64,000 nucleotides of DNA, taken from contig BCHS01000015.1 of NCBI GenBank assembly GCA_039545275.1, forward strand, positions 6,764-70,763, in the 5' to 3' direction. Shown here piece by piece: positions 1 to 64,000 of the stretch (position 1 is its first letter; every line of letters starts with the position of its first letter). The stretch is from Pseudomicrostroma phylloplanum. Its lineage: Eukaryota; Basidiomycota; Exobasidiomycetes; Microstromatales. The notes beneath the pieces are model-generated. The model saw only the letters and a program-made list of their open reading frames with translations, ran no database searches and was not told the DNA's origin. Position numbers and translations under genes: made by a program.

Positions 1-315
1 CAAGCGCACATCACGTTACAGGTGAGCCTGTCAATTGAGAGAGCACTCCCGAGCCCGGTCGCACAGCGATGATCACAAAGCAGTGACTGCGAATCGAGAG
101 ACTCCGTACTCTAGTGGCAGAAACGTGGCTGTGCACAAGACCGGAGACTCTTCACACAGGTAGCGCGATCTTCCACTGGACGAGCTCAGTAAAAAAAAGA
201 TGTGTTCCTCCCGTCCCTTGCATATAGCTGGCACTCGCTTTGCTCCTTGCACAGCAGCCACAGCACAGACGACCTGCATTGTGCGAGATGTGCGGAGGGC
301 GGGGTAGCTCGTCGG
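1..315. other. Window edge, no gene seen
   Basis: I see no convincing coding region here. The stretch is the 3' flank of the minus-strand P450 gene. The short open frames have no recognisable sequence. Confidence 0.5.
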
Positions 316-1938
316 CTACTCATTGCGAAGAGAAACCGTACAGAAGAAGTCGGTGGGAGACGTGAACCAGAAGGATTCGGCGTAGTAGGGAATGTCCGCA
401 CCCAACCTCCCGGTATAGTCGCGTCCTACCGGGTGTCTGTGTGGGCCACCGTGACCCTCTCTCCGTGTCAATTGCCAGTCGTAGCGATGGAATAGCAAGG
501 GAGCCACTTTAGTGATCTCCATGAGGGAAATGTTCTTGCCGAGGCAGATCCGAGCTCCCGCACCAAAAGCGATCATGTTCTTGTCGAGCCTAGCAAGCTC
601 TTTCAAATCTTCGGTCAACCAACGTTCGGGCTTGAAATCGGCTGCGTCAGGACCGAAAACCTCCTTGCTCGTATGGTACGCGCTCGGAGGTACGCCCACG
701 ATGCATCCAGCAGGTACAGTGTAGGGACCAAGTTGCAGGGTCTCGTTTTGAGGAACGACGCGCTCAAGACAGAAGCTGACGGCGGGCCAAAGTCGGAGAG
801 TCTCTTTGAGGCAAGCCTGGAAGTATACAAGTTTGACGCCGTCGCGGTATGAGATCGGAACTGACACAGTGCCGGAGGCGAGCGCTTCGTCGATTTCCGC
901 AAGAAGCTTGCTTTTGACCTCAGGATGGGAAAGTACGAGGAGGAATAGGGCCCTCAAGGTGATGCTCGTCGTGTCGGCTCCAGCGCCAACAATGGTGGAG
1001 GAGTGGTTGACGACTTCTTCTCGGGTGAGAGGTTGTTTTGTCACAGCGTTCTTGGACGTCAGTAACTTGCTCAGCATATCTTTGCGAGGCTCGAATCCTC
1101 TATCTTTTGAATCATCGAACCTCTTGATCCGTGTATCGACGCACGCGCGGGAGAATCTGCGAATGTAGGCGACCCCTGGAATAGGCAGACGGGCAACCAT
1201 CTGATTGACGAGTAGACCGATGGGCGGCAATAGCCCGAACACGCTGCTGAGGTTAAGGCCGATTTCCAACGAGGCCAAGAGGTTCTCGTCGTCCCTGCCA
1301 CGCTTCGTCATTCCGAAGGACTGTCCAAAAGCAAGCTCGCCAATAACATCAAAGGCGAATGCCTGGAAAGTGAAAGCCATATCAACTATGCGATCTGTGG
1401 CCTTTTGCATTTTGGAGGTCCGGTCAAGATTGAATACCAAATCGTCAAGCACAGTGTCCACAAATTCCTCGAGCTCGAGAAGCGTTGTCAGCGTGAATGC
1501 GCTGGCAATGGACCTGCGGATGTTGGCATGCTCCTGAATGTCGCGAGAGGTAAAAGCATTGGGCATCGTGAATATGCTGAAGAGATCGTAGAAGGAGGAC
1601 TTTTCGTACTTGGAGTTGTGTGAGTAGAGAACCGGTACAGCTTGGGGGTGAATGGTGCTGATCCGATTGGCTGAGTAACGCACGGTAGGGCCGTATTTTT
1701 CATGCAGACCCGCAATATGCCATCGAATGGTGCGATTCTTCATCGCGACCACAGGAGTGCTCAGCAGGCCTGCCCTCGCGATCCAAGGGCCTGGGCAAGT
1801 GGCCAAAGGATGGAAGTAGAGATTGTAGGTAACGTAGGCAGCCAGAAGAGTGCAGAGGCTGATGAGAGCGAAGAGGGTGCCCTTAATAAAGAGGACGAAT
1901 TCGCCGAGATCGGCCAATAGGCTGCTTTCAAGGTGCAT
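316..1938 (-). CDS. Cytochrome P450 monooxygenase, single exon
   Basis: A 540-residue P450, full length for the family. Residues about 15-40 form an N-terminal membrane anchor followed by a proline-rich hinge (YFHPLATCPGPW), as in ER-bound fungal P450s. The I-helix oxygen-binding motif (GAGADTTS), the K-helix ExxR (KETLRLWP), the PERW motif and the haem loop FGAGARICLG with the Cys ligand near residue 464 are all intact. It should therefore be a working haem-thiolate mono-oxygenase using electrons from CPR. The overall pattern recalls the pisatin-demethylase-like group of fungal P450s, but the substrate cannot be read from sequence. The stretch of about 35 residues after the haem helix is rather long, so a very small unrecognised intron there is possible. 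No biosynthetic partner genes lie beside it, so it may be a stand-alone detoxification or catabolic enzyme. Confidence 0.9.
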   Translation of the reverse strand: MHLESSLLADLGEFVLFIKGTLFALISLCTLLAAYVTYNLYFHPLATCPGPWIARAGLLSTPVVAMKNRTIRWHIAGLHEKYGPTVRYSANRISTIHPQAVPVLYSHNSKYEKSSFYDLFSIFTMPNAFTSRDIQEHANIRRSIASAFTLTTLLELEEFVDTVLDDLVFNLDRTSKMQKATDRIVDMAFTFQAFAFDVIGELAFGQSFGMTKRGRDDENLLASLEIGLNLSSVFGLLPPIGLLVNQMVARLPIPGVAYIRRFSRACVDTRIKRFDDSKDRGFEPRKDMLSKLLTSKNAVTKQPLTREEVVNHSSTIVGAGADTTSITLRALFLLVLSHPEVKSKLLAEIDEALASGTVSVPISYRDGVKLVYFQACLKETLRLWPAVSFCLERVVPQNETLQLGPYTVPAGCIVGVPPSAYHTSKEVFGPDAADFKPERWLTEDLKELARLDKNMIAFGAGARICLGKNISLMEITKVAPLLFHRYDWQLTRREGHGGPHRHPVGRDYTGRLGADIPYYAESFWFTSPTDFFCTVSLRNE

Positions 1939-2490
1939 GATGGGCTAGCGATCACCATACGATCGTAGTGTCAGTGCTACCAGGTCTGAACACTGTCTCC
2001 TATGACACAAAGTGGAGATCAGAGTACCCGTACCAATCGACCTTGGACAGGAGGACAGCGACAGAAGAGAGCACAGAGAGAACGGAAGGTGAGGCGAAGG
2101 AGGGGAGACGTTCTATGACCTGCTGAAAAGTGCCGAAGGCGGCGCTCGGGTCGATTGTACCGCTCGATGACCCGGAGTTCACGGAGTAGGAATATGGTGT
2201 GGTACGTGCCCACGCGGGGCCCCTTAGGGCGGTGCCATTCTCCCACGCGCGGACGGTGCTAGCTTTGGGCCGAATGCCAAGTAGCTCGGAACGGGACGCC
2301 CCTCATTCATTTTCACCTCCGATCGGCCTGGAGTAGCTTCCTGGCGCTGTGCAAGCAACGTTTCAGGTAGTCGTAAAACAATTTTGCAGGCACGTCTATT
2401 CATCTTTCCATCGCAATCTGTATCTTGTACCTATATACCAAACATTGTCCGCCACCTTACTCCGCTCTTTTTGTAGCGCCGTTGGCCGCT
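1939..2490. other. Intergenic: P450 promoter and RER1 3' flank
   Basis: About 550 bases between two minus-strand genes, expected to hold the P450 promoter and the RER1 terminator. I see no conserved open frame and no strong TATA element. Confidence 0.5.
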
Positions 2491-3724
2491 TTACTTGTAG
2501 ACCTTCTTGCCAAGGTCGAAGGGCACATATCGGTACTTGACCATGTGCCTGCGAGTATACAAAGGAAGGGCATGAGTCAGCGCCGAACAGTCGTCACGCT
2601 TCTGCAGGACCGCCGCTCGTTCTCATTTGCGGCAGCAGGGCGTACGAGGTGAAATCTTGATCTATCCATTATCAGAGAGTACTCACTTGATCTGCCGCTT
2701 CATGGTGATGCCGAAGAGAATGAAGAAGTAGACGAGGAGGATCGGCCAGTAGACAGGCACGTCGCAGAGCCTTGTCGTTGTGCACAAAAGGGAGATTACG
2801 ATGGCTTGCGTGGCGGATAGCCAGAACTGTGTAGCAGGGTAATTTGAGTGAGCCACATTTCGAAGAGCACGGTCTGTGGAATCGCAGCGCCCTGAGCGGG
2901 GGAGTCCTGACTGAACCTCTGTGTAGGAGGAGCCGACCAGGTCGCCGGTACACGTTTGGGCCGTGTTGTGCAAGCCTCGCCTACAGCCGATTGTATCAAG
3001 TCCGCCTTGCCGACTCGCTGATGTTGCTAATCCTCCTTCGAAGTCATGTCGCAAGAAATACCCTTTTCTCGCCCTCAAGTGGAAGAGTACGTGCCAACGT
3101 CGACGACTAACAAGCCCCCATTGACGTGTCTCGACCTTGCCTACGCATCTCGTATCCTGCCACTCACCTTGAACTCTGGCAAACGCCTGATGAAGGGCCT
3201 GAACTCATCCTCGCCACCTGCCGCATCCCCATTCTGAGTGCCCGGGTTGCCGAACACGCCGCTCATCAGTCCTCCTGACCCGGCTGGTTTCGAAGCTCCA
3301 GAGGCAGATGTGGGAAGGCCTGGTTCACCCTCCTCGATGTCTTGAGATGCTAGATCGTCGTACATTCCTGGATCGAACTTCGGTTGCAGGAAGGCTAGGA
3401 AGAGATTCAAGAGGTAGATGAAGAGGGCGTAGCACACTGAAAGAGGAACATGTGGGACAAGACGACGAGTGAGCAGACTCGCGCCATGACAATCGGATCT
3501 CAAGTCCACTTGCACCCTCTCCGAACGTCCTACTCACCAATGTACCATCCCTGTGAGAGGACAATCCTCAGCATGAACAGCGCCAAGAGACCTCCGGTTG
3601 CACCCCATCTCCTCGCTGCGAACGGCGTTGTCCTGTCGATGGCAGTCTGCAGTCTCATCTGTACTTGATGAGCTTGTCTCATGGCATTGGCTATTGCCGG
3701 AGGAGGATCCGATGTGTCTGCCAT
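2491..3724 (-). CDS. RER1: RER1, Golgi-to-ER retrieval receptor
   Basis: Four exons on the minus strand give an unbroken 217-residue Rer1: 3538-3724, 3168-3436, 2687-2826 and 2491-2548, each intron with a GTGAGT-type donor and CAG acceptor. Rer1 is a four-span Golgi membrane protein that returns ER-resident membrane proteins and unassembled subunits by COPI vesicles. Signature stretches seen: the RTTPFAARRW segment before the first membrane span, SQGWYIV, FLAFLQPKFDP, EEFRPFIRRLPEFKFW (the last residues joined across an intron), PVYWPILLVYF, and the C-terminal GITMKRQIKHMVKYRY followed by PFDLGKK. A Gly/Ser-rich insert of about 40 residues sits in the loop before FRPFIRRLPEF. It is divergent from FYV10, with 403 bases between the start codons. 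Confidence 0.95.
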
Positions 3725-4127
3725 GGCGTCTGCGAGAATGAAAGTGGCCGGGTATGAAGAGATCGGAGAGGCAGGAAAGGAGACGAAGGGCGGCCCGGAG
3801 AAGAGACTGAGCGTACGAGAGGCAACACCCCGAGTTCTGAACGACTGTCAGGCAGTGGACTGCGGGTATGACCAAGCGACGGGAAGGAACAGAGGATGGC
3901 GATGGTCGTCGTGATCGATGTGGTAGGTATTGGTGGAAGATCCGTGAGGCAACGCGGCCACTCTTCCGCGCCACGTTGGTGTGTATTTCTTGGCTGCTTC
4001 CGATCCGGTCTTGCGCCGGGGGACGCACAGACGCCCCCTTCCCGCATAGAGGGACGGCCGGTGGGTTGTAAGCTGGTGCTCCACTCCTAATCCTCTCCGC
4101 CTTATCATCCGTACCATATCGACCACG
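3725..4127. promoter_or_regulatory. Divergent promoter RER1 / FYV10
   Basis: A 403-base interval between two outward-facing start codons, presumed to be a shared promoter. No specific operator was identified. An overlapping minus-strand open frame (3848-4576) shows no family features and is not treated as a gene. Confidence 0.5.
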
Positions 4128-6269
4128 ATGACGGTGCCTTCCGCCTTTGCTTCTTCGTCGGCGATGCCCATCCCCGATCTGGACTCCTTGATGGTTCTGG
4201 AAGCGCCTTTTGCTCGGTCACCGTACGAGGATTTGCGGAGGAGATTAAGGACACACCAGCGTATCACAGACCGTGACTTTGCTTCAATCAACACCCTCGT
4301 CAGCGATCTGGCCATCAAAGGTGGCCAAGAGGGAAGGCAAGATCTGCTTGAGAAGGTAGAATCGATCATCGAGAGAGTCCGGGGAATGAAGGAAAAGGTG
4401 AGAGGACAGACATGCAGACGGGCTTGACTCGATGCTGACACCCATCCCCTCTCCCTTCTCTTTCGCCGGCACCTGGCAGCTGTGCCCACTCGTTGGAGAT
4501 CTCGACAACTCGCTGACATCGGTCCAGCAGCGTACGTCGCACCTCGCACAGGTACAGAGCCTGCGCGACCGCACAAATGCGATGGACACCGACGTCAACG
4601 AGGATGGCGAGGAGCATGACCAAGGCAAAATGGCGGCAATGGATGCCTATCACCAATTCACAGATACCAGACTGCAGAGGATGATAGTGGATTGGCTCTG
4701 CAGGATGGGCTTCATAAGCAGCGCTGAAAGGCTCGCCAATAGCAAGAAACTGGAGGTGAGTCTGCATTGGGGGGAGAGCGTACTGTTGGGCCTACTGTTG
4801 CCGCCCCACGGTCTAACGTAGCTACCCCCGGACCCACACAGCATTTTACCGACATCGCCCTCTTCAAGGAACTCTACGCCATACGCGACTCGATGACCCC
4901 TTCCCCCTCTTCAGGCCAGAAGGCGAGCTGCTCAACTGCGTTGGCTTGGTGTGTAGACAACAAAGCAGCCCTCAGGAGAATCAAGGTGGGTGCGATATCC
5001 TGTGCTCAGCGCAATGATTTCCCTCCAGCTGACCAGAAATCAAAACCTGTCACCTTTTGGCGCCCACAGTCCACGCTGGAATTTGACCTTCGGCTGCAGG
5101 AGTTCATCGACCTATGCAGGCAGCGATCACCAGAGTCTCTCTTTGCCGCCCGGACGTATCTGCGCAGGCACCTTCTGCCCATGTTCAAGACCGCCACAGC
5201 TGCTGTCAAGAATTTTGAATGCGCACCAGAACAGATCGCTACGCTCAAGTCCATGACACAGCCGTCTGCGCCGGCGAGAGACGAAGACAGTGAGCAGGAT
5301 TACCGCAACAATGCAAAGATTGTGGCCGAGGTGACTCGGGCATTTGGTCTTCTAGCAACGCCTCCAGGAGGCTGGGTGTATCAAGACCTTTACAACGCTG
5401 CTCGCCTGCCGAAGTTGTTCGGTCAACTCTTCACCGCTGCTATGAGCATCTACTCTCTCTCCCCTCAACCAGTCCTGAATATAGCTCTCTCCGCCGGTCT
5501 CAGCAGCCTGAAGGTGCCCGCTTGCTATGGTGGAGAGCGAAAAGACGGTCATGGCCCGAAGAGTACACCTGCATTGAGCGCTGATCTGGCAGCCTTAGCC
5601 GACATCAATGGACAAGCAGCGGCCAATACAACGCCGTCGATACCAGGCGTAGGGGAGGTAGACGAGGACCTGATGAGAGATGTGCGGAGGGAAGTTCGTG
5701 CTGAAAACGACAAGCATCGTCAACAAGTACATTCTACTGTCAGCAGTGAAGAAGCAGATGACGGGGTGTTATGCACCACCGACGAGACGCGCAACCTCAA
5801 TTGTCCTGTCTGTGCGACGATCAAGCTCACGAAGACACCTCATACTCATCAGCCCAGCTCTCTCGTTGACGGGCTCGGGTTGGGCACGCTAGCAAAGGAG
5901 ATTCCATGGAGTCATCACTCCAACTCTACTATCGTCTGTCGCATCAGCGGCAGGGTCATTGACGAAGGCTCAGAGGAAGGAGAAGGGGGTCAAGCGGTCG
6001 CTTTGCCCAATGGAAGAGTCTATAGCAAGAGGGTGAGTACAGCTGTTCGAGCGCACACCAGAGATATTCCCTGACTCAAACGAACTCGCCTCTGTTCCAC
6101 CCCTGCCGTCCAGGCACTCGAGACTTACTCCGCGAGTCTGGACGATGGCGCAGCTGCCGCTCGTAAAAGACGCAACGAGGGCAAGTCTGCCCCGCAAGCG
6201 TTTGTGACTTGTCCTAGAACAAGAGATCGCTTCTTCACTGGTCAGATGAGAAGGGTGTACATATCATAG
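4128..6269 (+). CDS. FYV10: FYV10/GID9 (MAEA): GID/CTLH ubiquitin ligase subunit
   Basis: Five exons (4128-4397, 4480-4755, 4842-4985, 5070-6032, 6114-6269) give a 602-residue protein. Order: N-terminal helical region, LisH near residues 150-185 (RLQRMIVDWLCRMGF), CTLH around 195-290 (SCSTALAWCVDNKAALRRIK, LEFDLRLQEFIDLCR), a CRA region, and the C-terminal RING-like domain of the Gid2/Gid9 type (NCPVC, then TIVCRISGRVI, LPNGRVYS and TCPRTRDRF, ending RVYIS). In yeast Gid9 pairs with Gid2 as the catalytic heterodimer of the ligase that degrades gluconeogenic enzymes when glucose returns. At 602 residues it is longer than human MAEA (396), mostly from low-complexity sequence between CRA and RING. 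The 84-nt third intron is a multiple of three without a stop codon, so an unspliced 28-residue-longer form is formally possible. Confidence 0.92.
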
Positions 6270-6433
6270 AGAGAGAAGGTGGGATTGTAATGCCGTCGGC
6301 ACGCTTGCGACGACACGTCAGGACGCATTGATGGTATTGAAGAGCACTACGTACAGGGAGAGAGAAGAAGCACAGATGTCACGAGGGCCAGAAAACGTTC
6401 CTTCCACTTCGACTACCAATCATCCATCGCCTT

Positions 6434-9400
6434 CTATTCCTCGTCAGAATCCATCATTGCAGCTAGCAAAGCATTTCTAGCTCTGGCACGCTTGAGGCCC
6501 ACGTCATCGTCATCGCCATTGCCCCTCTGAGGGGATTCGGCGCTATAGGAATAGTCCCGCATCCCAGTGTTGCTACGGTCTGGCGCGTCTTCATCGTTGT
6601 CGTCATCGGCGCCGTCACTGTCCTCGTTACTACTGGAGAGGAAGAGGGCTTGAGACCGGCGAGCAGATCTGGCAGGCTTGTCGCGAGGCGCATTGTGAGT
6701 GGGCGGAGATGTGGGAGGAGTGTCACTCGCCTCGGACGTTGCCCGGCGCAGGTGAGTGACATTGGACACGCGGGGAGGACTGATCCGGTCCTCCATCTCG
6801 CCTTCGCTGTCCATCTCCGAGTCGATGTCCGACGTAGTCGTCCTGGGTCTAGCTCTAGGCCGACTCGCTGGCGAAGGACTCTTTGCTCCAGTCCGCGCTC
6901 TCCACAAGGCATCCACCTGTTCATCTTCGTCACTGTCGATGATGTCGTCTTGCAAGAACAGAGGTCCAGTCTCGATTTTGCGCCTCTTGAACGCCTTCTT
7001 CTTCCGCTCGTCGCCCTTGAGATCATCCCGGCGTCGCGTAGTCTTCCTCTTGCGAGGCGCGCTAGACGACCCTGATGACACACTTCCAGAGTCGCTGCCA
7101 CTGTTGCTCTCGTCGTCGCTCGGTCCGAGGTCCGCTGGTGCGAGCTGTTTCGCCTTGGCAACCCTTTTCTTTCTGGCGTTCTGCACGTACTCTTCGTAGC
7201 TGGATCCGTTGATCTCGAGTGGGCTCTGTAGACGATCCTCGATGAGCTGGATGTCCGCATCCAGATGCGTTGGAAGAATGTTGTCCGGCACCCTCCATCT
7301 CCAGTGGTCGGGGTCGCTCTCATCACTCTCGAGGCCCATCAACCGGGCTAGAAGCTTGAGAGCAGGAGAGGTGCTAGCATCTCGCTGCAACTCGCTATCG
7401 CCATCGTAAGGTAGTTCATAGGGCTCGAAGCTGTTGACCGCCTCGTCGGAGGGTATTGCGGACAGCAGCGTCTCGTTCATCGCGTCTCGCTCCTCGTTGC
7501 TAGGTCCTGCGTCATCGCCGGCCTCCTCCATCGCTCTCTTGGTGGCTGACCACATCCTGTTGCCATCGATGCTCAAGACGGTACCCAACCGCTCAGCGCT
7601 TGCTATCTCCAGAGCGCCCTTGATCCACGTGATCCTAGCAATCATGCCCTTTTCAGCAAGAAGTCCGACAGCGATACCGACCTGATCGTCGCGGTTCATG
7701 CCGGGCTTGACTTCGATCTCACGAGGCAGCTTGATCGCCTTTTGAGGTCGCGGGGGAGCCTTGCCGAAAGTCCAAAGCTCCTTCTCTTCTTTGCTCAGCT
7801 TCTCGTACTTCTTGAGAACGAACTCGATCAGCTTCTTGGTATCATTGACTGCACGAGGGGCGCGAGGCAGCATCGCGGCGACTAGCGGACCCTTCAAGAT
7901 GGCTGAAAAGGCTACGCGGATGTGAGCTGGGAAGAAGCTGCGGGCATCGTTGGCCTTGATGGCGATTCTGTGCATGACAGCGACTACATTAGCCAGCTCA
8001 TCAGCCGGGCGCTGAAAGTCTCTCCACCTTCCCAGGTAGGCGACGCAAGCCTCTACAAGTGGTCGGCAGCAGAGCTTGTTTTGGAACCTGTCAAAATTGA
8101 ACCTTCGTTCGGTGTAGATGACTTGTGCTTTGGCATCGGGGTCTTGCTCCTCGGCGTCAGGATCATCGTCGGTGGCCTGATTGGCCTTTTCCTTGGCCTT
8201 CCTTGCATGCCTCTTCGCCCTGACGAAGATGTGCTCCTTGTTGAGCGAGTACCTCTCCAACATCTTTGGCATGATGCAGGCGAAGGCAATGACACAGCGC
8301 AGGAACTCGAAGCTTTGGGTGGTGAAGGAGCGAGAGATCTTGACGCAGAGCTCCAACGTCTCCGAGTGGTAAAAGTGGTTTGCTTGCAGATTCTCAGCGA
8401 GGTCTTTCTCCTCCTCGACAGCCGATTGCGAAAGTGCATCAATCAGACGCAGGAGCGACATCCAGAGCTGCAACGAGGCGGTCATTTCGAGCCAACCCTT
8501 TGAGTCGAGGGCGCTATCCGTTCTGACGAGGACCATCTTGAATGCCCAAGGCTTGAACCAGTCGGACAAGAGCGAGAATGACCAGTCCGGTGCAGCCACC
8601 TCGGCTTCTGGGACAGCGGTAGCGTCTTCTGTCACCTGTTGCGCCTCACCTATGTTGACTGCGGCGGGCTCGCCTACCCCATTATCAAGCTCTGTCCCTT
8701 GATAGGTGTCTTCTGCGCCGAAACGCTCTTGCTGCTCCCGGACCACCGTTGCCTCGGTCGCCTTGCCTTTACCTTTGTCCAAGGATGGCTCCATGGAGCC
8801 GACCGTCTCCTGTGATTGCGGCTGCCTTTGCACCGGAGTGAGCGGTCCAGAGATGGCCGTGCTTCCACTCTTGGTCTGCTTGGCCGTAGCTTCCTTCGCT
8901 GCGACTCGGTTGCTCTCTTCTGCCCTTCTCACCAAGAAATAGTCCAAGAAGAACACCCCTACAGTCATTACTCTCACTCTTGCCTGATCCAGATCTCCCA
9001 CCTTCTCCCTCTCGCTACGAATGTCATTGAGACAGCTGCGAGTCAATGTCTCGAACCCACTGCTGAGCAGGAATCGGTCGGCCCAGCCTTTCAACACCTC
9101 CTTAGCAGCGGATGTCCAGGCAGACTTCACTCTCGGCGCCCCTTCCTCTCTTGCACGCTTGCGGCGTCTGAACTTCCGCTTGGCTCTGAGTACATTGTCC
9201 TGACGGAGCTCTTCAACGCTCTTGCGCAAGGATGCAGCATTGCGTGCCACTCTGACATCGCCGTCTGCGGTGAAGAAGTTGATGGAGGTGCCGAAGCGCG
9301 AGTGGCGGGACGATCCACTGGCTGCAAGGGCCACTCGACGTTGGTGAGCCTCCGAATTGAGTGAGGACGCCAGGGCAGCATTCTTCGAGATGGTACGCGG

Positions 9401-10525
9401 TGGAGGGACAGCCTTGCCTATCTCTTTGCTCGTTACTGTACTTGCTGGAGCTTCGCTGATCACACCTGTCGAGCTGCCAGCTATGACAGCCACCTCCTCG
9501 CCTCCGAAGATGGCATAGACGCATTCTAGCGTAATAGCGTTCCACTGTCCGAATTCTCTGCTCTCTGCGCTATTGGCAAGCATCAAGATAGTCTCCAGCA
9601 CATGACTCCGGGCCATTGTACAGATGAGTTCGCTTTGTAATGTCGAGTTTGAGATCTGCTCCACACTACTCAAGGTAGTAGCGACAGGGTCTTGTATCGC
9701 CAGTAGGTTGCGGAAGAAGTGCAGAGACATGCTGATAGTGCCCACGTCTCGCTCGTTGCGGTGATGTCGAGGCTTGGATAGGGCTGGTAGGAGAATGTAG
9801 CGCATGATGCAGTTGAGGATTTCTCGACTCCCAGACTTCTGTTGACTCTCCCCAGACCTCTGACGTAGAACAGCTGCCTTATATTTGACCATGTCCCTCT
9901 CCAGCGCGAAGAGATGAGACAGGTCTTCTGTGCCCTCGCCGCGAGTCATGGCCTCGCGTACCTCGGCATTGGCGTCCACCGGCCAGGTGATGGATGTGAG
10001 TAGATCTGTGCAGGCCAAGGCGATCTTCTGCGATCGCTCTTCTCCGCCGGCTGTCTTAAGCAGGAGGAGAATCAGGTTCTGCAGGACGCCAACATCTGCA
10101 AAGACGTGAGCGATGGTACGATAGGGATCCTCTGCCCCTTCCCGCCATAGCTTGCGGAGGTCGCGAAGGCATCCTGTGAGCAGCATCGGAGAAGGCAGAA
10201 AGCGCAGTTCAGCTCGTGTGCAGACTATCCTCGTCTCGGTCTACTCTGATTACTCACGAAGACAGTCATCTCCAACAACGTAGTGCATCTCCAGCCCTTG
10301 CTCGCCCTCGCTCTCTTCCAACCCACCAAGAGCGCTCAAGATCTCCACAGTGATCGTCTTAAGCTCTGCAAACACGGCCTCTACATCTTCTGGCGACTGT
10401 ATCTCGTCGTCTGACAGCTGGCCTGCTCCCCGCTGCCCATCTGATCGCGAGTCGTCGGAGTCATCATAGTGTTCGAGGTCGTACTCTTCGAGGAGCTCGA
10501 GGTCATCGACGTAGCCGCCCTCCAT
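6434..10525 (-). CDS. TOF1: TOF1/Timeless, replication fork protection protein
   Basis: Two exons (10258-10525 and 6434-10173) encode 1335 residues. The N-terminal Timeless domain reads through the splice junction (ALGG, later GDDCL then RCLRDLRKLW), followed by the HEAT-like body (DVGVLQNLILLLLKTA, RYILLPALSKPRHHR, RNLLAIQDP). In yeast Tof1-Csm3 (animal Timeless-Tipin) rides with the CMG helicase, couples it to polymerases, signals to the S-phase checkpoint and enforces fork pausing. The last 300 residues are acidic and Ser/Arg-rich with KRK/KKKAFKRRK clusters suitable as nuclear localisation signals. The start at 10525 was chosen because the acidic leader and the conserved domain follow in frame; an upstream in-frame ATG at 10636 exists. 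It is divergent from the clamp-loader gene RFC5, another replication gene. Confidence 0.93.
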
Positions 10526-10908
10526 TGAGGCGATGGGTGGTAGTGTGAGCGACCTTGGAGATGATGGAATGCTCACTCGAGTCCGAAGTCGTGGTATGGG
10601 TGCTGTGGTCGATCGTGGTAGATGAGAAGCGACCAAGGAAGGCAGGCAGCAGGTGAAGTTGCTTGCCTGTCCCTTCGCTCGCCTTGCCCCGCCTCTGTGC
10701 CTTCACGCCACTTCCGCCATGAAACACGCCTCGCCCTTCGCGACGCGCCTTGCAGACGGAAGTGGGGCGACTCGGATCGGGAGCAGCAGAGTGGCAGGCG
10801 GGGGCGGGCGGGCGGGCGCAGGAAGCACACAGGCGCAAGGAAGCATGACCACTCACACCCATTGACGCTGATATCATCACCACTATCACCAGCTACTCCT
10901 CACTCACG
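10526..10908. promoter_or_regulatory. Divergent promoter of TOF1 and RFC5 with G-rich tract
   Basis: A 383-base interval between the start codons of two replication-fork genes. It contains an uninterrupted run of four or more GGG blocks separated by single C residues at 10800-10817, able to form a G-quadruplex, and a CGACGCG core near 10740 resembling, but not matching, the MluI cell-cycle box ACGCGT. Coordinated S-phase expression is an inference. Confidence 0.5.
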
Positions 10909-12469
10909 ATGCTTTTCGTGGACAAGCATCGCCCCAAGTCGCTGTCGGACCTCTCGTACCACGACGAACTCTCAGAACGTCTGCGCGGACTGGCAGACAG
11001 CGAGGACCTGCCCCACCTCCTCTTCTACGGACCTTCTGGCGCCGGCAAGAAGACCAGGATACACGCATTGATCAAGGAACTCTTCGGACCTGGAGCTCAC
11101 AAGGTGGGAATCACAATCATCGGAAATGATCAGTCAGCTCGACATGCTCACCTTTGTTCTCCCCCTCCGCCATTTCACAGCTGAAAATCGATCAAAGAGT
11201 CTTCTTGAATCCCAGCAAAAGGAAGATCGACGTCAACATCATCAGCTCGACCTACCATCAAGAGATCACGCCGTCGTACGTAACACCCGCAGGGGAAGTC
11301 TTTCTGCATTATAGTGGACGCTGACTGGCATTCTACCCACTCCCCTTCTCGCACTCCGCAGAGACGCAGCAGGATACGATCGACTGGTCATCCAGGATGT
11401 GTTGAAGGAGATTGCACAGACACAACAGGTCGACGTCAGCGCAAAGCATAGGTTCAAAGGTGAGAACGACTGGGAATCGCGTATCACTCGCTTCTGACTA
11501 CCGGTCCTGACATGCTCTCCTTCACCACTCCTCCCTCACCAGTCGTCGTCATCAATGAAGCCGACTCCCTTTCCCGCGATGCTCAGTCTGCCCTGCGTAG
11601 GACAATGGAGAAGTACATGGGAAATCTGCGGCTAATCCTCTGTGCTACTTCGACGAGCAAGATCATCGCCCCAATCAGGAGTCGTTGTCTCCTCATCCGC
11701 GTAGCCGCGCCCAATGAGAAGCAGGTGAGTCGTGGAAGTGGCTGGGAGCTCAGAGGGCACTGTAAGGATGCTGATCTGGTGTGAAATTGTGTCCCTTCCT
11801 CCGATAGATGACGAGCGTGCTCCACCATGTCGCAAAGAAGGAGAAGTTCCATCTACCAGACAACGTAGCTGCTCAGATCTATGCCGACTCTGGCGGCAAC
11901 CTGAGAAAGGCGGTACTGGTCCTGGAGGCGCTGAGGATGCAGTCGTGAGTGACCCGTCAGCTGACAACAGACTCCTTGACCGTCGGCTCCTACTGACGAT
12001 GCACTCACGTCCGCTGCGCAGGCCTGACCTTTCTGGACCGATCTCCATCGCCCAGCCAGACTGGGAGCTCTACATTCACAAGATGTGCGACTCGCTCTTG
12101 TCCGAGCAGACGCCTCAGCGTCTCCTGGCCATTCGCAACAACCTCTACGAGCTGCTCGTCCACGCGATCCCGCCCAAGACGATCATCAAGTCCATGGTAG
12201 ACTATCTGGTCACGAGGGTGGACGAGAGTCTACGCATCGGTATCGTAGAAAAGGCCGCTTTCTTTGAAGGGAGGACAAAGTCGTCCAACAAGGCAATCTT
12301 CCACCTAGAGGCTTTTGCTGTTGCCGTAATGACCATGATCAAGTCGGTGAGTTGAAGAGAGGACAGACGGTGTGCAAGTACGCGGAACCCTGCAGCTGAC
12401 TATGGTCCACACGCCTTGCCTTGACTCCTCCCCCCTCAGCTCTACATGGGTATCGAATGGGACGAGTGA
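10909..12469 (+). CDS. RFC5: RFC5 (human RFC3), clamp-loader small subunit
   Basis: Seven exons (10909-11103, 11181-11275, 11362-11459, 11543-11724, 11808-11944, 12022-12346, 12440-12469) encode 353 residues, the usual length. It begins MLFVDKHRPKSL, the RFC small-subunit start. Walker A is GPSGAGKKT near residue 41. The Walker-B region reads VVVINEADSL, Asn replacing the Asp of the DExx box, as in yeast Rfc5, which is not a hydrolytic site. Then come ALRRTMEKYMGNLRLIL, the SRC motif (IRSRCLLIRV), and a C-terminal collar with TPQRLLAIRNNLYELLVH and KAIFHLEAF. It loads PCNA at primer ends and also joins the Rad24, Elg1 and Ctf18 complexes. Seven short exons make it the most intron-rich gene here. 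The last exon has only nine codons. Confidence 0.95.
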
Positions 12470-12696
12470 TCGCCAGGAATCAGGGTCCTTCGCATCTGTT
12501 GCGCGCAAATGTCAGCCGTGTACTTTTACCTGTCAATACCAACCACACTTTCATCTCGAATCTCGTCTTCGTCAGAGTGCTAGCGGTGACTGTGATATCA
12601 TTATATGTGTCCTCGGGCTTGTTCGTTGTTGAACGATAACAATTTCGTGTTGGACCTTCCGCCCAAGTCCCATCGTCCTCTGTTCTTCTCTTTGCC

Positions 12697-13426
12697 TCAC
12701 CACCCGGACCGCTTCTCCCAATCTCTGACTTGCTCCTTGCTGGCTTGTGGAAAGGGGAAAGGCTCATTGTCCCCTTGTGGCCCTCTAGACGTTTCTTGTT
12801 GGGATGCGTCCGGGAAGGGGAAAGGGTTGAGTTCGCGAGCGGTTGTGAGAAGAGGCAGGATGTCCTTTTCTTGCAGCGCTTTCTATGAGTAGAGGAGAGC
12901 GGAGGAATAGAGAGAGGATCAGACCCATCCTCGCATGCTGGATTCGGTCTCCTTTCACTGCCTTCTGCCTGGTACGCACCTTCACGCATCCCTTGTACTC
13001 TCCGAACAGTCCCCCACACTGCGTTTCCAACTCGTCCCTCAGCTTTCTCCGCCGCTCCATCTCCTCTGGTCCCGCTGCCGCCCCCGATGCCGTCCCTGAG
13101 GCTACTGCCGCTCCGCGAGCGCCCTCCTCATTGCTCGGACTAGAATTGCTGCCTCCTCCTCTGCTCCAGAAACTCCTCTTGCGCCCAGACGCTGTAGCGC
13201 CCTGTCCATCTGCTGAGGTTCCCTGACTGCCAGAGGTCGCGGCAATACTGCTGCCCGGTGTGGTGACCTGGAGGTAGTGTTCGAACCAGCGGTTGAAACA
13301 TTGGTCGTAGCGATGCTTGAGGGGTGTGCACTCCGGGGACAAGGAGGACATCTGGCCCAAGCTCGCAGGGCCATTCGTGAGCGAGGAGGACGAGGATGGC
13401 TCCGGTGATGGCGAGGCGGCTGCCAT
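12697..13426 (-). CDS. MDM35: MDM35/TRIAP1-like CHCH protein with expanded loop
   Basis: Exon 1 is 12980-13426 and exon 2 is 12697-12882. The protein has the paired twin-Cx9C signature of Mdm35/TRIAP1: the first helix reads CTPLKHRYDQCFNRWF and the second CGGLFGEYKGC. Mdm35 carries Ups1/Ups2 lipid-transfer proteins in the mitochondrial intermembrane space and is oxidised by Mia40. Normally the two Cx9C helices are about 15-20 residues apart in a protein near 80 residues. Here about 80 mostly Gly/Ser/Ala residues separate them, and after the second helix exon 2 adds about 60 residues beginning KALQEKDIL (the conserved tail), with a repeated PFPFP element. Total about 210 residues if the start is 13426; in-frame ATGs at 13522 and 13351 are alternatives, the latter matching the short family start best. 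The cysteines are intact, so the fold should be retained. Confidence 0.85.
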
Positions 13427-14172
13427 GACTACGGTCGAGGGGGTTCGAGGGGCTGCGGTGGGTCTTCGAGTCTGTTCTACCTGTTCCACTGCTACCAATG
13501 CTGCGACGATGTATGCGATCATTCCCTTGGCAGGAAGGATCAAGGTCCCCTCACCCCGTTGCCTCGCCCACGGAGATCCTTGCGGGGCTGAGCGGAGCGC
13601 GAATTCGTGCCGATCCGGATTCTTTGTCTCCACAAGACGCCGTGCAGGGCTATGGTCCTGAATGCGAGGAGCTTTCACGAGGACTAGGGAAGCACAAGCT
13701 GGTAGAAGTCAAGTGAAGACGTTGGTGTTAGGAAGGTGATGCGTGTGGAAGATTCCACACCAGCGGGCAAAAGGTAGGCGAAAACGACTTTAGCTCACGA
13801 AGCGCTCTTTGGTACCGCTCGCCTCGCGGCTCGCTGTTGGGGCCGACCCCTATCCTACCGCTGATCAGGATGTCCGATCTGCTCACTTGGGGAGTCGAAT
13901 ACGGCGCTTCTTTCGTCCGGCGTCATATCTCTTGCGGCAACGGTACCTTGCAATGACTGTTCCTGGCCGTCTCGAGCCGACAGGGCGCCGCGCTGGGCAC
14001 AAGACGGGCGCGGGCGGCTCTAACGAGGCCAGTCAGGGCCAAGGTACATCTGGTACGCTGTTACTAATGCGCAGAGATACGACGCTTGTCAGCAAAGGTA
14101 AAGGACATGTTCCTGATTCCTACTCTTGCTCTTGCTTTACATATCAATGCAGCGCTGCATGCATAATCCATC
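13427..14172. promoter_or_regulatory. Divergent promoter MDM35 / SDR
   Basis: About 745 bases between outward-facing genes. Upstream in-frame coding for MDM35 could extend to 13678 but shows no conservation that I recognise. The rest holds no convincing gene or repeat. Confidence 0.4.
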
Positions 14173-15948
14173 ATGCTTCCCCTCGACTTTGACCCCCTCC
14201 TCTATCACCCCTGCTACGAGATGGCCCTCCCAGTATCTCTGCCACTTACCCCGCGGGTAGCAAATTTGCCATATGCTGCACTACTCCTGATTTTGTTAGC
14301 TCTGCCGGTACAGCCCATCTGGGCATTGTATCTATTGGCTGCCTTCCCACTATTGCTAGCCTTGCCCTGCCTGCGCAAAGCAAGAGATGCACTTGAAGAC
14401 TTGTGGATCAGTGCACCGGGGCAACTTAAGCCATGGCTCAAGCGGACGTCCTGGTCACCAGAGGGTCAAGATGGATTGTTCAATCTGCATCGTAGCCCAG
14501 GCATGGCAGAAAATAGACTTGTTCTGGTCACTGGCGCGGATGGGGGTGTAGGTTAGTGACAGCTGAGCCGTGCGGGGGCAAAGCCCTTCCGTGCTCCTGA
14601 CTAACGACACGCTATCTGCCCCTGTCTTTTCACGGGCACAGGCTTCGAGACGGCTCTAGCGCTTCTTCTCGTGGGCTGTGACGTCCTAATGGGAATTCGA
14701 GACTTCGACCGACCTGGGCACTGGGCTCTTGTCCAAGAGCGACTCGACTGCCGCATCGTCACTGAACTCATGAAGAGAAGGGAAAACTTGAATGAAAAGT
14801 CAGCAGAAGGGAAACGCAGGGCGTCAATGACCCAAGTTGGACGGCCTCTTCCTTTCAAGTGTGACTTCACCGATATGTCGGGAGCTCGCAACGCCGCTCA
14901 AGAAGTGTGGAACATCGTCGCCAAACGCCAACAAGCTGACTCTTCCCAGAATAGTATGGTGGGCTCCATCAGTCACTACATCGGCACAGTCGGCGTTGGC
15001 TTCGACCGACCCACGGCCAAAGGCGCTCTGGTCAGCCGTTACACGGAGAATGACGACGGCATCGAGTACCAGCTAGGTATCAACGCCGTTAACCCTTTCA
15101 TCTTCACGCTCCTGGTATGGCCTCTGCTCGCTCGTCCGACTGAGGCAACAGCAGCAGCCTCAGTCGACGGTCGTATCATCCTTACCAACTCGATCGCGAA
15201 TGCGTGGAATACTCTTCCGCTAGCTATTGTACCGCAATACCACAGCTGGCAGAGCCTCAGAGATGATGGCGAGCGACGCTGGGCTGCTGGACGCTACAAC
15301 TTCAGTAAAGTGAGACCATGAGCTGGAGGATGCAAACGCAACGCTTGACTGTCGTTGACTCTTTTACTCCTACAACTTTGACCACCCCAGCTGACCCAGC
15401 TGCTCCTACTTACCAAGCTCCGAGACATCTCGCCTTCTCTGATCCTTGCTCTGCAAGAATCCCTCGAGTCTCGCCACAAGCTAATCGCGCCCTCTTTGCT
15501 CTCTCTGCATCCAGGGGAAGTCAACACGCCCTTCCTGGACCTGATGCTTCCCAGCTGGCGATGCACCTGGATCGAGCAGATGACCTGCCTCACGCCAAGG
15601 CAGGGAGCCTGGACGGGTCTGTGGGGCTGCGTAGTCGACTTGGCAGGCGTGTCACGCCCGCGACTCTCCGAGACTACCGTCAAGAGGACCTTCCTCGCCG
15701 CCAAGGGTCAGAGGATGGACAGCAAGGCAGATGTGGGCTACCACTATCTCCTCTCCCTGTGCACCTTTGGCAAGCCATGCTCCCTCGCCAGGGATGCTGG
15801 GCTGGTCAGAGATTGTTGGACACTGGTCGGTACTCGGATCGCGTCATTCTTAGAGGCCGACAGGGAGAAGACACCTTCTGCAGATGAGCTGACACTCCTC
15901 TCGTGGGAGCTGAGAGTCGGTCAGGTCGTGAAGGGCTCCTTGAAGTGA
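14173..15948 (+). CDS. Membrane-anchored short-chain dehydrogenase (SDR)
   Basis: Three exons (14173-14551, 14642-15309, 15391-15948) encode 534 residues. Residues about 30-75 contain two hydrophobic spans, then a Rossmann fold: LVLVTGADGGVGFETA is the TGxxxGxG cofactor loop, split by the first intron. CDFTD supplies the conserved acidic residue. IILTNSIAN carries the catalytic Ser, and YNFSK is the YxxxK pair. QLGINAVNPFIFTLLVWPLL corresponds to the NxxGxFxLT helix of retinol-dehydrogenase-like SDRs. The C-terminal HPGEVNTPF resembles the usual HPGxVxT motif. It is probably an NADP-linked reductase of a lipid or other hydrophobic substrate at the ER or another membrane. The exact family (retinol/steroid type or fungal-specific) cannot be fixed. 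It is about 200 residues longer than a minimal SDR because of the membrane leader, an insert near residues 175-200 and the tail. Confidence 0.82.
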
Positions 15949-16118
15949 GCAATGGCTCCCCCTTGCCAGGGCGACGGTGTTGTTATTGGTGAGGCCTTGT
16001 AGACCTGGAGAGAGACTTGCAGCCCAGCCTCTACTGTACACTTGCTAGTCTATCCATCTGTCTTGCCAATGTTCCCTGCTTTCTAACGTGCTCCAATTCT
16101 ATCATATACCCGCCCCCT

Positions 16119-17111
16119 CTACACCCGCCTTTTCCCATCTTCATGCTCCAATGTCACCCCCTTTTCATTTGCTCCCTTTGCGGCGCTGAGCAGACTAAGC
16201 CAGAGTGTCCAGGCGATACCGCAAGCGCTGGTGAAGGGCACCCTGAGCCTCAGAGGGACGAAGCGGAAGTTGACCAATTGAATCATGGGCCAGAGCTGCC
16301 AGTTGGCGAAGAGTGCCGGGAGGTACATCTGGAGGGAAGGGAGAGGAGACTGGCTCAGCGACCATCTATACAGGGCTACTATACACGTGTGACGGGCGAC
16401 TCACGTCTTCGAATTTGCCTTTTACGCCCTGCCAGTTGCGGTACTCGAGGACACCCATTGTCCCTACGAAGCAGACCAGGCCGAACGGAGCGCTGAGTAG
16501 TTGAGGTAAGGGGTAGCGAGAAAGTAGGGTCAATTGTCGCTGGAAACGACAGTGGCTCTATCTCTTCTCACTCACAAGAGGATCTGGTCAAAGGCGACGC
16601 GCTTGCCCAGGGCCAAGAGGCTGACCTTGCCCACGCTGCTCATACTCTTTGCCGCTCCACCAGCTGCACCCGCAGCGACTCCGGCCGTCATGCTACCCTT
16701 TGCAGCGGCCTGCGCTCCCGTCGATACTGCGCTGCCACCAGCAGCAGCACCAGCCCCAGCTGAAGCTGTTGCCCCAACTGTCCTGAGCGGGAAGCGGTAC
16801 TCGATGAACTTGTTCCACTCTGCCAAGAGGGGCGCCATCCCTACACCAAAGAAGGCGAATCTCCCCGTGCGTGACCAGTCCCACTTCCATGCTTCCCTAG
16901 TGGTATCAGCTGCCGATGGAGAATGTGGATGAGGCGAGGTTGCATCGTCCAGGGAGTCCAGTGTTGGGCGTGATTGATACCGCTCGAGGGACTGGGCGAG
17001 GGAGTCTGCCACGACGGATAAGGTGCCGTTTGTTACTGCCAGCGTTGCCCATGGCCGGGCAGCAAAGGAGCGCGCGTAGAATGCTCCGAAGCGGTTATAG
17101 TAGGATGCCAT
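16119..17111 (-). CDS. SYM1: SYM1/MPV17-family inner-membrane protein
   Basis: Three exons (16576-17111, 16405-16492, 16119-16328) encode 277 residues. The start MASYYNRFGAFYARSF with RPWATLAVTNGTL is the first helix of the Mpv17/PMP22 family. Later conserved blocks are RFAFFGVGMAPLLAEWNKFIE, KRVAFDQILFAPFG, the segment ending QGVKGKFED and NWQLWPMIQLVNFRFVP, which is the family signature crossing exon 3. Sym1/Mpv17 is a small channel-like protein of the inner mitochondrial membrane that supports mtDNA maintenance and heat or ethanol stress growth. A Gly/Ala/Ser-rich insert of about 60 residues lies between the first half and KRVAFDQ, in the matrix or intermembrane loop. It is divergent from the EVE-domain gene, with 248 bases between start codons. 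Confidence 0.93.
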
Positions 17112-17359
17112 AGGCGATATGGGTGTGTATAAGATACAGAGACGCTGCGGCGGGTGTCAGAAGGAGGCAGATAAGAAGAAAGAGGAAAGGACGAGGTGGA
17201 GAAGCGGCGTAAATGTGATCCGTGGCACGGGCCAGGCAGAGAGGAAGGAAGCCTGTTCCCCTTTCCGCTCTGCCTCGCCCATGGCAGCTTGCGATGGTAC
17301 CATCACTAGTATCACTCTCGCCTCGTTGCTCTCCCTTAGCTACAGCAGCCTTCGGTAGG

Positions 17360-18381
17360 ATGGTATCTCACTACCTCCTCAAGTCCGAGCCTCTGCTTCG
17401 CCTCGAGGACGGCGTGGACGTCTCTTACCCCTTCTCGCGCCTCCTCACCTCGCCCGACCAATCCACCACATGGGACGGCGTACGCAACCCACGCGCAGGC
17501 AAGACCCTCAAGGGCATGAAGGTCGGAGATGAGGCATTCTGGTACCATAGCAATACTAAGCTGCCCGAGATCGTGGGGATCGTCAAGGTTACTGTGGAAG
17601 GGGAGAATCAGCCTGATGGCACGGCTTTTGATCAGGTGAGGAGAGGGAGTATGAGGAGCAGTTGCTCCGTGTTCCTCACTCGGAATGGACCTTACCTATG
17701 ACGTCTTCTTTCTTGGATTATTCAGGCGAGCCCATACTATGATCCCAAGTCCTCAAAAGAGAAGCCGCGCTGGTTCATGGTGAGCATTACCGAACCACTT
17801 CGAGACCCTGTGACCCCCTTTGACGTGAGACATCTCCCTCCTCACATCTGCAGCCAACAGTGCAGCACGCCTACCCGCTGAAACACTCCCTCCCACTCTC
17901 CTTATTGCAACACCTCTCCTCCGCCTCCCTCACCCCCGCTCAACGGCAAGACGTCTCCTATCTAACCGACACCCAGCTGCGCTCCATTGCAGAGATGGAC
18001 CTCCTCCGCTTGGGAAGACTGAGCGTGCAGACCGTCAGCCAGGAGGCTTGGGCGGCGTTGAGCTTGATGGGGGAAAAGGGCGGATGGGGGGAGTGGAAGG
18101 GGAAGTGGAATGCTGGGAGTCAGAGCAGCAAGGGCAAGGGGAAGGACGACGAAAGGGCGCAGGTCAAGTCGGCGACGAAGAGGAAGAAAGTAGACAAGGA
18201 GCCAGTACGAGAGGCAGAGGAGCCAGCAACGCCAAAGGCGAGCCCTACAACGGACGGTCAGAGCAGCGACAGGACAGCAAAGAGAGCGAGTCCAGCGTCC
18301 GCAGAGAATGGCACCAGGAGAAAGAGTGCTCGGATAGCCAGGGCACCAGCGTCTATGGCCGGCACGAAGAAGAGATCGTGA
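17360..18381 (+). CDS. EVE-domain (THYN1-like) nuclear protein
   Basis: Three exons (17360-17635, 17726-17779, 17854-18381) give 285 residues. The start MVSHYLLKSEP, then LEDGVDVSYPFSRL, WDGVRNPRAGKTLKGMKVGD and FWYHSNTKLPEIVGIVKV, is the EVE fold of thymocyte nuclear protein 1, related to PUA/YTH readers of modified bases. Exon 2 supplies ASPYYDPKSSKEKPRWFM. Exon 3 begins PTVQHAYPLKHSLPL and includes LLRLGRLSVQTVSQEAW, the conserved end of the domain. After it comes a tail of about 110 basic and Ser-rich residues (KRKKVDKEP, RRKSARIARAP), a likely nuclear localisation and nucleic-acid-binding tail absent from bacterial members. The function in fungi is unknown. The start was set by the family alignment; an upstream in-frame ATG lies at 17291. 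Confidence 0.88.
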
Positions 18382-18603
18382 CAGCACTAGTCGATTCTGG
18401 CAGGCCAGGCCAGTCACTCGATATGGCCACGCTGAAATTGCGTTGATCGGACCTACGGGACAAGCACGCATTCTCAACACCAGGATGAGGAGACGACCTG
18501 TGTCATCGTGAATTTCAAAAGGAAGAGGTGACCGGAAAGAAGCGGCTCTGGCTGTCGTACATGTATACCATCTAAGCCCCAGTAATTGCGAAGGCGTCGA
18601 GCC

Positions 18604-20108
18604 TCACATGGTGTGATGTCGACCTTTGACGCCGGGAGGAAGCGAGATCCCAATCAATGGCATCTCGTCTCCATTCTGAGCTCCCTTGGGGTATTTGTAG
18701 CTGACCGTGAAGCGCGTGTTGAACCTCCACCCAACTCTCCAAGCAGGCTTGCCGTGACGACGCTGCTCCTCCTCGTCTTCGCCCTTGACAAGAAGATGAC
18801 AAGCGCCGCTCCCTCCTCTCTTCTTCTGTCGGAAGACGCTCAGCCACCCTTCGAGGACAACACCGTTTGTACCCAGGTACAACTCGATCCTCGGCCCGTT
18901 CTCGCAGTCGTCCAATTCAGCCACGAGCAGTCCGCTCGCAGGGTCCCTGCTAGCCTGCAACCCAAGAGAAGCAAAGAGCTTCCTCACCTCGGCCGCAGGT
19001 CCTACCAGTCCTTCCTCCTCGTTCAAGTCAAAGACGAGCGAGCCGAAGTGCGCGACGTCGTTCAGCGAGCCGCTGAGGGACCAGTGCGCGGGCGAGGCAG
19101 AGGGAGACCAGAAGGTGTTTGTGAGCCCACGAGGGGGACGACCGAGGATGAGGTGGCCGTGCGTGGGGTGCAGGACGGGAGTGAAGACGAAGCCGTCGTT
19201 GGCCTCAGAAAGAGCAGAGAGAGGAGAGGCACCTGGTGAGGAATGGCGTGAGTGGTGTGGGAGAGGAATGCCTAGCCCGAGGATGCCGTTGGGACCTTGT
19301 CGAGTGTTGCAAGGGTTCTGTAGCGAACGAACAAGGAAAGATGCCTTTGTGATCAGACTCAACATTCTTTGGAGCGTCGTGTAAGCACTCACCATCGACC
19401 TCGGAACAGCAAGCAAGACGTCCTCCGCCTCAAATCCTCCCAATGTCAACTTGTCACGGTACAAGTCCACTCCCGTAGCCTCCTCCTTATCTCCTGCCCT
19501 CCTCCTAGCCCTGGCAGACCCCTTCTTGCTGTCGATCAGATCAATGCCGAGGTCGAGGCCGAGCTGGATAGCGTGATGCGCGCCGAGTGCTGCTGTGGCA
19601 GAGCTGAGGGGATGAGAGCTGTGGGAGTGCCAGGGGCGGTAGGGTGCATGGTCGGTCTTGAAGCCTGGAGTGAGGAGGGTAGCGACAGCTGAGAATGTGC
19701 CCAAAGCTGCCATGTCAGAAAGACTCCACCATACGGTCTGACTTACTCTCTGAAGAACTCACTGGTAGACAAGATCCCCTCTACGCTCTGTCTCGGCTCT
19801 CCAACGTCAAAATGCACCGCCCACCCCTTCGCCGGGGTCGCACACCCAGCCTGCGCAGCATCCTCCGCACCACTACTCCACTGTCTGGTAAGGAGGAGCG
19901 CATCAGCTGGTGCTCGGCTCTGCAGGAGCTCCTGCTCTTCTTGCCAGACTCGGGCGAGGTCTTCCGGGGAGTAGTTGAGTAGACTGGTGGGTGGAGTAGC
20001 GATGGTGAGTGCTGCGAAGAGCAGGACGAGGGTGGCGAGCACGAGAGGCATGATGGAGAGCATTGCAAGTTGTTCTTTGCGGCTGTGTGAACGTCGCATC
20101 GCGGTCAA
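18604..20108 (-). CDS. Secreted aspartic-protease-like protein, catalytic motifs lost
   Basis: Three exons (19763-20108, 19393-19706, 18604-19317) encode about 457 residues. A strong hydrophobic signal segment (MPLVLATLVLLFAALTIA) lies near the N-terminus; ATGs at 20063 or 20051 are equally good starts. The fold is pepsin-like: WAVHFDVGEPRQSVEGIL matches the first-lobe flap strand, NGILGLGIP is the conserved DGILGLG element, and GHLILGRPP precedes the second lobe. The first DTGS position reads about LSTTLG, and the second reads FDLNEE before GLVGPAAEV, where VDTGTS is expected. Both catalytic Asp-Thr-Gly motifs are therefore missing, and hydrolysis is unlikely. The acceptor of exon 2 is ambiguous between two CAGs 18 bases apart, both in frame; neither restores the motif. 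It may be a secreted binding protein or inhibitor-like pseudoenzyme. Confidence 0.75.
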
Positions 20109-20854
20109 CAGGCAGATCGATAGGCTCGCGCGCCAGGAGGAGTAGTGGCGATCAGAGCGAGGCCAATACTAGGTGTTCTTGCTGGTGTGAGTCCGCAACC
20201 AGGCGGACTGCACAGCGATCTGTGGTTGTAAAGCGTGAAAGACAGGTGGGTAGTGGTAGGGCCGAGGTGTGGAAGCACGAAGCGGGGGAGGATCTGCTGG
20301 AGAATGGTGGTAAGGTGGTAGAGTGAGTGGAGTGGCGCAACAAGGGTAGCAAGAACGAACGAACGAACGAACGAAGTGAGCAAAACCTTTGCGCTGCGCA
20401 GGCCGGCAACCCCTTGGAGCATGAACCCTCCCCTTTCCTACTTTGCCCTGTCACATCCCCATCACGCTGCGCTGCGCCCCCTCTTCGTTCGCGGCAGCAA
20501 AGGCGGCTGTTGATTGATTGCCGGCGAAATCTTTCTCCTGAACGAACGAAGGAAACGTGACGGAAGGAAGGAACGAAGGCAGCAGTGGCGACATCTCCTT
20601 CCGCTTCGTCAGGGCCGACGACATTGCAGCAATCGCAGCGCGGGTCAGCTCGAGAGGTGCGGCCAGACCCGGACTGTGCAGCGCTGGAGAGCTCCTCTCG
20701 GATTCCGAGGCAGGTTCGTTGCGTAAGCAGATGTTCCTATTGATTGTCATGGATGCAAATACACCGTGGCTGTTTGTCATTAACTACCTTCCGAGTCGGT
20801 TTGCACCTCGTCCCTCTTATGGCGAGTCCACTCCTCCGGGAAATCCCTTCTTCA
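20109..20854. other. Intergenic between pseudoprotease and transporter genes
   Basis: About 745 bases, holding the promoter of the aspartic-protease-like gene and the 3' flank of the amino-acid transporter gene. A (GAAC)n tract sits at 20353-20375, and further GAACGAA words occur near 20540-20575. No convincing gene was seen. Confidence 0.45.
20353..20375. repeat. (GAAC)n microsatellite
   Basis: About five to six tandem GAAC units, about 245 bases upstream of the aspartic-protease-like start codon. They are in non-coding sequence. Confidence 0.85.
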
Positions 20855-23188
20855 CTATCGAGCGGGCGGGCTGCAAATGGGCATATCTCCCCCACCCTCT
20901 CCGCCAGCACCAAAGAAGAGTGTACGGATACTCTGACTTCCCGCGAATCCCATTGCTCCAAGACCAAAGATGAAGATTCCATAGTCCAGCAGCTTGCTCG
21001 TCCATGGCCGGTCGGGCATGGCCTTGAGGGAGAGCAGAGGTGGGAAGATGAAGCACAGCGGCACGCAGAAGACGGCTCCGATGAAGCTGACGAAGACGTC
21101 CAGGGAGCTCGATCCGGCCCAGGCGGCAAGGCAGGAGATGACGACCATGGAGGAGCGGAAGAGGTTCTTCTCCAGCTTGATCTTCCAGTTGTACTTGCCC
21201 TTCTTCGAGCCGAACAGTCCACGCTCCAGCACACTCACAGCTGGGAACAGCTGCAGAGGAGTGGAGAGCAGAATGGCAATCGAGTAGAGGAAGAGCATGG
21301 CTTGCACAAACTTGGAGTCCTGGGGTAGATTGGTGATCACCACCGTCTGCGTCTTGGATCCAAAGGCTCCGTAGCTCAGAGCTCCCGAGACGGTGAAGAG
21401 GATCATGACGATGACCATGACACCGCTCAGAGCCTTGGGGAATCGCTCAGGCTGCTTCATACTCTCGGTGATGGGAATGACCAGTCCGACACCTTCAAAG
21501 GTGAACACGGCTGTCCCGATGAACAGGGGGAAGCTGTGCGAATTGAACTGCTTCACGTCTGCGAGGCCATGCTCTGCCAGCTCCTTGATCTCGTACTGGA
21601 ACAGGTATACGATACCGAAGAGGATGAAAGCATCGGCGATGAGAGCTGTCGAAGACAGCTTGGCGATTCGGCGCACGAGGGACAGTGGCACAAAGATGGC
21701 ACACTGGGCCAAGATGAACCATACCGTAGGGATCTCCGTCTTGCAGTGTGTGACTCCGAGAACAAACGCCTGCAGGTTCTGAGCGACAAAGACGGTGTAA
21801 GCAGCGACAAAACCGAGTTGCGAAAAGACGATCGAGGTCAGAATGGCAAGTCGCATCTTGGGGCCGTAGAGGATACCGCCCATGTCTCCGAAGGAAGCGG
21901 GAACCTTGAGGTTGGCCTTGACCAGCAGCAGGAAGGAGAAGAGGGAGATTATCGCCACTGAGCAGAGGACCACGCTGGAGAAGAGTAGACCACCGTTCAG
22001 GAAGGCCTTGCCGAGGAAGAGGACACCGGTTCCGACAAAGGACTTGAGCAGCATCAAGACCGCTTCTGTCACTGAAGCTTCACCGCGGGGCTTGTCACCG
22101 CCGCGGGTACTGGTACCTCGCCTCCTGGCACTTGGTCGACGCAGTAGTGCAGACCTCTCTGTAGCGTCTCGGCTAGTGGTAGCCTCGCGAGGTTGCTCCT
22201 CGACATCCTCCTCGTCATCCGTCTCATCATCGTCTCGCTCGAGATCGTCCAGGTCTTCTCCGGCAAAGTGACCATAGAGGGAGAGGAAGTCGACGAAGCT
22301 GCGAACCGCCCTTGGAGGAGGCTGGCCAGTCTGCTCTGCTCGATTCAGCATAAAGTACCGTCTGAATCCTCCGGGCTGCTTGATGCCCTCTACATCGAGG
22401 TCAGGATCGATGGCGCTGGCTCGAGGCAGATTGACACTTTCACTACGAGTCCTTCGAGCAGTCTTTCTACGGTTCTGATGAGCCCAGCGGTAGATGTCTT
22501 CGGTGACGGCGCCTCCTTGCATGCGGTGCGGGGCAAAGTACTCGTCTGCTTCACCGCCGTGGGTGTCGGGACTGTCGGCGTTGCTGCCGCCACCGGGTGA
22601 GTGCATGAATGTCACGCCACGACGTTGACCGTCATTGACGCCTGGGAGCGAGATGCCAGAGGCGTCTGGTAGGGCGAGACTGGTAGGCGGGAGGAACGAA
22701 TTGAGGGGAGGCAGGAGATGAGCAATAGGCTACCAGGTGAAGGATATGCGGCTGCGCTCTTTCACGTCTCTCACTCACTGTCTGTCGATGATCCTGGCCT
22801 TTTGCTCGTCTGAAATGGGCACCCCATCCAAGTCTGCTGGGTTTGCTGGCGTCCCCACTTCGCTGTCAGCAATGGGCGCAGTGGAGCTTGGGCGCGAGTC
22901 GGAATGGTGTCGTGCGAGACCGAGCTCCTCCCTCTGTCTCCTCCATGCCCTCCTCTGTGCTGCTGCGCCGGCATCGTCGTCATCGTCGTCACGGACAGTG
23001 CTAAAGGATGAGCGGGAGTGTACGTGGGAGTCGGATGCATTGGACGGGGATCCGACGCGGGGTGGGATGTTGGGTACGGAGGGCGCCTGAGGTGCAGAGG
23101 CAAAGTAGCCGCCGTCGTCGCTGGGTGCGCCACTCTGCCCGCTGACGGAGCGCGAGGATGACTGTGACTTGGATGGGGTACCGACCAT
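20855..23188 (-). CDS. Vacuolar amino-acid transporter, Avt3/Avt4 type
   Basis: Two exons (22779-23188 and 20855-22679) encode 744 residues. The first 330 residues are hydrophilic, Ser-rich and acidic (runs of Asp), which is typical of Avt3/Avt4 and a usual phosphorylation platform. The transport core of the AAAP (SLC36/PAT-like) family starts at SVTEAVLMLLKSFVGTGVLF, followed by about eleven membrane spans, including FSQLGFVAAYTVFVAQNLQ, GTAVFTFEGVGLVIPI and LFLYSIAILLSTPLQLFP. Relatives export neutral amino acids from the vacuole to the cytosol, driven by the proton gradient, during starvation. Length and order fit the family. The gene is divergent from the ABCC transporter at 24020, which may also be a vacuolar-type pump, so the pair could share control. 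Confidence 0.9.
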
Positions 23189-23493
23189 TGTGGGGCGGCG
23201 AGTACGAGGAGAAGCCTAGAGGTGAGTAATGGGAAAGTAGGAGGGAGTGGCACTGCCGAGGGGGAGCCAAGAAGGAAAGGGGGTCCCGCCTTTGCGTGAA
23301 CTTTAGGGGGAGGCCAGGCGGTTGGCACGAGGGGCGGCGCCGGCGGGCGGGCGCACAGAGTTGAAGCGCGGCAGAGGCGATGACGGGCACAAGTGCCTCT
23401 GCTTGCTGCGAAAGGAAAGGCAGCGCGTGGGTGGAGGCAGGCAAGAGCAACTAAAGGCGTGACGCGAGGACAGGGCAAGGCAAGGTGTGTATA

Positions 23494-23509
23494 AGTGTGT
23501 GTGTGTGTG
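23494..23509. repeat. (GT)n microsatellite
   Basis: About eight GT dinucleotides in the divergent promoter region. Confidence 0.8.
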
Positions 23510-23777
23510 ACAGGAACAGTCGCACCTAGGTACCATGTCACTGGTTGCTGTTGATGGTACCTGGCATTTCCCCCTGTCTGACCGTGTCGGCTCTAATCGG
23601 CCAGTGGTCTCTCCCCCTGCGTGTGTGACCAATCAAGCGAGGCGATGCGCCTCTGCAACACTTTTTTCCGGGCGGGCGGAGTTTGTGCCTTGGTGCTGCA
23701 GGCGGGCGGGTAGGATGACAATCTGCTGAGTACCTCGCGGGTAATACTGCAACGGGGCCATGTCTATCCGATTGCCA

Positions 23778-23805
23778 TCTTCTTCCTCTTCTTCTTCTTC
23801 TTCTT
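23778..23805. repeat. (TTC)n pyrimidine tract
   Basis: Interrupted TTC/CTT repeats about 215 bases upstream of the ABCC start codon, typical of fungal pyrimidine-rich promoter or 5' UTR sequence. Confidence 0.75.
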
Positions 23806-24019
23806 GAGTGATTAAAGAAGAAGATAGAGGGCAACGGAAGTAGTTGAGAGATTCCCTCCCTCGGGGCCGCCCTTCTCCCACCATACCATCCTCCCTTCGC
23901 CATCCTCGTCCTCCTCCGTCGCTGCAATTACTCCCACATCTTCGCAATCGCAGGTGGCGCATCTGTGTGTCGCACTACTATAGGTCATCGCCCACTGCAA
24001 AAGCCTATCTCTGCCCACC

Positions 24020-27000
24020 ATGCTCGAGCTGGACATCTACCTCGTATGCGCCAGCTTGCTACCCATCCTCCTCCTCGTCACCTACTTTATCAGCGCCATC
24101 GTCCCCATCCTCGCACATCGCAAATGGTCAGACATCCTCCCCGCATGGGTTGCCGTCTTTGTCCAGGACGTCATCTCCGAGGAAGACATACGAGGGCTGG
24201 AAGACGAGGAGAAGAAGGAAGAGGAGAAGCGCAAGGGTCAGCTGTCTCCCCTTCAGCGGCAGAGGGAGGCGCAGCAATACGCAGCACAGAATGGCCATGA
24301 TGGATCCATGGGGAATGGCCAGGCGGCAGCTCCTGAGCAAGTTGCAGCTACCGAAGCTACGCCCCTCTTGGCCAAGTCCGGTCATGACCAGGCGGACCGG
24401 TCATCTCGGCCACGTCATCTAGCCACCCGAGCATCACTGGCAATCATTGCCATCTTCCAATTATGCGGCTGGGTAGCCGCTCTCACCTACGGCCTGCGCG
24501 GCAGCCAGGACCTCAGGCAGATCAGCTACTCTGCAGTCATTGCAGCTCAGCTCCTCGCTACAAGCTACGCAGTCGCAAGGCCTCTAACTCTACGGAAGGT
24601 CACTGTACCCTACGACTTGTTCGTCCTCTACTCTGTGCAAGCTCTGGGAAGCATGCTCGGTCTCCACCTCACATGGGCTTCTGGAGGCAGACGAATCTCA
24701 GCTATTTTCACGCAGCTCTCCGGTCTCACACAGCTTACAGCATTCGCCTTGACGTTGGTCGCCCTGACCATCATCGTCTCCATGCCCATCGCTGGCCCTC
24801 ACGAGGATCAGAGCGTAGATGCTCTAGGCCGGCAGTCTGCAGCCGAAGACGAGTGTACACTCTGGGAATGGATGACCTTCTCGTGGATGACCCCCTTGAT
24901 CTCCATCGCGGTCCAGCGTACGCTCGAAAAGGGCGACGTCTGGCAGCTGAGCAAGGGCTGTCGGAGCTCCCTCCTCCTGCGCAAATTCAAGGAGATCAAG
25001 GCATCGAGCTTGCCATGGCAGATCATCAAGGCAAACAAGCACGACGTAGTGCTCGACGCTGTGCTGACCCTCCTGTCGAGCTTCCTCTCCTACGCTTCGC
25101 CCTTCTTCCTGAAGCGCATTCTGGATGCCATCGAGGCCTCTTCTTCCCCTCATCCTCCTCCCAACTCCACCCCCAAGTCCACCGCCTACCTCTTTGCCCT
25201 CCTGGCCCTCATCGCTGGCGTGCTCAAGTCGCAGGCTGATCTGCAGCATCTCTTCTACGGGCGCAGAGCAACGATCCGTATCAGAGGACAGCTGATCTCG
25301 TCTGTATACGAAAAGGCGCTGAGGACCAGGGACATGACGGGCGTTCTCGGAGAGCAGAAGGACAAGAGCCCGGAGGAGGATACCAAGCCGGCGAGCAACG
25401 GTAAGGCTGCCAATGCTGCCTCTGAGCAGAAAGGCAAGGAACCGGAAGCCACAAATGACGCCTCCGTGGGACGAATCGTATCTTTGGCAGCCGTAGATGC
25501 GATCCGCATTGGTCAACAGTGTGCCGGAGCATACATGCTCTACTCCGCTCCCATCGAATTCGTCATTGCCTCCCTCTTCCTCTACAAGCTCTTGGGCCTT
25601 TCAGCTTTCGCCGGATACCTCGTCCTGATCGTTGCCTCGCCCGTGCAGTCGTCCTTGACCCGACGCATGATCAGGATCTCCAAGTCGCTCTCCGCAGCTA
25701 GGGACAAGCGCTTGAGCTCTCTCAACGAGCTCATCTCCAATCTTAAATTCGTCAAGTACTACGCTTTTGAAGAGGAGATGAGGCGGCGAGTCTTGGACCT
25801 GAGGGAGGTCGAGCTAGCTTGGCTGAAGAAGAGGCAGATCAACTCCGCCATCATCATGGCCTTGTGGACTCTGACCCCCGCGGGCGTTACAACGGTCAGC
25901 TTCGCATGCTATGTGCTCATCGCCAAGCGAGATCTCGATGTCCCGACTGCCTTTACCAGCATTGCCCTCTTTGGTCTCCTCAAAGCTCCCCTCAACACGC
26001 TACCGGTCCAGATTAACGAGCTGCTCAATGCCAAGGTGTCCTCGGATCGTATCGAGGAGTTCCTCGATGCGGACGAAGTGCCCGAGAATGTCCTCTGCCT
26101 CGACGGCGGAGAGGGTCTGTCATCAGGGTCCACTCCACCCTTTGGCTGTGAGAATGCCACCTTTGGCTGGCCCGAAGCGCCCGTCTCCCTGCTCACGGCT
26201 GGTCCGGGTGCTCAGCCAAGCATCAAGGCGCGCGGTGCTGCATCGCTGAAGAAGGTCATGTCGCGGATGTTCAAGCGACCAGTCGACGAAGGCGGAGAAG
26301 GCCCGACGGCCAGCTCGCCACTCCTTGGGCATGATCAAGATCACAGCGTGGACGGTACGGACACACCAGACAGTGTCGCGCACGCTACAGCGCCCTTCCA
26401 GCTATCAAACATTACCTTCTTGCCTCCGTCGGGTCGGCTGTCCTTGGTCATCGGTCAGACTGGTAGTGGCAAGTCTGCCCTACTGACAGCTCTGTTAGGT
26501 GAGATGAAGCTGCTCGAGGGTACAAGTCATCTCCACAAATCCAATCAGATCAACTCTTCGACCGGCTTTAGCTCCACGATTGCCTACTGCGCACAGTCGC
26601 CTTGGCTGCAACATGCCTCGATCCGATCGAACATCCTCTTTGGCTCTCCTTTTGAGCTGTCTAGGTACAATGCCGTCTTGGACTGCTGTGCGCTGCGACC
26701 TGATCTCGAGATCCTGGGCGGCGATTCGACAGAGATTGGTGAGAAAGGCGTTAGTCTCAGTGGAGGTCAGCAGGCTCGAGTTGCACTGGCCCGCGCAGTC
26801 TACTCTCGAGCAGCCACGGTGCTGCTGGATGACCCCTTGTCTGCTGTGGATGCTCACACGGCCAGCCAGTTGGTGCGAGCATGTCTCAGTGGTCCGTTGA
26901 TGAAGGGGCGAACGGTGGTCTTGGTGACACATCACAGTGAGCTGGTCCTCGGTGAAAAGGCGGCGCAGTGGGTCGTCAAGCTCGCCGAGGGGCGCATCGT

Positions 27001-29320
27001 AGCGCAAGGCACGCCAGAGGAGCTGCAGTCATCGGGCGACTTGGAGAGTAGCATACACCAAGAGAGGCCAGAGGAAGACGACAAGGTTGAGACGATTGGA
27101 AACTCTGCTGAGGAGCAAGCAGCGGAAGAGCTGCGAGGAGAGGAGAGTGGAGCTCGCAAGCTGGTACAAGAGGAGCATCGAGCCAAGGGTGGAGTCAAGA
27201 GAGAGGTCTACAAGCTCTACCTCGATGGTGTCGGCTGGGGCATCGCTGCCTTGGTGATCCTATCGCTCATCGCCTACAAGGGCACTGATCTGGCCGAGAA
27301 GGGATGGCTGGCCGTTTGGGGAGCCTCATCCTCCATGAGAGACAAGAGTGGTGCAGACTTCACCTCTTCCTTCTTCAACGGTAGCATCAGCCCTCCACTC
27401 TCCCATGACTACGTCTGGGCCTCCAACGCCTTTACGTCATCTATGCTTCTTGTTCACCCCGAGGTGGCAGCAGCGGCAAACAGCAACGGTGGTGGGGTAA
27501 CGAGCTCGTCGCTTCTGCCCCCGGCACACGAGTCCCCTCTGCCTTACATTTTCATCTTCTTTGGCATCCAGCTCCTGGCAGCAGGGACCATCATCGCCTC
27601 TGCCTTGTTGACCTACTACGGTTCTTTGCGCGCCTCTCGCGCCCTCTTTGCCAGGATGCTCACCTCGACAATGGGAGCCACGGCGAGGTGGCTAGACACG
27701 ACTCCGACGGGTAGGATCGTCAACAAGTTCAGCCGAGATATCGAGGTGCTGGACTCGAACATCAGCAACTCTCTCCGCTATTTCATCACCTTTGTGATCG
27801 CTGGTGTCATCTCGGTCATGACGGTAGTTGTCGTCTTGCCCTCCTTTATCATCCCGACTGCGATCCTCGGAGCAGCCAACTTCTACGTCGCAAGAGGCTA
27901 CATCCGCGCTGCTCGTGATCTTCGTCGACTGGAGAGCGTCTCGCGTTCGCCAATCTTCAGCGCCTTCTCTGAGCTCCTGCAAGGCATCTCGACGGTGCGT
28001 GCCTTTGGCAGCGAGCGAAGGATGTTGCGCGAGTGCACAGAGAGGATCGACTTGGCAAACTCGTTCTTCCTGTACTTCTGGATGACGAACCGCTGGCTGC
28101 TGTTTAGGCTTGACCTCCTCGGAGCTCTGGCCGTCTTTCTGGCTACGTGTGCGGCGCTGCGAGGATCCATTGCAGCTGGCATTGCCGGTCTGGCCCTCAC
28201 GCAGGCCCAGGGTGTCATTCAAGCCATGTACTGGCTCAGCCGCTTCTACACCAACCTCGAGCAAGACGCCAACTCGATTGAGCGCATTCGAGAAGCGTTG
28301 GATGATGTACCGCAAGAGCCATCTGCGATCATCGAAGGCAACCGCCCACCAGCAGACTGGCCAAGCAAGGGTCGCGTCGAAGTTAAAGATCTGGTGCTGC
28401 GCTACGCACCTGACCTTCCTCCCGTGCTGCACGGCATCGACTTTACCATCCAGCCGGGGGAGAAGGTGGGTATTGTGGGCCGGACAGGCAGCGGCAAGTC
28501 CACCACTGCGCTGGCCTTTTTCCGCTTCGTCGACTTCGACAAGGGCTCCATCCACATCGACGGTGTGGATATCAGCTCCATTGGTTTGTACGATCTGAGG
28601 TCGAAGATCACCATCATCCCGCAGAACTCGGTGTTGTTCAGCGGTACGATCAGGAACAACCTCGACCCCTTTGATGAGCATACCGACGAGGAGTGCATTG
28701 CTGCTCTCGAGGCCGTCAATATTCGTACGACGCCCGCGCCATCAGCCCAGCCTAGTCGGTCTGCCAGTCGAGCAGCCTCCATGAAGGGCGGCGTCCAAGG
28801 TGGCAATCGCAAGCTACTGCGTCCCTTTTCCGCCATCGACGCAGACGAGTCCACCGAGGACGACGAGCAGCGTCCTTCCGCGCTCAACGAGAGTCAGACG
28901 TACGTCACCCTCGACACGCGCGTCTCGGAGCAAGGTGGCAACTTCTCGCAGGGCCAACGACAGCTGCTCGCAATGGCCCGCGCGCTGCTTCGTCGCTCCC
29001 AGGTGATCCTCATGGACGAGGCCTCGTCCGCGGTGGACTTTGCAACGGACAATCTTATCCAGTCGACCATCCGCAACGGCTTCGCCTCGGCAACGGTCAT
29101 CACCATTGCCCATCGCCTGCACACGGTAGCTTATGCGGACAAGGTGCTGGTGCTGTCTGATGGACGAGTGGAGGAGTTCGACAGCCCTAAGCGCCTGCTG
29201 GAGGATACCAAGGGCGCCTTCTATAGCATGTGCGAAAAGAGTGGAGACTTCGCTGGACTCAAGGCGGCAGTGGATGAGGCAGAGAAGGGGCGGGAAGAGC
29301 ACAAGAAACAGACGGTGTAG
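24020..29320 (+). CDS. ABC transporter, subfamily C (MRP/YCF1/YBT1-like)
   Basis: An uninterrupted 1766-codon exon. An N-terminal membrane extension of several spans precedes the first transmembrane domain (residues about 280-660). NBD1 has Walker A GQTGSGKSA near residue 812, signature LSGGQQARVALARA and Walker B VLLDDPLSAVD, where Asp replaces the catalytic Glu as in other ABCC pumps. The second transmembrane domain follows (about 1070-1430). NBD2 has Walker A GRTGSGKST near 1486, Q-loop IIPQNSVLFSGTIRNNLDPF, signature FSQGQRQLLAMARA and Walker B VILMDEASSAVD with the Glu intact. This is the expected asymmetric pump with one hydrolytic site, exporting conjugates, bile-acid-like compounds or toxins at the vacuole or plasma membrane. 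About 50 Ser/Arg-rich residues are inserted in NBD2 between the Q-loop and signature, and an acidic linker follows NBD1. Confidence 0.95.
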   Translation: MLELDIYLVCASLLPILLLVTYFISAIVPILAHRKWSDILPAWVAVFVQDVISEEDIRGLEDEEKKEEEKRKGQLSPLQRQREAQQYAAQNGHDGSMGNGQAAAPEQVAATEATPLLAKSGHDQADRSSRPRHLATRASLAIIAIFQLCGWVAALTYGLRGSQDLRQISYSAVIAAQLLATSYAVARPLTLRKVTVPYDLFVLYSVQALGSMLGLHLTWASGGRRISAIFTQLSGLTQLTAFALTLVALTIIVSMPIAGPHEDQSVDALGRQSAAEDECTLWEWMTFSWMTPLISIAVQRTLEKGDVWQLSKGCRSSLLLRKFKEIKASSLPWQIIKANKHDVVLDAVLTLLSSFLSYASPFFLKRILDAIEASSSPHPPPNSTPKSTAYLFALLALIAGVLKSQADLQHLFYGRRATIRIRGQLISSVYEKALRTRDMTGVLGEQKDKSPEEDTKPASNGKAANAASEQKGKEPEATNDASVGRIVSLAAVDAIRIGQQCAGAYMLYSAPIEFVIASLFLYKLLGLSAFAGYLVLIVASPVQSSLTRRMIRISKSLSAARDKRLSSLNELISNLKFVKYYAFEEEMRRRVLDLREVELAWLKKRQINSAIIMALWTLTPAGVTTVSFACYVLIAKRDLDVPTAFTSIALFGLLKAPLNTLPVQINELLNAKVSSDRIEEFLDADEVPENVLCLDGGEGLSSGSTPPFGCENATFGWPEAPVSLLTAGPGAQPSIKARGAASLKKVMSRMFKRPVDEGGEGPTASSPLLGHDQDHSVDGTDTPDSVAHATAPFQLSNITFLPPSGRLSLVIGQTGSGKSALLTALLGEMKLLEGTSHLHKSNQINSSTGFSSTIAYCAQSPWLQHASIRSNILFGSPFELSRYNAVLDCCALRPDLEILGGDSTEIGEKGVSLSGGQQARVALARAVYSRAATVLLDDPLSAVDAHTASQLVRACLSGPLMKGRTVVLVTHHSELVLGEKAAQWVVKLAEGRIVAQGTPEELQSSGDLESSIHQERPEEDDKVETIGNSAEEQAAEELRGEESGARKLVQEEHRAKGGVKREVYKLYLDGVGWGIAALVILSLIAYKGTDLAEKGWLAVWGASSSMRDKSGADFTSSFFNGSISPPLSHDYVWASNAFTSSMLLVHPEVAAAANSNGGGVTSSSLLPPAHESPLPYIFIFFGIQLLAAGTIIASALLTYYGSLRASRALFARMLTSTMGATARWLDTTPTGRIVNKFSRDIEVLDSNISNSLRYFITFVIAGVISVMTVVVVLPSFIIPTAILGAANFYVARGYIRAARDLRRLESVSRSPIFSAFSELLQGISTVRAFGSERRMLRECTERIDLANSFFLYFWMTNRWLLFRLDLLGALAVFLATCAALRGSIAAGIAGLALTQAQGVIQAMYWLSRFYTNLEQDANSIERIREALDDVPQEPSAIIEGNRPPADWPSKGRVEVKDLVLRYAPDLPPVLHGIDFTIQPGEKVGIVGRTGSGKSTTALAFFRFVDFDKGSIHIDGVDISSIGLYDLRSKITIIPQNSVLFSGTIRNNLDPFDEHTDEECIAALEAVNIRTTPAPSAQPSRSASRAASMKGGVQGGNRKLLRPFSAIDADESTEDDEQRPSALNESQTYVTLDTRVSEQGGNFSQGQRQLLAMARALLRRSQVILMDEASSAVDFATDNLIQSTIRNGFASATVITIAHRLHTVAYADKVLVLSDGRVEEFDSPKRLLEDTKGAFYSMCEKSGDFAGLKAAVDEAEKGREEHKKQTV

Positions 29321-29540
29321 ATAGAGGAGAGATTCGGTGAAGTGGCTCACAAGGCGCCAGGTAGAGGCAGTGGATGGGACTGGGCTAGCTAGACACGATA
29401 GATTTCTGACGCCTAATGACATGATGTTTTAAGACTTTCAATGATACATGTGGCCTCGACTTTCAATTGTAAACGATGCATCGAGAACGATCGCTTGTGA
29501 ACGTCGAGCTTGCGTATTGAGTTTAGCTGTTCTCGTATGG

Positions 29541-30758
29541 CTACGTTCGAGCGCACGAGGAGCTTTGAGAGTCGAAGACAGGGTACCCGATTAGGGCCAG
29601 TCTGCTATACTTTGCTTCGGGGGCGTGGTAAGCCTGCCATTCCCACCTGCCCAAAGGAGCGGCGATGGAAGCCAATGGAGAGGTGGGCAGAGCCTACCAG
29701 TCAGCAGGAAGTCATTGGGACAAGAGTAGAGTGTACTGTTGCTTGCTCCTGTCTCACTCACCTTGGCGGTTGGCATTGCAGGGGCTGCTCCGAGAAAAGC
29801 AAGCTGCACAGGCCCTCTCGCCGTCTCCATCATCCTGAAATTGTGCGCAGGCAATGCTCGCAACGGTGCAGGTGTGACATCACTCCTGGTACTTTTTGCC
29901 ATTGAGAAGGGGCCAGCAGTCCTTGTTCCGGGCACCCAGAGGCAGATAGGCCACCCAAGGCCTCTTCTCAGACCTCTTGGACGGGGCTTTTGCCGGCTCA
30001 GAGGCTGATGCATAGGCACAAATGCGTCTGCCTGCGATTCAAGCTTGTCGAGGGCTTCTCTGCCACGATTTGGTGAGGGAATTCCATCGACAGACACCTT
30101 CACCCAGGTGTGACTTGCGTCGTCCACAATTGGATGCTCTGGTAGGAACAGAAAAGTGCTTCTTTCTATCTCAGCCCGAACCACGGGTTCACTTGCTGAT
30201 TACAGTCTGCGAACGAACATAGAAGCGTCCAGTGGCTAACGCTTCCAACAGACGATCGCGATCGATGTCGCCTGTAGACTTTCTAGGAACATCCTGCTTG
30301 GTCTCGATAGGAGCTAGTGCAGCCTGACGTAGAGCTGCGGTGGCTTCTTTGAGCAGCACCGTGACGCCAGGAATGGGTGATCTGATGCGAAGAGGCCACC
30401 AGTCTCGCAGCACGACGTCGCCTTGGAAGACCTTCATTAGGACCTTTGTGCCAATAATGTCGGCGGCTTCTTGCTCCGTGCACGAGTCGATGGCGACGTG
30501 GCCCTTCTCGTACTTAACATCGAGAGCAAGCTGGTATTTGTCCTTCCGGAAGCCTTCGAAGGATAGACCGCAGAGGTCAGCATCGGCTTTTGTCAAGGAT
30601 AGCTCTTGATTCAATCCTACGAGCCACCAGAGCCAATAGCTTGCACCGTTACCACTACGCATGTAGAGCGTGAGCTTGCAGAGGCCTCCTGTTTGGCACC
30701 GCACCTGATTCGCCAGGTGAGATCTCAAGATCTCGATGGATGGCTGCCAGTTGGGCAT
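29541..30758 (-). CDS. Hypothetical protein, spliced, model uncertain
   Basis: I do not recognise this gene. From an ATG at 30758 (MPNWQPSIEILRSHL) an open frame runs to about 30192 with Trp-rich (ASYWLWWLVGLNQ) and globular-looking sequence (ALDVKYEKGHVAID). A second frame (about 30180 to 29762) ends at a perfect GTGAGTGAG donor after MPTAK. Joining to the acceptor before 29693 gives 50 more residues (including GRWEWQAYHAPEAKYS) and a stop at 29541. The link between the first two frames is unclear: one candidate intron runs from a GTTCGC donor near 30214 to a pyrimidine-rich CAG near 30147, and a one-base frameshift is the alternative. It lies convergent to the ABCC gene, 220 bases away. It could be a lineage-specific gene or a decaying one. 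Confidence 0.4.
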
Positions 30759-32505
30759 GGTCCAGATTCGACGGAAGAGAGGCAAACGTCCGCTGGATCT
30801 GTGTCGTTCTTGACTCTTGAGGCGATGTTAGTAAACATCGGCCTGAGCATGCCCTGTGGCTCACACAACTTTTGAGAGTCGACGCTTTGCTCGAGACATA
30901 GTCTTTTGAACCATATCAGGTCTGACGTTGGTAGAACAAGAAGCGAGAGCTCGTGAAAGGCTAGCGTCCCAGTCTTTGAGCGAGGGTCTGATCCCTGTGT
31001 GTCTGTTGACGAAGTCGGAGATTCCGCGTCAATGGTGGAAGAGGACTCGTGCTCCCTGTCGTCTTTGCTGTGCGATTCAGAAGTGTGTCGACATCGGTGC
31101 CTGCTCGAGCAGAGGAAATGAAGCCACGGTAACCCCTATACTTGCAGATCATCGTGCTCTGCTAGAAGGAGTTGTACAAGGGTGCCGACGGTGGTATGGA
31201 CCTTGCCTGGCTTGTAGTGGAAAGTCCAGCAGTACAGATATGGCTGTAGCATCTATCTGATCTGTTGATCTCTGTCGGAGAAGACGGGGTGGTATTGAGC
31301 CAGTGGCATGGCTTTGACGGGCATTGCAGCAATGTGTATGTCGACTATCTGCAAGTATGTCTGATAGAGACGACTCAGGGGATAGCTTGCATATATCGGC
31401 GTCGTCTATATCGCTAGTTGATAGCTTGAAGTGTGGTCCTCTCATTTACAGCTAGTGGTCTCTCAATGCTGACGCTATGGAAGTAACTGTGAGAAGGTGC
31501 AAACGTATTCTTGCTGGTCAGAGAGGATTTGTCTATGAGATGAACCTGCATGGAGACTTTGCTCTGGTCGTCCACTCGTTCGAAAGGTTGACTGAACTCA
31601 CATGTATCCGCGAAGGTATTCGCTTTCACTTTAATCCTTGCCTTGTCGCTCTGGAGTGATAGCAGTGACCTGTGTGAAGATGAGTATTGAGTCAGAACAG
31701 GTGTCAACAATGTCAGGTCTCCCTCCATCCTCTCGCATATGCACATACCTTGAAGACCTCGGAGGCTGCAACCGCTTCGATCCTTCATCCTCTTCCGCTC
31801 AAGTAAGACAACATTAGAGCTTGAGCTCATCAAAGGAGGGCGCTGGCAGAAGGAGTGTGTGAGAGCCACTCGCTATGCAGTAGAGATTGTCGAACCGGAG
31901 CGTCCATTCTGGTGGATCACACGATGGTAATGGTAGGATGGGAAGAGCGAGTGAGCGACTCAGCGACTCAGCAAGGGGAAGGCAACTGTCAGGGCAGCAA
32001 GTGGCGGGATGTGATGAACGTGATGTGCTGTGAACGGTGTGGTCCGAGTCCGGAATGCTCCGAGGTGCTTGTGATCACCCGGGCGCTCACGTACGGGGGT
32101 GATTCCGTTCCTGCGGGCGCGAAGGGGCGGGCGGGCGGGCGTCAGCGGGTGGATATGATTGCCGAGTGCCGATTGCCGGTGCAGCATGTGTACAGTGGCC
32201 GTACTAATCAGTAAGGGGCCCCACAAAATTTGCGTTAAGATTTGTGTTGTACTATCAGACGGGTCCTCATGGAGAGTGCGTCGAGAGTCGTGAGCATCTT
32301 TTTAGCGCCACATCGGACTCGAGTAGTAGCGGTGTTTCTGCGGTGCGCTCACCGGTCTCAAGATGGGAATAGACGAGCCCACGTAGGGGAGGAAGGAGAA
32401 GATTCGCGATTTGAGAGCAGACGAGAACTTCGAATGGAAGCAGGGCCAATCAAATTCGCATTGCATTTCCTACTATACCCTCCTTTCCTTTCCTGTCGAC
32501 ACCGC
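30759..32505. other. Sparse region, no firm gene
   Basis: About 1.75 kb without a gene I can support. On the minus strand a GTATGT donor (about 31755) and a CACAG acceptor (about 31669) flank an open frame to about 31414, but the reading phases do not join cleanly. A GGGC-repeat tract is at 32124-32141. Whether a fast-evolving gene or a relic is present is not decidable by eye. Confidence 0.3.
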
Positions 32506-33312
32506 CTAGAACTTCTCCTGAGCAGGCCGCAAATCGAGCTCATGCGTCCAGAGTGTGCTCTCCTGCCTAGCCAGCCAGAGGTACGTATCCGCAACGGCCT
32601 TTGCGCTCATCTTGCGTCCCTTCTCCGTAGCTTCTTTGGCGCCCTCGTGCTCCTCGTTGTCCGTGTCGATTATGGACCCATTGGCAATGGCGTGGACGAC
32701 GTGCACGCCGTACTGGGAGTGCTCCTTTGCGACTGCTTGTGCCAGGGAGCGGGCAGCAGCCCTAGTCCCTCCATAAGCGGCGTACTGAGAGTTTGTACGC
32801 AGGGCCCCCAGCGTTCCAGTGAAGATGATCGTGCCGAGTTTCTCGCCTCCAGTCTCCTCCAGGGGCTTCATACCGCCCGCCTCGTCGTACATGCGCTTGA
32901 GACTCTCCTGCGCAAAGACAAACGCGCCAGTGTTGTACTCGGAGAAGGCCGCATCGTAATCTTCTGCTTTAGTCTCGAGGAATGGGGCCTTGCTAGAGTG
33001 TTTGACATGATAAAGAGCAAGTCGTAGTTTACATCCTTCAAAGTCCTTGTGCGCCTTGATGTCCTCAAATGCCTTCTTCAGATTCGCAGGCGACGTATCC
33101 GTCGGGAAGGACGCCACGACCGCTCCAGGTACGGAGGCCTTCAAGCTGGAGGCAAGCGAAGAGAGTCGGTCGGCATTACGAGCCATGAGAGCGACGGCCA
33201 TTCCTCCACCCCCTTGCGAGACGGGCGTGGCGAGCTGACGGGCGATTCCTGCTCCCGAGGTGGGGCCGGCGCCGATGAGGAGGGCGAGCGAGGTGGGTCG
33301 AGGGTGTGCCAT
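32506..33312 (-). CDS. Atypical short-chain dehydrogenase/reductase
   Basis: A single-exon, 268-residue SDR of ordinary length. LLIGAGPTSGAGIARQLA is the N-terminal cofactor loop in GxxxSGxG form, followed by a beta-strand with ALMARNADRL, which suggests NADP binding. The centre contains TGTLGALRTNSQYAAYGGTR and then AAARSLAQAVAKEHSQYGVHV, aligning with the active-site helix. The usual YxxxK reads YxxxR, and the catalytic Ser position appears to be Thr or Gly. This divergent pattern also occurs in a group of fungal and bacterial SDRs in which the Tyr is itself replaced. Activity on a carbonyl is possible but unproven. The last residues (WLARQESTLWTHELDLRPAQEKF region) are the typical C-terminal strand. 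Confidence 0.85.
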   Translation of the reverse strand: MAHPRPTSLALLIGAGPTSGAGIARQLATPVSQGGGGMAVALMARNADRLSSLASSLKASVPGAVVASFPTDTSPANLKKAFEDIKAHKDFEGCKLRLALYHVKHSSKAPFLETKAEDYDAAFSEYNTGAFVFAQESLKRMYDEAGGMKPLEETGGEKLGTIIFTGTLGALRTNSQYAAYGGTRAAARSLAQAVAKEHSQYGVHVVHAIANGSIIDTDNEEHEGAKEATEKGRKMSAKAVADTYLWLARQESTLWTHELDLRPAQEKF

Positions 33313-34195
33313 TGCGGGTGTGGTCGTGGAACAAATGATGTTGCTTCAGTGAGGTGTGGCTCTAACGTACAGACGAGGTGTGGTCTTGTATTCAGGAAGG
33401 AGCACTCATTCCGTCCCTCTACGAACAGCCACCTACAATCAGTCCACCTCCGCCTCCGCCTCCACACAACCGCCAATCGATCGGATCGGATCGGCCTTTG
33501 GATCTTGTGCCCGCCCCCTCCGCCCTTCCGCCCGTAAGGCGCTCATGCAGGCTCAAAACGCCAAAAAGCTGGCTGCAACAAGAGGGCAGAACCCTGCTTC
33601 CTGATCCCGTGGAGCCACTCACTCACTCACGAGGCAAACGGCTTCGCCTCGCCTCGCTTCGCCTGGAAAATTCGCCGATTCCCGTAGCGAGGCTATCGAG
33701 GCGAGAGGAGGGCAAGGCAGGGGGAGGGGCTGCACTCAATTCACCACTTGCAGTCGCGAGGCCAAGCGAGGCCTGAAAGACCCTACGTGCAGTTGCAGTC
33801 GCAGGCAGGCAGTCGCTCACGCACACCGTCAGGGGAGAGCGCACGAGGTAACAAAGGAAGAGAAAGGAAAGCCTATCTATGGTTCGTCTATCTGTCTATT
33901 AAGCATCTCGCTCGTCTCGCCTGCTGAAATTCGTGTATACATGGAGTGGGGGCCGGAAGGCGCTGGTCTAAAGGTCGGAAGAGAGAGAAAAAAGAAGGGA
34001 AAGGGATCGGGGTGGGGGGAGAGATTTGCATACAATACAGAACGAGGGAAGGGGAGAGAAGGAAAGGGGTGGGAAAGGAGACGCTGCTGAAGCTCGTGGA
34101 TGACGAACCTGGGTCGGCTGTTCGGCTCGTCGTCTAGTGTCCGATATGGTCCCTCCCCTTTACCGCACGACCACAATCGCCGCCGCTGTACCGCC
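33313..34195. other. Intergenic, repeat-poor
   Basis: About 880 bases between the SDR promoter and the 3' end of the MIG1-like gene. It contains clustered CTCAC and GCCTCGC words (33615-33665) and purine-rich sequence (33960-34080). No gene was identified. Confidence 0.45.
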
Positions 34196-37100
34196 TCACA
34201 TGTCCACGTCCTCCCCCTGCCTCGCACCGCCGCCATTGAGGCTCGAAATGGGGGGCAGGGTCATCCCGGCCGTGGCGTGTCCCAGTGCAGGGGAGCCAGA
34301 CGGCGCGGCTTTGGCCTCTAGGTGCGTGTGGGAGGGGGAGTGAGGCGCAGAGGCATGGATGGGCGTGAGGGCGAACAGGCTCTTCTTGCTACCGCTGCTG
34401 CTGGACTGCGCTCCGCTGCCGCTGATGGGTCCTGATCCTCCACTGCCACCGTTTCCACCATTGGCGTTTCCGCTGTAGCCTCCTGCAGTGGGGTGGACCC
34501 TGCCACCTCCCATCGATGGCAAGCTACCGACGCTTCCTCGTCCGCCACTGCCCTGTCCAGAAGCACTAGTGGCAGGCGACGACTGCCTAGAGTGGGGATG
34601 ATGCATCATCATCGACGAAGGTCCACCAGTAAAGGAGCTCGAAGGACTGGAGTGCTGCGAGGAGCGACGGGCATTGAGCAAACCTTGGCCTAGCGAAGGG
34701 TAGCCAGAGGCGTGCTGTGGGCTAGAGCCTGCAGAGGGGGCCTGCTCTCGAGGCGAGGCAGCCAGAGGACCACCTTGGCCATGAGAGCTCTGCCTGGAGT
34801 GGCTCACAGGCACGGGGTGTGCTGCACTGAAAGCCATTGATGGAGAGGTGTGTGGACTGGTGGCTCGGCTTGCAGGTGCACTGCGTGACTTTGACCTCTT
34901 GGAGCTGCTGCTCGCGCCATGACTGCCATTCCCTCCTCCGTAAGGGTGGAAGTTGTGCGAATGGAGAGGTTGATGGTGTCCATTGGCTACGGAGTGCAGA
35001 TGAGGCTGCGCATGGTGGCTGCTTCCGCCGCTCGGTCGCCCATTGTCGGGGAAGAGCGAAGGCAAGGTTCTGGACGAGCCATCGGCTGCCAAGGAGGGCA
35101 GGTGCGTCCTCGAGGCATTGGCAGATCGGGTGCCTGCATATGAGTCGGATACGTTTCTGCTGCCGCTGGAAGGGCCGTGCTCCTTGACAAGTCGCCTTGC
35201 CTGGTCTGAAGTGGGGCCTGTGAGATGATATGCGCTGAGACTGAGGCTGCTCGTGGACTTGGCACCTCCTCCAAACGAGTTGGAGTTGCTCCTCGACAGC
35301 GGCGGTCGGCCATTGGACAGTATGGGAGAAGTGGCAGAGCTGACCGCAGGAGTGGACTCGTTGCTGTCAGGGTCGGCAGTACTGCGCTCGCCGCCAGAGG
35401 AAGAAGGGCCACGTCTGATCGTCGCCCTTGCAGCGCTGGTAGTCGGCGCGCCCAAGGAGCTCAGGTGATGATGCGATCGAGACTCGGCAAGACCAGTTCC
35501 GACGGGAGCACCATAGGGGTGACTTCGATGACGATGAGGGGCGTGGTGGCCCTGACCGGCGACGTGCAGAGCGGCATGAGGCGGCGAGCCGAGAGTGAAG
35601 CTGCTCCTTCCGTCGGGAGGTGAAAGACGATGGCCTCTTACAGGCGAGCCTGGCCTCGATCCATAGGGAGTGTTGGGCACAGTGTGCGAGAAGAGACTCA
35701 TACTCTTCAGCGGACCTAGCACAGGCGAGCTCGATGGTGTCCACTCAGGTACGGGTGCAGAGGGGTAGCCGCCAGCGCCTGCGAGAGGAGGTCCAGGAGC
35801 AGCTAGCCGGGGCTGCGGGAGCACGAGCGGAGCGGGGTGACCCACACCGCCAGCCTTGTACCCAGAGCGATGCCTTCCGTGATCATCCACGTGTTCTCCA
35901 TCCGAGCCGTACTCTTCGCTCATGTTGGAGTCATGAGGAGAGTATCGAGGAGAGTGCTCTCGACTGCTCGGCATGCTGGAAGGATTGGAGGCCAGATGAC
36001 GACTGAAGTGAGGCCCACCGTAAGGCTGCGCAGGGTACCGCGATGCCTGTTCATACGCTCCGTACGAGGAACCATGGGCGTACGGATGAGCAGCGGATGT
36101 CGCGTGCGACACGGGAGGAGGTGGGGGCATACGACCCTCGGCGTGGTGATGCAGAGGCTCGAGAGCTGCAGCGACCTTTTGATTGTAGTCGCGGTGACAG
36201 TCGTCGTGAGTGCATCCTGGCGGGCGCTCCGGGGTGGAGACGCCACTTGCGGAAGGCTCGACGCTGCGAGGAGCAGCACCGTAGTACGACGTGGGAAGAG
36301 CACCACCTTGGGCCGCCGAAGGAGCGCTTACATAAGGGTGAGCTCCCGGAGCATCCGGATAGTGCGGATAGGCGTGAGACGGCGCATATCCATGGGCCGG
36401 AGGCGGAGGCGGCGGTACGTGGCCATAGGAGTGCTGATGCGGGTGATAGCCAGAGTGATGGTGATGAGGAGCGCCGTCCCTTTCTCGCTCCACCCTTTCA
36501 ATCTCGTGAAGCTCGTCCGAGGCTAGTGTAGCTAGTGCCGACATCTCTCCAGATCGCTCGGGATGATGTTGAGAATGGTGAGGAGGGTGCGAACGAGCTG
36601 CGCCATAGTGGTGAGAAGGAGCATGAGCCGACGGATGTTGCCCGTACTGATGTTGCTGATGAGCCATGTGGCCGTCGTGCCAGTCGCCTTCATCGTCGCT
36701 GCCATCCTCTTCAGCCATGTGCCAATCCACCTTCCTAGCCCCTTGCCGCGAATCACCGTACTGATGGTGCTGGCCATGCTGATGAGATCTGCCACCTTTA
36801 CCTGCGCCGCTGCTGCCATCCTCCCTCTTCAGTCCACTGCCACCACCGCCCGTGGAAGAGGATGCGCCAGGAGTGGGTCCGGCATTCTGATGTATCCTCA
36901 GATGCCTGGTCAGCTCGTCGGATCTGGAGAAGCGCTTCTCGCAGCCTGGAAATGTGCAGGCATGCGGCTTCTCTCCGGTATGTGTGCGGATGTGGCGTGT
37001 CTGATGCTCGACTGATCGTGGGAAGAAATGAGAGAGAGAGAGGAGTGACTGTCAGCCTGCTGTGCCACCCTCGACTGAGCATATCTGCATATATGCTACA

Positions 37101-37279
37101 ATGCCCTGCTTGTACTCACGTCTGTAGAACGCCCTAGGACACAGGGGACACTTGTAAGGCCGTGGGATCTGAGACTTGTCCACAATGTAGGAAGCTGCCT
37201 GGGGTGCCTCGGAGGTGCTGCCAGAGGCGGCTCCTCCGTGAGCGCCCTCGTGGAGTCCACTGGCGATGTGTGCAGCCAT
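34196..37279 (-). CDS. MIG1: MIG1/CreA-type C2H2 glucose repressor
   Basis: Two exons (37120-37279 and 34196-37011) give 991 residues. The two C2H2 fingers span the intron: [20 protein letters not shown] with [20 protein letters not shown] and [15 protein letters not shown], at residues about 40-95. These are nearly canonical CreA/Mig1 fingers, which bind GC-rich SYGGRG sites to repress genes for alternative carbon sources. After the fingers comes a very long low-complexity region with His-rich patches ([17 protein letters not shown]), Ser/Pro/Gly stretches and repeated SPxxSPS-like phosphorylation sites. The short C-terminal [11 protein letters not shown] resembles the family's end region. 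It is about twice the size of ascomycete CreA, largely by expansion of disordered sequence. FYV10/GID9 in the same window also acts in the glucose switch, but no operon is implied. Confidence 0.93.
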
Positions 37280-38526
37280 GGTGGATATGGCAGCGATTCA
37301 CAGGAAGAGTAGTGCCACGTCAAGACGACCCTCGGTATCGCAAAGTCCCGAAGTGAATCGATGGGGTAGCAGACGCTGCTGTGGTGCGATGAGAGAGCCA
37401 GCCCCTGAGCGGATGCTGGGGAAGATAGCGACTAGGCACGAGTGAGGATTGCCCGGTGAGTCCCTGGGTTGCGTGCGATGTCGCCTTTGAGATAAAGACG
37501 ATGGCAATGTGGGGGAGTGGGGGGTGATCAGGGGTCAGGGGATGGAGCAAAGTTGCTTGCGTGAATTTGACTTTGCCTTTGCGGGGTGGATGTGAGCGGT
37601 AGCAAAGGTAGCAAAAGAGGAGGAGGAGGAGGGCAAAGTGGTGTGCGGTGAATGTCCGTCTTGATCCTTTGCCCTTAGGCGATAAAAGTGTGGTGCGGTG
37701 TGGGTGAGGGTGACTACGTGTTGCGGAGGTGGGTAGACGCCGTAGGTCTGGCTGCAGCGGTGGTGGTGGTGATGATAAAGGAAGAGATGGGAGGGATGAG
37801 TGTGTGAGTATGGTTTGCGAGTAGGAGAGAGTGTACCACTTGGAGTGTGTGTGCGTGGATTGTGCCCCTGATTGAATGGTGAAAGCGTGAAGCGAGGTGC
37901 GGCCAAAGATGAGATGGTCGACGGATGGGAATGTGAAAACTGGAGCACAGAGGGGGGCGAGGGAGGGGGCACGCACACGGCGGGGCTCGCAGCGTGCGGG
38001 CGGGCGGGGCGGGGATGCCTGACCTCTTTCCCCCCTCCCGCGTGTCCCGCCGGGCTCCACAGCTGGTGCCTGGCAGCCCCGCCCCCGGACTGACTTGGTG
38101 GGGGGATCCGGCTCCTCCGCGCGAGAGCGAGGAGAATAGCCTTCATGCGCCATCCACCCCGGGCCGCTCCCACGCGGGGAGGGGGGGATGGATGCACGCA
38201 GCCCACACACCAGGCCAGTTCAGGCCAAGCAAAGCATCGCCAGGCAGACGAGGACAGGCGAGGGAAATAAACCCGCGACATCTCGCCTGCCTGCATGCCT
38301 TTTCTCCTCGGAGCGTACCTGCCTAAGCCCAACGCTCGAGGCAATGAGCCAAAGGGCCAGCCCCACTTGCCCCGCGCCGCGGCCGAAATCTCGCAAACCT
38401 CGACCGGAAAGTCCATGGAGCGAGAACCCCCCCCCCCCATATGACGCAAAGCAAAGTAGTCAAATCACCCGCTATAGGTACACTTCTTTTACCTGCATGC
38501 CGAATGAGATCTGCCGAACCATCGGA

Positions 38527-38619
38527 GGGATTCGAGGGCGGAGAGAGAGAGAGGGCGGGGATGGCGGCTAGAGGCTAGACCGATCGATCACTCGCCTCTC
38601 TGCCACTCGAATCCCCGCC
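38527..38619. repeat. Overlapping inverted repeats, hairpin potential
   Basis: GGGATTCGAG at 38527-38536 is the exact reverse complement of 38606-38615. GGCGGGGAT at 38554-38562 is the exact reverse complement of 38611-38619. The second pair resembles a tRNA acceptor stem, but no T-arm or anticodon arm fits. Confidence 0.6.
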
Positions 38620-39910
38620 ATGGTGTTTGGGGTTTCGCTCGGCCCGTCTCCTAGCCCCGGATCTCCCGAGCACGATTCCGTTCCGTAACGGTCGAGGCCC
38701 GCATTCCATTCCTTACGCCCTTATGAGGTACCCTTAGGGCCTGGCCGGAACGCAAGCAGACAGAAGAAGAAGCACCACTAGACGCAGCCAAGGGCCGTGC
38801 CACGGTCCCTCTCCACCATGCATACATACCCCAGAGCTTCCCTCGGCATCCTAAAACGCCGGTGTGCCGGGATGACTACCCGTGAGGTGGTCACAATGGA
38901 GCGAGCAAGCAAGACAAGGTGGAACGAAGAAGTTTCCTACCTTCATGCCGTGCTGCACTGCACTACTGCGTTGCGGGTCTTGGGTCTGCAAGACGGACGG
39001 TATGCTGGGCTGCACCATGACCGGAAGGTGCCCCAGACCTGCTTAGCTAGCTCGCTAGCCGACTGGTTGGCCTGTCCGGCTGGCTGACCCGCAAGCTTGT
39101 GTCCCACCCACCTCCCCAACCCTTTTGTCCCCAGTCGCGCTCGCTGCCTTGCTCGCTTCCTTTCCCCGTTCCCGATAAGCGACGCTACAAGGCCCGATCT
39201 GAGGCGGGGCCTCATACGACATCGACGGTGTCTCGCCTTGCCCACTTTACTCAGCGGTGACGCTGACATCGTGTACTATTCCATCCACACCCCGCTCGCA
39301 TCCGTCTCCTCCCGTGCTCAACCTTCGTGTGAAAGATAAGCGGGTGGAGAGGCAAGCAAAAGCTAGCAAGCTACCAGAACGTTCCCTGTCTTTCTGACCT
39401 CATCGTAGCTAAGCTCGCCTTTGTCTCTCGCTTCTCTCTGTCTTTGAAATGACCAGAGACAAAACGTGCCGGCCGCACACACGCATCCAATTGCGGAACG
39501 AGGCAGACGAGAGTGCGGATCTGATTGGCTCGGTCCGGCTCGGCTCGACTCGCAGCGGAGGCTGACTCACCCTGATCTGATGAACTCTGGCTGACCTGAG
39601 CTACCAGGAGGAGGAAGAGGCTGGAGGGAGATAAGAACGATGGATGGTGGTCCGAGCTGGCAGCTGGGGAGCTAGGGAGATGAACGCTGTAGACGTTGAG
39701 GTGCTCGAGATAAGAAGCCAGGTGGGGTTATGTGGGGTTGCGGGGTAAGAGCAAGGGGGTGGGGCAAGCAGACAGCGTGTGAGATGCAATGGCCCGGGGG
39801 GGAGGTCGTGGGTGTAGAGGGATGGTTTCGAAAGGACGCTTCAGATTGATTGAATGGATGGAACACAGCAGCTCCTTGCCTCGCTCTCTCGCTCGCTGTT
39901 CCTTGGCACT

Positions 39911-39929
39911 CCCCTCCCCTCCCCTCCCC
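39911..39929 (-). repeat. (CCCCT)n, G-quadruplex-capable on minus strand
   Basis: Four CCCC blocks separated by single T residues. The complementary strand has four GGGG blocks, so a G-quadruplex is possible. Confidence 0.75.
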
Positions 39930-40240
39930 GTCTCTCCACGTCCACGCCTCTCCTATCTCCCACAACTAGCAACGAGATGAGTGTCCAAGCGAGTTTCTTC
40001 CCACCCCAGTCCCTCCTCCTCGATTCACCCGAATCCGGCTCCTCGTCCCGAACGACAGAAGCGAGAAATCTAGATCTTTCTCACAACTTAATTCGCTCTC
40101 CCACCCTCCTGCTCCCAGTCCCGTCTCGTCTGTCGCCTCTGGTCGCTTCTGTGCACCTGCACCTGCACTCGCACTCGCACTCGCGTCTGCATCTGTGGGG
40201 TCTCGAGGAGGACCAAACGCGGGGAAGTTGAACCGGTGAC

Positions 40241-40260
40241 CGGTCGGTCGGTCGGTCGGT
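40241..40260. repeat. (GGTC)n microsatellite
   Basis: About five tandem units in non-coding sequence. Confidence 0.8.
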
Positions 40261-40354
40261 GGACTGACCTACTGACCGATGGGGAGAGACGGCGGGATCT
40301 AGACTTCGGTATTCTCTTCCCCGCAGTGCGGTGCAGTGCAGAGACGCCTAGTCA

Positions 40355-40371
40355 GAGCGAGCGAGCGAGCG
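40355..40371. repeat. (GCGA)n microsatellite
   Basis: About four tandem units, followed by a GC-rich segment. Confidence 0.75.
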
Positions 40372-40909
40372 TAGCGCTGCAAGCCTGTCTGTATAGCCTA
40401 GGCTAGCTGCGACTACAGGAAGTTGGGGTGACCGGAAGGGTCACGAGAACTCTTTCTGAGGGCGCGGAGTGGGGCAGTGCGGGGAGGTGAGGTGAGCCTT
40501 GCGAGCTGCAAGCGGGGGAAGTGCGGGCAAGTGGGGCGGGGCCACAGTGGTACGCGGGCAGGACAGGACGGAGCGGGGCCCCCCCAACCCCACCCCGAGA
40601 CTCGTTTCCCGGCGGGCTGAATTGTAATTACTTTTCTGCCGTCTATTTTCGCCCCCATACAGACCAACAGAGAAGGACATGGAGCCCACTGTGGAGTGTG
40701 GATGACGATGAAGGGGGGTGATTCTTTCTTCTCCGAGAGACGCGCAGCGCTGGCTGCTTGGCGGAGAAATGGGCCGACGAGAGGATCCAGAGGGAGCTGC
40801 AAGATGTCCGGGGGTCGGGAGAGATTCCCGATGGTTGGAAGATCTAGTTTGCCGATACCACAGACGAGCGCAGAGAGACAAGCAAAGCGGCGCAGCAGAA
40901 CGTTGAGAA

Positions 40910-40972
40910 TGATGGTGATGGTAGTGATGATGGTGATGGTAGTGATGATGGTGATTGTGCTGATGATGGATG
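40910..40972. repeat. 18-bp GATGGT minisatellite near the SDD3 3' end
   Basis: Two near-identical 18-base units of GATGGTGATGGTAGTGAT plus partial and degenerate copies. It lies 70-130 bases beyond the stop codon of the M16 peptidase gene, so probably in its 3' UTR. Confidence 0.8.
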
Positions 40973-41042
40973 ATCTATGTAGATGTACAAGAACCAGGTA
41001 TCACAGCCCTCCTGTCTTCTACGCAATCGAGCGTCTTCACGC

Positions 41043-44000
41043 TCACTTCTTTTCAGCAGCAGCCTCCCCCTCACTACTCTCCTCATCGCTGCTTGTCCCG
41101 TCCTCGCTCTCAGATGCACTGCCACTCTCACTTCCGCTACCCATCTCCTCATCATCCCCCTCGTCTTTCCCCAAATCAATCTCCCTCCTCTCCATCTCGT
41201 ATCCAATCTCCTTGAGGGCCTTTTCAATCTCTCCCACCCTTCCCGGAGAGCTAGCAATAGCGCAGATGGATGTCTGAGGATCAAAGAGGGGGAGCACGTA
41301 CTCCACTAGCACCCGTCGCACATCGGCTAGGTCGACTTGGGCAATGGCGTCGAGTGCCCTGCGTCCGTTGCCCCTGCCAACACCCTTGATGACCTCGTCG
41401 ACAAACACTCCGCCAGCGGCCTGCGAAGGGTTCGACTCGGACTCGGCTGCAGAGTAGTGCAGGAGGGACTTGGCTGCGTCCAGGGATGGCTGATCGAGGG
41501 TGAGACCTGGCTCGGAGGAGGCCGAGGTGGACGAGTCGTCCAGCAGAGTCTTGACGACTTTGCGTGCTTCGATGAAGGCCTTACCTGAGTCTGGCGAGCG
41601 GTACAGGGTGAATTGGAGCAGACCTGCCTCGGGTGAAGCTCGGATACCAGCGCCGTAAGCCAGACCTGCACCTCGGATGCATCTCCAGAAGGGCCCTTCG
41701 GTAGCATTCATGATGGCCAGGGCTACAGTCAGCGCAGCGCTGTCGGGCTGGTTGTAGCCAAGGATTCCTCTTCCGGTGAAGACGCTGTAGGACGACTCGA
41801 TGGTGGGCAGAGGGCAGATCAGCCCCTTCTTGGACGGGTTGAGAGCCAGCGGGGTGAGTACCTCGCGGGTCCAAGGAACACGCAGAGCACTGCTTTCTCC
41901 TGCCGAGCCATGACCCGCACTGGTGAACTTCGACCAGGTGCTCAGAGGCTGAGCAACACCGCACACGTTGCCTGTGACGCCAACGACGAGATTGTCGGGC
42001 GTGAAGACAGTCTTGCGGATCTCCTCGAGCTGATCGACGACCTTCTCGGGAGTCTCTGCGAGGGCCTTGTTCAGCAGAGGCATGTGCGTCAGGATCGACA
42101 GGATCGACGTAGCGACATTCGTCGACTTCTCCAAATCGTGGGTCTGCAGACGCGAAAGTGCCCAGGAGAGGGAGCTTCCGTCTCGCTTGAGCTCCGGCAG
42201 CGTCTGCGTCGTCTTGGCAGCAGAGATCTTCAGTCGCTCCACGGCAAAGACGGAGTTCCACACTAGGTCTCGCAGCCACTCTACCGCCTGTGCGTACTTC
42301 TCCTTCTCCACCTTGATGGTAATCGAAACGTTTTCGGCAAAGCCAGTACCGACACCGAGACGGGTGTCATAGTCCACAGTATCATTGTCGAGACCCTTGA
42401 TCACGTCTTCATACGATACCAGCTCAGTTCCGTTGCGCTTGATGGGAAGGGAGAAGAAGGTCTCGAGGTAGAGCTCCATCAGAGGTCGAAGGTGTGAAGG
42501 CAGACTAGTCGTTGGGAAGACGAGGGTGATGCGCACGAAGGCAGAAGAGACCTGAGCGAATTGCACCGGGAAGGGCAACGCGCTGCTATCGCTGCTTCCT
42601 CTGTCGTGGCTGAGATGCGTCTCGAGCTGCTCGTCGAACTGTGTGCGAGCAGAAGGGACATGCTGACCTGACGTCTGAGGCCTAGTGCCCACCAATGCTT
42701 GACCGCTCTCGATCCAAATGATACTGTCCTTGCTGGGGATCTTGAAGCCGTTCAGGAGCTCATCAGGGATTGGCCGATCGTTGATCTTACGAGCCTCCTC
42801 CACCTTGTTCGCACGCTCCTTCAGACCGTCCTCGCCCAACTCGCTCCTCCGGCTGGCCTCGAGCGCCTTTGTCTCCTTCTTCAGCCTCTTTGCCAGAGCT
42901 TTAGAAGGTCTGCCCACAACGACCAGTCTCGGGTTGTCGATGTAGTACTTGGAGAGCAGATCTGTCCACTGCTTTGATGTCCAATGGCCCAGCTGGTCGT
43001 AGCGGGCCATCGAGTCCATACCTGCAGGCAGGTCTGCACCTTCCTCGTTGCCGTATAGATGATCGATGATCAGAGAGTCTGCAAAGCACTCGGCGGTCCT
43101 GACCTCGAGCTGATTCAGCTCCTTAATACGATCACGCTTGATGCACATCTTCATCCTTTCCATGTCGACGCCCTCCTCGACAATCTTCTTGAGCAATCTG
43201 ATAAGCTCCAAGTCGAGATCGGCAAGCTTCTCAGTGGGGACTGAGCTGAAGTAGGCAGAAAGGGTACCCCTACCAGCCTGCGTCTCAGATGAGAAGCTGA
43301 TGTCGGTACAGAGTGGGTCATCTCGTTCGACCAGAGCCCGCTGCAGCGGTGAGACTGCGCTGTCTGTGAGGTACGTCTCCAAGACGCTGATTGCCTCCTC
43401 CTCCAGCCACTGTCCCCATGTGGTCCCCATCCAGGTCAAATAGACCTCGCCGGTGGATTCGTCCTCTTCCGGAAACTCAATGGTATTCTTTCTCCGTAGC
43501 TTGTCCCGTGAAGAGTCGTCATCTACTGGGAAGAGCGAAGGGTCGTCGCCCGCTTCTGTGCCATCGATGACGGGAGCACTGGCCGAGGGCGTGGTAAGGA
43601 ACGGCCTCGTCCAGCCACTGGGTCCTGATGGTCCTGGCGCTTTGCCAGACTTGATGAGATCATCATCGATGGCATTGGCCGTCTTCAGGAGCTCATCCGC
43701 TGGCAGAGGTCCAGCCACAACCAAAGCTACATTGTGTGGAGCATAGTACTTGGCGTGGTAGTCGCGGATCTCCTCTACTGTCAAGACTCGCAGCTTGCCC
43801 ATCAGGCCACCGGTATCGCTACGATATGCGCTCCCATCGCGGTACAGAGACTTCTGTATCCGTCCAGCAAGCAAGTCTCCAGAGGTGTTCTCCCTTCCTT
43901 GCATTTCGCTGAAGACGACTCCAGCATCCTGCCCTTTGCCATTGATGTGGTATACCTCTGTCACAAAGCCGGCGTCGGTCATGGTGGCGCTAAAGAGGTG

Positions 44001-44540
44001 GTCGGTGTAGATGGGCAGCATGCGCAGGAAGCCATCCGAGGAGGCCGTGGTGAGCTCGTAGGCAGTGTGATCGGTAGCCGTCCAGGCATTGGTCCCATTG
44101 GCAAAGGCTCGATTGGCGAGGGAGTCGAGGAGACCCTTGTAAGGGTACTTGTGCGATCCCAGGAAGATGAGATGCTCGAGGGTATGAGGTACGCCAGAGT
44201 CGTTGAAGATCTCCGTGGGCACAGTAAGGTAAGCATTCAGCAGTGGGCTCTGGAAGTTGCCCCAGACCAGCGTCAGGCCTGACTTGACACTCTTCCACTT
44301 CTGCACCTTCATCTCTGGCGCATAGGGCAGAGCAAAGTCCTGCAGCAGCTTGAAGTTGCCCTTGACATCTCCGATGGTGGGAGGGGTAGTGGTCTGGGCT
44401 GCCATTGTCGAAGCAAGTCTAAGCTGAGGTGACCAAGACAAGGACGAGGTGAGAGCGGGAGTAGTGGTGGTGAGGTTGGCGATACGCTGCGTTGGTCGTA
44501 GTAAAGTCGAAAGCGGAGTGGTGAGACGACCAAGGGGCAT
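41043..44540 (-). CDS. SDD3: M16 metallopeptidase, SDD3/YOL098C type
   Basis: A single-exon, 1165-residue M16 protease. The inverted zinc motif HxxEH is seen as PHTLEH at residues 119-123, followed by LIFLGSHKYPYKGLLDSLANR and NGTNAWTATDHTAYELTT, the pattern of the YOL098C/C05D11.1 family rather than insulysin or Cym1. The downstream Glu block is GVVFSEMQGREN. The rest holds the second, inactive-type half (VPTEK, later GRGILGYNQPDSAALTV). M16 enzymes of this size act as closed chambers degrading short peptides. Two starts are plausible. The first (44540) begins with Arg, Thr and Ser without acidic residues for 45 residues, like a mitochondrial presequence. The second (44405, MAAQTTTPP) would give a cytosolic form. 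The C-terminus is an acidic Ser/Glu-rich tail of about 40 residues. Confidence 0.92.
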   Translation of the reverse strand: MPLGRLTTPLSTLLRPTQRIANLTTTTPALTSSLSWSPQLRLASTMAAQTTTPPTIGDVKGNFKLLQDFALPYAPEMKVQKWKSVKSGLTLVWGNFQSPLLNAYLTVPTEIFNDSGVPHTLEHLIFLGSHKYPYKGLLDSLANRAFANGTNAWTATDHTAYELTTASSDGFLRMLPIYTDHLFSATMTDAGFVTEVYHINGKGQDAGVVFSEMQGRENTSGDLLAGRIQKSLYRDGSAYRSDTGGLMGKLRVLTVEEIRDYHAKYYAPHNVALVVAGPLPADELLKTANAIDDDLIKSGKAPGPSGPSGWTRPFLTTPSASAPVIDGTEAGDDPSLFPVDDDSSRDKLRRKNTIEFPEEDESTGEVYLTWMGTTWGQWLEEEAISVLETYLTDSAVSPLQRALVERDDPLCTDISFSSETQAGRGTLSAYFSSVPTEKLADLDLELIRLLKKIVEEGVDMERMKMCIKRDRIKELNQLEVRTAECFADSLIIDHLYGNEEGADLPAGMDSMARYDQLGHWTSKQWTDLLSKYYIDNPRLVVVGRPSKALAKRLKKETKALEASRRSELGEDGLKERANKVEEARKINDRPIPDELLNGFKIPSKDSIIWIESGQALVGTRPQTSGQHVPSARTQFDEQLETHLSHDRGSSDSSALPFPVQFAQVSSAFVRITLVFPTTSLPSHLRPLMELYLETFFSLPIKRNGTELVSYEDVIKGLDNDTVDYDTRLGVGTGFAENVSITIKVEKEKYAQAVEWLRDLVWNSVFAVERLKISAAKTTQTLPELKRDGSSLSWALSRLQTHDLEKSTNVATSILSILTHMPLLNKALAETPEKVVDQLEEIRKTVFTPDNLVVGVTGNVCGVAQPLSTWSKFTSAGHGSAGESSALRVPWTREVLTPLALNPSKKGLICPLPTIESSYSVFTGRGILGYNQPDSAALTVALAIMNATEGPFWRCIRGAGLAYGAGIRASPEAGLLQFTLYRSPDSGKAFIEARKVVKTLLDDSSTSASSEPGLTLDQPSLDAAKSLLHYSAAESESNPSQAAGGVFVDEVIKGVGRGNGRRALDAIAQVDLADVRRVLVEYVLPLFDPQTSICAIASSPGRVGEIEKALKEIGYEMERREIDLGKDEGDDEEMGSGSESGSASESEDGTSSDEESSEGEAAAEKK

Positions 44541-45034
44541 CGAGTGGGGGGAAAGGGGTAAGAGTAAAGGAGGAGACGGCGGTGCTGCGACTCAGCCCTT
44601 ATCTCGGTGCCGGGTATCCTGGACAGCGGCTGTAGATGGCCGAGGATGGATGCAGGCACTGCGGGTGCGGCAGTGGTGGAAGCCTAGTGGTGGAATACAA
44701 TCACCTTTGCCACGCTCCTCTGAAGCTGAGCTTGGGCCAAAGCACTTTTTCCGCACTTCTTCCTCGACGACGCGCGGGCGGGCGGCTGACGTTGTCTGCC
44801 ATGTTCTCGCCACAGTCAGGATTCAATACCACAGCCTTTGTGCAAATAAAAGGGAAACATGAAGAATTGCAAAGAGTAAATTGTCCATGAGGTAACACGC
44901 GAAGAAGACCATCTATACGGGAGAACGAAATGCGAAAACGAAAAGGAAATGCAAGCGCGAGCGACGCGTCTTCTGCCGTCTTGCTCTCCCCAAGACCTCC
45001 CTCCACTCCTACCCTCCTCCTCTCGTCGAGCTCC

Positions 45035-45077
<43 letters not shown>

Positions 45078-45083
45078 TCCTCC
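44541..45083. promoter_or_regulatory. SDD3 promoter and sedolisin 3' flank
   Basis: About 540 bases. It holds a GGGC tract at 44774-44785 (about 234 bases before the SDD3 start) and a CTG repeat at 45038-45073. No gene was seen. Confidence 0.5.
45038..45073 (-). repeat. (CTG)12 / (CAG)12 in the sedolisin 3' UTR
   Basis: Twelve uninterrupted CTG triplets on the plus strand, so CAG in the sedolisin transcript, about 10 bases after its stop codon. Confidence 0.9.
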
Positions 45084-47320
45084 TCAGCTGCATCCAAAGA
45101 CCTCCACGAGCTTCTGGAAGTAAGGTGTGCCCAGACCAGTCGCAGGGTCCCAGCCCTCTTCGCAGGAGAAGCCTGGCGCGCGCTCATAGTCTCCACACCA
45201 GTAGCTTCCACCAAGGGTGATGTCGTTGAGTCCAGTGTTGCCCGCATCCGCGGCAGCATACATGGCAGGCTGCATCCATCCCACTCGACCCTTTCCGTTC
45301 TCCTTGCACTTGGCATTGACCAGAGCCAGAACCGAGGCAAAGATGGGGGAAGAAGCAGATGTGCCTCCCGCGAGGTACATGTGCACTCCATCATCGGCCT
45401 TCTGCACCGTGTTGATCGACTGTCCATACGCAGCTACGTCTGGGAAACCTCGACCCTGGCCATTGTAGTACTCGGACCAGCTGTTGTTCGTAGCAGCCAG
45501 GTAATTTGTCACCGAGGCATTCTGGTACGAAGGAGTGTCAAAGTAGCGGGAGAATCCACCCGAAGACCAGCCGTTGTACAGCTCGGGCAGAGATGGCTCG
45601 TATCCTGCTCGCTCGGGGTTGAAGTTGGCGGTTCCCCCTACACCGACCACGTAAGGGCAAGAGGACATCATGTCCGACGCAAAGGGAGGGCACGTCGTCG
45701 AGTTGTTGATCGAAACACCATGGTCTCCCGTAGCAACGACGAATGTCGTGCCGAGGGCAGTCAGGATTTGTGCCTGCTGGCAGAAGTCGACGGCGTAGCT
45801 CTTGTCGATGTCGTTCTCTTGAATGCCGTACGACATCGAAACCACACCTGGGCGGTCAGCATCGGGGAGGTTGATCAGGGCCTCGACGGTGCCGGTGTAG
45901 TCCACGGTGGACATGTAGGCAGTCAAGTTGAGCCCATAACCGACGCCGATTGCACACTCGATGTCGAGGATCGCCTCTCCATCGTCGACGGTGATGTTGC
46001 TGTCCCACAATCCAATGTCATCGCCTAGGTAGGCCCTGTTGGGAAGGTAACCTGCCGGGGCCTTGGGCTGGTGCAGAGAGTTGAACGACAGCACCGACTG
46101 ATTCTGCCAGACTCCGTAGGCGACGACGGCAAGCGACTCGATGTCCTTGGTGGGCGTGTAGAGGTCGGTGCCGTACATGCGACTGATGCAGGCGTAACTC
46201 GCGTTGCCGTCGGAGCAGCCAGCAGGGTATGTGTGTGGGCTCGACAAGGCAGTAGGGTAGGAACGGTCGGGTGCGTAGAACGTCTTGATCCCCGAACTAG
46301 TCTGCTTGCTCGTCGTGGAAGAAGTCTTCTTGCTCGTCGTGGAAGAAGTCTTCTTGCTCGAGGACGAGGTCTTCTTCTGAGATGAAGTCGTCTTGACGGA
46401 GGAAGACAGCTTGCTGGAAGTAGCCTTGGCCGCGGTCGAAGTAGTCATCTGCTTGGTGCTGCTGGTCTTCGCTGTCGTCGAAGAGGTCTTTTTCGTGCTC
46501 GAGGTAGCATTCTTCGAAGTGGAGGTCGACGTAGCCGCCTTGGCCGGTGTGGTTTTCTTGGTGGAGGTCGTCTTCTTGGTGGACGTCGTCTTCTTTGACG
46601 AAGTAGTCTTCTTGGTGGATGTGGTCTTGCGCGAAGACGACGAAGAGCTGACGACCTTCTTCATCTGGGGGAGCTTGTTGCCTCCCTCGAAGGCACCGGT
46701 TCCTCGCCTCGACTCTGCCCTTACAAAGTCGGATACGCCCCTGACGTGGAGGACGTGCTCGTCCAGGTGGTCCGGCAGCTCATAATGCAGCGCTCGGGTA
46801 AAGACCTCTCCAGAAGGGGCGTGCTCGTAGTCGTGCATGCGAGTGTTGAAGAGCTGGGCAGAGTGGGTAGCGGAAGGATGTCAGCTATAGTCTCCCCATG
46901 ACCACTTGGATACCCTCGCAGCCGACTCACTCGAGCTACTGTGCCGACGTTCGACTTCACAGTGACGACGTCCTCGTGGGCGCTGTACGCAATCTCATCC
47001 CTAGCAACTCCACCGCTCGCGAGGAACTCCTCGACATGCCTCTTTGCCATCTCAGAAGGGCGTGTGTAGTAGGCCAGCTCGTCCCTCTTGAGCCAGTTGC
47101 CCCGCTCCGTGCTGATCGACAGCATTCTCGCCTCGAGCTCATGGAAGTTCTCACCTGTCAAAGCGAGGGAGAAGGTCACGGGGACCTCGGCAGCGGCGAC
47201 ATCGCGCTTGACCCAGGTCTCGGTTGCAAGGGGAACATTGCGCTTGTGGAGCTTGGCATCGACCTCTGACGAGGCGAAGTAGAAGAGGGCCGACAGGAGG
47301 AGGGAAGAAGGAAGCAACAT
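45084..47320 (-). CDS. Secreted sedolisin (S53), tripeptidyl-peptidase-like
   Basis: Two exons (46931-47320 and 45084-46853) encode 719 residues. A signal peptide (MLLPSSLLLSALFYFASS) is followed by a pro-kumamolisin domain (PVTFSLALTGENFHELEARM, then VARLFNTRMHDY joined across the intron). Then comes a Lys/Thr/Ser linker of about 125 residues made of TKKTTS-like repeats, and the catalytic domain. The sedolisin triad is visible: Glu and Asp in GEAILDIECAIG and Ser in GGTSASSPIFAS. The oxyanion Asp sits in ATGDHGV, where most members have SGDSG. DITLGG and GWDPATGLGTP fit the Ca2+-binding end. It is expected to be an acid-active secreted protease, matured by removal of the propeptide. The linker is unusually long and basic and should be heavily O-mannosylated. 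Confidence 0.92.
46306..46362 (-). repeat. Tandem coding repeat in the sedolisin linker
   Basis: A unit of about 27 bases (encoding SSTTSKKT-like sequence) is repeated back to back, part of the Thr/Lys/Ser linker. Confidence 0.7.
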
Positions 47321-48531
47321 CGCTGCCGTCGGAGGAGACTAGATGGAGGGAGGAGGTTGTGGTGCGAGGGATGGAGGACGGAAACTGAGGAGACAGCCGT
47401 CGGGTGGGCTCCTACTAATACCAGTTCGATCCTGCCAAGAATTACCTGATCGCTATGCTAGGCGGACCATTTCTTGCGGCCTATGGTCGGAGCAGCTGTC
47501 AGCCAAGGCCAGATGGACAAGCAGACGTACATGGGAACGTCTCCCTCCGGTCATCATTGCAGACGCTTTCAGCTCAGATCCGACTGCCTGCACTTCCGGC
47601 CCCATACGAAGCTGACTTCGGCCTATGGCTGTCATGCCTGCAGACGACCAAAGCCTATTCCGATACCCGTGCGGTAGGGCAGTTGCTGGGTATACGCCTG
47701 CCTACGGCAAGTTGCGGTGACTTTCTAACATTCCTGGCCACGCGCTTCCGCGTCGACGCCCTGCCGAAGTCGAACGCCTCCTTTCCTTTTGTCCGGTTCC
47801 TGCATGCGGCTGCGTCGCGCCAGCCGTTGTGGGAACCTCGGCATATTCTAGATGTTCACTCAGCAAGAAAATACCCGGACCCGATGCTTGGCCCCCAGTT
47901 ACAGCCGCCAATTCGGGAAAGGGGAGCAACTTCGAATCTCACTTCCTGCGGAAGTATTAGCTCGAGAAGAGGAGGACAAAACACCATTTCGGAATACTGA
48001 GGACTACAAGGGCTGGTCCCGGGCACATCGGGCCTGCTCACAGGTAGCGTGTCCGGGAACATTTGGCCTGCTCACGCATCTCACGACGTGCTGGTAGCGC
48101 CCGTCCCTCAACGATCGTCCGCATTTCTGCTGCTGCTACCACTCGGACGATTGTGACTGCTACTAGCGCTTTCTCCATGGCGCTTTGATGACCACTGCGT
48201 GAGAGTGCAGCGTCGGAGGTGCGAGGCTAGCTGCGAGTCACGGAGCTCGAGAGTCGCTTCCCAATCGGCTTCTTGAGCCCTTTGTGGGAGGCCATCCAGT
48301 CTGCCCAGGGCCGGATCGGGGCGTGAGAATACTCAGTATCACGATGGAGGACAAGTGATGCTCACGACTACGAGTATTCGGCAACACACGCGTTCAGAGA
48401 GTTGTTCGGTTAGTCAGGCAGACAATCGTCTCGGACACTTTTGATCTGTTCCGTGGCTTTTCTTGGACCGTCCTTCACTACTTCCGTTCGAAGCTACTCG
48501 GTTCTTATTACGCTTCTTCTTTGGCCTTCAA
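47321..48531. other. Intergenic 1.2 kb flanking the secreted-protein block
   Basis: It contains the promoter of the sedolisin gene. A plus-strand open frame (47455-48000) has no recognisable features. An imperfect repeat of about 22 bases ending GGCCTGCTCAC occurs at about 48019-48040 and 48054-48075. No RNA gene was found. Confidence 0.4.
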
Positions 48532-49143
48532 TCATTCCCCCCAAGGACGCCACATTCCACTCGAGCCCTCATGGTAGTACTGTTGCTCCGGTGAGGCAGC
48601 CCGCGACCCGTGAGCACTGCTCCCGCCACCGCTTGAGCGTCTGCTTCCCTGTCGCGAAGGACTGTTTCGAGAGCTCGCACCAGGCGAAGCGTAACGACGA
48701 CGGCCACTGCCTCTAGGTGACCCAGATGTGCTAGGCTTCCCACAGGCAAAGCAGCCAAACAACTTGCCGATACCGGAGGCTTTCTTGCCGCGCTGGCCAG
48801 AGCGTGGTGGGCTGGGGCTGGGGCTGGGGGTGGGGGTGGGCACGGGTGTGGCGAAGTTGTGAGGAGATGATCCTACATCTGGTGAGGGGCTGCGTGCAGT
48901 TGATCGGGCAGTTCGGGCATTGGGAGCAGTACGCTGTGCCTGCCTGATCTCCCAAGCCGTGAGTCCCACGGCGTCAGTGTTCGGCGAGGAAGGTCGCGAT
49001 GGGGAGGAGCTCTGCACCTCCCAGACAGGTTCGTCATGTCGATTGTACCGCTGGCCATAGATGAGCTCGTGCCCTTGAGGCAGCAGCCCAGCGACATTCC
49101 CGATGAGGGCGGAAAAGAGCAAGAAGAGCTGGAGGAGTAGCAT
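48532..49143 (-). CDS. Secreted NRHGE-family protein 1
   Basis: A single-exon, 203-residue protein. A typical signal peptide (MLLLQLFLLFSALIGNVAG) starts at 49143; a TATA-like element lies about 80 bases upstream and rules against the longer open frame starting at 49221. The family motif reads NRHDE-x5-Q-x-S-S at residues about 34-47, with Asp instead of Gly. Then comes a disordered Ser/Pro stretch with HNFATP (second motif) and PTPTPSPSPSPP, then a basic segment (GKKASGIGKLFGCFACG) with two Cys, and an Arg/Ser/Gly tail. I know no matching family. It is the first of five relatives between 48.5 and 53.6 kb, all on the same strand. No enzyme motif is present, so a secreted effector or structural role is more likely than catalysis. 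Confidence 0.72.
   Translation of the reverse strand: MLLLQLFLLFSALIGNVAGLLPQGHELIYGQRYNRHDEPVWEVQSSSPSRPSSPNTDAVGLTAWEIRQAQRTAPNARTARSTARSPSPDVGSSPHNFATPVPTPTPSPSPSPPRSGQRGKKASGIGKLFGCFACGKPSTSGSPRGSGRRRYASPGASSRNSPSRQGSRRSSGGGSSAHGSRAASPEQQYYHEGSSGMWRPWGE
48813..48840 (+). repeat. G-rich tract inside NRHGE gene 1
   Basis: Plus-strand blocks of GGG/GGGG/GGGGG separated by short CT or T spacers encode the Pro-rich stretch on the other strand and could form a G-quadruplex. Confidence 0.6.
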
Positions 49144-49221
49144 GCTGAAAGCGTGTATCGTGTGTAAGGATTGAAGAATTGATGGCACACGAAGTCGCTG
49201 GATCTGCTGCAGTATTTGCAC

Positions 49222-49227
49222 TTATAA
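49222..49227 (-). promoter_or_regulatory. TATA-like element of NRHGE gene 1
   Basis: TATAAG in the minus-strand direction, about 80 bases before the chosen start codon. It supports the shorter start with the good signal peptide. Confidence 0.45.
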
Positions 49228-49431
49228 CTCATGCTTCTATTCTCATTTGAATGACCTTACAGCAATGATTTCGCGTCACGCAAGGCAATCGACTGCTATG
49301 CACCTGTCACAGCAATCAACACCGGCAAATTCAGCTGACGCCTTTGCTCGAGGCAAGCTTTGCTGCAGCGTTTCAAATCTGCGCCACATGTCCGACCTCC
49401 GAGCTGCCTTGATGCACTTGCGTTGTCAAGC

Positions 49432-50016
49432 TCACAAGCGGCCAGGAGAGTACATGTTGATGCCACTCCGAGGTTTTGCCCGCGCAGGTCTGGGAGGCGA
49501 TGGGCTGGCAGTGGTGCTGGACGAAGCCGACACTGTTTTGGTGCTCGAACAGCTTGCCAAGCTTGAGCTTATGCCCGAGATACGTTTTCCCTTTGCCTTC
49601 CTAAACCCTACTACCCCTTTGATTACGTTGACAAGCTTCTTGAGACCCTTTGTAGGCGGGCCGATGGGGACGGGCTGGGTAGAGCTCGAAGGTTTACCTG
49701 TGTCCGGACTTCTGTGGGGTGTCGAAGCCCACCCAGAAGCTGGGGTCCTGACGGTGTTGGGCGAAGACAGCACTGGACTGCCATGAACAGAGCTTAGATC
49801 CTCACTTAAGAAGCGTGGTAGCCCATGACCCCAGGGAAACGGGGCCGGCGAAGCCTCTCCTGGTGATGAGTGCTGTGTCGATGGCACCGGCTCCCCGTGT
49901 CGATTGTGTCGAGAGCGCCAATGACGTCCCAAACGCCGTTGAAGCTGTGTGGCTCCCGCCGTATGTGTCCATATAAGACAACAGACTAGGATGATGTGAT
50001 GATTCGAGAACCTCAT
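49432..50016 (-). CDS. Secreted NRHGE-family protein 2
   Basis: A single-exon, 194-residue protein with signal peptide (MRFSNHHIILVCCLIWTHTA). The family motif is NRHGE-PVPST-Q-H-SS from residue 38, preceded by an Arg-rich strip (RRLGRHWRSRH). A second motif, NTVRTPA, lies in the Ser/Pro-rich middle. The Lys-rich segment KGLKKLVNVIKGVVGFRKAK could form an amphipathic helix. The end, SGINMYSPGRL, matches that of family member 4 (SGIRLHSPGRG). No cofactor or catalytic site is recognisable. The copy appears intact, with its own ATG and no internal stops. Confidence 0.72.
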   Translation of the reverse strand: MRFSNHHIILVCCLIWTHTAGATQLQRRLGRHWRSRHNRHGEPVPSTQHSSPGEASPAPFPWGHGLPRFLSEDLSSVHGSPVLSSPNTVRTPASGWASTPHRSPDTGKPSSSTQPVPIGPPTKGLKKLVNVIKGVVGFRKAKGKRISGISSSLASCSSTKTVSASSSTTASPSPPRPARAKPRSGINMYSPGRL

Positions 50017-50878
50017 GGATAATGGGAAGAGACGGGGGACCGCAAAATGCAGAAGGCCAGCCTATGCAGTAAGCGTGTGATAACTCGGAAAATTGCATCG
50101 AGGCGGATGACACAAGTCCAATCCAATGAAGCTAATATAAGAATCCCCACGTTACAGTGGTACCCACAATCGATTGACATTGAGCATCCGGCGGCGTATG
50201 CCGTGGATTTGATCGTTTGTCTCGAAGCTTGCTTTGTCCTAAGTCCATACGGCGAAGGGTTGCGGACGTCTCGAAGCCCGAGAGAGTCGTACTGTCACTG
50301 TTGCCTCAGCAGCCAAGAAGCGGAGCCGGCGGACAATACCGTTCTCATCGTCATCAGGGGGCAGACTCCATCTTGTACAAGCACCCCCAATGTTCCAACA
50401 TTGCTCAGAGCAACACAGCGCCCGAGCCCCACGGCAAAGCTCGGACCCTAACATCTGCTCCGGCGGCTTCGCTTTGGGGATGTGACTCCGAAGCGGACTG
50501 CCTCTTTTGCATCTTGGCCAACGAGGCAGGGGTAGGCCAGCAAGTGGACACAACACTTTGCGAGCAAAAATACCGGAGAATGCTCACCTTTGCCCTCCGT
50601 AGGCCAAAGCTTACCGGCATCGCACATGCTCTACAGCATCCGACCCGCCTGACCTTAGGCAAATATGGCATCTCAAGAGGGCGACACGTCCGAGGGCCGT
50701 TGCTCCTTGACATGATGCATGGATTGTGACAGCGGACGAATAAATAATAACGATCGAATTTCATATGGAAGATGTATGGCTACGGAGCCATACTGTCGAG
50801 AAGAGAGCGGTATGCACGCTTTATTGAGATGCCCTGAGAGGACATGGTGACCTGATTCTCCAGCCTCCTGTGGTGGAA
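50017..50878. other. Intergenic within the NRHGE block
   Basis: About 860 bases between members 2 and 3. A TTATATTA-like element on the minus strand near 50135 could serve member 2. I saw no further NRHGE motif and no convincing degenerate copy. Confidence 0.4.
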
Positions 50879-51604
50879 TCAAATGAGCACTGCCCGCCCG
50901 GCAGCGTACCTCCATCTTTGGCGTCGCGGAGCACCGTGCGTCGTCACCCTCGATGAGCTTCCAGGCTGGCCACACGAGACACATTTCTTAAGTCCTTTTC
51001 CAACATTTTTCATCGCCTTCTTGACGCTCACTTTGATACGCTGAGCAAGAGACGTGCCAGATCGTCTCGGCTCAGCGCCGACAGGTTGGCCAACGTTTGA
51101 ATTTGCACCTTGGCTGGCTCCAGTGATTCTGTCGGTACTGGTCAGACGGACGGGGCTGGACAAGCGGCTAGAAGCAGTATGCTGTGGCTGGATAGAAGGC
51201 GATGATGAATCTTCGCGTTCTGGGCTGAGCTGATGGTCTCCTGACGGACCTTGACTTGGCGTAGAGTATCGTGAGGCCTGTTCAATGCCGTCAGGAGATG
51301 AAGGGACGCTGGGTGACTGACTTCGATAGTGGCTAGAGTCAGTCCAGGAAGGCTGTCTGCGCCCCCATCTGAAGCCAGGGGGAAGCACTCGCCAGTCTGG
51401 AGAGAGTGATCCCGAGGACCATTGCGTAGCCCGGAGCCGTTCTCCGTGGCGGTTGAGACGTCCGTACTGCAACTCTGGTGAGGTTGGCATCATAGCTGAA
51501 GGAGACCCTCTTGACTCTGTCAAGAGCTGGTTCTCTGGAGACTGCAATGCTCTCGCCGATTGCATTGCGACCAGGAATGTGACTATTACGCTTGTCAATT
51601 TCAT
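50879..51604 (-). CDS. Secreted NRHGE-family protein 3
   Basis: A single-exon, 241-residue protein, the longest of the five. The signal peptide MKLTSVIVTFLVAMQSARA is followed by a spacer and the motif LNRHGE-RLRAT-Q-W-SS near residue 51. The middle is Ser/Pro/Gln-rich, with the second motif as YSTPSQG. The basic part SLAQRIKVSVKKAMKNVGKG ends in KKCVSCGQ, with two close Cys like the FGCFACG of member 1. The C-terminus (RRQRWRYAAGRAVLI) differs from members 2 and 4. The open frame is intact. Function unknown. Confidence 0.72.
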   Translation of the reverse strand: MKLTSVIVTFLVAMQSARALQSPENQLLTESRGSPSAMMPTSPELQYGRLNRHGERLRATQWSSGSLSPDWRVLPPGFRWGRRQPSWTDSSHYRSQSPSVPSSPDGIEQASRYSTPSQGPSGDHQLSPEREDSSSPSIQPQHTASSRLSSPVRLTSTDRITGASQGANSNVGQPVGAEPRRSGTSLAQRIKVSVKKAMKNVGKGLKKCVSCGQPGSSSRVTTHGAPRRQRWRYAAGRAVLI

Positions 51605-51962
51605 CTTGACTCAGTCACTGGCGAAGTCGAATGTCAGGTAGATCTGGAGCACGGGGATAGTGACTGCCTGAGGTGTGCACTCAATGTAGAGGAGTTGACA
51701 AATGACAGACAGTCGGACGCCGGCAATTATGAAGAGGCATGACATTTGAGTAGTCCAATGGCAAAGGAACTAGCAAGGGCGTCTCGCGGCAATGGTGCCA
51801 GGACGCTTGCTGCATTCCTGCACACTGACTTGGCTGCTAGCAACTGCTTCCCGGACGCGTTGCCACCGGTTTGCGCCCGGCCTGCTCTGTTGCTGCCGGC
51901 AAACCGTCATCTCAATTGATTCGTACAGTCAAGGATTTGCCGAGCGCAGACTTGCCTCGCTA
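51605..51962. other. Short intergenic between family members 3 and 4
   Basis: About 360 bases holding the promoter of member 3 and the end of member 4. No additional features were seen. Confidence 0.4.
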
Positions 51963-52613
51963 TCAGCCTCGCCCTGGCGAGTGCAATCTGATTCCACTAC
52001 ATGGCCTTGGTCGGCGCTGTGGAGGGCGTGGGGAAGGTGGAGGCGAAGGTGCGCTAGCACTGGAAGCAGTCTCATTGCAACGAGCCTGGCTGGGTCTAGC
52101 ACGAGAGCTGCAGCCCATGAATCGCTGTGCGAACCTGTGTACCAACTTGAGCAAGCCCTTCTTCTTCTGTTCGGGAAGGATTGGGCGGTCCGGGCTCACC
52201 GCTGGGGTGGGAGTCGCACTCGAGCTTTCCGTTGGGGCCGGACTCGGGCTCGCACTCGGACCTGCCGTTGAGCCTGCGCTTGGTGTGTAGACATTATGTG
52301 TTGGGGAGTGGGCAATTGACACCAGGCTCTGATGAGAAGGATGAGCAGTAGGGATGCGGCTTTGAGCAGCGGAGGTCGGGGCGGAATGTTCCAGGCTTGC
52401 AGGGAACTCCCAGGGGCTATAGTCGTACCTCGAGTCCGCAGAGGCTGTAGGTGACGAAGCCTGTGTAGCTGCAATTTCTTCGCCATGCCGATTGAGTCGT
52501 GTGCCGGTGGCCAGCTGTTGCAGATCCTCTTGCAACTGCTCAGTGCGCAGAGCGCTCACTCCGCATGCCAGGAGAGTTGCAGTGAACAGTGTGCCGGCGC
52601 CCGACAGCTTCAT
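51963..52613 (-). CDS. Secreted NRHGE-family protein 4
   Basis: A single-exon, 216-residue protein. Signal peptide MKLSGAGTLFTATLLACGVS; motif LNRHGE-EIAAT-Q-A-SS near residue 41, nearly identical in pattern to member 3 (LNRHGExxxATQxSS). The second motif is NVYTPSAG. The basic helix-like segment EQKKKGLLKLVHRFAQRFMG is followed by a Pro-rich stretch and the SGIRLHSPGRG end shared with member 2. The spread of shared pieces (front with 3, back with 2) suggests a series of duplications, possibly with gene conversion. Confidence 0.74.
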   Translation of the reverse strand: MKLSGAGTLFTATLLACGVSALRTEQLQEDLQQLATGTRLNRHGEEIAATQASSPTASADSRYDYSPWEFPASLEHSAPTSAAQSRIPTAHPSHQSLVSIAHSPTHNVYTPSAGSTAGPSASPSPAPTESSSATPTPAVSPDRPILPEQKKKGLLKLVHRFAQRFMGCSSRARPSQARCNETASSASAPSPPPSPRPPQRRPRPCSGIRLHSPGRG

Positions 52614-53139
52614 AGGAAGAAAGGAAGGGAAGGGGTGCCAGGATGCGGTTGTCAGTGATTTGGAGACCAGCTCTGTACGACGTGTAAGGAGGAACAGTGA
52701 GACTGAGCCAGCGCTCGCAGTAGTGCGACCGGGGGACGTTGTCTATCTGAAAAGGCTTCGGTCTGCACTTCTCTCCTGAATGATAAGTGCGTTAGAAACA
52801 GTGTCCACAAGCAAAGGACAAGGATCGATGTTGTAGAAGGCAAGCAATGCTGCAGTGATATAAGCCGTTGCTGTCTTCAATATACATGGCTTGTAGCGCC
52901 ACTGATGCAATCCATCTACGTAGCAATCCGTACTCTCCTAAGCTTATTTGCCCACAAAGCGTAAGAGGCATTTGCTCGCACAAGCACGGCAATCCTTTGC
53001 TCACAAGTATACAGCCATAGCTTGCTACCCCGTCTTCGAGTCGTTCTCCACAGTGAGATTGCTATGTCTTCAAACGCCGCTACCAAGGTAAGCGAAAGTG
53101 TAGTATATTGACAAAGTCATCAGTCTGGAGAAGGATTCT
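52614..53139. other. Intergenic between family members 4 and 5
   Basis: About 525 bases. A TATATC-like element (minus strand) near 52855 may be a promoter element of member 4. No gene or repeat was seen. Confidence 0.4.
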
Positions 53140-53622
53140 TCAAGTTAGAGACGACGAGGGCAGCCTGACTCCCGAAGTGCCGGTCTTCTTCTTGCCTTTC
53201 CACTTTTTCTTCAACGAGCCCACCAGCTTCTTCAGTCTCCCCTTCCGCTCAGCCACGGCCGTCCGCGGCGGCGCCTCCGGGCTGACGTTCGGCGTCGGAC
53301 TACCGCTGGGGGTATGGATATTGAATTCCGAGGAGTGTACACTCACACAGCGAGTGGGAGGCAAGCCTCGTGGAGAGGAGGGCATCGATGGCGGCGACGT
53401 CGAAGGCAGTATGAAGGCCCCGAGATCGCGAGCAGCGTCTCGTCCTTCTGACGAGCTGCTCGAGGACGACTGCTGTAGCTCTGGGATGCGCTCCCCACGG
53501 CGATTGCGACGCCAGCCACTTGAAGGCGAAGTCCGAGCGATCAGGCTGCTGGGCCTCGCAATCGTTTCTGAGGTTGCTATCAAAGCTATCAGGCCGGCGA
53601 TAAGGCAGGAAGCGACCTTCAT
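53140..53622 (-). CDS. Secreted NRHGE-family protein 5
   Basis: The shortest member, 160 residues in one exon. Signal peptide MKVASCLIAGLIALIATSE; the motif appears as NRRGE-RIPEL-Q-Q-SS near residue 40, with Arg for His. The second motif is FNIHTPSG. The basic segment GRLKKLVGSLKKKWKGKKK is strongly cationic and close to the C-terminus, which ends SGVRLPSSSLT, reminiscent of the SGIxL end of members 2 and 4. An overlapping 318-residue frame (53300-54256) on the same strand is judged spurious. Function unknown; a cationic peptide or secreted effector role is an inference. Confidence 0.72.
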   Translation of the reverse strand: MKVASCLIAGLIALIATSETIARPSSLIARTSPSSGWRRNRRGERIPELQQSSSSSSSEGRDAARDLGAFILPSTSPPSMPSSPRGLPPTRCVSVHSSEFNIHTPSGSPTPNVSPEAPPRTAVAERKGRLKKLVGSLKKKWKGKKKTGTSGVRLPSSSLT

Positions 53623-54204
53623 CGCTCAACGCAGGATACCGCCTTTCGTGACCAGCAGGCAGTATAGGCTTGTCTGAAGAACGGGCCATGACAGGATCAT
53701 TTGAGCACTTAAAGTACCAATGGTGAAGTCGCAAAGCTCCGAGAATAAAGCGCTTGTCGAGAGCAAGCTCCGACGATTTGAAAAGGTCCGACCTGGGCCT
53801 CCTCTTGGAGAGCAACCATGACCTGTTGCTCCTGTCAAAGGACCATGGTGAGTTTGTCTCCCGAGGGGAAACACAGCACAACGGACTTGTCGTCGGTGTC
53901 CGTGCTCCGGCTGTCCGTTGTCCTCTCGCCGGTCGCACACAAGCCGTATCGTCAATACAGCAAGAAGAGCAAGAGAAAGCACTCACTCGACGATACACCA
54001 TGAATAAAGGAAAAGAATTGTGCATTGTCTTCTGTAAGTAAGAAAGACATCGAAGACGAGGAAGGAATTGAGATGATACCCCGCTTTGGGATGCGGAGGC
54101 GCGGTGCGGACAGGCAGCAGTCATGATGGCCAGGGGGAGAAGATAGGGGCACTGATTCGTCTTTGACGATAGGGAGCTTGTGGGCTCATGATTGGGTAAG
54201 ACGA
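53623..54204. other. Intergenic between member 5 and the Cys-repeat gene
   Basis: About 580 bases containing the promoter of member 5 and the 3' flank of the multi-peptide gene. No conserved gene was seen. Confidence 0.4.
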
Positions 54205-57200
54205 TCAACGTCCGTGAGGACCCTTTCCAATGCCTCCCATGTTGTGCTCGTTGCACTCTCGCTCAGCGCCAGGAACGCAAAGGAGCGGGCGGTGTGGGCC
54301 CCGAGGAGGAGACGCGCCGGACAAAGCCCTCTTGTGACCGAAGAACTTGTCCCATTCCTCTTTTGTTCGGCATTCTGGAGTATAGCCGCGCATACAGATC
54401 AGCGATCCCTCCTTCTTTCGTCCTGGTCCGCCTACTGCCCTTTCCTGCTGGGAGTGGGGGCAGAGCGGGTCCTCCTGAGGATCGCAGTAGGGCGTCAAAG
54501 GTGGGGCATCGAGGCGCTTACTGACGACTTCGCTTCGCTTGCCATGGGATCTGCACGAGGGGTCTTCCCAAGGATTGCAGGGCGGAGCACAGTCGGGGTC
54601 AAATTCGGGATCGCAGGCTAGAGCCTCGAGGCGCTTGTTGACGGCTTCGCTTCGCTTGGGGTGAATCAGGCAGTCGGGGTCGAGGACAGGATTGCAGTCC
54701 GGTCCTTCTTCGTGACCGCAGTCGGGGTCGTCTTCATCGTCGCATAATCGAGCCTTGATCGGCTCATTGATGACTTCGCTTCGCTTGCAGCCGGGGTCTT
54801 TAGGATCGCAGAATGCAAAACCGCACGTGGGGTCGAACTCGGGATCGCAGGCTGGGATCCTGAGCCCTCTAATGTCGACGTTGTTACTTCGCTCGTGCGG
54901 ATGGCAGTCTTGCCCCGTGGAAGGATTGCAAGTTGGGGGAGGGTCCGACTCCCTGGGGGGATCGTGCGGATGGCAGTCTTGCCCTGTGAAAGGATTGCAA
55001 GATGGGATTCCCTTGAATGTCATGCAGCCGCTGTCATCAGGGTCGCAACCGTAAGGGCCAGTCCCCCTGGGGGCGAGGCTTCGCTTGGGATGACTGAGGC
55101 AATCGGGGTCCTGTAGAGGATCGCAGTCCGGGTCTTCATCTGAGCCGCACTCCTTCTTTTCCGGGTCGCAAGTCTGAGTTGCGCGCTCAGTGACGACGTT
55201 ACTTCGCTCGTGCGGATGGCAATTTCGCCCCGTGGAAGGATCGCAAGTCGGGGGAGGGTCCACCTCCTTGGGGGGATCGTGATGGCAATTTTGGCCCGTG
55301 TAAGGATTGCAAGATGGAACACCTTTGAATGCGATGCAGCCGCTATCACCAGGGTCGCAGCCGTAAGGGCCAGTCCCCCTGGGGGCGAGGCNTCGCTTGG
55401 GATGACTGAGGCAATCGGGGTCCTGTAGAGGATCGCAGTCTGGTTCTTCATCGGATCCGCACTCCTCCTTCTCCGGGTCGCAAGCCTGAGTCGCGCGCTC
55501 AGTGACCACGTCGCTTCGCTTGCCATTGTCAGCGCATGTGGGATTGTCGTAAGGGTCGCAGAAAGGTTCATTGGAGAAGTGGCAAGTAGGGTCGTTGTCG
55601 TAGTTGCAGGAGCGAGCTGCTACGGCCTGGGCGACTTTGCGACGAGCTTCGGCTCTTGCAGGCAGTAGGGCGCATGATCCGCCGTCGTCGTCAGGGTCGC
55701 AGAAGGCTTCAGGGTTTACGTCGCGAGGGAGCTGAGAGGCAGCCTGCTCCTCAAGCTCAGCACGCTCAGCTGCCATAGCACTCTCCAGCGCTCGGCGTCG
55801 CTCGTGGTCGCAGTGGTAGTCGTGAGGGTCACAGCCCCAGCAGTAGCCATAGCTCTCATTGTTGTCGCAACGACGCTTGAGCTCTGCAGCAAGCTCAGCT
55901 TCGCGTCGACGTACCAAGTCCGAGGTAGCCTCTTCGTCCGCAGGCGTACCTTGCTTGCCTGCATCTTTGGGAGGGGAGACCTTGCTGGGAAGGGCGAAGC
56001 CGACTTTCGGAGTGTCACTTGAGCGATCAAAGTAACCATTATAGGCCAGGAAGATGACTTCACCGAGTGTGTATGGCGTGGGATAGTCGCCCTGCTTGGA
56101 TCCTTGAACGAGGAAGTGGCACTTGGTGTCGTCTACGTGAACGACGCCGGCTGGGCCTCCAATGGCCAAGTTGACACCATCGAGCTCGATGGTGATTGGC
56201 TTAGAGCTGCCCTTGTCACAGTCGACCTCGGCGACGATGTCACCTGCCTGGTTCTTGATTGGCTTGAGGCCTGCCTTCTTGATGAGGTCAATGGCAACGT
56301 CAGGTGGAGTGGTGAAGTAAATACTGTCGAGACTGAGGTCCGCCTTGCCCTTGTGACCACCAACGGTGATGTCCAGGGCCCATCGGTCCTTGGAGCTCTT
56401 GGAGTAGGCAGGGCTGTCGCCAGTGTCAGCCTCGATGGAGGCACCGAGGAGGAGCACACCAGGGTCTGTAAGTGCACCTGCGCCTAGAGCCAGCGAGAAG
56501 ACGTCCTGAGCGAGGACCTTGGATCCGAACAGCACCTCCAAAGTGGTCTTGCCTTTGACGTTGGAGAAGCCACCGCTGCCCTTGAGACCAAAGCCAAGAT
56601 CACCGTTGCTGAGGGTCTGCTTGTTGCCGTTGGCGTCCAAGTACATAAGGCTAGCTCCATTGAGGGGAACACCACCGAAGAGTTGCATGTCATTGAGGCT
56701 GTACTCAGTAGCGGCATTGTCATAGGCGTCCTTGACAGCTCCCACCTTCTTGGCCTTGGAGCTCTTCGATGGGTCGAAGCTCTTAGGGTTGTCCTCTACG
56801 TTCCTGGCAACGTTGAAGTCGGAGGTGAGAGAAAAGGTGTAGTTTTGTACCTGGCCACCAACAGTGACGGGGACTACGAGGAGCTGTGGGTCGATGTTGG
56901 TCCTTACAGTCTTGGTGCTAGGGGTCTTGCCACGTCGATGAAGCTTGGCATCAGGAGACTCGCGACGGTAGACGGGCAGGTGGAAGACACCCTCAGTGGA
57001 TCGCTTGCTGAGCTTGAGACTCTCTTCGTAGGCCTTGTAAGGGTTACCCGTGGCCCTCTTGAAGGCAGTCAGGGTTGGCTTGCCACCAGTAGGGACCTCA
57101 CGGGCTGAGAGAGACTCGGCGTCGCTGTTGACATGAGAAGATGTAGCGGAGTGGAGGCGAGCATCGGCGAGCCAAGGTCCAGCCACAGCAAAGTATGCTA

Positions 57201-57246
57201 CGGCTAGACTGAAGAGCGTACCCCAGTTGGTCTGGTGCAGCATCAT
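54205..57246 (-). CDS. Secreted pepsin-like pseudoenzyme with Kex2-type Cys-repeat tail
   Basis: One exon of 1013 codons with one ambiguous codon (N at 55392). Signal peptide about residues 5-28. Residues about 30-110 contain FKR, LSKR, YRR and HRR processing-like sites. Residues about 115-445 resemble a pepsin-family (A1) domain: VPVTVGGQVQNYTFSL, then LTSDFNV where DTGSSDLWV is expected; VLLLGASIEA; and the second lobe LSLDSIYFTTPPDVAIDLI, where VDTGTS is expected. Both catalytic sites are lost. From about residue 465 to the end run about 23 units of two Cys spaced 5-7 residues, mostly C[DN]P-x(2-4)-DP-x-C, many preceded by Lys-Arg (HPKR, NGKR, HGKR, SKR, NKR). This is the layout of a Kex2-cleaved multi-peptide precursor. 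A 104-codon block is duplicated in tandem. Confidence 0.8.
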   Translation of the reverse strand: MMLHQTNWGTLFSLAVAYFAVAGPWLADARLHSATSSHVNSDAESLSAREVPTGGKPTLTAFKRATGNPYKAYEESLKLSKRSTEGVFHLPVYRRESPDAKLHRRGKTPSTKTVRTNIDPQLLVVPVTVGGQVQNYTFSLTSDFNVARNVEDNPKSFDPSKSSKAKKVGAVKDAYDNAATEYSLNDMQLFGGVPLNGASLMYLDANGNKQTLSNGDLGFGLKGSGGFSNVKGKTTLEVLFGSKVLAQDVFSLALGAGALTDPGVLLLGASIEADTGDSPAYSKSSKDRWALDITVGGHKGKADLSLDSIYFTTPPDVAIDLIKKAGLKPIKNQAGDIVAEVDCDKGSSKPITIELDGVNLAIGGPAGVVHVDDTKCHFLVQGSKQGDYPTPYTLGEVIFLAYNGYFDRSSDTPKVGFALPSKVSPPKDAGKQGTPADEEATSDLVRRREAELAAELKRRCDNNESYGYCWGCDPHDYHCDHERRRALESAMAAERAELEEQAASQLPRDVNPEAFCDPDDDGGSCALLPARAEARRKVAQAVAARSCNYDNDPTCHFSNEPFCDPYDNPTCADNGKRSDVVTERATQACDPEKEECGSDEEPDCDPLQDPDCLSHPKRXLAPRGTGPYGCDPGDSGCIAFKGVPSCNPYTGQNCHHDPPKEVDPPPTCDPSTGRNCHPHERSNVVTERATQTCDPEKKECGSDEDPDCDPLQDPDCLSHPKRSLAPRGTGPYGCDPDDSGCMTFKGIPSCNPFTGQDCHPHDPPRESDPPPTCNPSTGQDCHPHERSNNVDIRGLRIPACDPEFDPTCGFAFCDPKDPGCKRSEVINEPIKARLCDDEDDPDCGHEEGPDCNPVLDPDCLIHPKRSEAVNKRLEALACDPEFDPDCAPPCNPWEDPSCRSHGKRSEVVSKRLDAPPLTPYCDPQEDPLCPHSQQERAVGGPGRKKEGSLICMRGYTPECRTKEEWDKFFGHKRALSGASPPRGPHRPLLCVPGAERECNEHNMGGIGKGPHGR
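54891..55515 (-). repeat. Two tandem 312-bp in-frame coding repeats
   Basis: The block around 55203-55515 and the block around 54891-55202 are near copies in register, offset by 312 bases (104 codons). For example, the same TCGCTTGGGATGACTGAGGC sequence starts at 55081 and at 55393. Each copy encodes five C-x(5-7)-C units and a HPKR site. They differ at scattered positions, so the duplication is not brand new. Confidence 0.85.
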
Positions 57247-57530
57247 GATGGACGATTGGGTCGATCGCCCTTGGATATAATGGAGTGTTCGTATGTATGA
57301 AGTGTGACGGGAGGATGAGGGGGAAGGGGTGAGGGGCGAAGGAGGGAAGTCGACCTTGACTGAGCCCCTTTAATATACCCATTCACCCAGGGGCCCCGTG
57401 CCGCCCAGCACCGCGGGCCGTGAGCACGGAGGTAATCACGGTCCGGAGTACAGGCACTCGGCCCTGGCGAACCGGTACCTGAGACGAATTGCCGACGACA
57501 GGCACCATCTGATTAGAACCACGGAACTCG
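57247..57530. promoter_or_regulatory. Promoter of the Cys-repeat gene
   Basis: About 285 bases. It holds TATA-like words on the minus strand at about 57275-57280 and 57371-57376, which face the Cys-repeat gene. The KDM8-like gene ends at 57531 on the same strand. Confidence 0.4.
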
Positions 57531-59468
57531 CTAGAACCACATGGACACTGAAAAGCTCTGCGCAAGAGGTGAAGAGAGAGGGTGTAGCGATCGTCAGGCG
57601 GTGCAGCAAGACGGCGTTTCATAGACCGCGCGCTGTGCTCTTTGCGCTCAATACTTACCCGCTCTAGGCTCTTCATCCCATGGTACCACAGCGGAGGCAA
57701 GAAGAGCATATCTCCTGGCTCCAAGACAGTCCACATTGCTTCGGGTTCTACTTCGTCGGTGAACCTGGGGAACTCATCTTCTACAGTGGGCACAGAGGAG
57801 AAGACGTCTACCCGTGACGTGTTCGTCATGTAAGCGGTGAGGTCGACGCCTTTGTCGCCGGCGGTTGAGGCTGTGCTGTCGCTGTTGCTCTGCAGAGATT
57901 GCCAGTCAGGTACAGCCGGGTCCTCTTCGGGGCCTTTTCGTTCGGCAGTTTCGCGATGCGGGGAAGTCCGAGGTGACGTAGGGGGTGGTGAGGGCGTGGT
58001 TGCGCCAAAGCAATACATCCCCACTTTGCACGAGGGAGGGCCCACCCAAACTAATTTGCGCCCGACGACTTGCGCTGTGAAGAACAAGGGGACCCTACCG
58101 GGGATGAGCATGGACGGGAACAAACGACGTCACCCAGCTGGATTTCCCCTACTCACTGTAGCAGTTGAAGTGAGGGTCTGTGTGAGCTGGGCTGACTGTG
58201 CCCTCTGGCCCAATCCAGACCGATTTGACAACGTCTTCGATAACACGCCGCTGCTCGCCCTCCTCCTCGTCGCCTTCGACCGTCTTCACGGGAGGAGTGT
58301 ATCCGGGTATCTCAGCGCTGGCAAAGACATAGTCCGGAGGCAGGATGTCGGCCTCGAGCTTGGGGAATTGGTCAAAGAGGGTGTGCTGGGCCAGATAGAG
58401 CGTCTGACTGAAGTTTTCGTCATCTGCCGGCTTCGAAGTGTTGACTTGCCAGCCGGACCGAGTGAGAAAGTCGTGCCACGGGAGAATCTGCTGTCCCCAA
58501 TCTTCGTCGGAGTATTTGCCTCCCACCTCGCAGGGTACGACCCTACCTCGACCTCCTGCGACTTCCAGGAGATACTGTCCGCTAGCCCAGCGACTGCCCC
58601 GATTGCCAGGTGATTGCTCGCAAGCGGGCCAGTCTTTTGCGAAGCCTCGCAATACAAATGGAGATTGATGATCTTTGAGTATGAACGAGTCAAACGTTGG
58701 AGCGCTGATTGGCTCTGGGATCGGGAGAGTAGCTCGTACTTGAAGATGCTGCAACGTCTCAGTAGGCGGGGAGATCGGTATGGTGCCATCCGAGGACTGT
58801 CGGACCTTCTTTGAGTTATGCTCTTGAAGAAAATATCGATCGGATAGGCATGACTGACTGACCTCGATGAGGTCGAGTATCATCTGCTTGCGTCCTCGGC
58901 CAGGTGCCCCTGCCACTACAATTGCAAGGTCGAGTGAGCGGATACAGTCCAGCAAAATGTCATCGTGCCCTTCGTGGTCGACCTCTTCCTGACCATCTTC
59001 CACCTTCCGCTTTGACGAGGAAGCGTGGCATGTGGTGCTTTGTTGGCTTGCCGGCTGGGCTAGCTGGACTGCTCCAATCTTGCAGACCGCCTTGAGGATG
59101 GCGGCGTCGGCATATAGCCGCCTCCAATAGCGTGGGACGTCTTTCCAGGGATTAGAGTGGAAAGCCGTGTTACATTGAGCTATGATTTTCTCGCAGTCGA
59201 GCACACAGGTTGTGAAATTGCACTCTGCATAAGGCACTGAGGCAAGGAGATCTAGGCTAGACCTGAGGAGGCGAAGAGGCTCCTCTCCGCATGGCAGGAG
59301 GTCTGATGATGTTGCAAGGAAAGTAGATTGGAATCAGCCTAACGACCTCATATTTGAACGGGAAAGCATGTACCCACCTCCTTTTGCGCTATCGCTGACC
59401 ATTGCAATTGCGGCCTTTGCAAGAGATTGCCATGGCCTTTTCCTTTGACCGGCATTAGCCGCGCCCAT
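57531..59468 (-). CDS. KDM8: KDM8/JMJD5-like JmjC-domain protein
   Basis: Four exons (59378-59468, 58157-59302, 57659-58074, 57531-57557) encode 559 residues. The N-terminal half is helical (LLPCGEEPLRLLRSSLDLL, WKDVPRYWRRLYADA), as in JMJD5. The catalytic cupin has FVLRGFAKDWPA, then HTD in SPAHTDPHFNCYTQVVGRK (iron ligands His and Asp near 404 and 406), NTSRVDVFS, LEPGDMLFLPPLWYHGMKSL with the third ligand His near 544, and the last exon SFSVSMWF. Fe(II) and 2-oxoglutarate dependent activity is likely; human JMJD5 is a protein hydroxylase and has been linked to histone demethylation or tail cleavage. About 55 Pro/Ser/Glu-rich residues are inserted between HTD and the third ligand. Confidence 0.92.
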
Positions 59469-60413
59469 GCTGAGAAGCTCAGCGTGGATCCAGAAGCCTC
59501 TCGAAGATGGGCAAACCCGGCGTCTGATATTGCAAGTCCTCGCTGCGGGTTCAGCTTTAGCGCTGCCGCTTTCTGAGTCTTGTGAGATGTCCAGTCCTGC
59601 CTGGTCCGATGTGCTTCTAATAGGGCGCCAGACCCAGAAATCCGGGGCAGAGGCGCGAGGACGGAGACGGAGACGTGGGCGTGGCAGGCACAGGCAATGA
59701 ATGACTCTGGATGCGATGCGCCCGTGGAATTAATTAATCATCCCTTCTGCCCGATCATCGTCGCGCCATCGTCGATCCTTACTTCTTTTCGTATCCCATC
59801 GTTACCTTGGAAGGTGCTTTTCCTTGGTACGAACATCTCCGCACTCCTTCTCTCCCTTTTCTCTCTCTCCTATTCCTCTGCGACATCTCCGTCTAACCAC
59901 CCCTGGCCTCCTCGCTCGCTCAGACCCCCTGGCGCTCTCCTTCCCTCCACACCCACGCGGACCTGGTCTCACCCTATCTGACACCGTCCCGCCCACGTTG
60001 CAACGCGGGCCGAGGAATACGCGGAGCACGTTGAGCTTCCTCGTGCTCGCTTCCGACATACCCAGGACACTCTTAGGAAGGGTCTCTCCACCACTTGCCA
60101 CACCCACGGCTTAGGCAGGCAGCAGGCTCCCTCGGCTCCACGCTTTCCGCCATCGCGTTGCACAGTCGCCGTACCCTTCCTTCGCCCGAGCTTCCGCGTC
60201 ACATTACCTTGCGGTCTACCTCAACGGTGCAGCTCCTGATTGCGGACTGTACACGCCTTCGCATGCTGTCAACCAGCTCTGTACCAATCACATGACTTTG
60301 GCCATCATCTGGTAAGTGGTGCGATGCGGATCGAGAACTCCATCGCCCCGTACTGTTACTCACCCCCTATTCTTCGACCGCCCCACGACCATCGCCTCGT
60401 TCCTGCACAGTCC
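59469..60413. promoter_or_regulatory. Divergent promoter KDM8 / KCS1
   Basis: About 945 bases, with pyrimidine-rich sequence at 59750-59970 that is probably KCS1 promoter or 5' UTR. Short open frames there have no family features. Confidence 0.45.
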
Positions 60414-63400
60414 ATGAACACAGAAAGTGCCGAAGGCCGTCCTCAGGCGCAGACACGGCCTACCACCAATGACCCATCAGCCATTCCGGTCAATGGCTCG
60501 TCAAGTCAGCTCGGGGCTGATGCTCCCGCAACCTCTACCAGCACCTCCTCAATGAGCCCACCTCTACCGCCGCCCGCTCTGGCTCAGGCAATCTATGCTC
60601 CCGGCTCGGCTCCAAGTCTTGCGTACCGCGATGGCCTCCATATCTCCCTCCCGCCCAACTTCCCCAAGCCAGACTCGAGCGTCTTCTCTCCGCCGGACGT
60701 TTACAAGGGAGGCATGGAGAAGAGGTCGGAAGCAGCAGTGGCTCGCAGGCCTTCCGGGTCTAGAGGTACGATCGGTAACGAAAGCGCTCTCAAGTCCCCG
60801 AATACCTTTCAGCACGGTACTCAAGGCTCTTCTCGCTCACATCCCCCTCTCGAGTCGGCTCGCTCTAGTGAAAAGGTTCAGATGCTGCCGCCCTCCGCCT
60901 ATGGCATGCATCAGAAGCCCACTGATCGATCACAATCTCCAGTCGCGGGATCATCTCGGGGCCCGCCACAGAAAGGGCCAGCCAGCCCGCGAAGGAGCTA
61001 CTCTGGTGAGGTTGAAGCTAGTCCCCCTCGGAGGGCCATGAGGCACACCGCTTCTTCGAGAGAACCTAGCTACTTCTCTCGTACAGCTAGCTCAGTGTCG
61101 GGCAGGACCCCCGCTAACGATGATGACGAAGTAGACGGTCTTTCTGACCTCGTCCGTCGAGACGGCCAGTCAGGAGACTCGGTCTTTTCCGATGCAGATC
61201 TTGCTGCACTGCTCCCGACTGGTAGCTCCTCGGGACGCAAGGCGTCCGTCAGTCTTCAGCTCTTCAAGGAGACGGGGCCCAGGTCCATGTCAACCTCGAG
61301 AGCTGCTGAGAAGTCGGGTGGAGGAGGACCAGGCAGTACGACTAGCCCCTCTGCTTCCAGCGTATTCTTCGAGCCTGCAAGAAGGAGTCCATGGGGAATC
61401 AATGCAGGGAACAGCGGTGGGAGCCTCAGTAGGAGAAACACTGGAGTGACGGGAGATCCTCCCAACTCGGCCAGCGCTGCAGACATTGCGAGAGGAGCTG
61501 CGCCGACCGCGTCTCAAACTCCAGGCAGCTCCTTGCCCGATATTGGGAAGCTGCCTCAGCCTGCTCTGCCCTTGCCATCCACCGAAGCAGAGAGGGCGAC
61601 GGCTTCTCAAAGTGCTGCCACTGTACGACAAGTAGGCATAGATACCCCCAGGGAGCCAACCACTCCTTCTGACCTCATGGGCCCGCCTGCTTTGCCACAA
61701 CATGCTCGGCCCTCCTTATCGGCGTCAAGGACAAATTCCAGAGCGTCGTCAGCTGGCAGGTCAGGCTCCCCGAAGCTGCCCGAGTCTCATGATGCATCGG
61801 GGAGCGCTTTCACCAACAAGGCTCACAGCACGCAGCAATCGCCAGCAACGCTGCCCAAATTGACACCATCGTCATTACTCGCAAGCGCGGCGAATCTGAG
61901 CTCGAGAGCTGTCGCTTTCGAGAAGCCAAGCTGGGTGTCACAGCGCTTTTCGACCGACATCGAGTTCGAAGACGATGAGGACGAGACCGAGGCCGGAGAC
62001 AGGGAAGATCACGACGATGTGTCCCAGTCCACATCCATGGATGATCAGAGTGGTCTCAGTGACGCTGAAGAAGGCTTCGACCAGACGGAGTCCCTCCATG
62101 ACTCAGAGAGCGCCGGTGGAGGCGTTCGCTCTGCCTCGATCGCTGTGCCCGCCTCCGGACAATCTCACCCTCAACCGGATTCGCTGTCGTCCCGTGAGGC
62201 TTGGGTTTCGACGCCTCCAGTCAGTCCAGCGCCAGCTCCTACGGTCGTCCAGCTCCAGCCATTCACCAATCAGGTAGGCGGCCACAATGCAATCTTCCGC
62301 TTCTCGCGACGGGCTGTGTGCAAGCCTCTGGTCTCGCGAGAGAATCAATTCTACGAAGCCGTGGAGAGGGAGTTCCCAAGTCTTCTCAGCTTCATACCTC
62401 AGTACCTCGGTGTGCTCAATGTCACCTACAGGCACGTCGACAAAGATGCAGAAGAGGGTACAGAGAGCGCAAAGAAAGACGAGGAAGACCAGCCTCGGAG
62501 AATCTTCTCTGGGCAACAGACCAACGAGGAGGAAGTACCAGAGGTGGCGTTGGACCTCAACAGGCACATTGTGCCGGACTGGATGCTGAGAAGGAGCGGC
62601 ATTGGAGATGGTGCTGAAGGCTCTGGTGGAAGCGGTACAGGAACACCACGCAGGCGAGGAAACAGTCGTACAGAAGTAGGCAGTCCCTTGCCCTCTGCGT
62701 TGCAGTCCTCCAGGAGGAGCCATCGGTCTGCCGAACGACACATCACCGTTGAGCCAGAAGAGGACAAGCGCATCTCTTCCAGTCTCGAACACGGCTCTGG
62801 AGGTGCTCTTATGCCCTTGACAGGCGTACATGAGGAGGGATCCAATTATTCGCCTCGACCTCGACGTGCCTATAGGCGCTTCCATTCAGCTTCCCTCAGC
62901 ACGATGAAGGGTCTCGACACGCCTCCCGACGGAAGCTCTACTCCTCAGACTGGTGGGGCGAGAGACAACCACAACTTCCTGGGCCGTGGGTGCACCTCGG
63001 TCAATCGTCGACTGCAAGAGCTAGTGTTGAGGGAAGTCTTCTCTTCCCCCAACTCCGAGGACGAGAGGATGAACTATTCTGCAGGGGGCGACTCGAAGAG
63101 GAGAGCACGGGCGCACAAGAACCGTAAGCGACTTGCCCAAGCTTGGGATCAGAGCCAGGAAGGCGCTGGCAGGCGAAGCGGTAGGGACAATGCAGAGGCC
63201 AGAATTGCAATTCTGAAAGCTGAAGAGGAAGAGGGAAACCGACGGGAGAGGCTAGTGAGCACGCCTCCGCGATCGCCTGTCGAAGACCTGCAAGGAGCCG
63301 ATCTCGGTAGAGAAGCAGCAGAAGCGTCATCTGGCACTAGCAACCGGCCTCGACGAGTACACTCGGACGCTGCACTGCATCTCAAGCGACAAGCTGGCTT

Positions 63401-64000
63401 CGACTTGACTCCCCTGCATAGCTCCCCTGGGACCAGCTTGGAGAGGGCAAAGACGGTCAGTGTTGGGGACGTCTTCGAGAAGCTTGCGCCTGCGCAGGAT
63501 GAAGAAGGCCGTAGCAGCAATCGTAGAGGCTCGACAGACAGCAGCATGTTCACCATGGACGATCTTGCTGATCGCAATGAAGACCAAGCAGCTCCCAGAG
63601 GCAGGTCCACGCGTGGACATGGCTCTGCGTCGCCTTCTGCTAGTAGCACTGTACAATTCCCTACGAGACCTGATCAAGGAGTCGCAACACCTGACCTTGC
63701 CCCTGTGCCAGAACATCAGCAAGAGCCGCCCTTGCCTGCGAAGGAGGCCGACCCTCATCCCGGTCGACAGGAGCAGTTCTTGCTCATGGAGGACCTGACA
63801 GGTCGACTACAGCACCCTTGCGTCCTCGATCTCAAGATGGGCACTCGACAGTACGGCCTCGATGCTACCCCAGCAAAGAAGAAGTCTCAGACGAAGAAGT
63901 GCGACAAGACGACTTCTCGTACGCACGGCGTGCGAATTTGTGGGATGCAGGTATTCGACTGCACAAAAGATTCGTACCTCTTTCAGGACAAGTACTTTGG
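60414..64000 (+). CDS. KCS1: KCS1, inositol hexakisphosphate kinase (5' part)
   Basis: An open frame from ATG 60414 runs to the window edge without a stop; the 3' end lies outside. About 620 Ser/Pro-rich, disordered residues precede the kinase core: [34 protein letters not shown] and then [13 protein letters not shown]. After a long variable insert (about residues 670-1110) come [26 protein letters not shown], containing the PxxxDxKxG signature of IPK-family kinases, and a [19 protein letters not shown] block. It converts IP6 to 5-PP-IP5 (IP7), linking phosphate status to vacuole, telomere and stress functions. The start was chosen because the frame is open from there and the preceding bases (TGCACAG) give no better ATG. 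A first exon further upstream cannot be excluded. The core appears uninterrupted by introns. Confidence 0.93.

What the first reader, a model, noticed from the sequence alone, without database searches (positions are those of the whole stretch)
48532..53622. Tandem family of five unrecognised secreted proteins sharing NR[HR][GD]E-x5-Q-x-S-S
Five neighbouring single-exon genes on the minus strand (48532-49143, 49432-50016, 50879-51604, 51963-52613, 53140-53622) each have a signal peptide, then the motif at residues about 34-55 with exactly five residues between the acidic Glu and Gln in all copies. Next come a Ser/Pro-rich stretch with N-x-x-T-P-like wording and a Lys-rich, Leu/Val-spaced segment (KxLxKLV in three copies). 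Sequence outside these motifs is strongly diverged, as expected of fast-evolving secreted effectors or host- or competitor-facing proteins. I do not recognise the family.
Basis: partly seen in the sequence, partly recalled or inferred. Interest (0 to 1): 0.93.

Follow-up and report, generated by a model that had tools for sequence, protein, structure and literature searches.

The report
Secreted protein family in a fungus
Five neighbouring fungal genes encode a family without a known name of probably secreted, mostly unstructured, positively charged proteins that share a 16-residue signature, and a sixth bearer sits in a second cluster elsewhere in the genome; what they act on is not known.

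Summary
The five genes are real and at the stated places. All carry RxNR[HR][GD]E-x5-Q-x-SS just after a signal-peptide-like start; in 64 kb the motif occurs only there. It is not chance: all seven relatives found, one an annotated Microstroma glucosiphilum protein, keep the box. The host is therefore probably a Microstromatales fungus, not a classical smut.

Two corrections. (1) The family is larger: contig C1 holds a second cluster of eight secreted-type Ser/Pro-rich ORFs, one with the box as RQNHRGERIAESQPSS. The wider common feature is a basic amphipathic segment, in 5 of 13 proteins followed by CxxC..[KRQ]P. (2) "Fast-evolving" fits paralogues more than orthologues: g4 against M. glucosiphilum keeps 61 of 66 residues in box plus middle, 34 of 57 in signal peptide plus linker.

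Best reading: secreted, disordered, cationic proteins presenting a hairpin-like recognition box and a membrane- or surface-binding helix to microbes or plant cells. Secretion, hairpin and helix are predicted; targets are inferred. It is an unnamed family of a known kind, clustered lineage-specific secreted proteins. No expression, dN/dS or SignalP data were available.

The parts
48532..49143 (-). g1, 203-aa secreted-type protein (the frame is open upstream to a GTG at 49221)
   Evidence: box; relatives P0002 (196/203 identical) and P0005 (129/188)
49003..49050 (-). g1 box RYNRHDEPVWEVQSSS (residues 32-47)
48736..48792 (-). g1 basic segment with GCFACGKP (CxxC)
   Evidence: weak moment 0.27, fails the stricter helix cutoff
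49432..50016 (-). g2, 194-aa secreted-type protein; no orthologue found
   Evidence: AF2 model mean pLDDT 53.3, helix 126-135
49864..49911 (-). g2 box RHNRHGEPVPSTQHSS (residues 36-51)
49597..49650 (-). g2 basic amphipathic segment KGLKKLVNVIKGVVGFRK
50879..51604 (-). g3, 241-aa secreted-type protein
   Evidence: relatives P0001 (226/241) and P0004 (202/241)
51413..51460 (-). g3 box RLNRHGERLRATQWSS (residues 49-64)
50963..51052 (-). g3 basic amphipathic segment ending in KKCVSCGQP
51963..52613 (-). g4, 216-aa secreted-type protein; relative of M. glucosiphilum BCV69DRAFT_69895 (also 216 aa)
52452..52499 (-). g4 box RLNRHGEEIAATQASS (residues 39-54); strands 38-40 and 46-48 around NRHGE in the AF2 model
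52098..52172 (-). g4 basic amphipathic segment (AF2 helix 149-167) followed by Cys
53140..53622 (-). g5, 160-aa secreted-type protein
   Evidence: relative P0003 (154/160); long alignment to h6 on contig C1
53464..53511 (-). g5 box RRNRRGERIPELQQSS (residues 38-53)
53182..53250 (-). g5 Lys-rich segment RKGRLKKLVGSLKKKWKGKKKT

Best explanation
A lineage-specific family of secreted, largely disordered, strongly basic proteins kept in tandem clusters by a fungus of probable Microstromatales kinship. Inferred mode of action: the signal peptide sends them out; the conserved box right behind it forms a small beta-hairpin with its turn at NR[HR]GE that docks on one partner common to the box proteins (a processing or carrier protein, or an outside target); a Ser/Pro-rich tether separates it from a basic amphipathic helix, in some with CxxC, that binds acidic membranes or surfaces of competing microbes or plant cells. 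Shown: the ORFs, the box, its conservation, the second cluster. Predicted: secretion, disorder, hairpin, helix. Inferred: partner, membrane binding, outward-facing role.
For: Box in 5 of 5, in h6 on C1 and in 7 of 7 relatives found. Relatives of g1, g3 and g5 group with their own paralogue at 100/99; box and middle are better kept than signal peptide and linker in g3 and g4. Net charge after residue 22 is +8 to +20 in g1-g5 and +11 to +21 in h1-h8, Ser+Pro 26-34%. AF2 models are mostly low-confidence, as for disorder; strands 38-40/46-48 flank NRHGE in g4, a single bridge 37/43 in g2; helices lie at 126-135 (g2) and 149-167 (g4). Strict helix test: 12 of 13 members, 4 of 22 secreted-like control ORFs, 77 of 240 of all control ORFs. 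CxxC..[KRQ]P: 5 of 13 against 2 of 240.
Against: No expression or localisation data; signal peptides by hydropathy only. AF2 confidence is low (mean pLDDT 53.3 and 52.2). By the loose helix test 113 of 240 control ORFs and 9 of 22 secreted-like ones pass, so a basic helix alone says little. h1-h8 were picked as secreted-type ORFs of a stretch of about 15 kb after its basic helices had been noticed, so their helix count is not independent; a smaller secreted-type ORF there (L036:192-497, 101 aa, no basic helix seen) was left out. g1 fails the strict helix test. g3 is tied to the rest mainly by the box. No conserved processing site was seen. In g1 against P0005 the middle is poorly kept (28 of 46). 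A named relative is recorded as constitutively yeast-growing, which does not favour an obligatory virulence role.
Confidence: 0.45

Rival explanations
1. Plant-directed effectors that act in or on host cells: the box is an uptake or target-binding motif and the basic helix with CxxC anchors the protein to host membranes, perhaps after lipid attachment to the cysteines.
For: Clusters of small secreted proteins without domains are known as effector clusters in Ustilago maydis (PMC7823823 and PMC4081774, passages). The box sits just behind the signal peptide, where delivery motifs sit (recalled). KKCVSCG, FGCFACG and GCASCARP follow basic segments.
Against: No infection or expression data. P. glucosiphilum grew only as yeast in the tests reported (PMC7766764, passage). 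CxxC..[KRQ]P is present in only 5 of 13.
Confidence: 0.28
2. Precursors of cationic antimicrobial peptides: the box and Ser/Pro region are a pro-part and the helix is the active peptide against competitors.
For: Segments such as KGLKKLVNVIKGVVGFRK (g2), KRLLGRVFKSLKSFKKLFG (h4) and RKNGVLGRLKSALKGCASCARP (h2) are cationic and amphipathic, and in 6 of 8 C1 proteins (h1-h5, h7) the best helix window ends within 12 residues of the C-terminus. Microbial antagonism is argued to be a basic function of fungal effectors (PMC13127573, abstract and outline).
Against: Dibasic sites are not at a conserved place in g1-g5; in g1-g5 a further tail follows the helix; in g3 and g4 the best-kept part is box and middle rather than the helix.
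Confidence: 0.3
3. Proteins of the fungus's own surface or matrix: Ser/Pro-rich, perhaps O-glycosylated, held to the wall by the basic part.
For: 26-34% Ser+Pro and high positive charge; g4 is kept in a relative reported to grow as yeast.
Against: No C-terminal hydrophobic stretch for a GPI anchor (highest 19-residue mean hydropathy after residue 32 is 0.63 among 13 proteins); no wall domain matched in Pfam.
Confidence: 0.15
4. Chance open frames in GC-rich DNA.
For: Such frames are common here: 77 of 240 control ORFs passed even the strict helix test.
Against: Seven relatives with the frame and box kept; an annotated 216-aa protein of the same length as g4; motif 5 times in the window, only in these ORFs, and 0 times in 30 randomisations.
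Confidence: 0.01

Closest known systems
Cluster 19A (tin gene families) of Ustilago maydis
   Same: Clustered, divergent families of secreted proteins without recognisable domains (passages seen; two of its five families are given as 34-48% and 33-51% similar).
   Different: Other order of fungi; the 19A families are reported to have no paralogues outside that cluster, whereas here a box paralogue lies on another contig. Whether 19A proteins have a box or basic helix was not checked; no 19A sequence was compared.
Pit2 and its PID14/cMIP motif
   Same: A short motif of about 14 residues kept in an otherwise divergent secreted protein (passages seen).
   Different: PID14 has a conserved, essential Arg-Trp pair; no box of the 13 bearers has Arg-Trp.
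Helical cationic antimicrobial peptides
   Same: Basic amphipathic segment in a secreted-type protein.
   Different: No conserved cleavage site seen; a conserved N-terminal part; activity unknown.
BCV69DRAFT_69895 of Microstroma glucosiphilum (hypothetical protein)
   Same: Closest named relative, of g4: 216 aa, box and middle 61/66 identical.
   Different: Uncharacterised; no function assigned.

Membership tests
Box family described here | R-x-N-[RH]-x-[GD]-E-x5-Q-x-S-S behind a signal peptide | tested here: met
   box in 5 of 5 window proteins, in h6 and in 7 of 7 relatives; the His varies (Asn in P0004, Tyr in P0005); P0005 as reported has no signal peptide
Box family described here | Presence of the box in the other seven ORFs of the second cluster (h1-h5, h7, h8) | tested here: not met
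   0 of 7 by pattern; the box HMM lists only h6 of the eight among its 16 best
Smut-type effector clusters (19A-like) | Clustered secreted proteins without known domain | tested here: met
   secretion by hydropathy only
Smut-type effector clusters (19A-like) | Expression during plant infection and effect on virulence | not testable with these tools
   no RNA or infection data
Smut-type effector clusters (19A-like) | Sequence homology to 19A proteins | not tested
   no 19A sequence was fetched or typed
Pit2 / PID14 | Arg-Trp core of the motif | tested here: not met
   no Arg-Trp in any of 13 boxes; core as described in PMC6450895 (passages)
RxLR effectors | RxLR motif soon after the signal peptide (definition recalled) | tested here: not met
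   0 of 5 window proteins and 0 of 7 relatives have RxLR at residues 20-90; h6 has one
Cationic antimicrobial peptides | Cationic amphipathic helix | tested here: met
   12 of 13 proteins by the strict test (4 of 5 in the window), 4 of 22 secreted-like controls; by calculation only
Cationic antimicrobial peptides | Conserved processing site freeing the peptide | tested here: inconclusive
   KR/RR positions differ between the five
Cationic antimicrobial peptides | Killing activity | not testable with these tools
   needs an assay
GPI-anchored wall proteins | Hydrophobic C-terminal anchor signal | tested here: not met

The most novel reading that the evidence does not exclude
A two-cluster superfamily in Microstromatales that couples a new docking box to a modular basic helix with a CxxC tail: a general delivery-and-membrane-anchoring format for secreted proteins of these yeasts, kept across species and used against microbes or host cells.
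Probability: 0.25. Interest if true: 0.6.

Novelty: new member of a known kind. Interest (0 to 1): 0.42.

Why it matters
Secreted-protein families of Exobasidiomycetes yeasts are, to my knowledge (recalled), little studied next to those of the grass smuts. A box kept in paralogues that share only about 25-37% identity overall, and kept in all relatives found, is a precise handle: it can be mutated, pulled down and searched for. If the helix proves membrane-active, these genes would show one way in which such yeasts deal with other microbes or with their plant.

Tried and rejected
Phage records searched with g2: no match. Solved structures with profile A1: none to E 1. Pfam: weak matches only; h3's best (MISS, 23.4 bits, cutoff 27) is below cutoff. 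Literature search for NRHGE: three papers; from the listing (abstract starts) their subjects are unrelated; none was opened.

A shared upstream word: in the five 288-base upstream stretches no 7-mer or 8-mer is in four or more; one 6-mer with its reverse complement (GCTTGC/GCAAGC) is in all five, against a mean of 0.3 and a maximum of 4 such words in 100 randomisations; 7-mers in three or more number 22 against a mean of 9.5 and a maximum of 22. That is a hint at most and was not pursued.

A sixth, decayed copy at 48000-48500, suspected by eye: no tblastn hit there. A third cluster on contig C20 from two weak hits: fetched; no ORF there resembles the family by eye. Other weak own-genome hits were looked at only in part: L007, L008, L009, L012 and L014 by tblastn (none showed the box), L038 by its ORFs; those on C1:1866348, C1:1849043, C2:2004361, C2:730060, C13:429551 and C6:7990 were not, so further members may exist. 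A control ORF with WGSRRNRPDELIP (10.5 bits) matches 13 residues and lacks the Q-x-SS half. MAPK-docking patterns: hits in 3 of 5, not pursued. dN/dS: not possible, since the relatives came as proteins only. Deep branching of the paralogues is unresolved, with long-branch warnings. Fold searches were not run because of low model confidence. One search stopped part-way (wrong HMMER option; its pairwise part is used, the rest was redone); one search stopped on a start coordinate three bases off and was redone. The query therefore lacked h3's first Met. One search (Microstroma glucosiphilum in papers) found none; one search added nothing used here.
Full report
What is there. The five ORFs are at the stated coordinates on the minus strand, and the alignment shows R-x-N-R-x-x-E-x5-Q-x-S-S in all five. 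The strict motif occurs five times in the 127,996 codons of the six-frame translation, only in these ORFs, and not once in 30 Markov-1 randomisations of the window. In about 313 kb read in six frames (the window and fetched stretches, slightly overlapping), the wider pattern N[RH][HR][GD]E-x5-Q-x-SS occurs six times: these five, and one on contig C1. That is about 2% of the genome; the rest was searched only by protein similarity. Leave-one-out profiles score each member above 2000 shuffles of itself, but g1 and g3 only narrowly and without a significant HMMER E-value. Beyond the box, g2 and g4 are plain homologues (0 of 300 shuffles as good); g1-g4, g1-g5 and g4-g5 are weaker (2, 5 and 9 of 300); the other six pairs, all those with g3 included, do not stand out. 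g3 does share CxxCG[KQ]P with g1.

Further shared features. g1, g2, g4, g5 and h6 have SG[IVMA] near the C-terminus; g3 does not. g2 and g4 end in SGI-x3-SPGR plus one residue. After residue 22, Ser+Pro make up 27-33% and the net charge is +8 to +20.

Which organism. The genome has no name (17.08 Mb, 20 contigs; the window is C15:6764-70763). A search with g4 residues 20-118 found 2 proteins among 47 candidates: BCV69DRAFT_69895 of Microstroma glucosiphilum (84% identity) and P0007 (79%). I take this species to be the Pseudomicrostroma glucosiphilum of the papers (same epithet; inference). A paper lists it under Microstromatales (PMC11687029, passages), and the taxonomy places Pseudomicrostroma there, in Exobasidiomycetes and Ustilaginomycotina. 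Another reports constitutive yeast growth (PMC7766764, passages). Some members of the order were isolated from leaves, for example Jaminaea lantanae (PMC8880017, passages). So the host is probably a relative in that order, not a grass smut. The species and its way of life were not determined; a link to leaves is inference.

Relatives and evolution. Three protein searches gave 7 proteins: 5 with profile A1 (only the best 7990 candidates were scored, and P0006 was not among the hits, so that list is incomplete), 2 with g3 residues 28-115 among 17 candidates, both already known, and 2 with g4 among 47. Only P0006 carries a species name. All 7 have the box. P0001, P0002 and P0003 are close to g3, g1 and g5 (93.8, 96.6 and 96.2%); P0004 is 83.8% identical to g3 and P0005 68.6% to g1 over aligned residues. 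In the tree the relatives of g1, g3 and g5 group with their own paralogue at 100/99; the g4 trio is drawn open, the deeper branching is unresolved, and the program warns of long branches. For g1, g3 and g4 the duplications are therefore probably older than the lineages sampled; for g5 only a near-identical relative and for g2 none was found. P0005 and P0007 report the same longest-contig length (14,806), as do P0001 and P0002 (7,950); this suggests, without proving it, that the cluster is kept together.

By segment, g4 against M. glucosiphilum: signal peptide 10/22, box 14/16, middle 47/50, linker 24/35, basic segment 16/25, tail 30/44. g4 against P0007: 13/22, 15/16, 42/50, 19/35, 18/25, 33/44. 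g3 against P0004: 15/20, 15/16, 46/46, 43/66, 23/28, 28/29. In g1 against P0005 the box is kept (14/16), but the middle (28/46) is less kept than the tail (48/67). Segment borders were set by me. In g3 and g4 this looks like constraint on box and middle with a looser linker, not a protein racing throughout. dN/dS could not be computed.

The second cluster. A weak hit of g5 (E 3.67) led to a stretch of contig C1. Local tblastn showed similarity to a basic segment with CxxC there. The ORFs there and beside it include a second set of secreted-type, Ser/Pro-rich proteins: seven on the minus strand (h1-h7, C1:2108005-2114803) and one on the plus strand (h8, C1:2117086-2117580). h6 carries RQNHRGERIAESQPSS and aligns with g5 from the box through the Lys-rich segment (score 93, 0 of 200 shuffles as good). 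Across clusters 9 of 40 g-h pairs are matched by 2 of 200 shuffles or fewer, within C1 2 of 28, within the window 8 of 10. Shared local composition may inflate these counts, so h6 is a member, some of the others are probably related, and for most this is unproven; none of the other seven has the box. The common feature is a basic amphipathic segment, in g1, g3, h2, h3 and h7 with CxxC-x(0-2)-[KRQ]P (5 of 13; controls 2 of 240). The strict helix test is passed by 12 of 13 against 4 of 22 secreted-like controls and 77 of 240 of all control ORFs; the loose test is passed by 9 of 22 and 113 of 240 controls. Selection caveat: h1-h8 were chosen as secreted-type ORFs after the helices had been seen, and a secreted-type ORF of 101 aa (L036:192-497) was left out. 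Both clusters lie within about 81 kb of a contig end (start of C15; end of C1 at 2,188,168), but no telomere was seen, and the first 6,763 bases of C15 read N.

Structure. AlphaFold2 models of g2 (10 sequences) and g4 (12 sequences) are mostly of low confidence (mean pLDDT 53.3 and 52.2), as for disordered proteins. Apart from a helix at the signal peptide they show a bridge at 37/43 in g2 and strands 38-40 and 46-48 in g4 on both sides of NRHGE (pLDDT of these blocks of ten 62-72), and a helix in the basic segment (126-135; 149-167).

How it most likely works. Shown: the ORFs, the box, its conservation and the second cluster. Predicted: secretion, disorder, hairpin, helix. Inferred: the box binds one partner common to its bearers, and the helix brings the protein to acidic membranes or surfaces. 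The targets may be microbes or plant cells; I cannot decide between them. One study argues that microbial antagonism is a basic function of fungal effectors (PMC13127573, abstract and outline only).

Compared with the known. In kind this resembles effector clusters such as 19A of U. maydis: 24 secreted effectors (PMC7823823, passages), five families without recognisable domains and without paralogues outside the cluster (PMC4081774, passages). Sequence relation to 19A was not tested. It is not a Pit2-type inhibitor by motif: the Arg-Trp core of PID14 (PMC6450895, passages) is in none of the 13 boxes. RxLR is in 0 of 5 window proteins at residues 20-90. The definitions of RxLR and GPI anchor are recalled. 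A text search for NRHGE listed three papers on unrelated subjects; most subscription journals are not in that library, so an earlier mention elsewhere is possible.

Verdict. Its function is untested.

Noticed in passing
window 54205-57246 (-): 1013-aa ORF with a signal-peptide-like start, a stretch recalling an aspartic protease (by eye) and many Cys-rich CDPxxDPxC-like repeats (DNA repeats of 240 and 90 bases); no Pfam match to E 0.001.
   Followed up: no
window 45084-46880 (-) and 46721-47320 (-): Part of a Pro-kumamolisin activation domain near the start of one frame, and an upstream frame with a signal-peptide-like start: perhaps one secreted sedolisin-like gene with an intron, next to the family.
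   Followed up: no
C1:2117086-2117580 (+) (L042:2086-2580): Secreted-type protein with a very basic Gly/Arg-rich C-terminus on the opposite strand at the edge of the second cluster; its kinship to the rest is unproven.
   Followed up: partly
P0004 against g3: The relative has extra copies of an LTESRGSPSA-like unit between signal peptide and box, so the distance of the box from the N-terminus can vary.
   Followed up: no
P0005: The relative of g1 is reported without a signal peptide although the box and the rest are kept; perhaps a start or intron missed by the gene caller.
   Followed up: no
upstream of g1-g5, 288 bases each: 7-mers shared by three or more of the five upstream stretches number 22, against a mean of 9.5 and a maximum of 22 in 100 randomisations: a faint hint of common regulation.
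   Followed up: no
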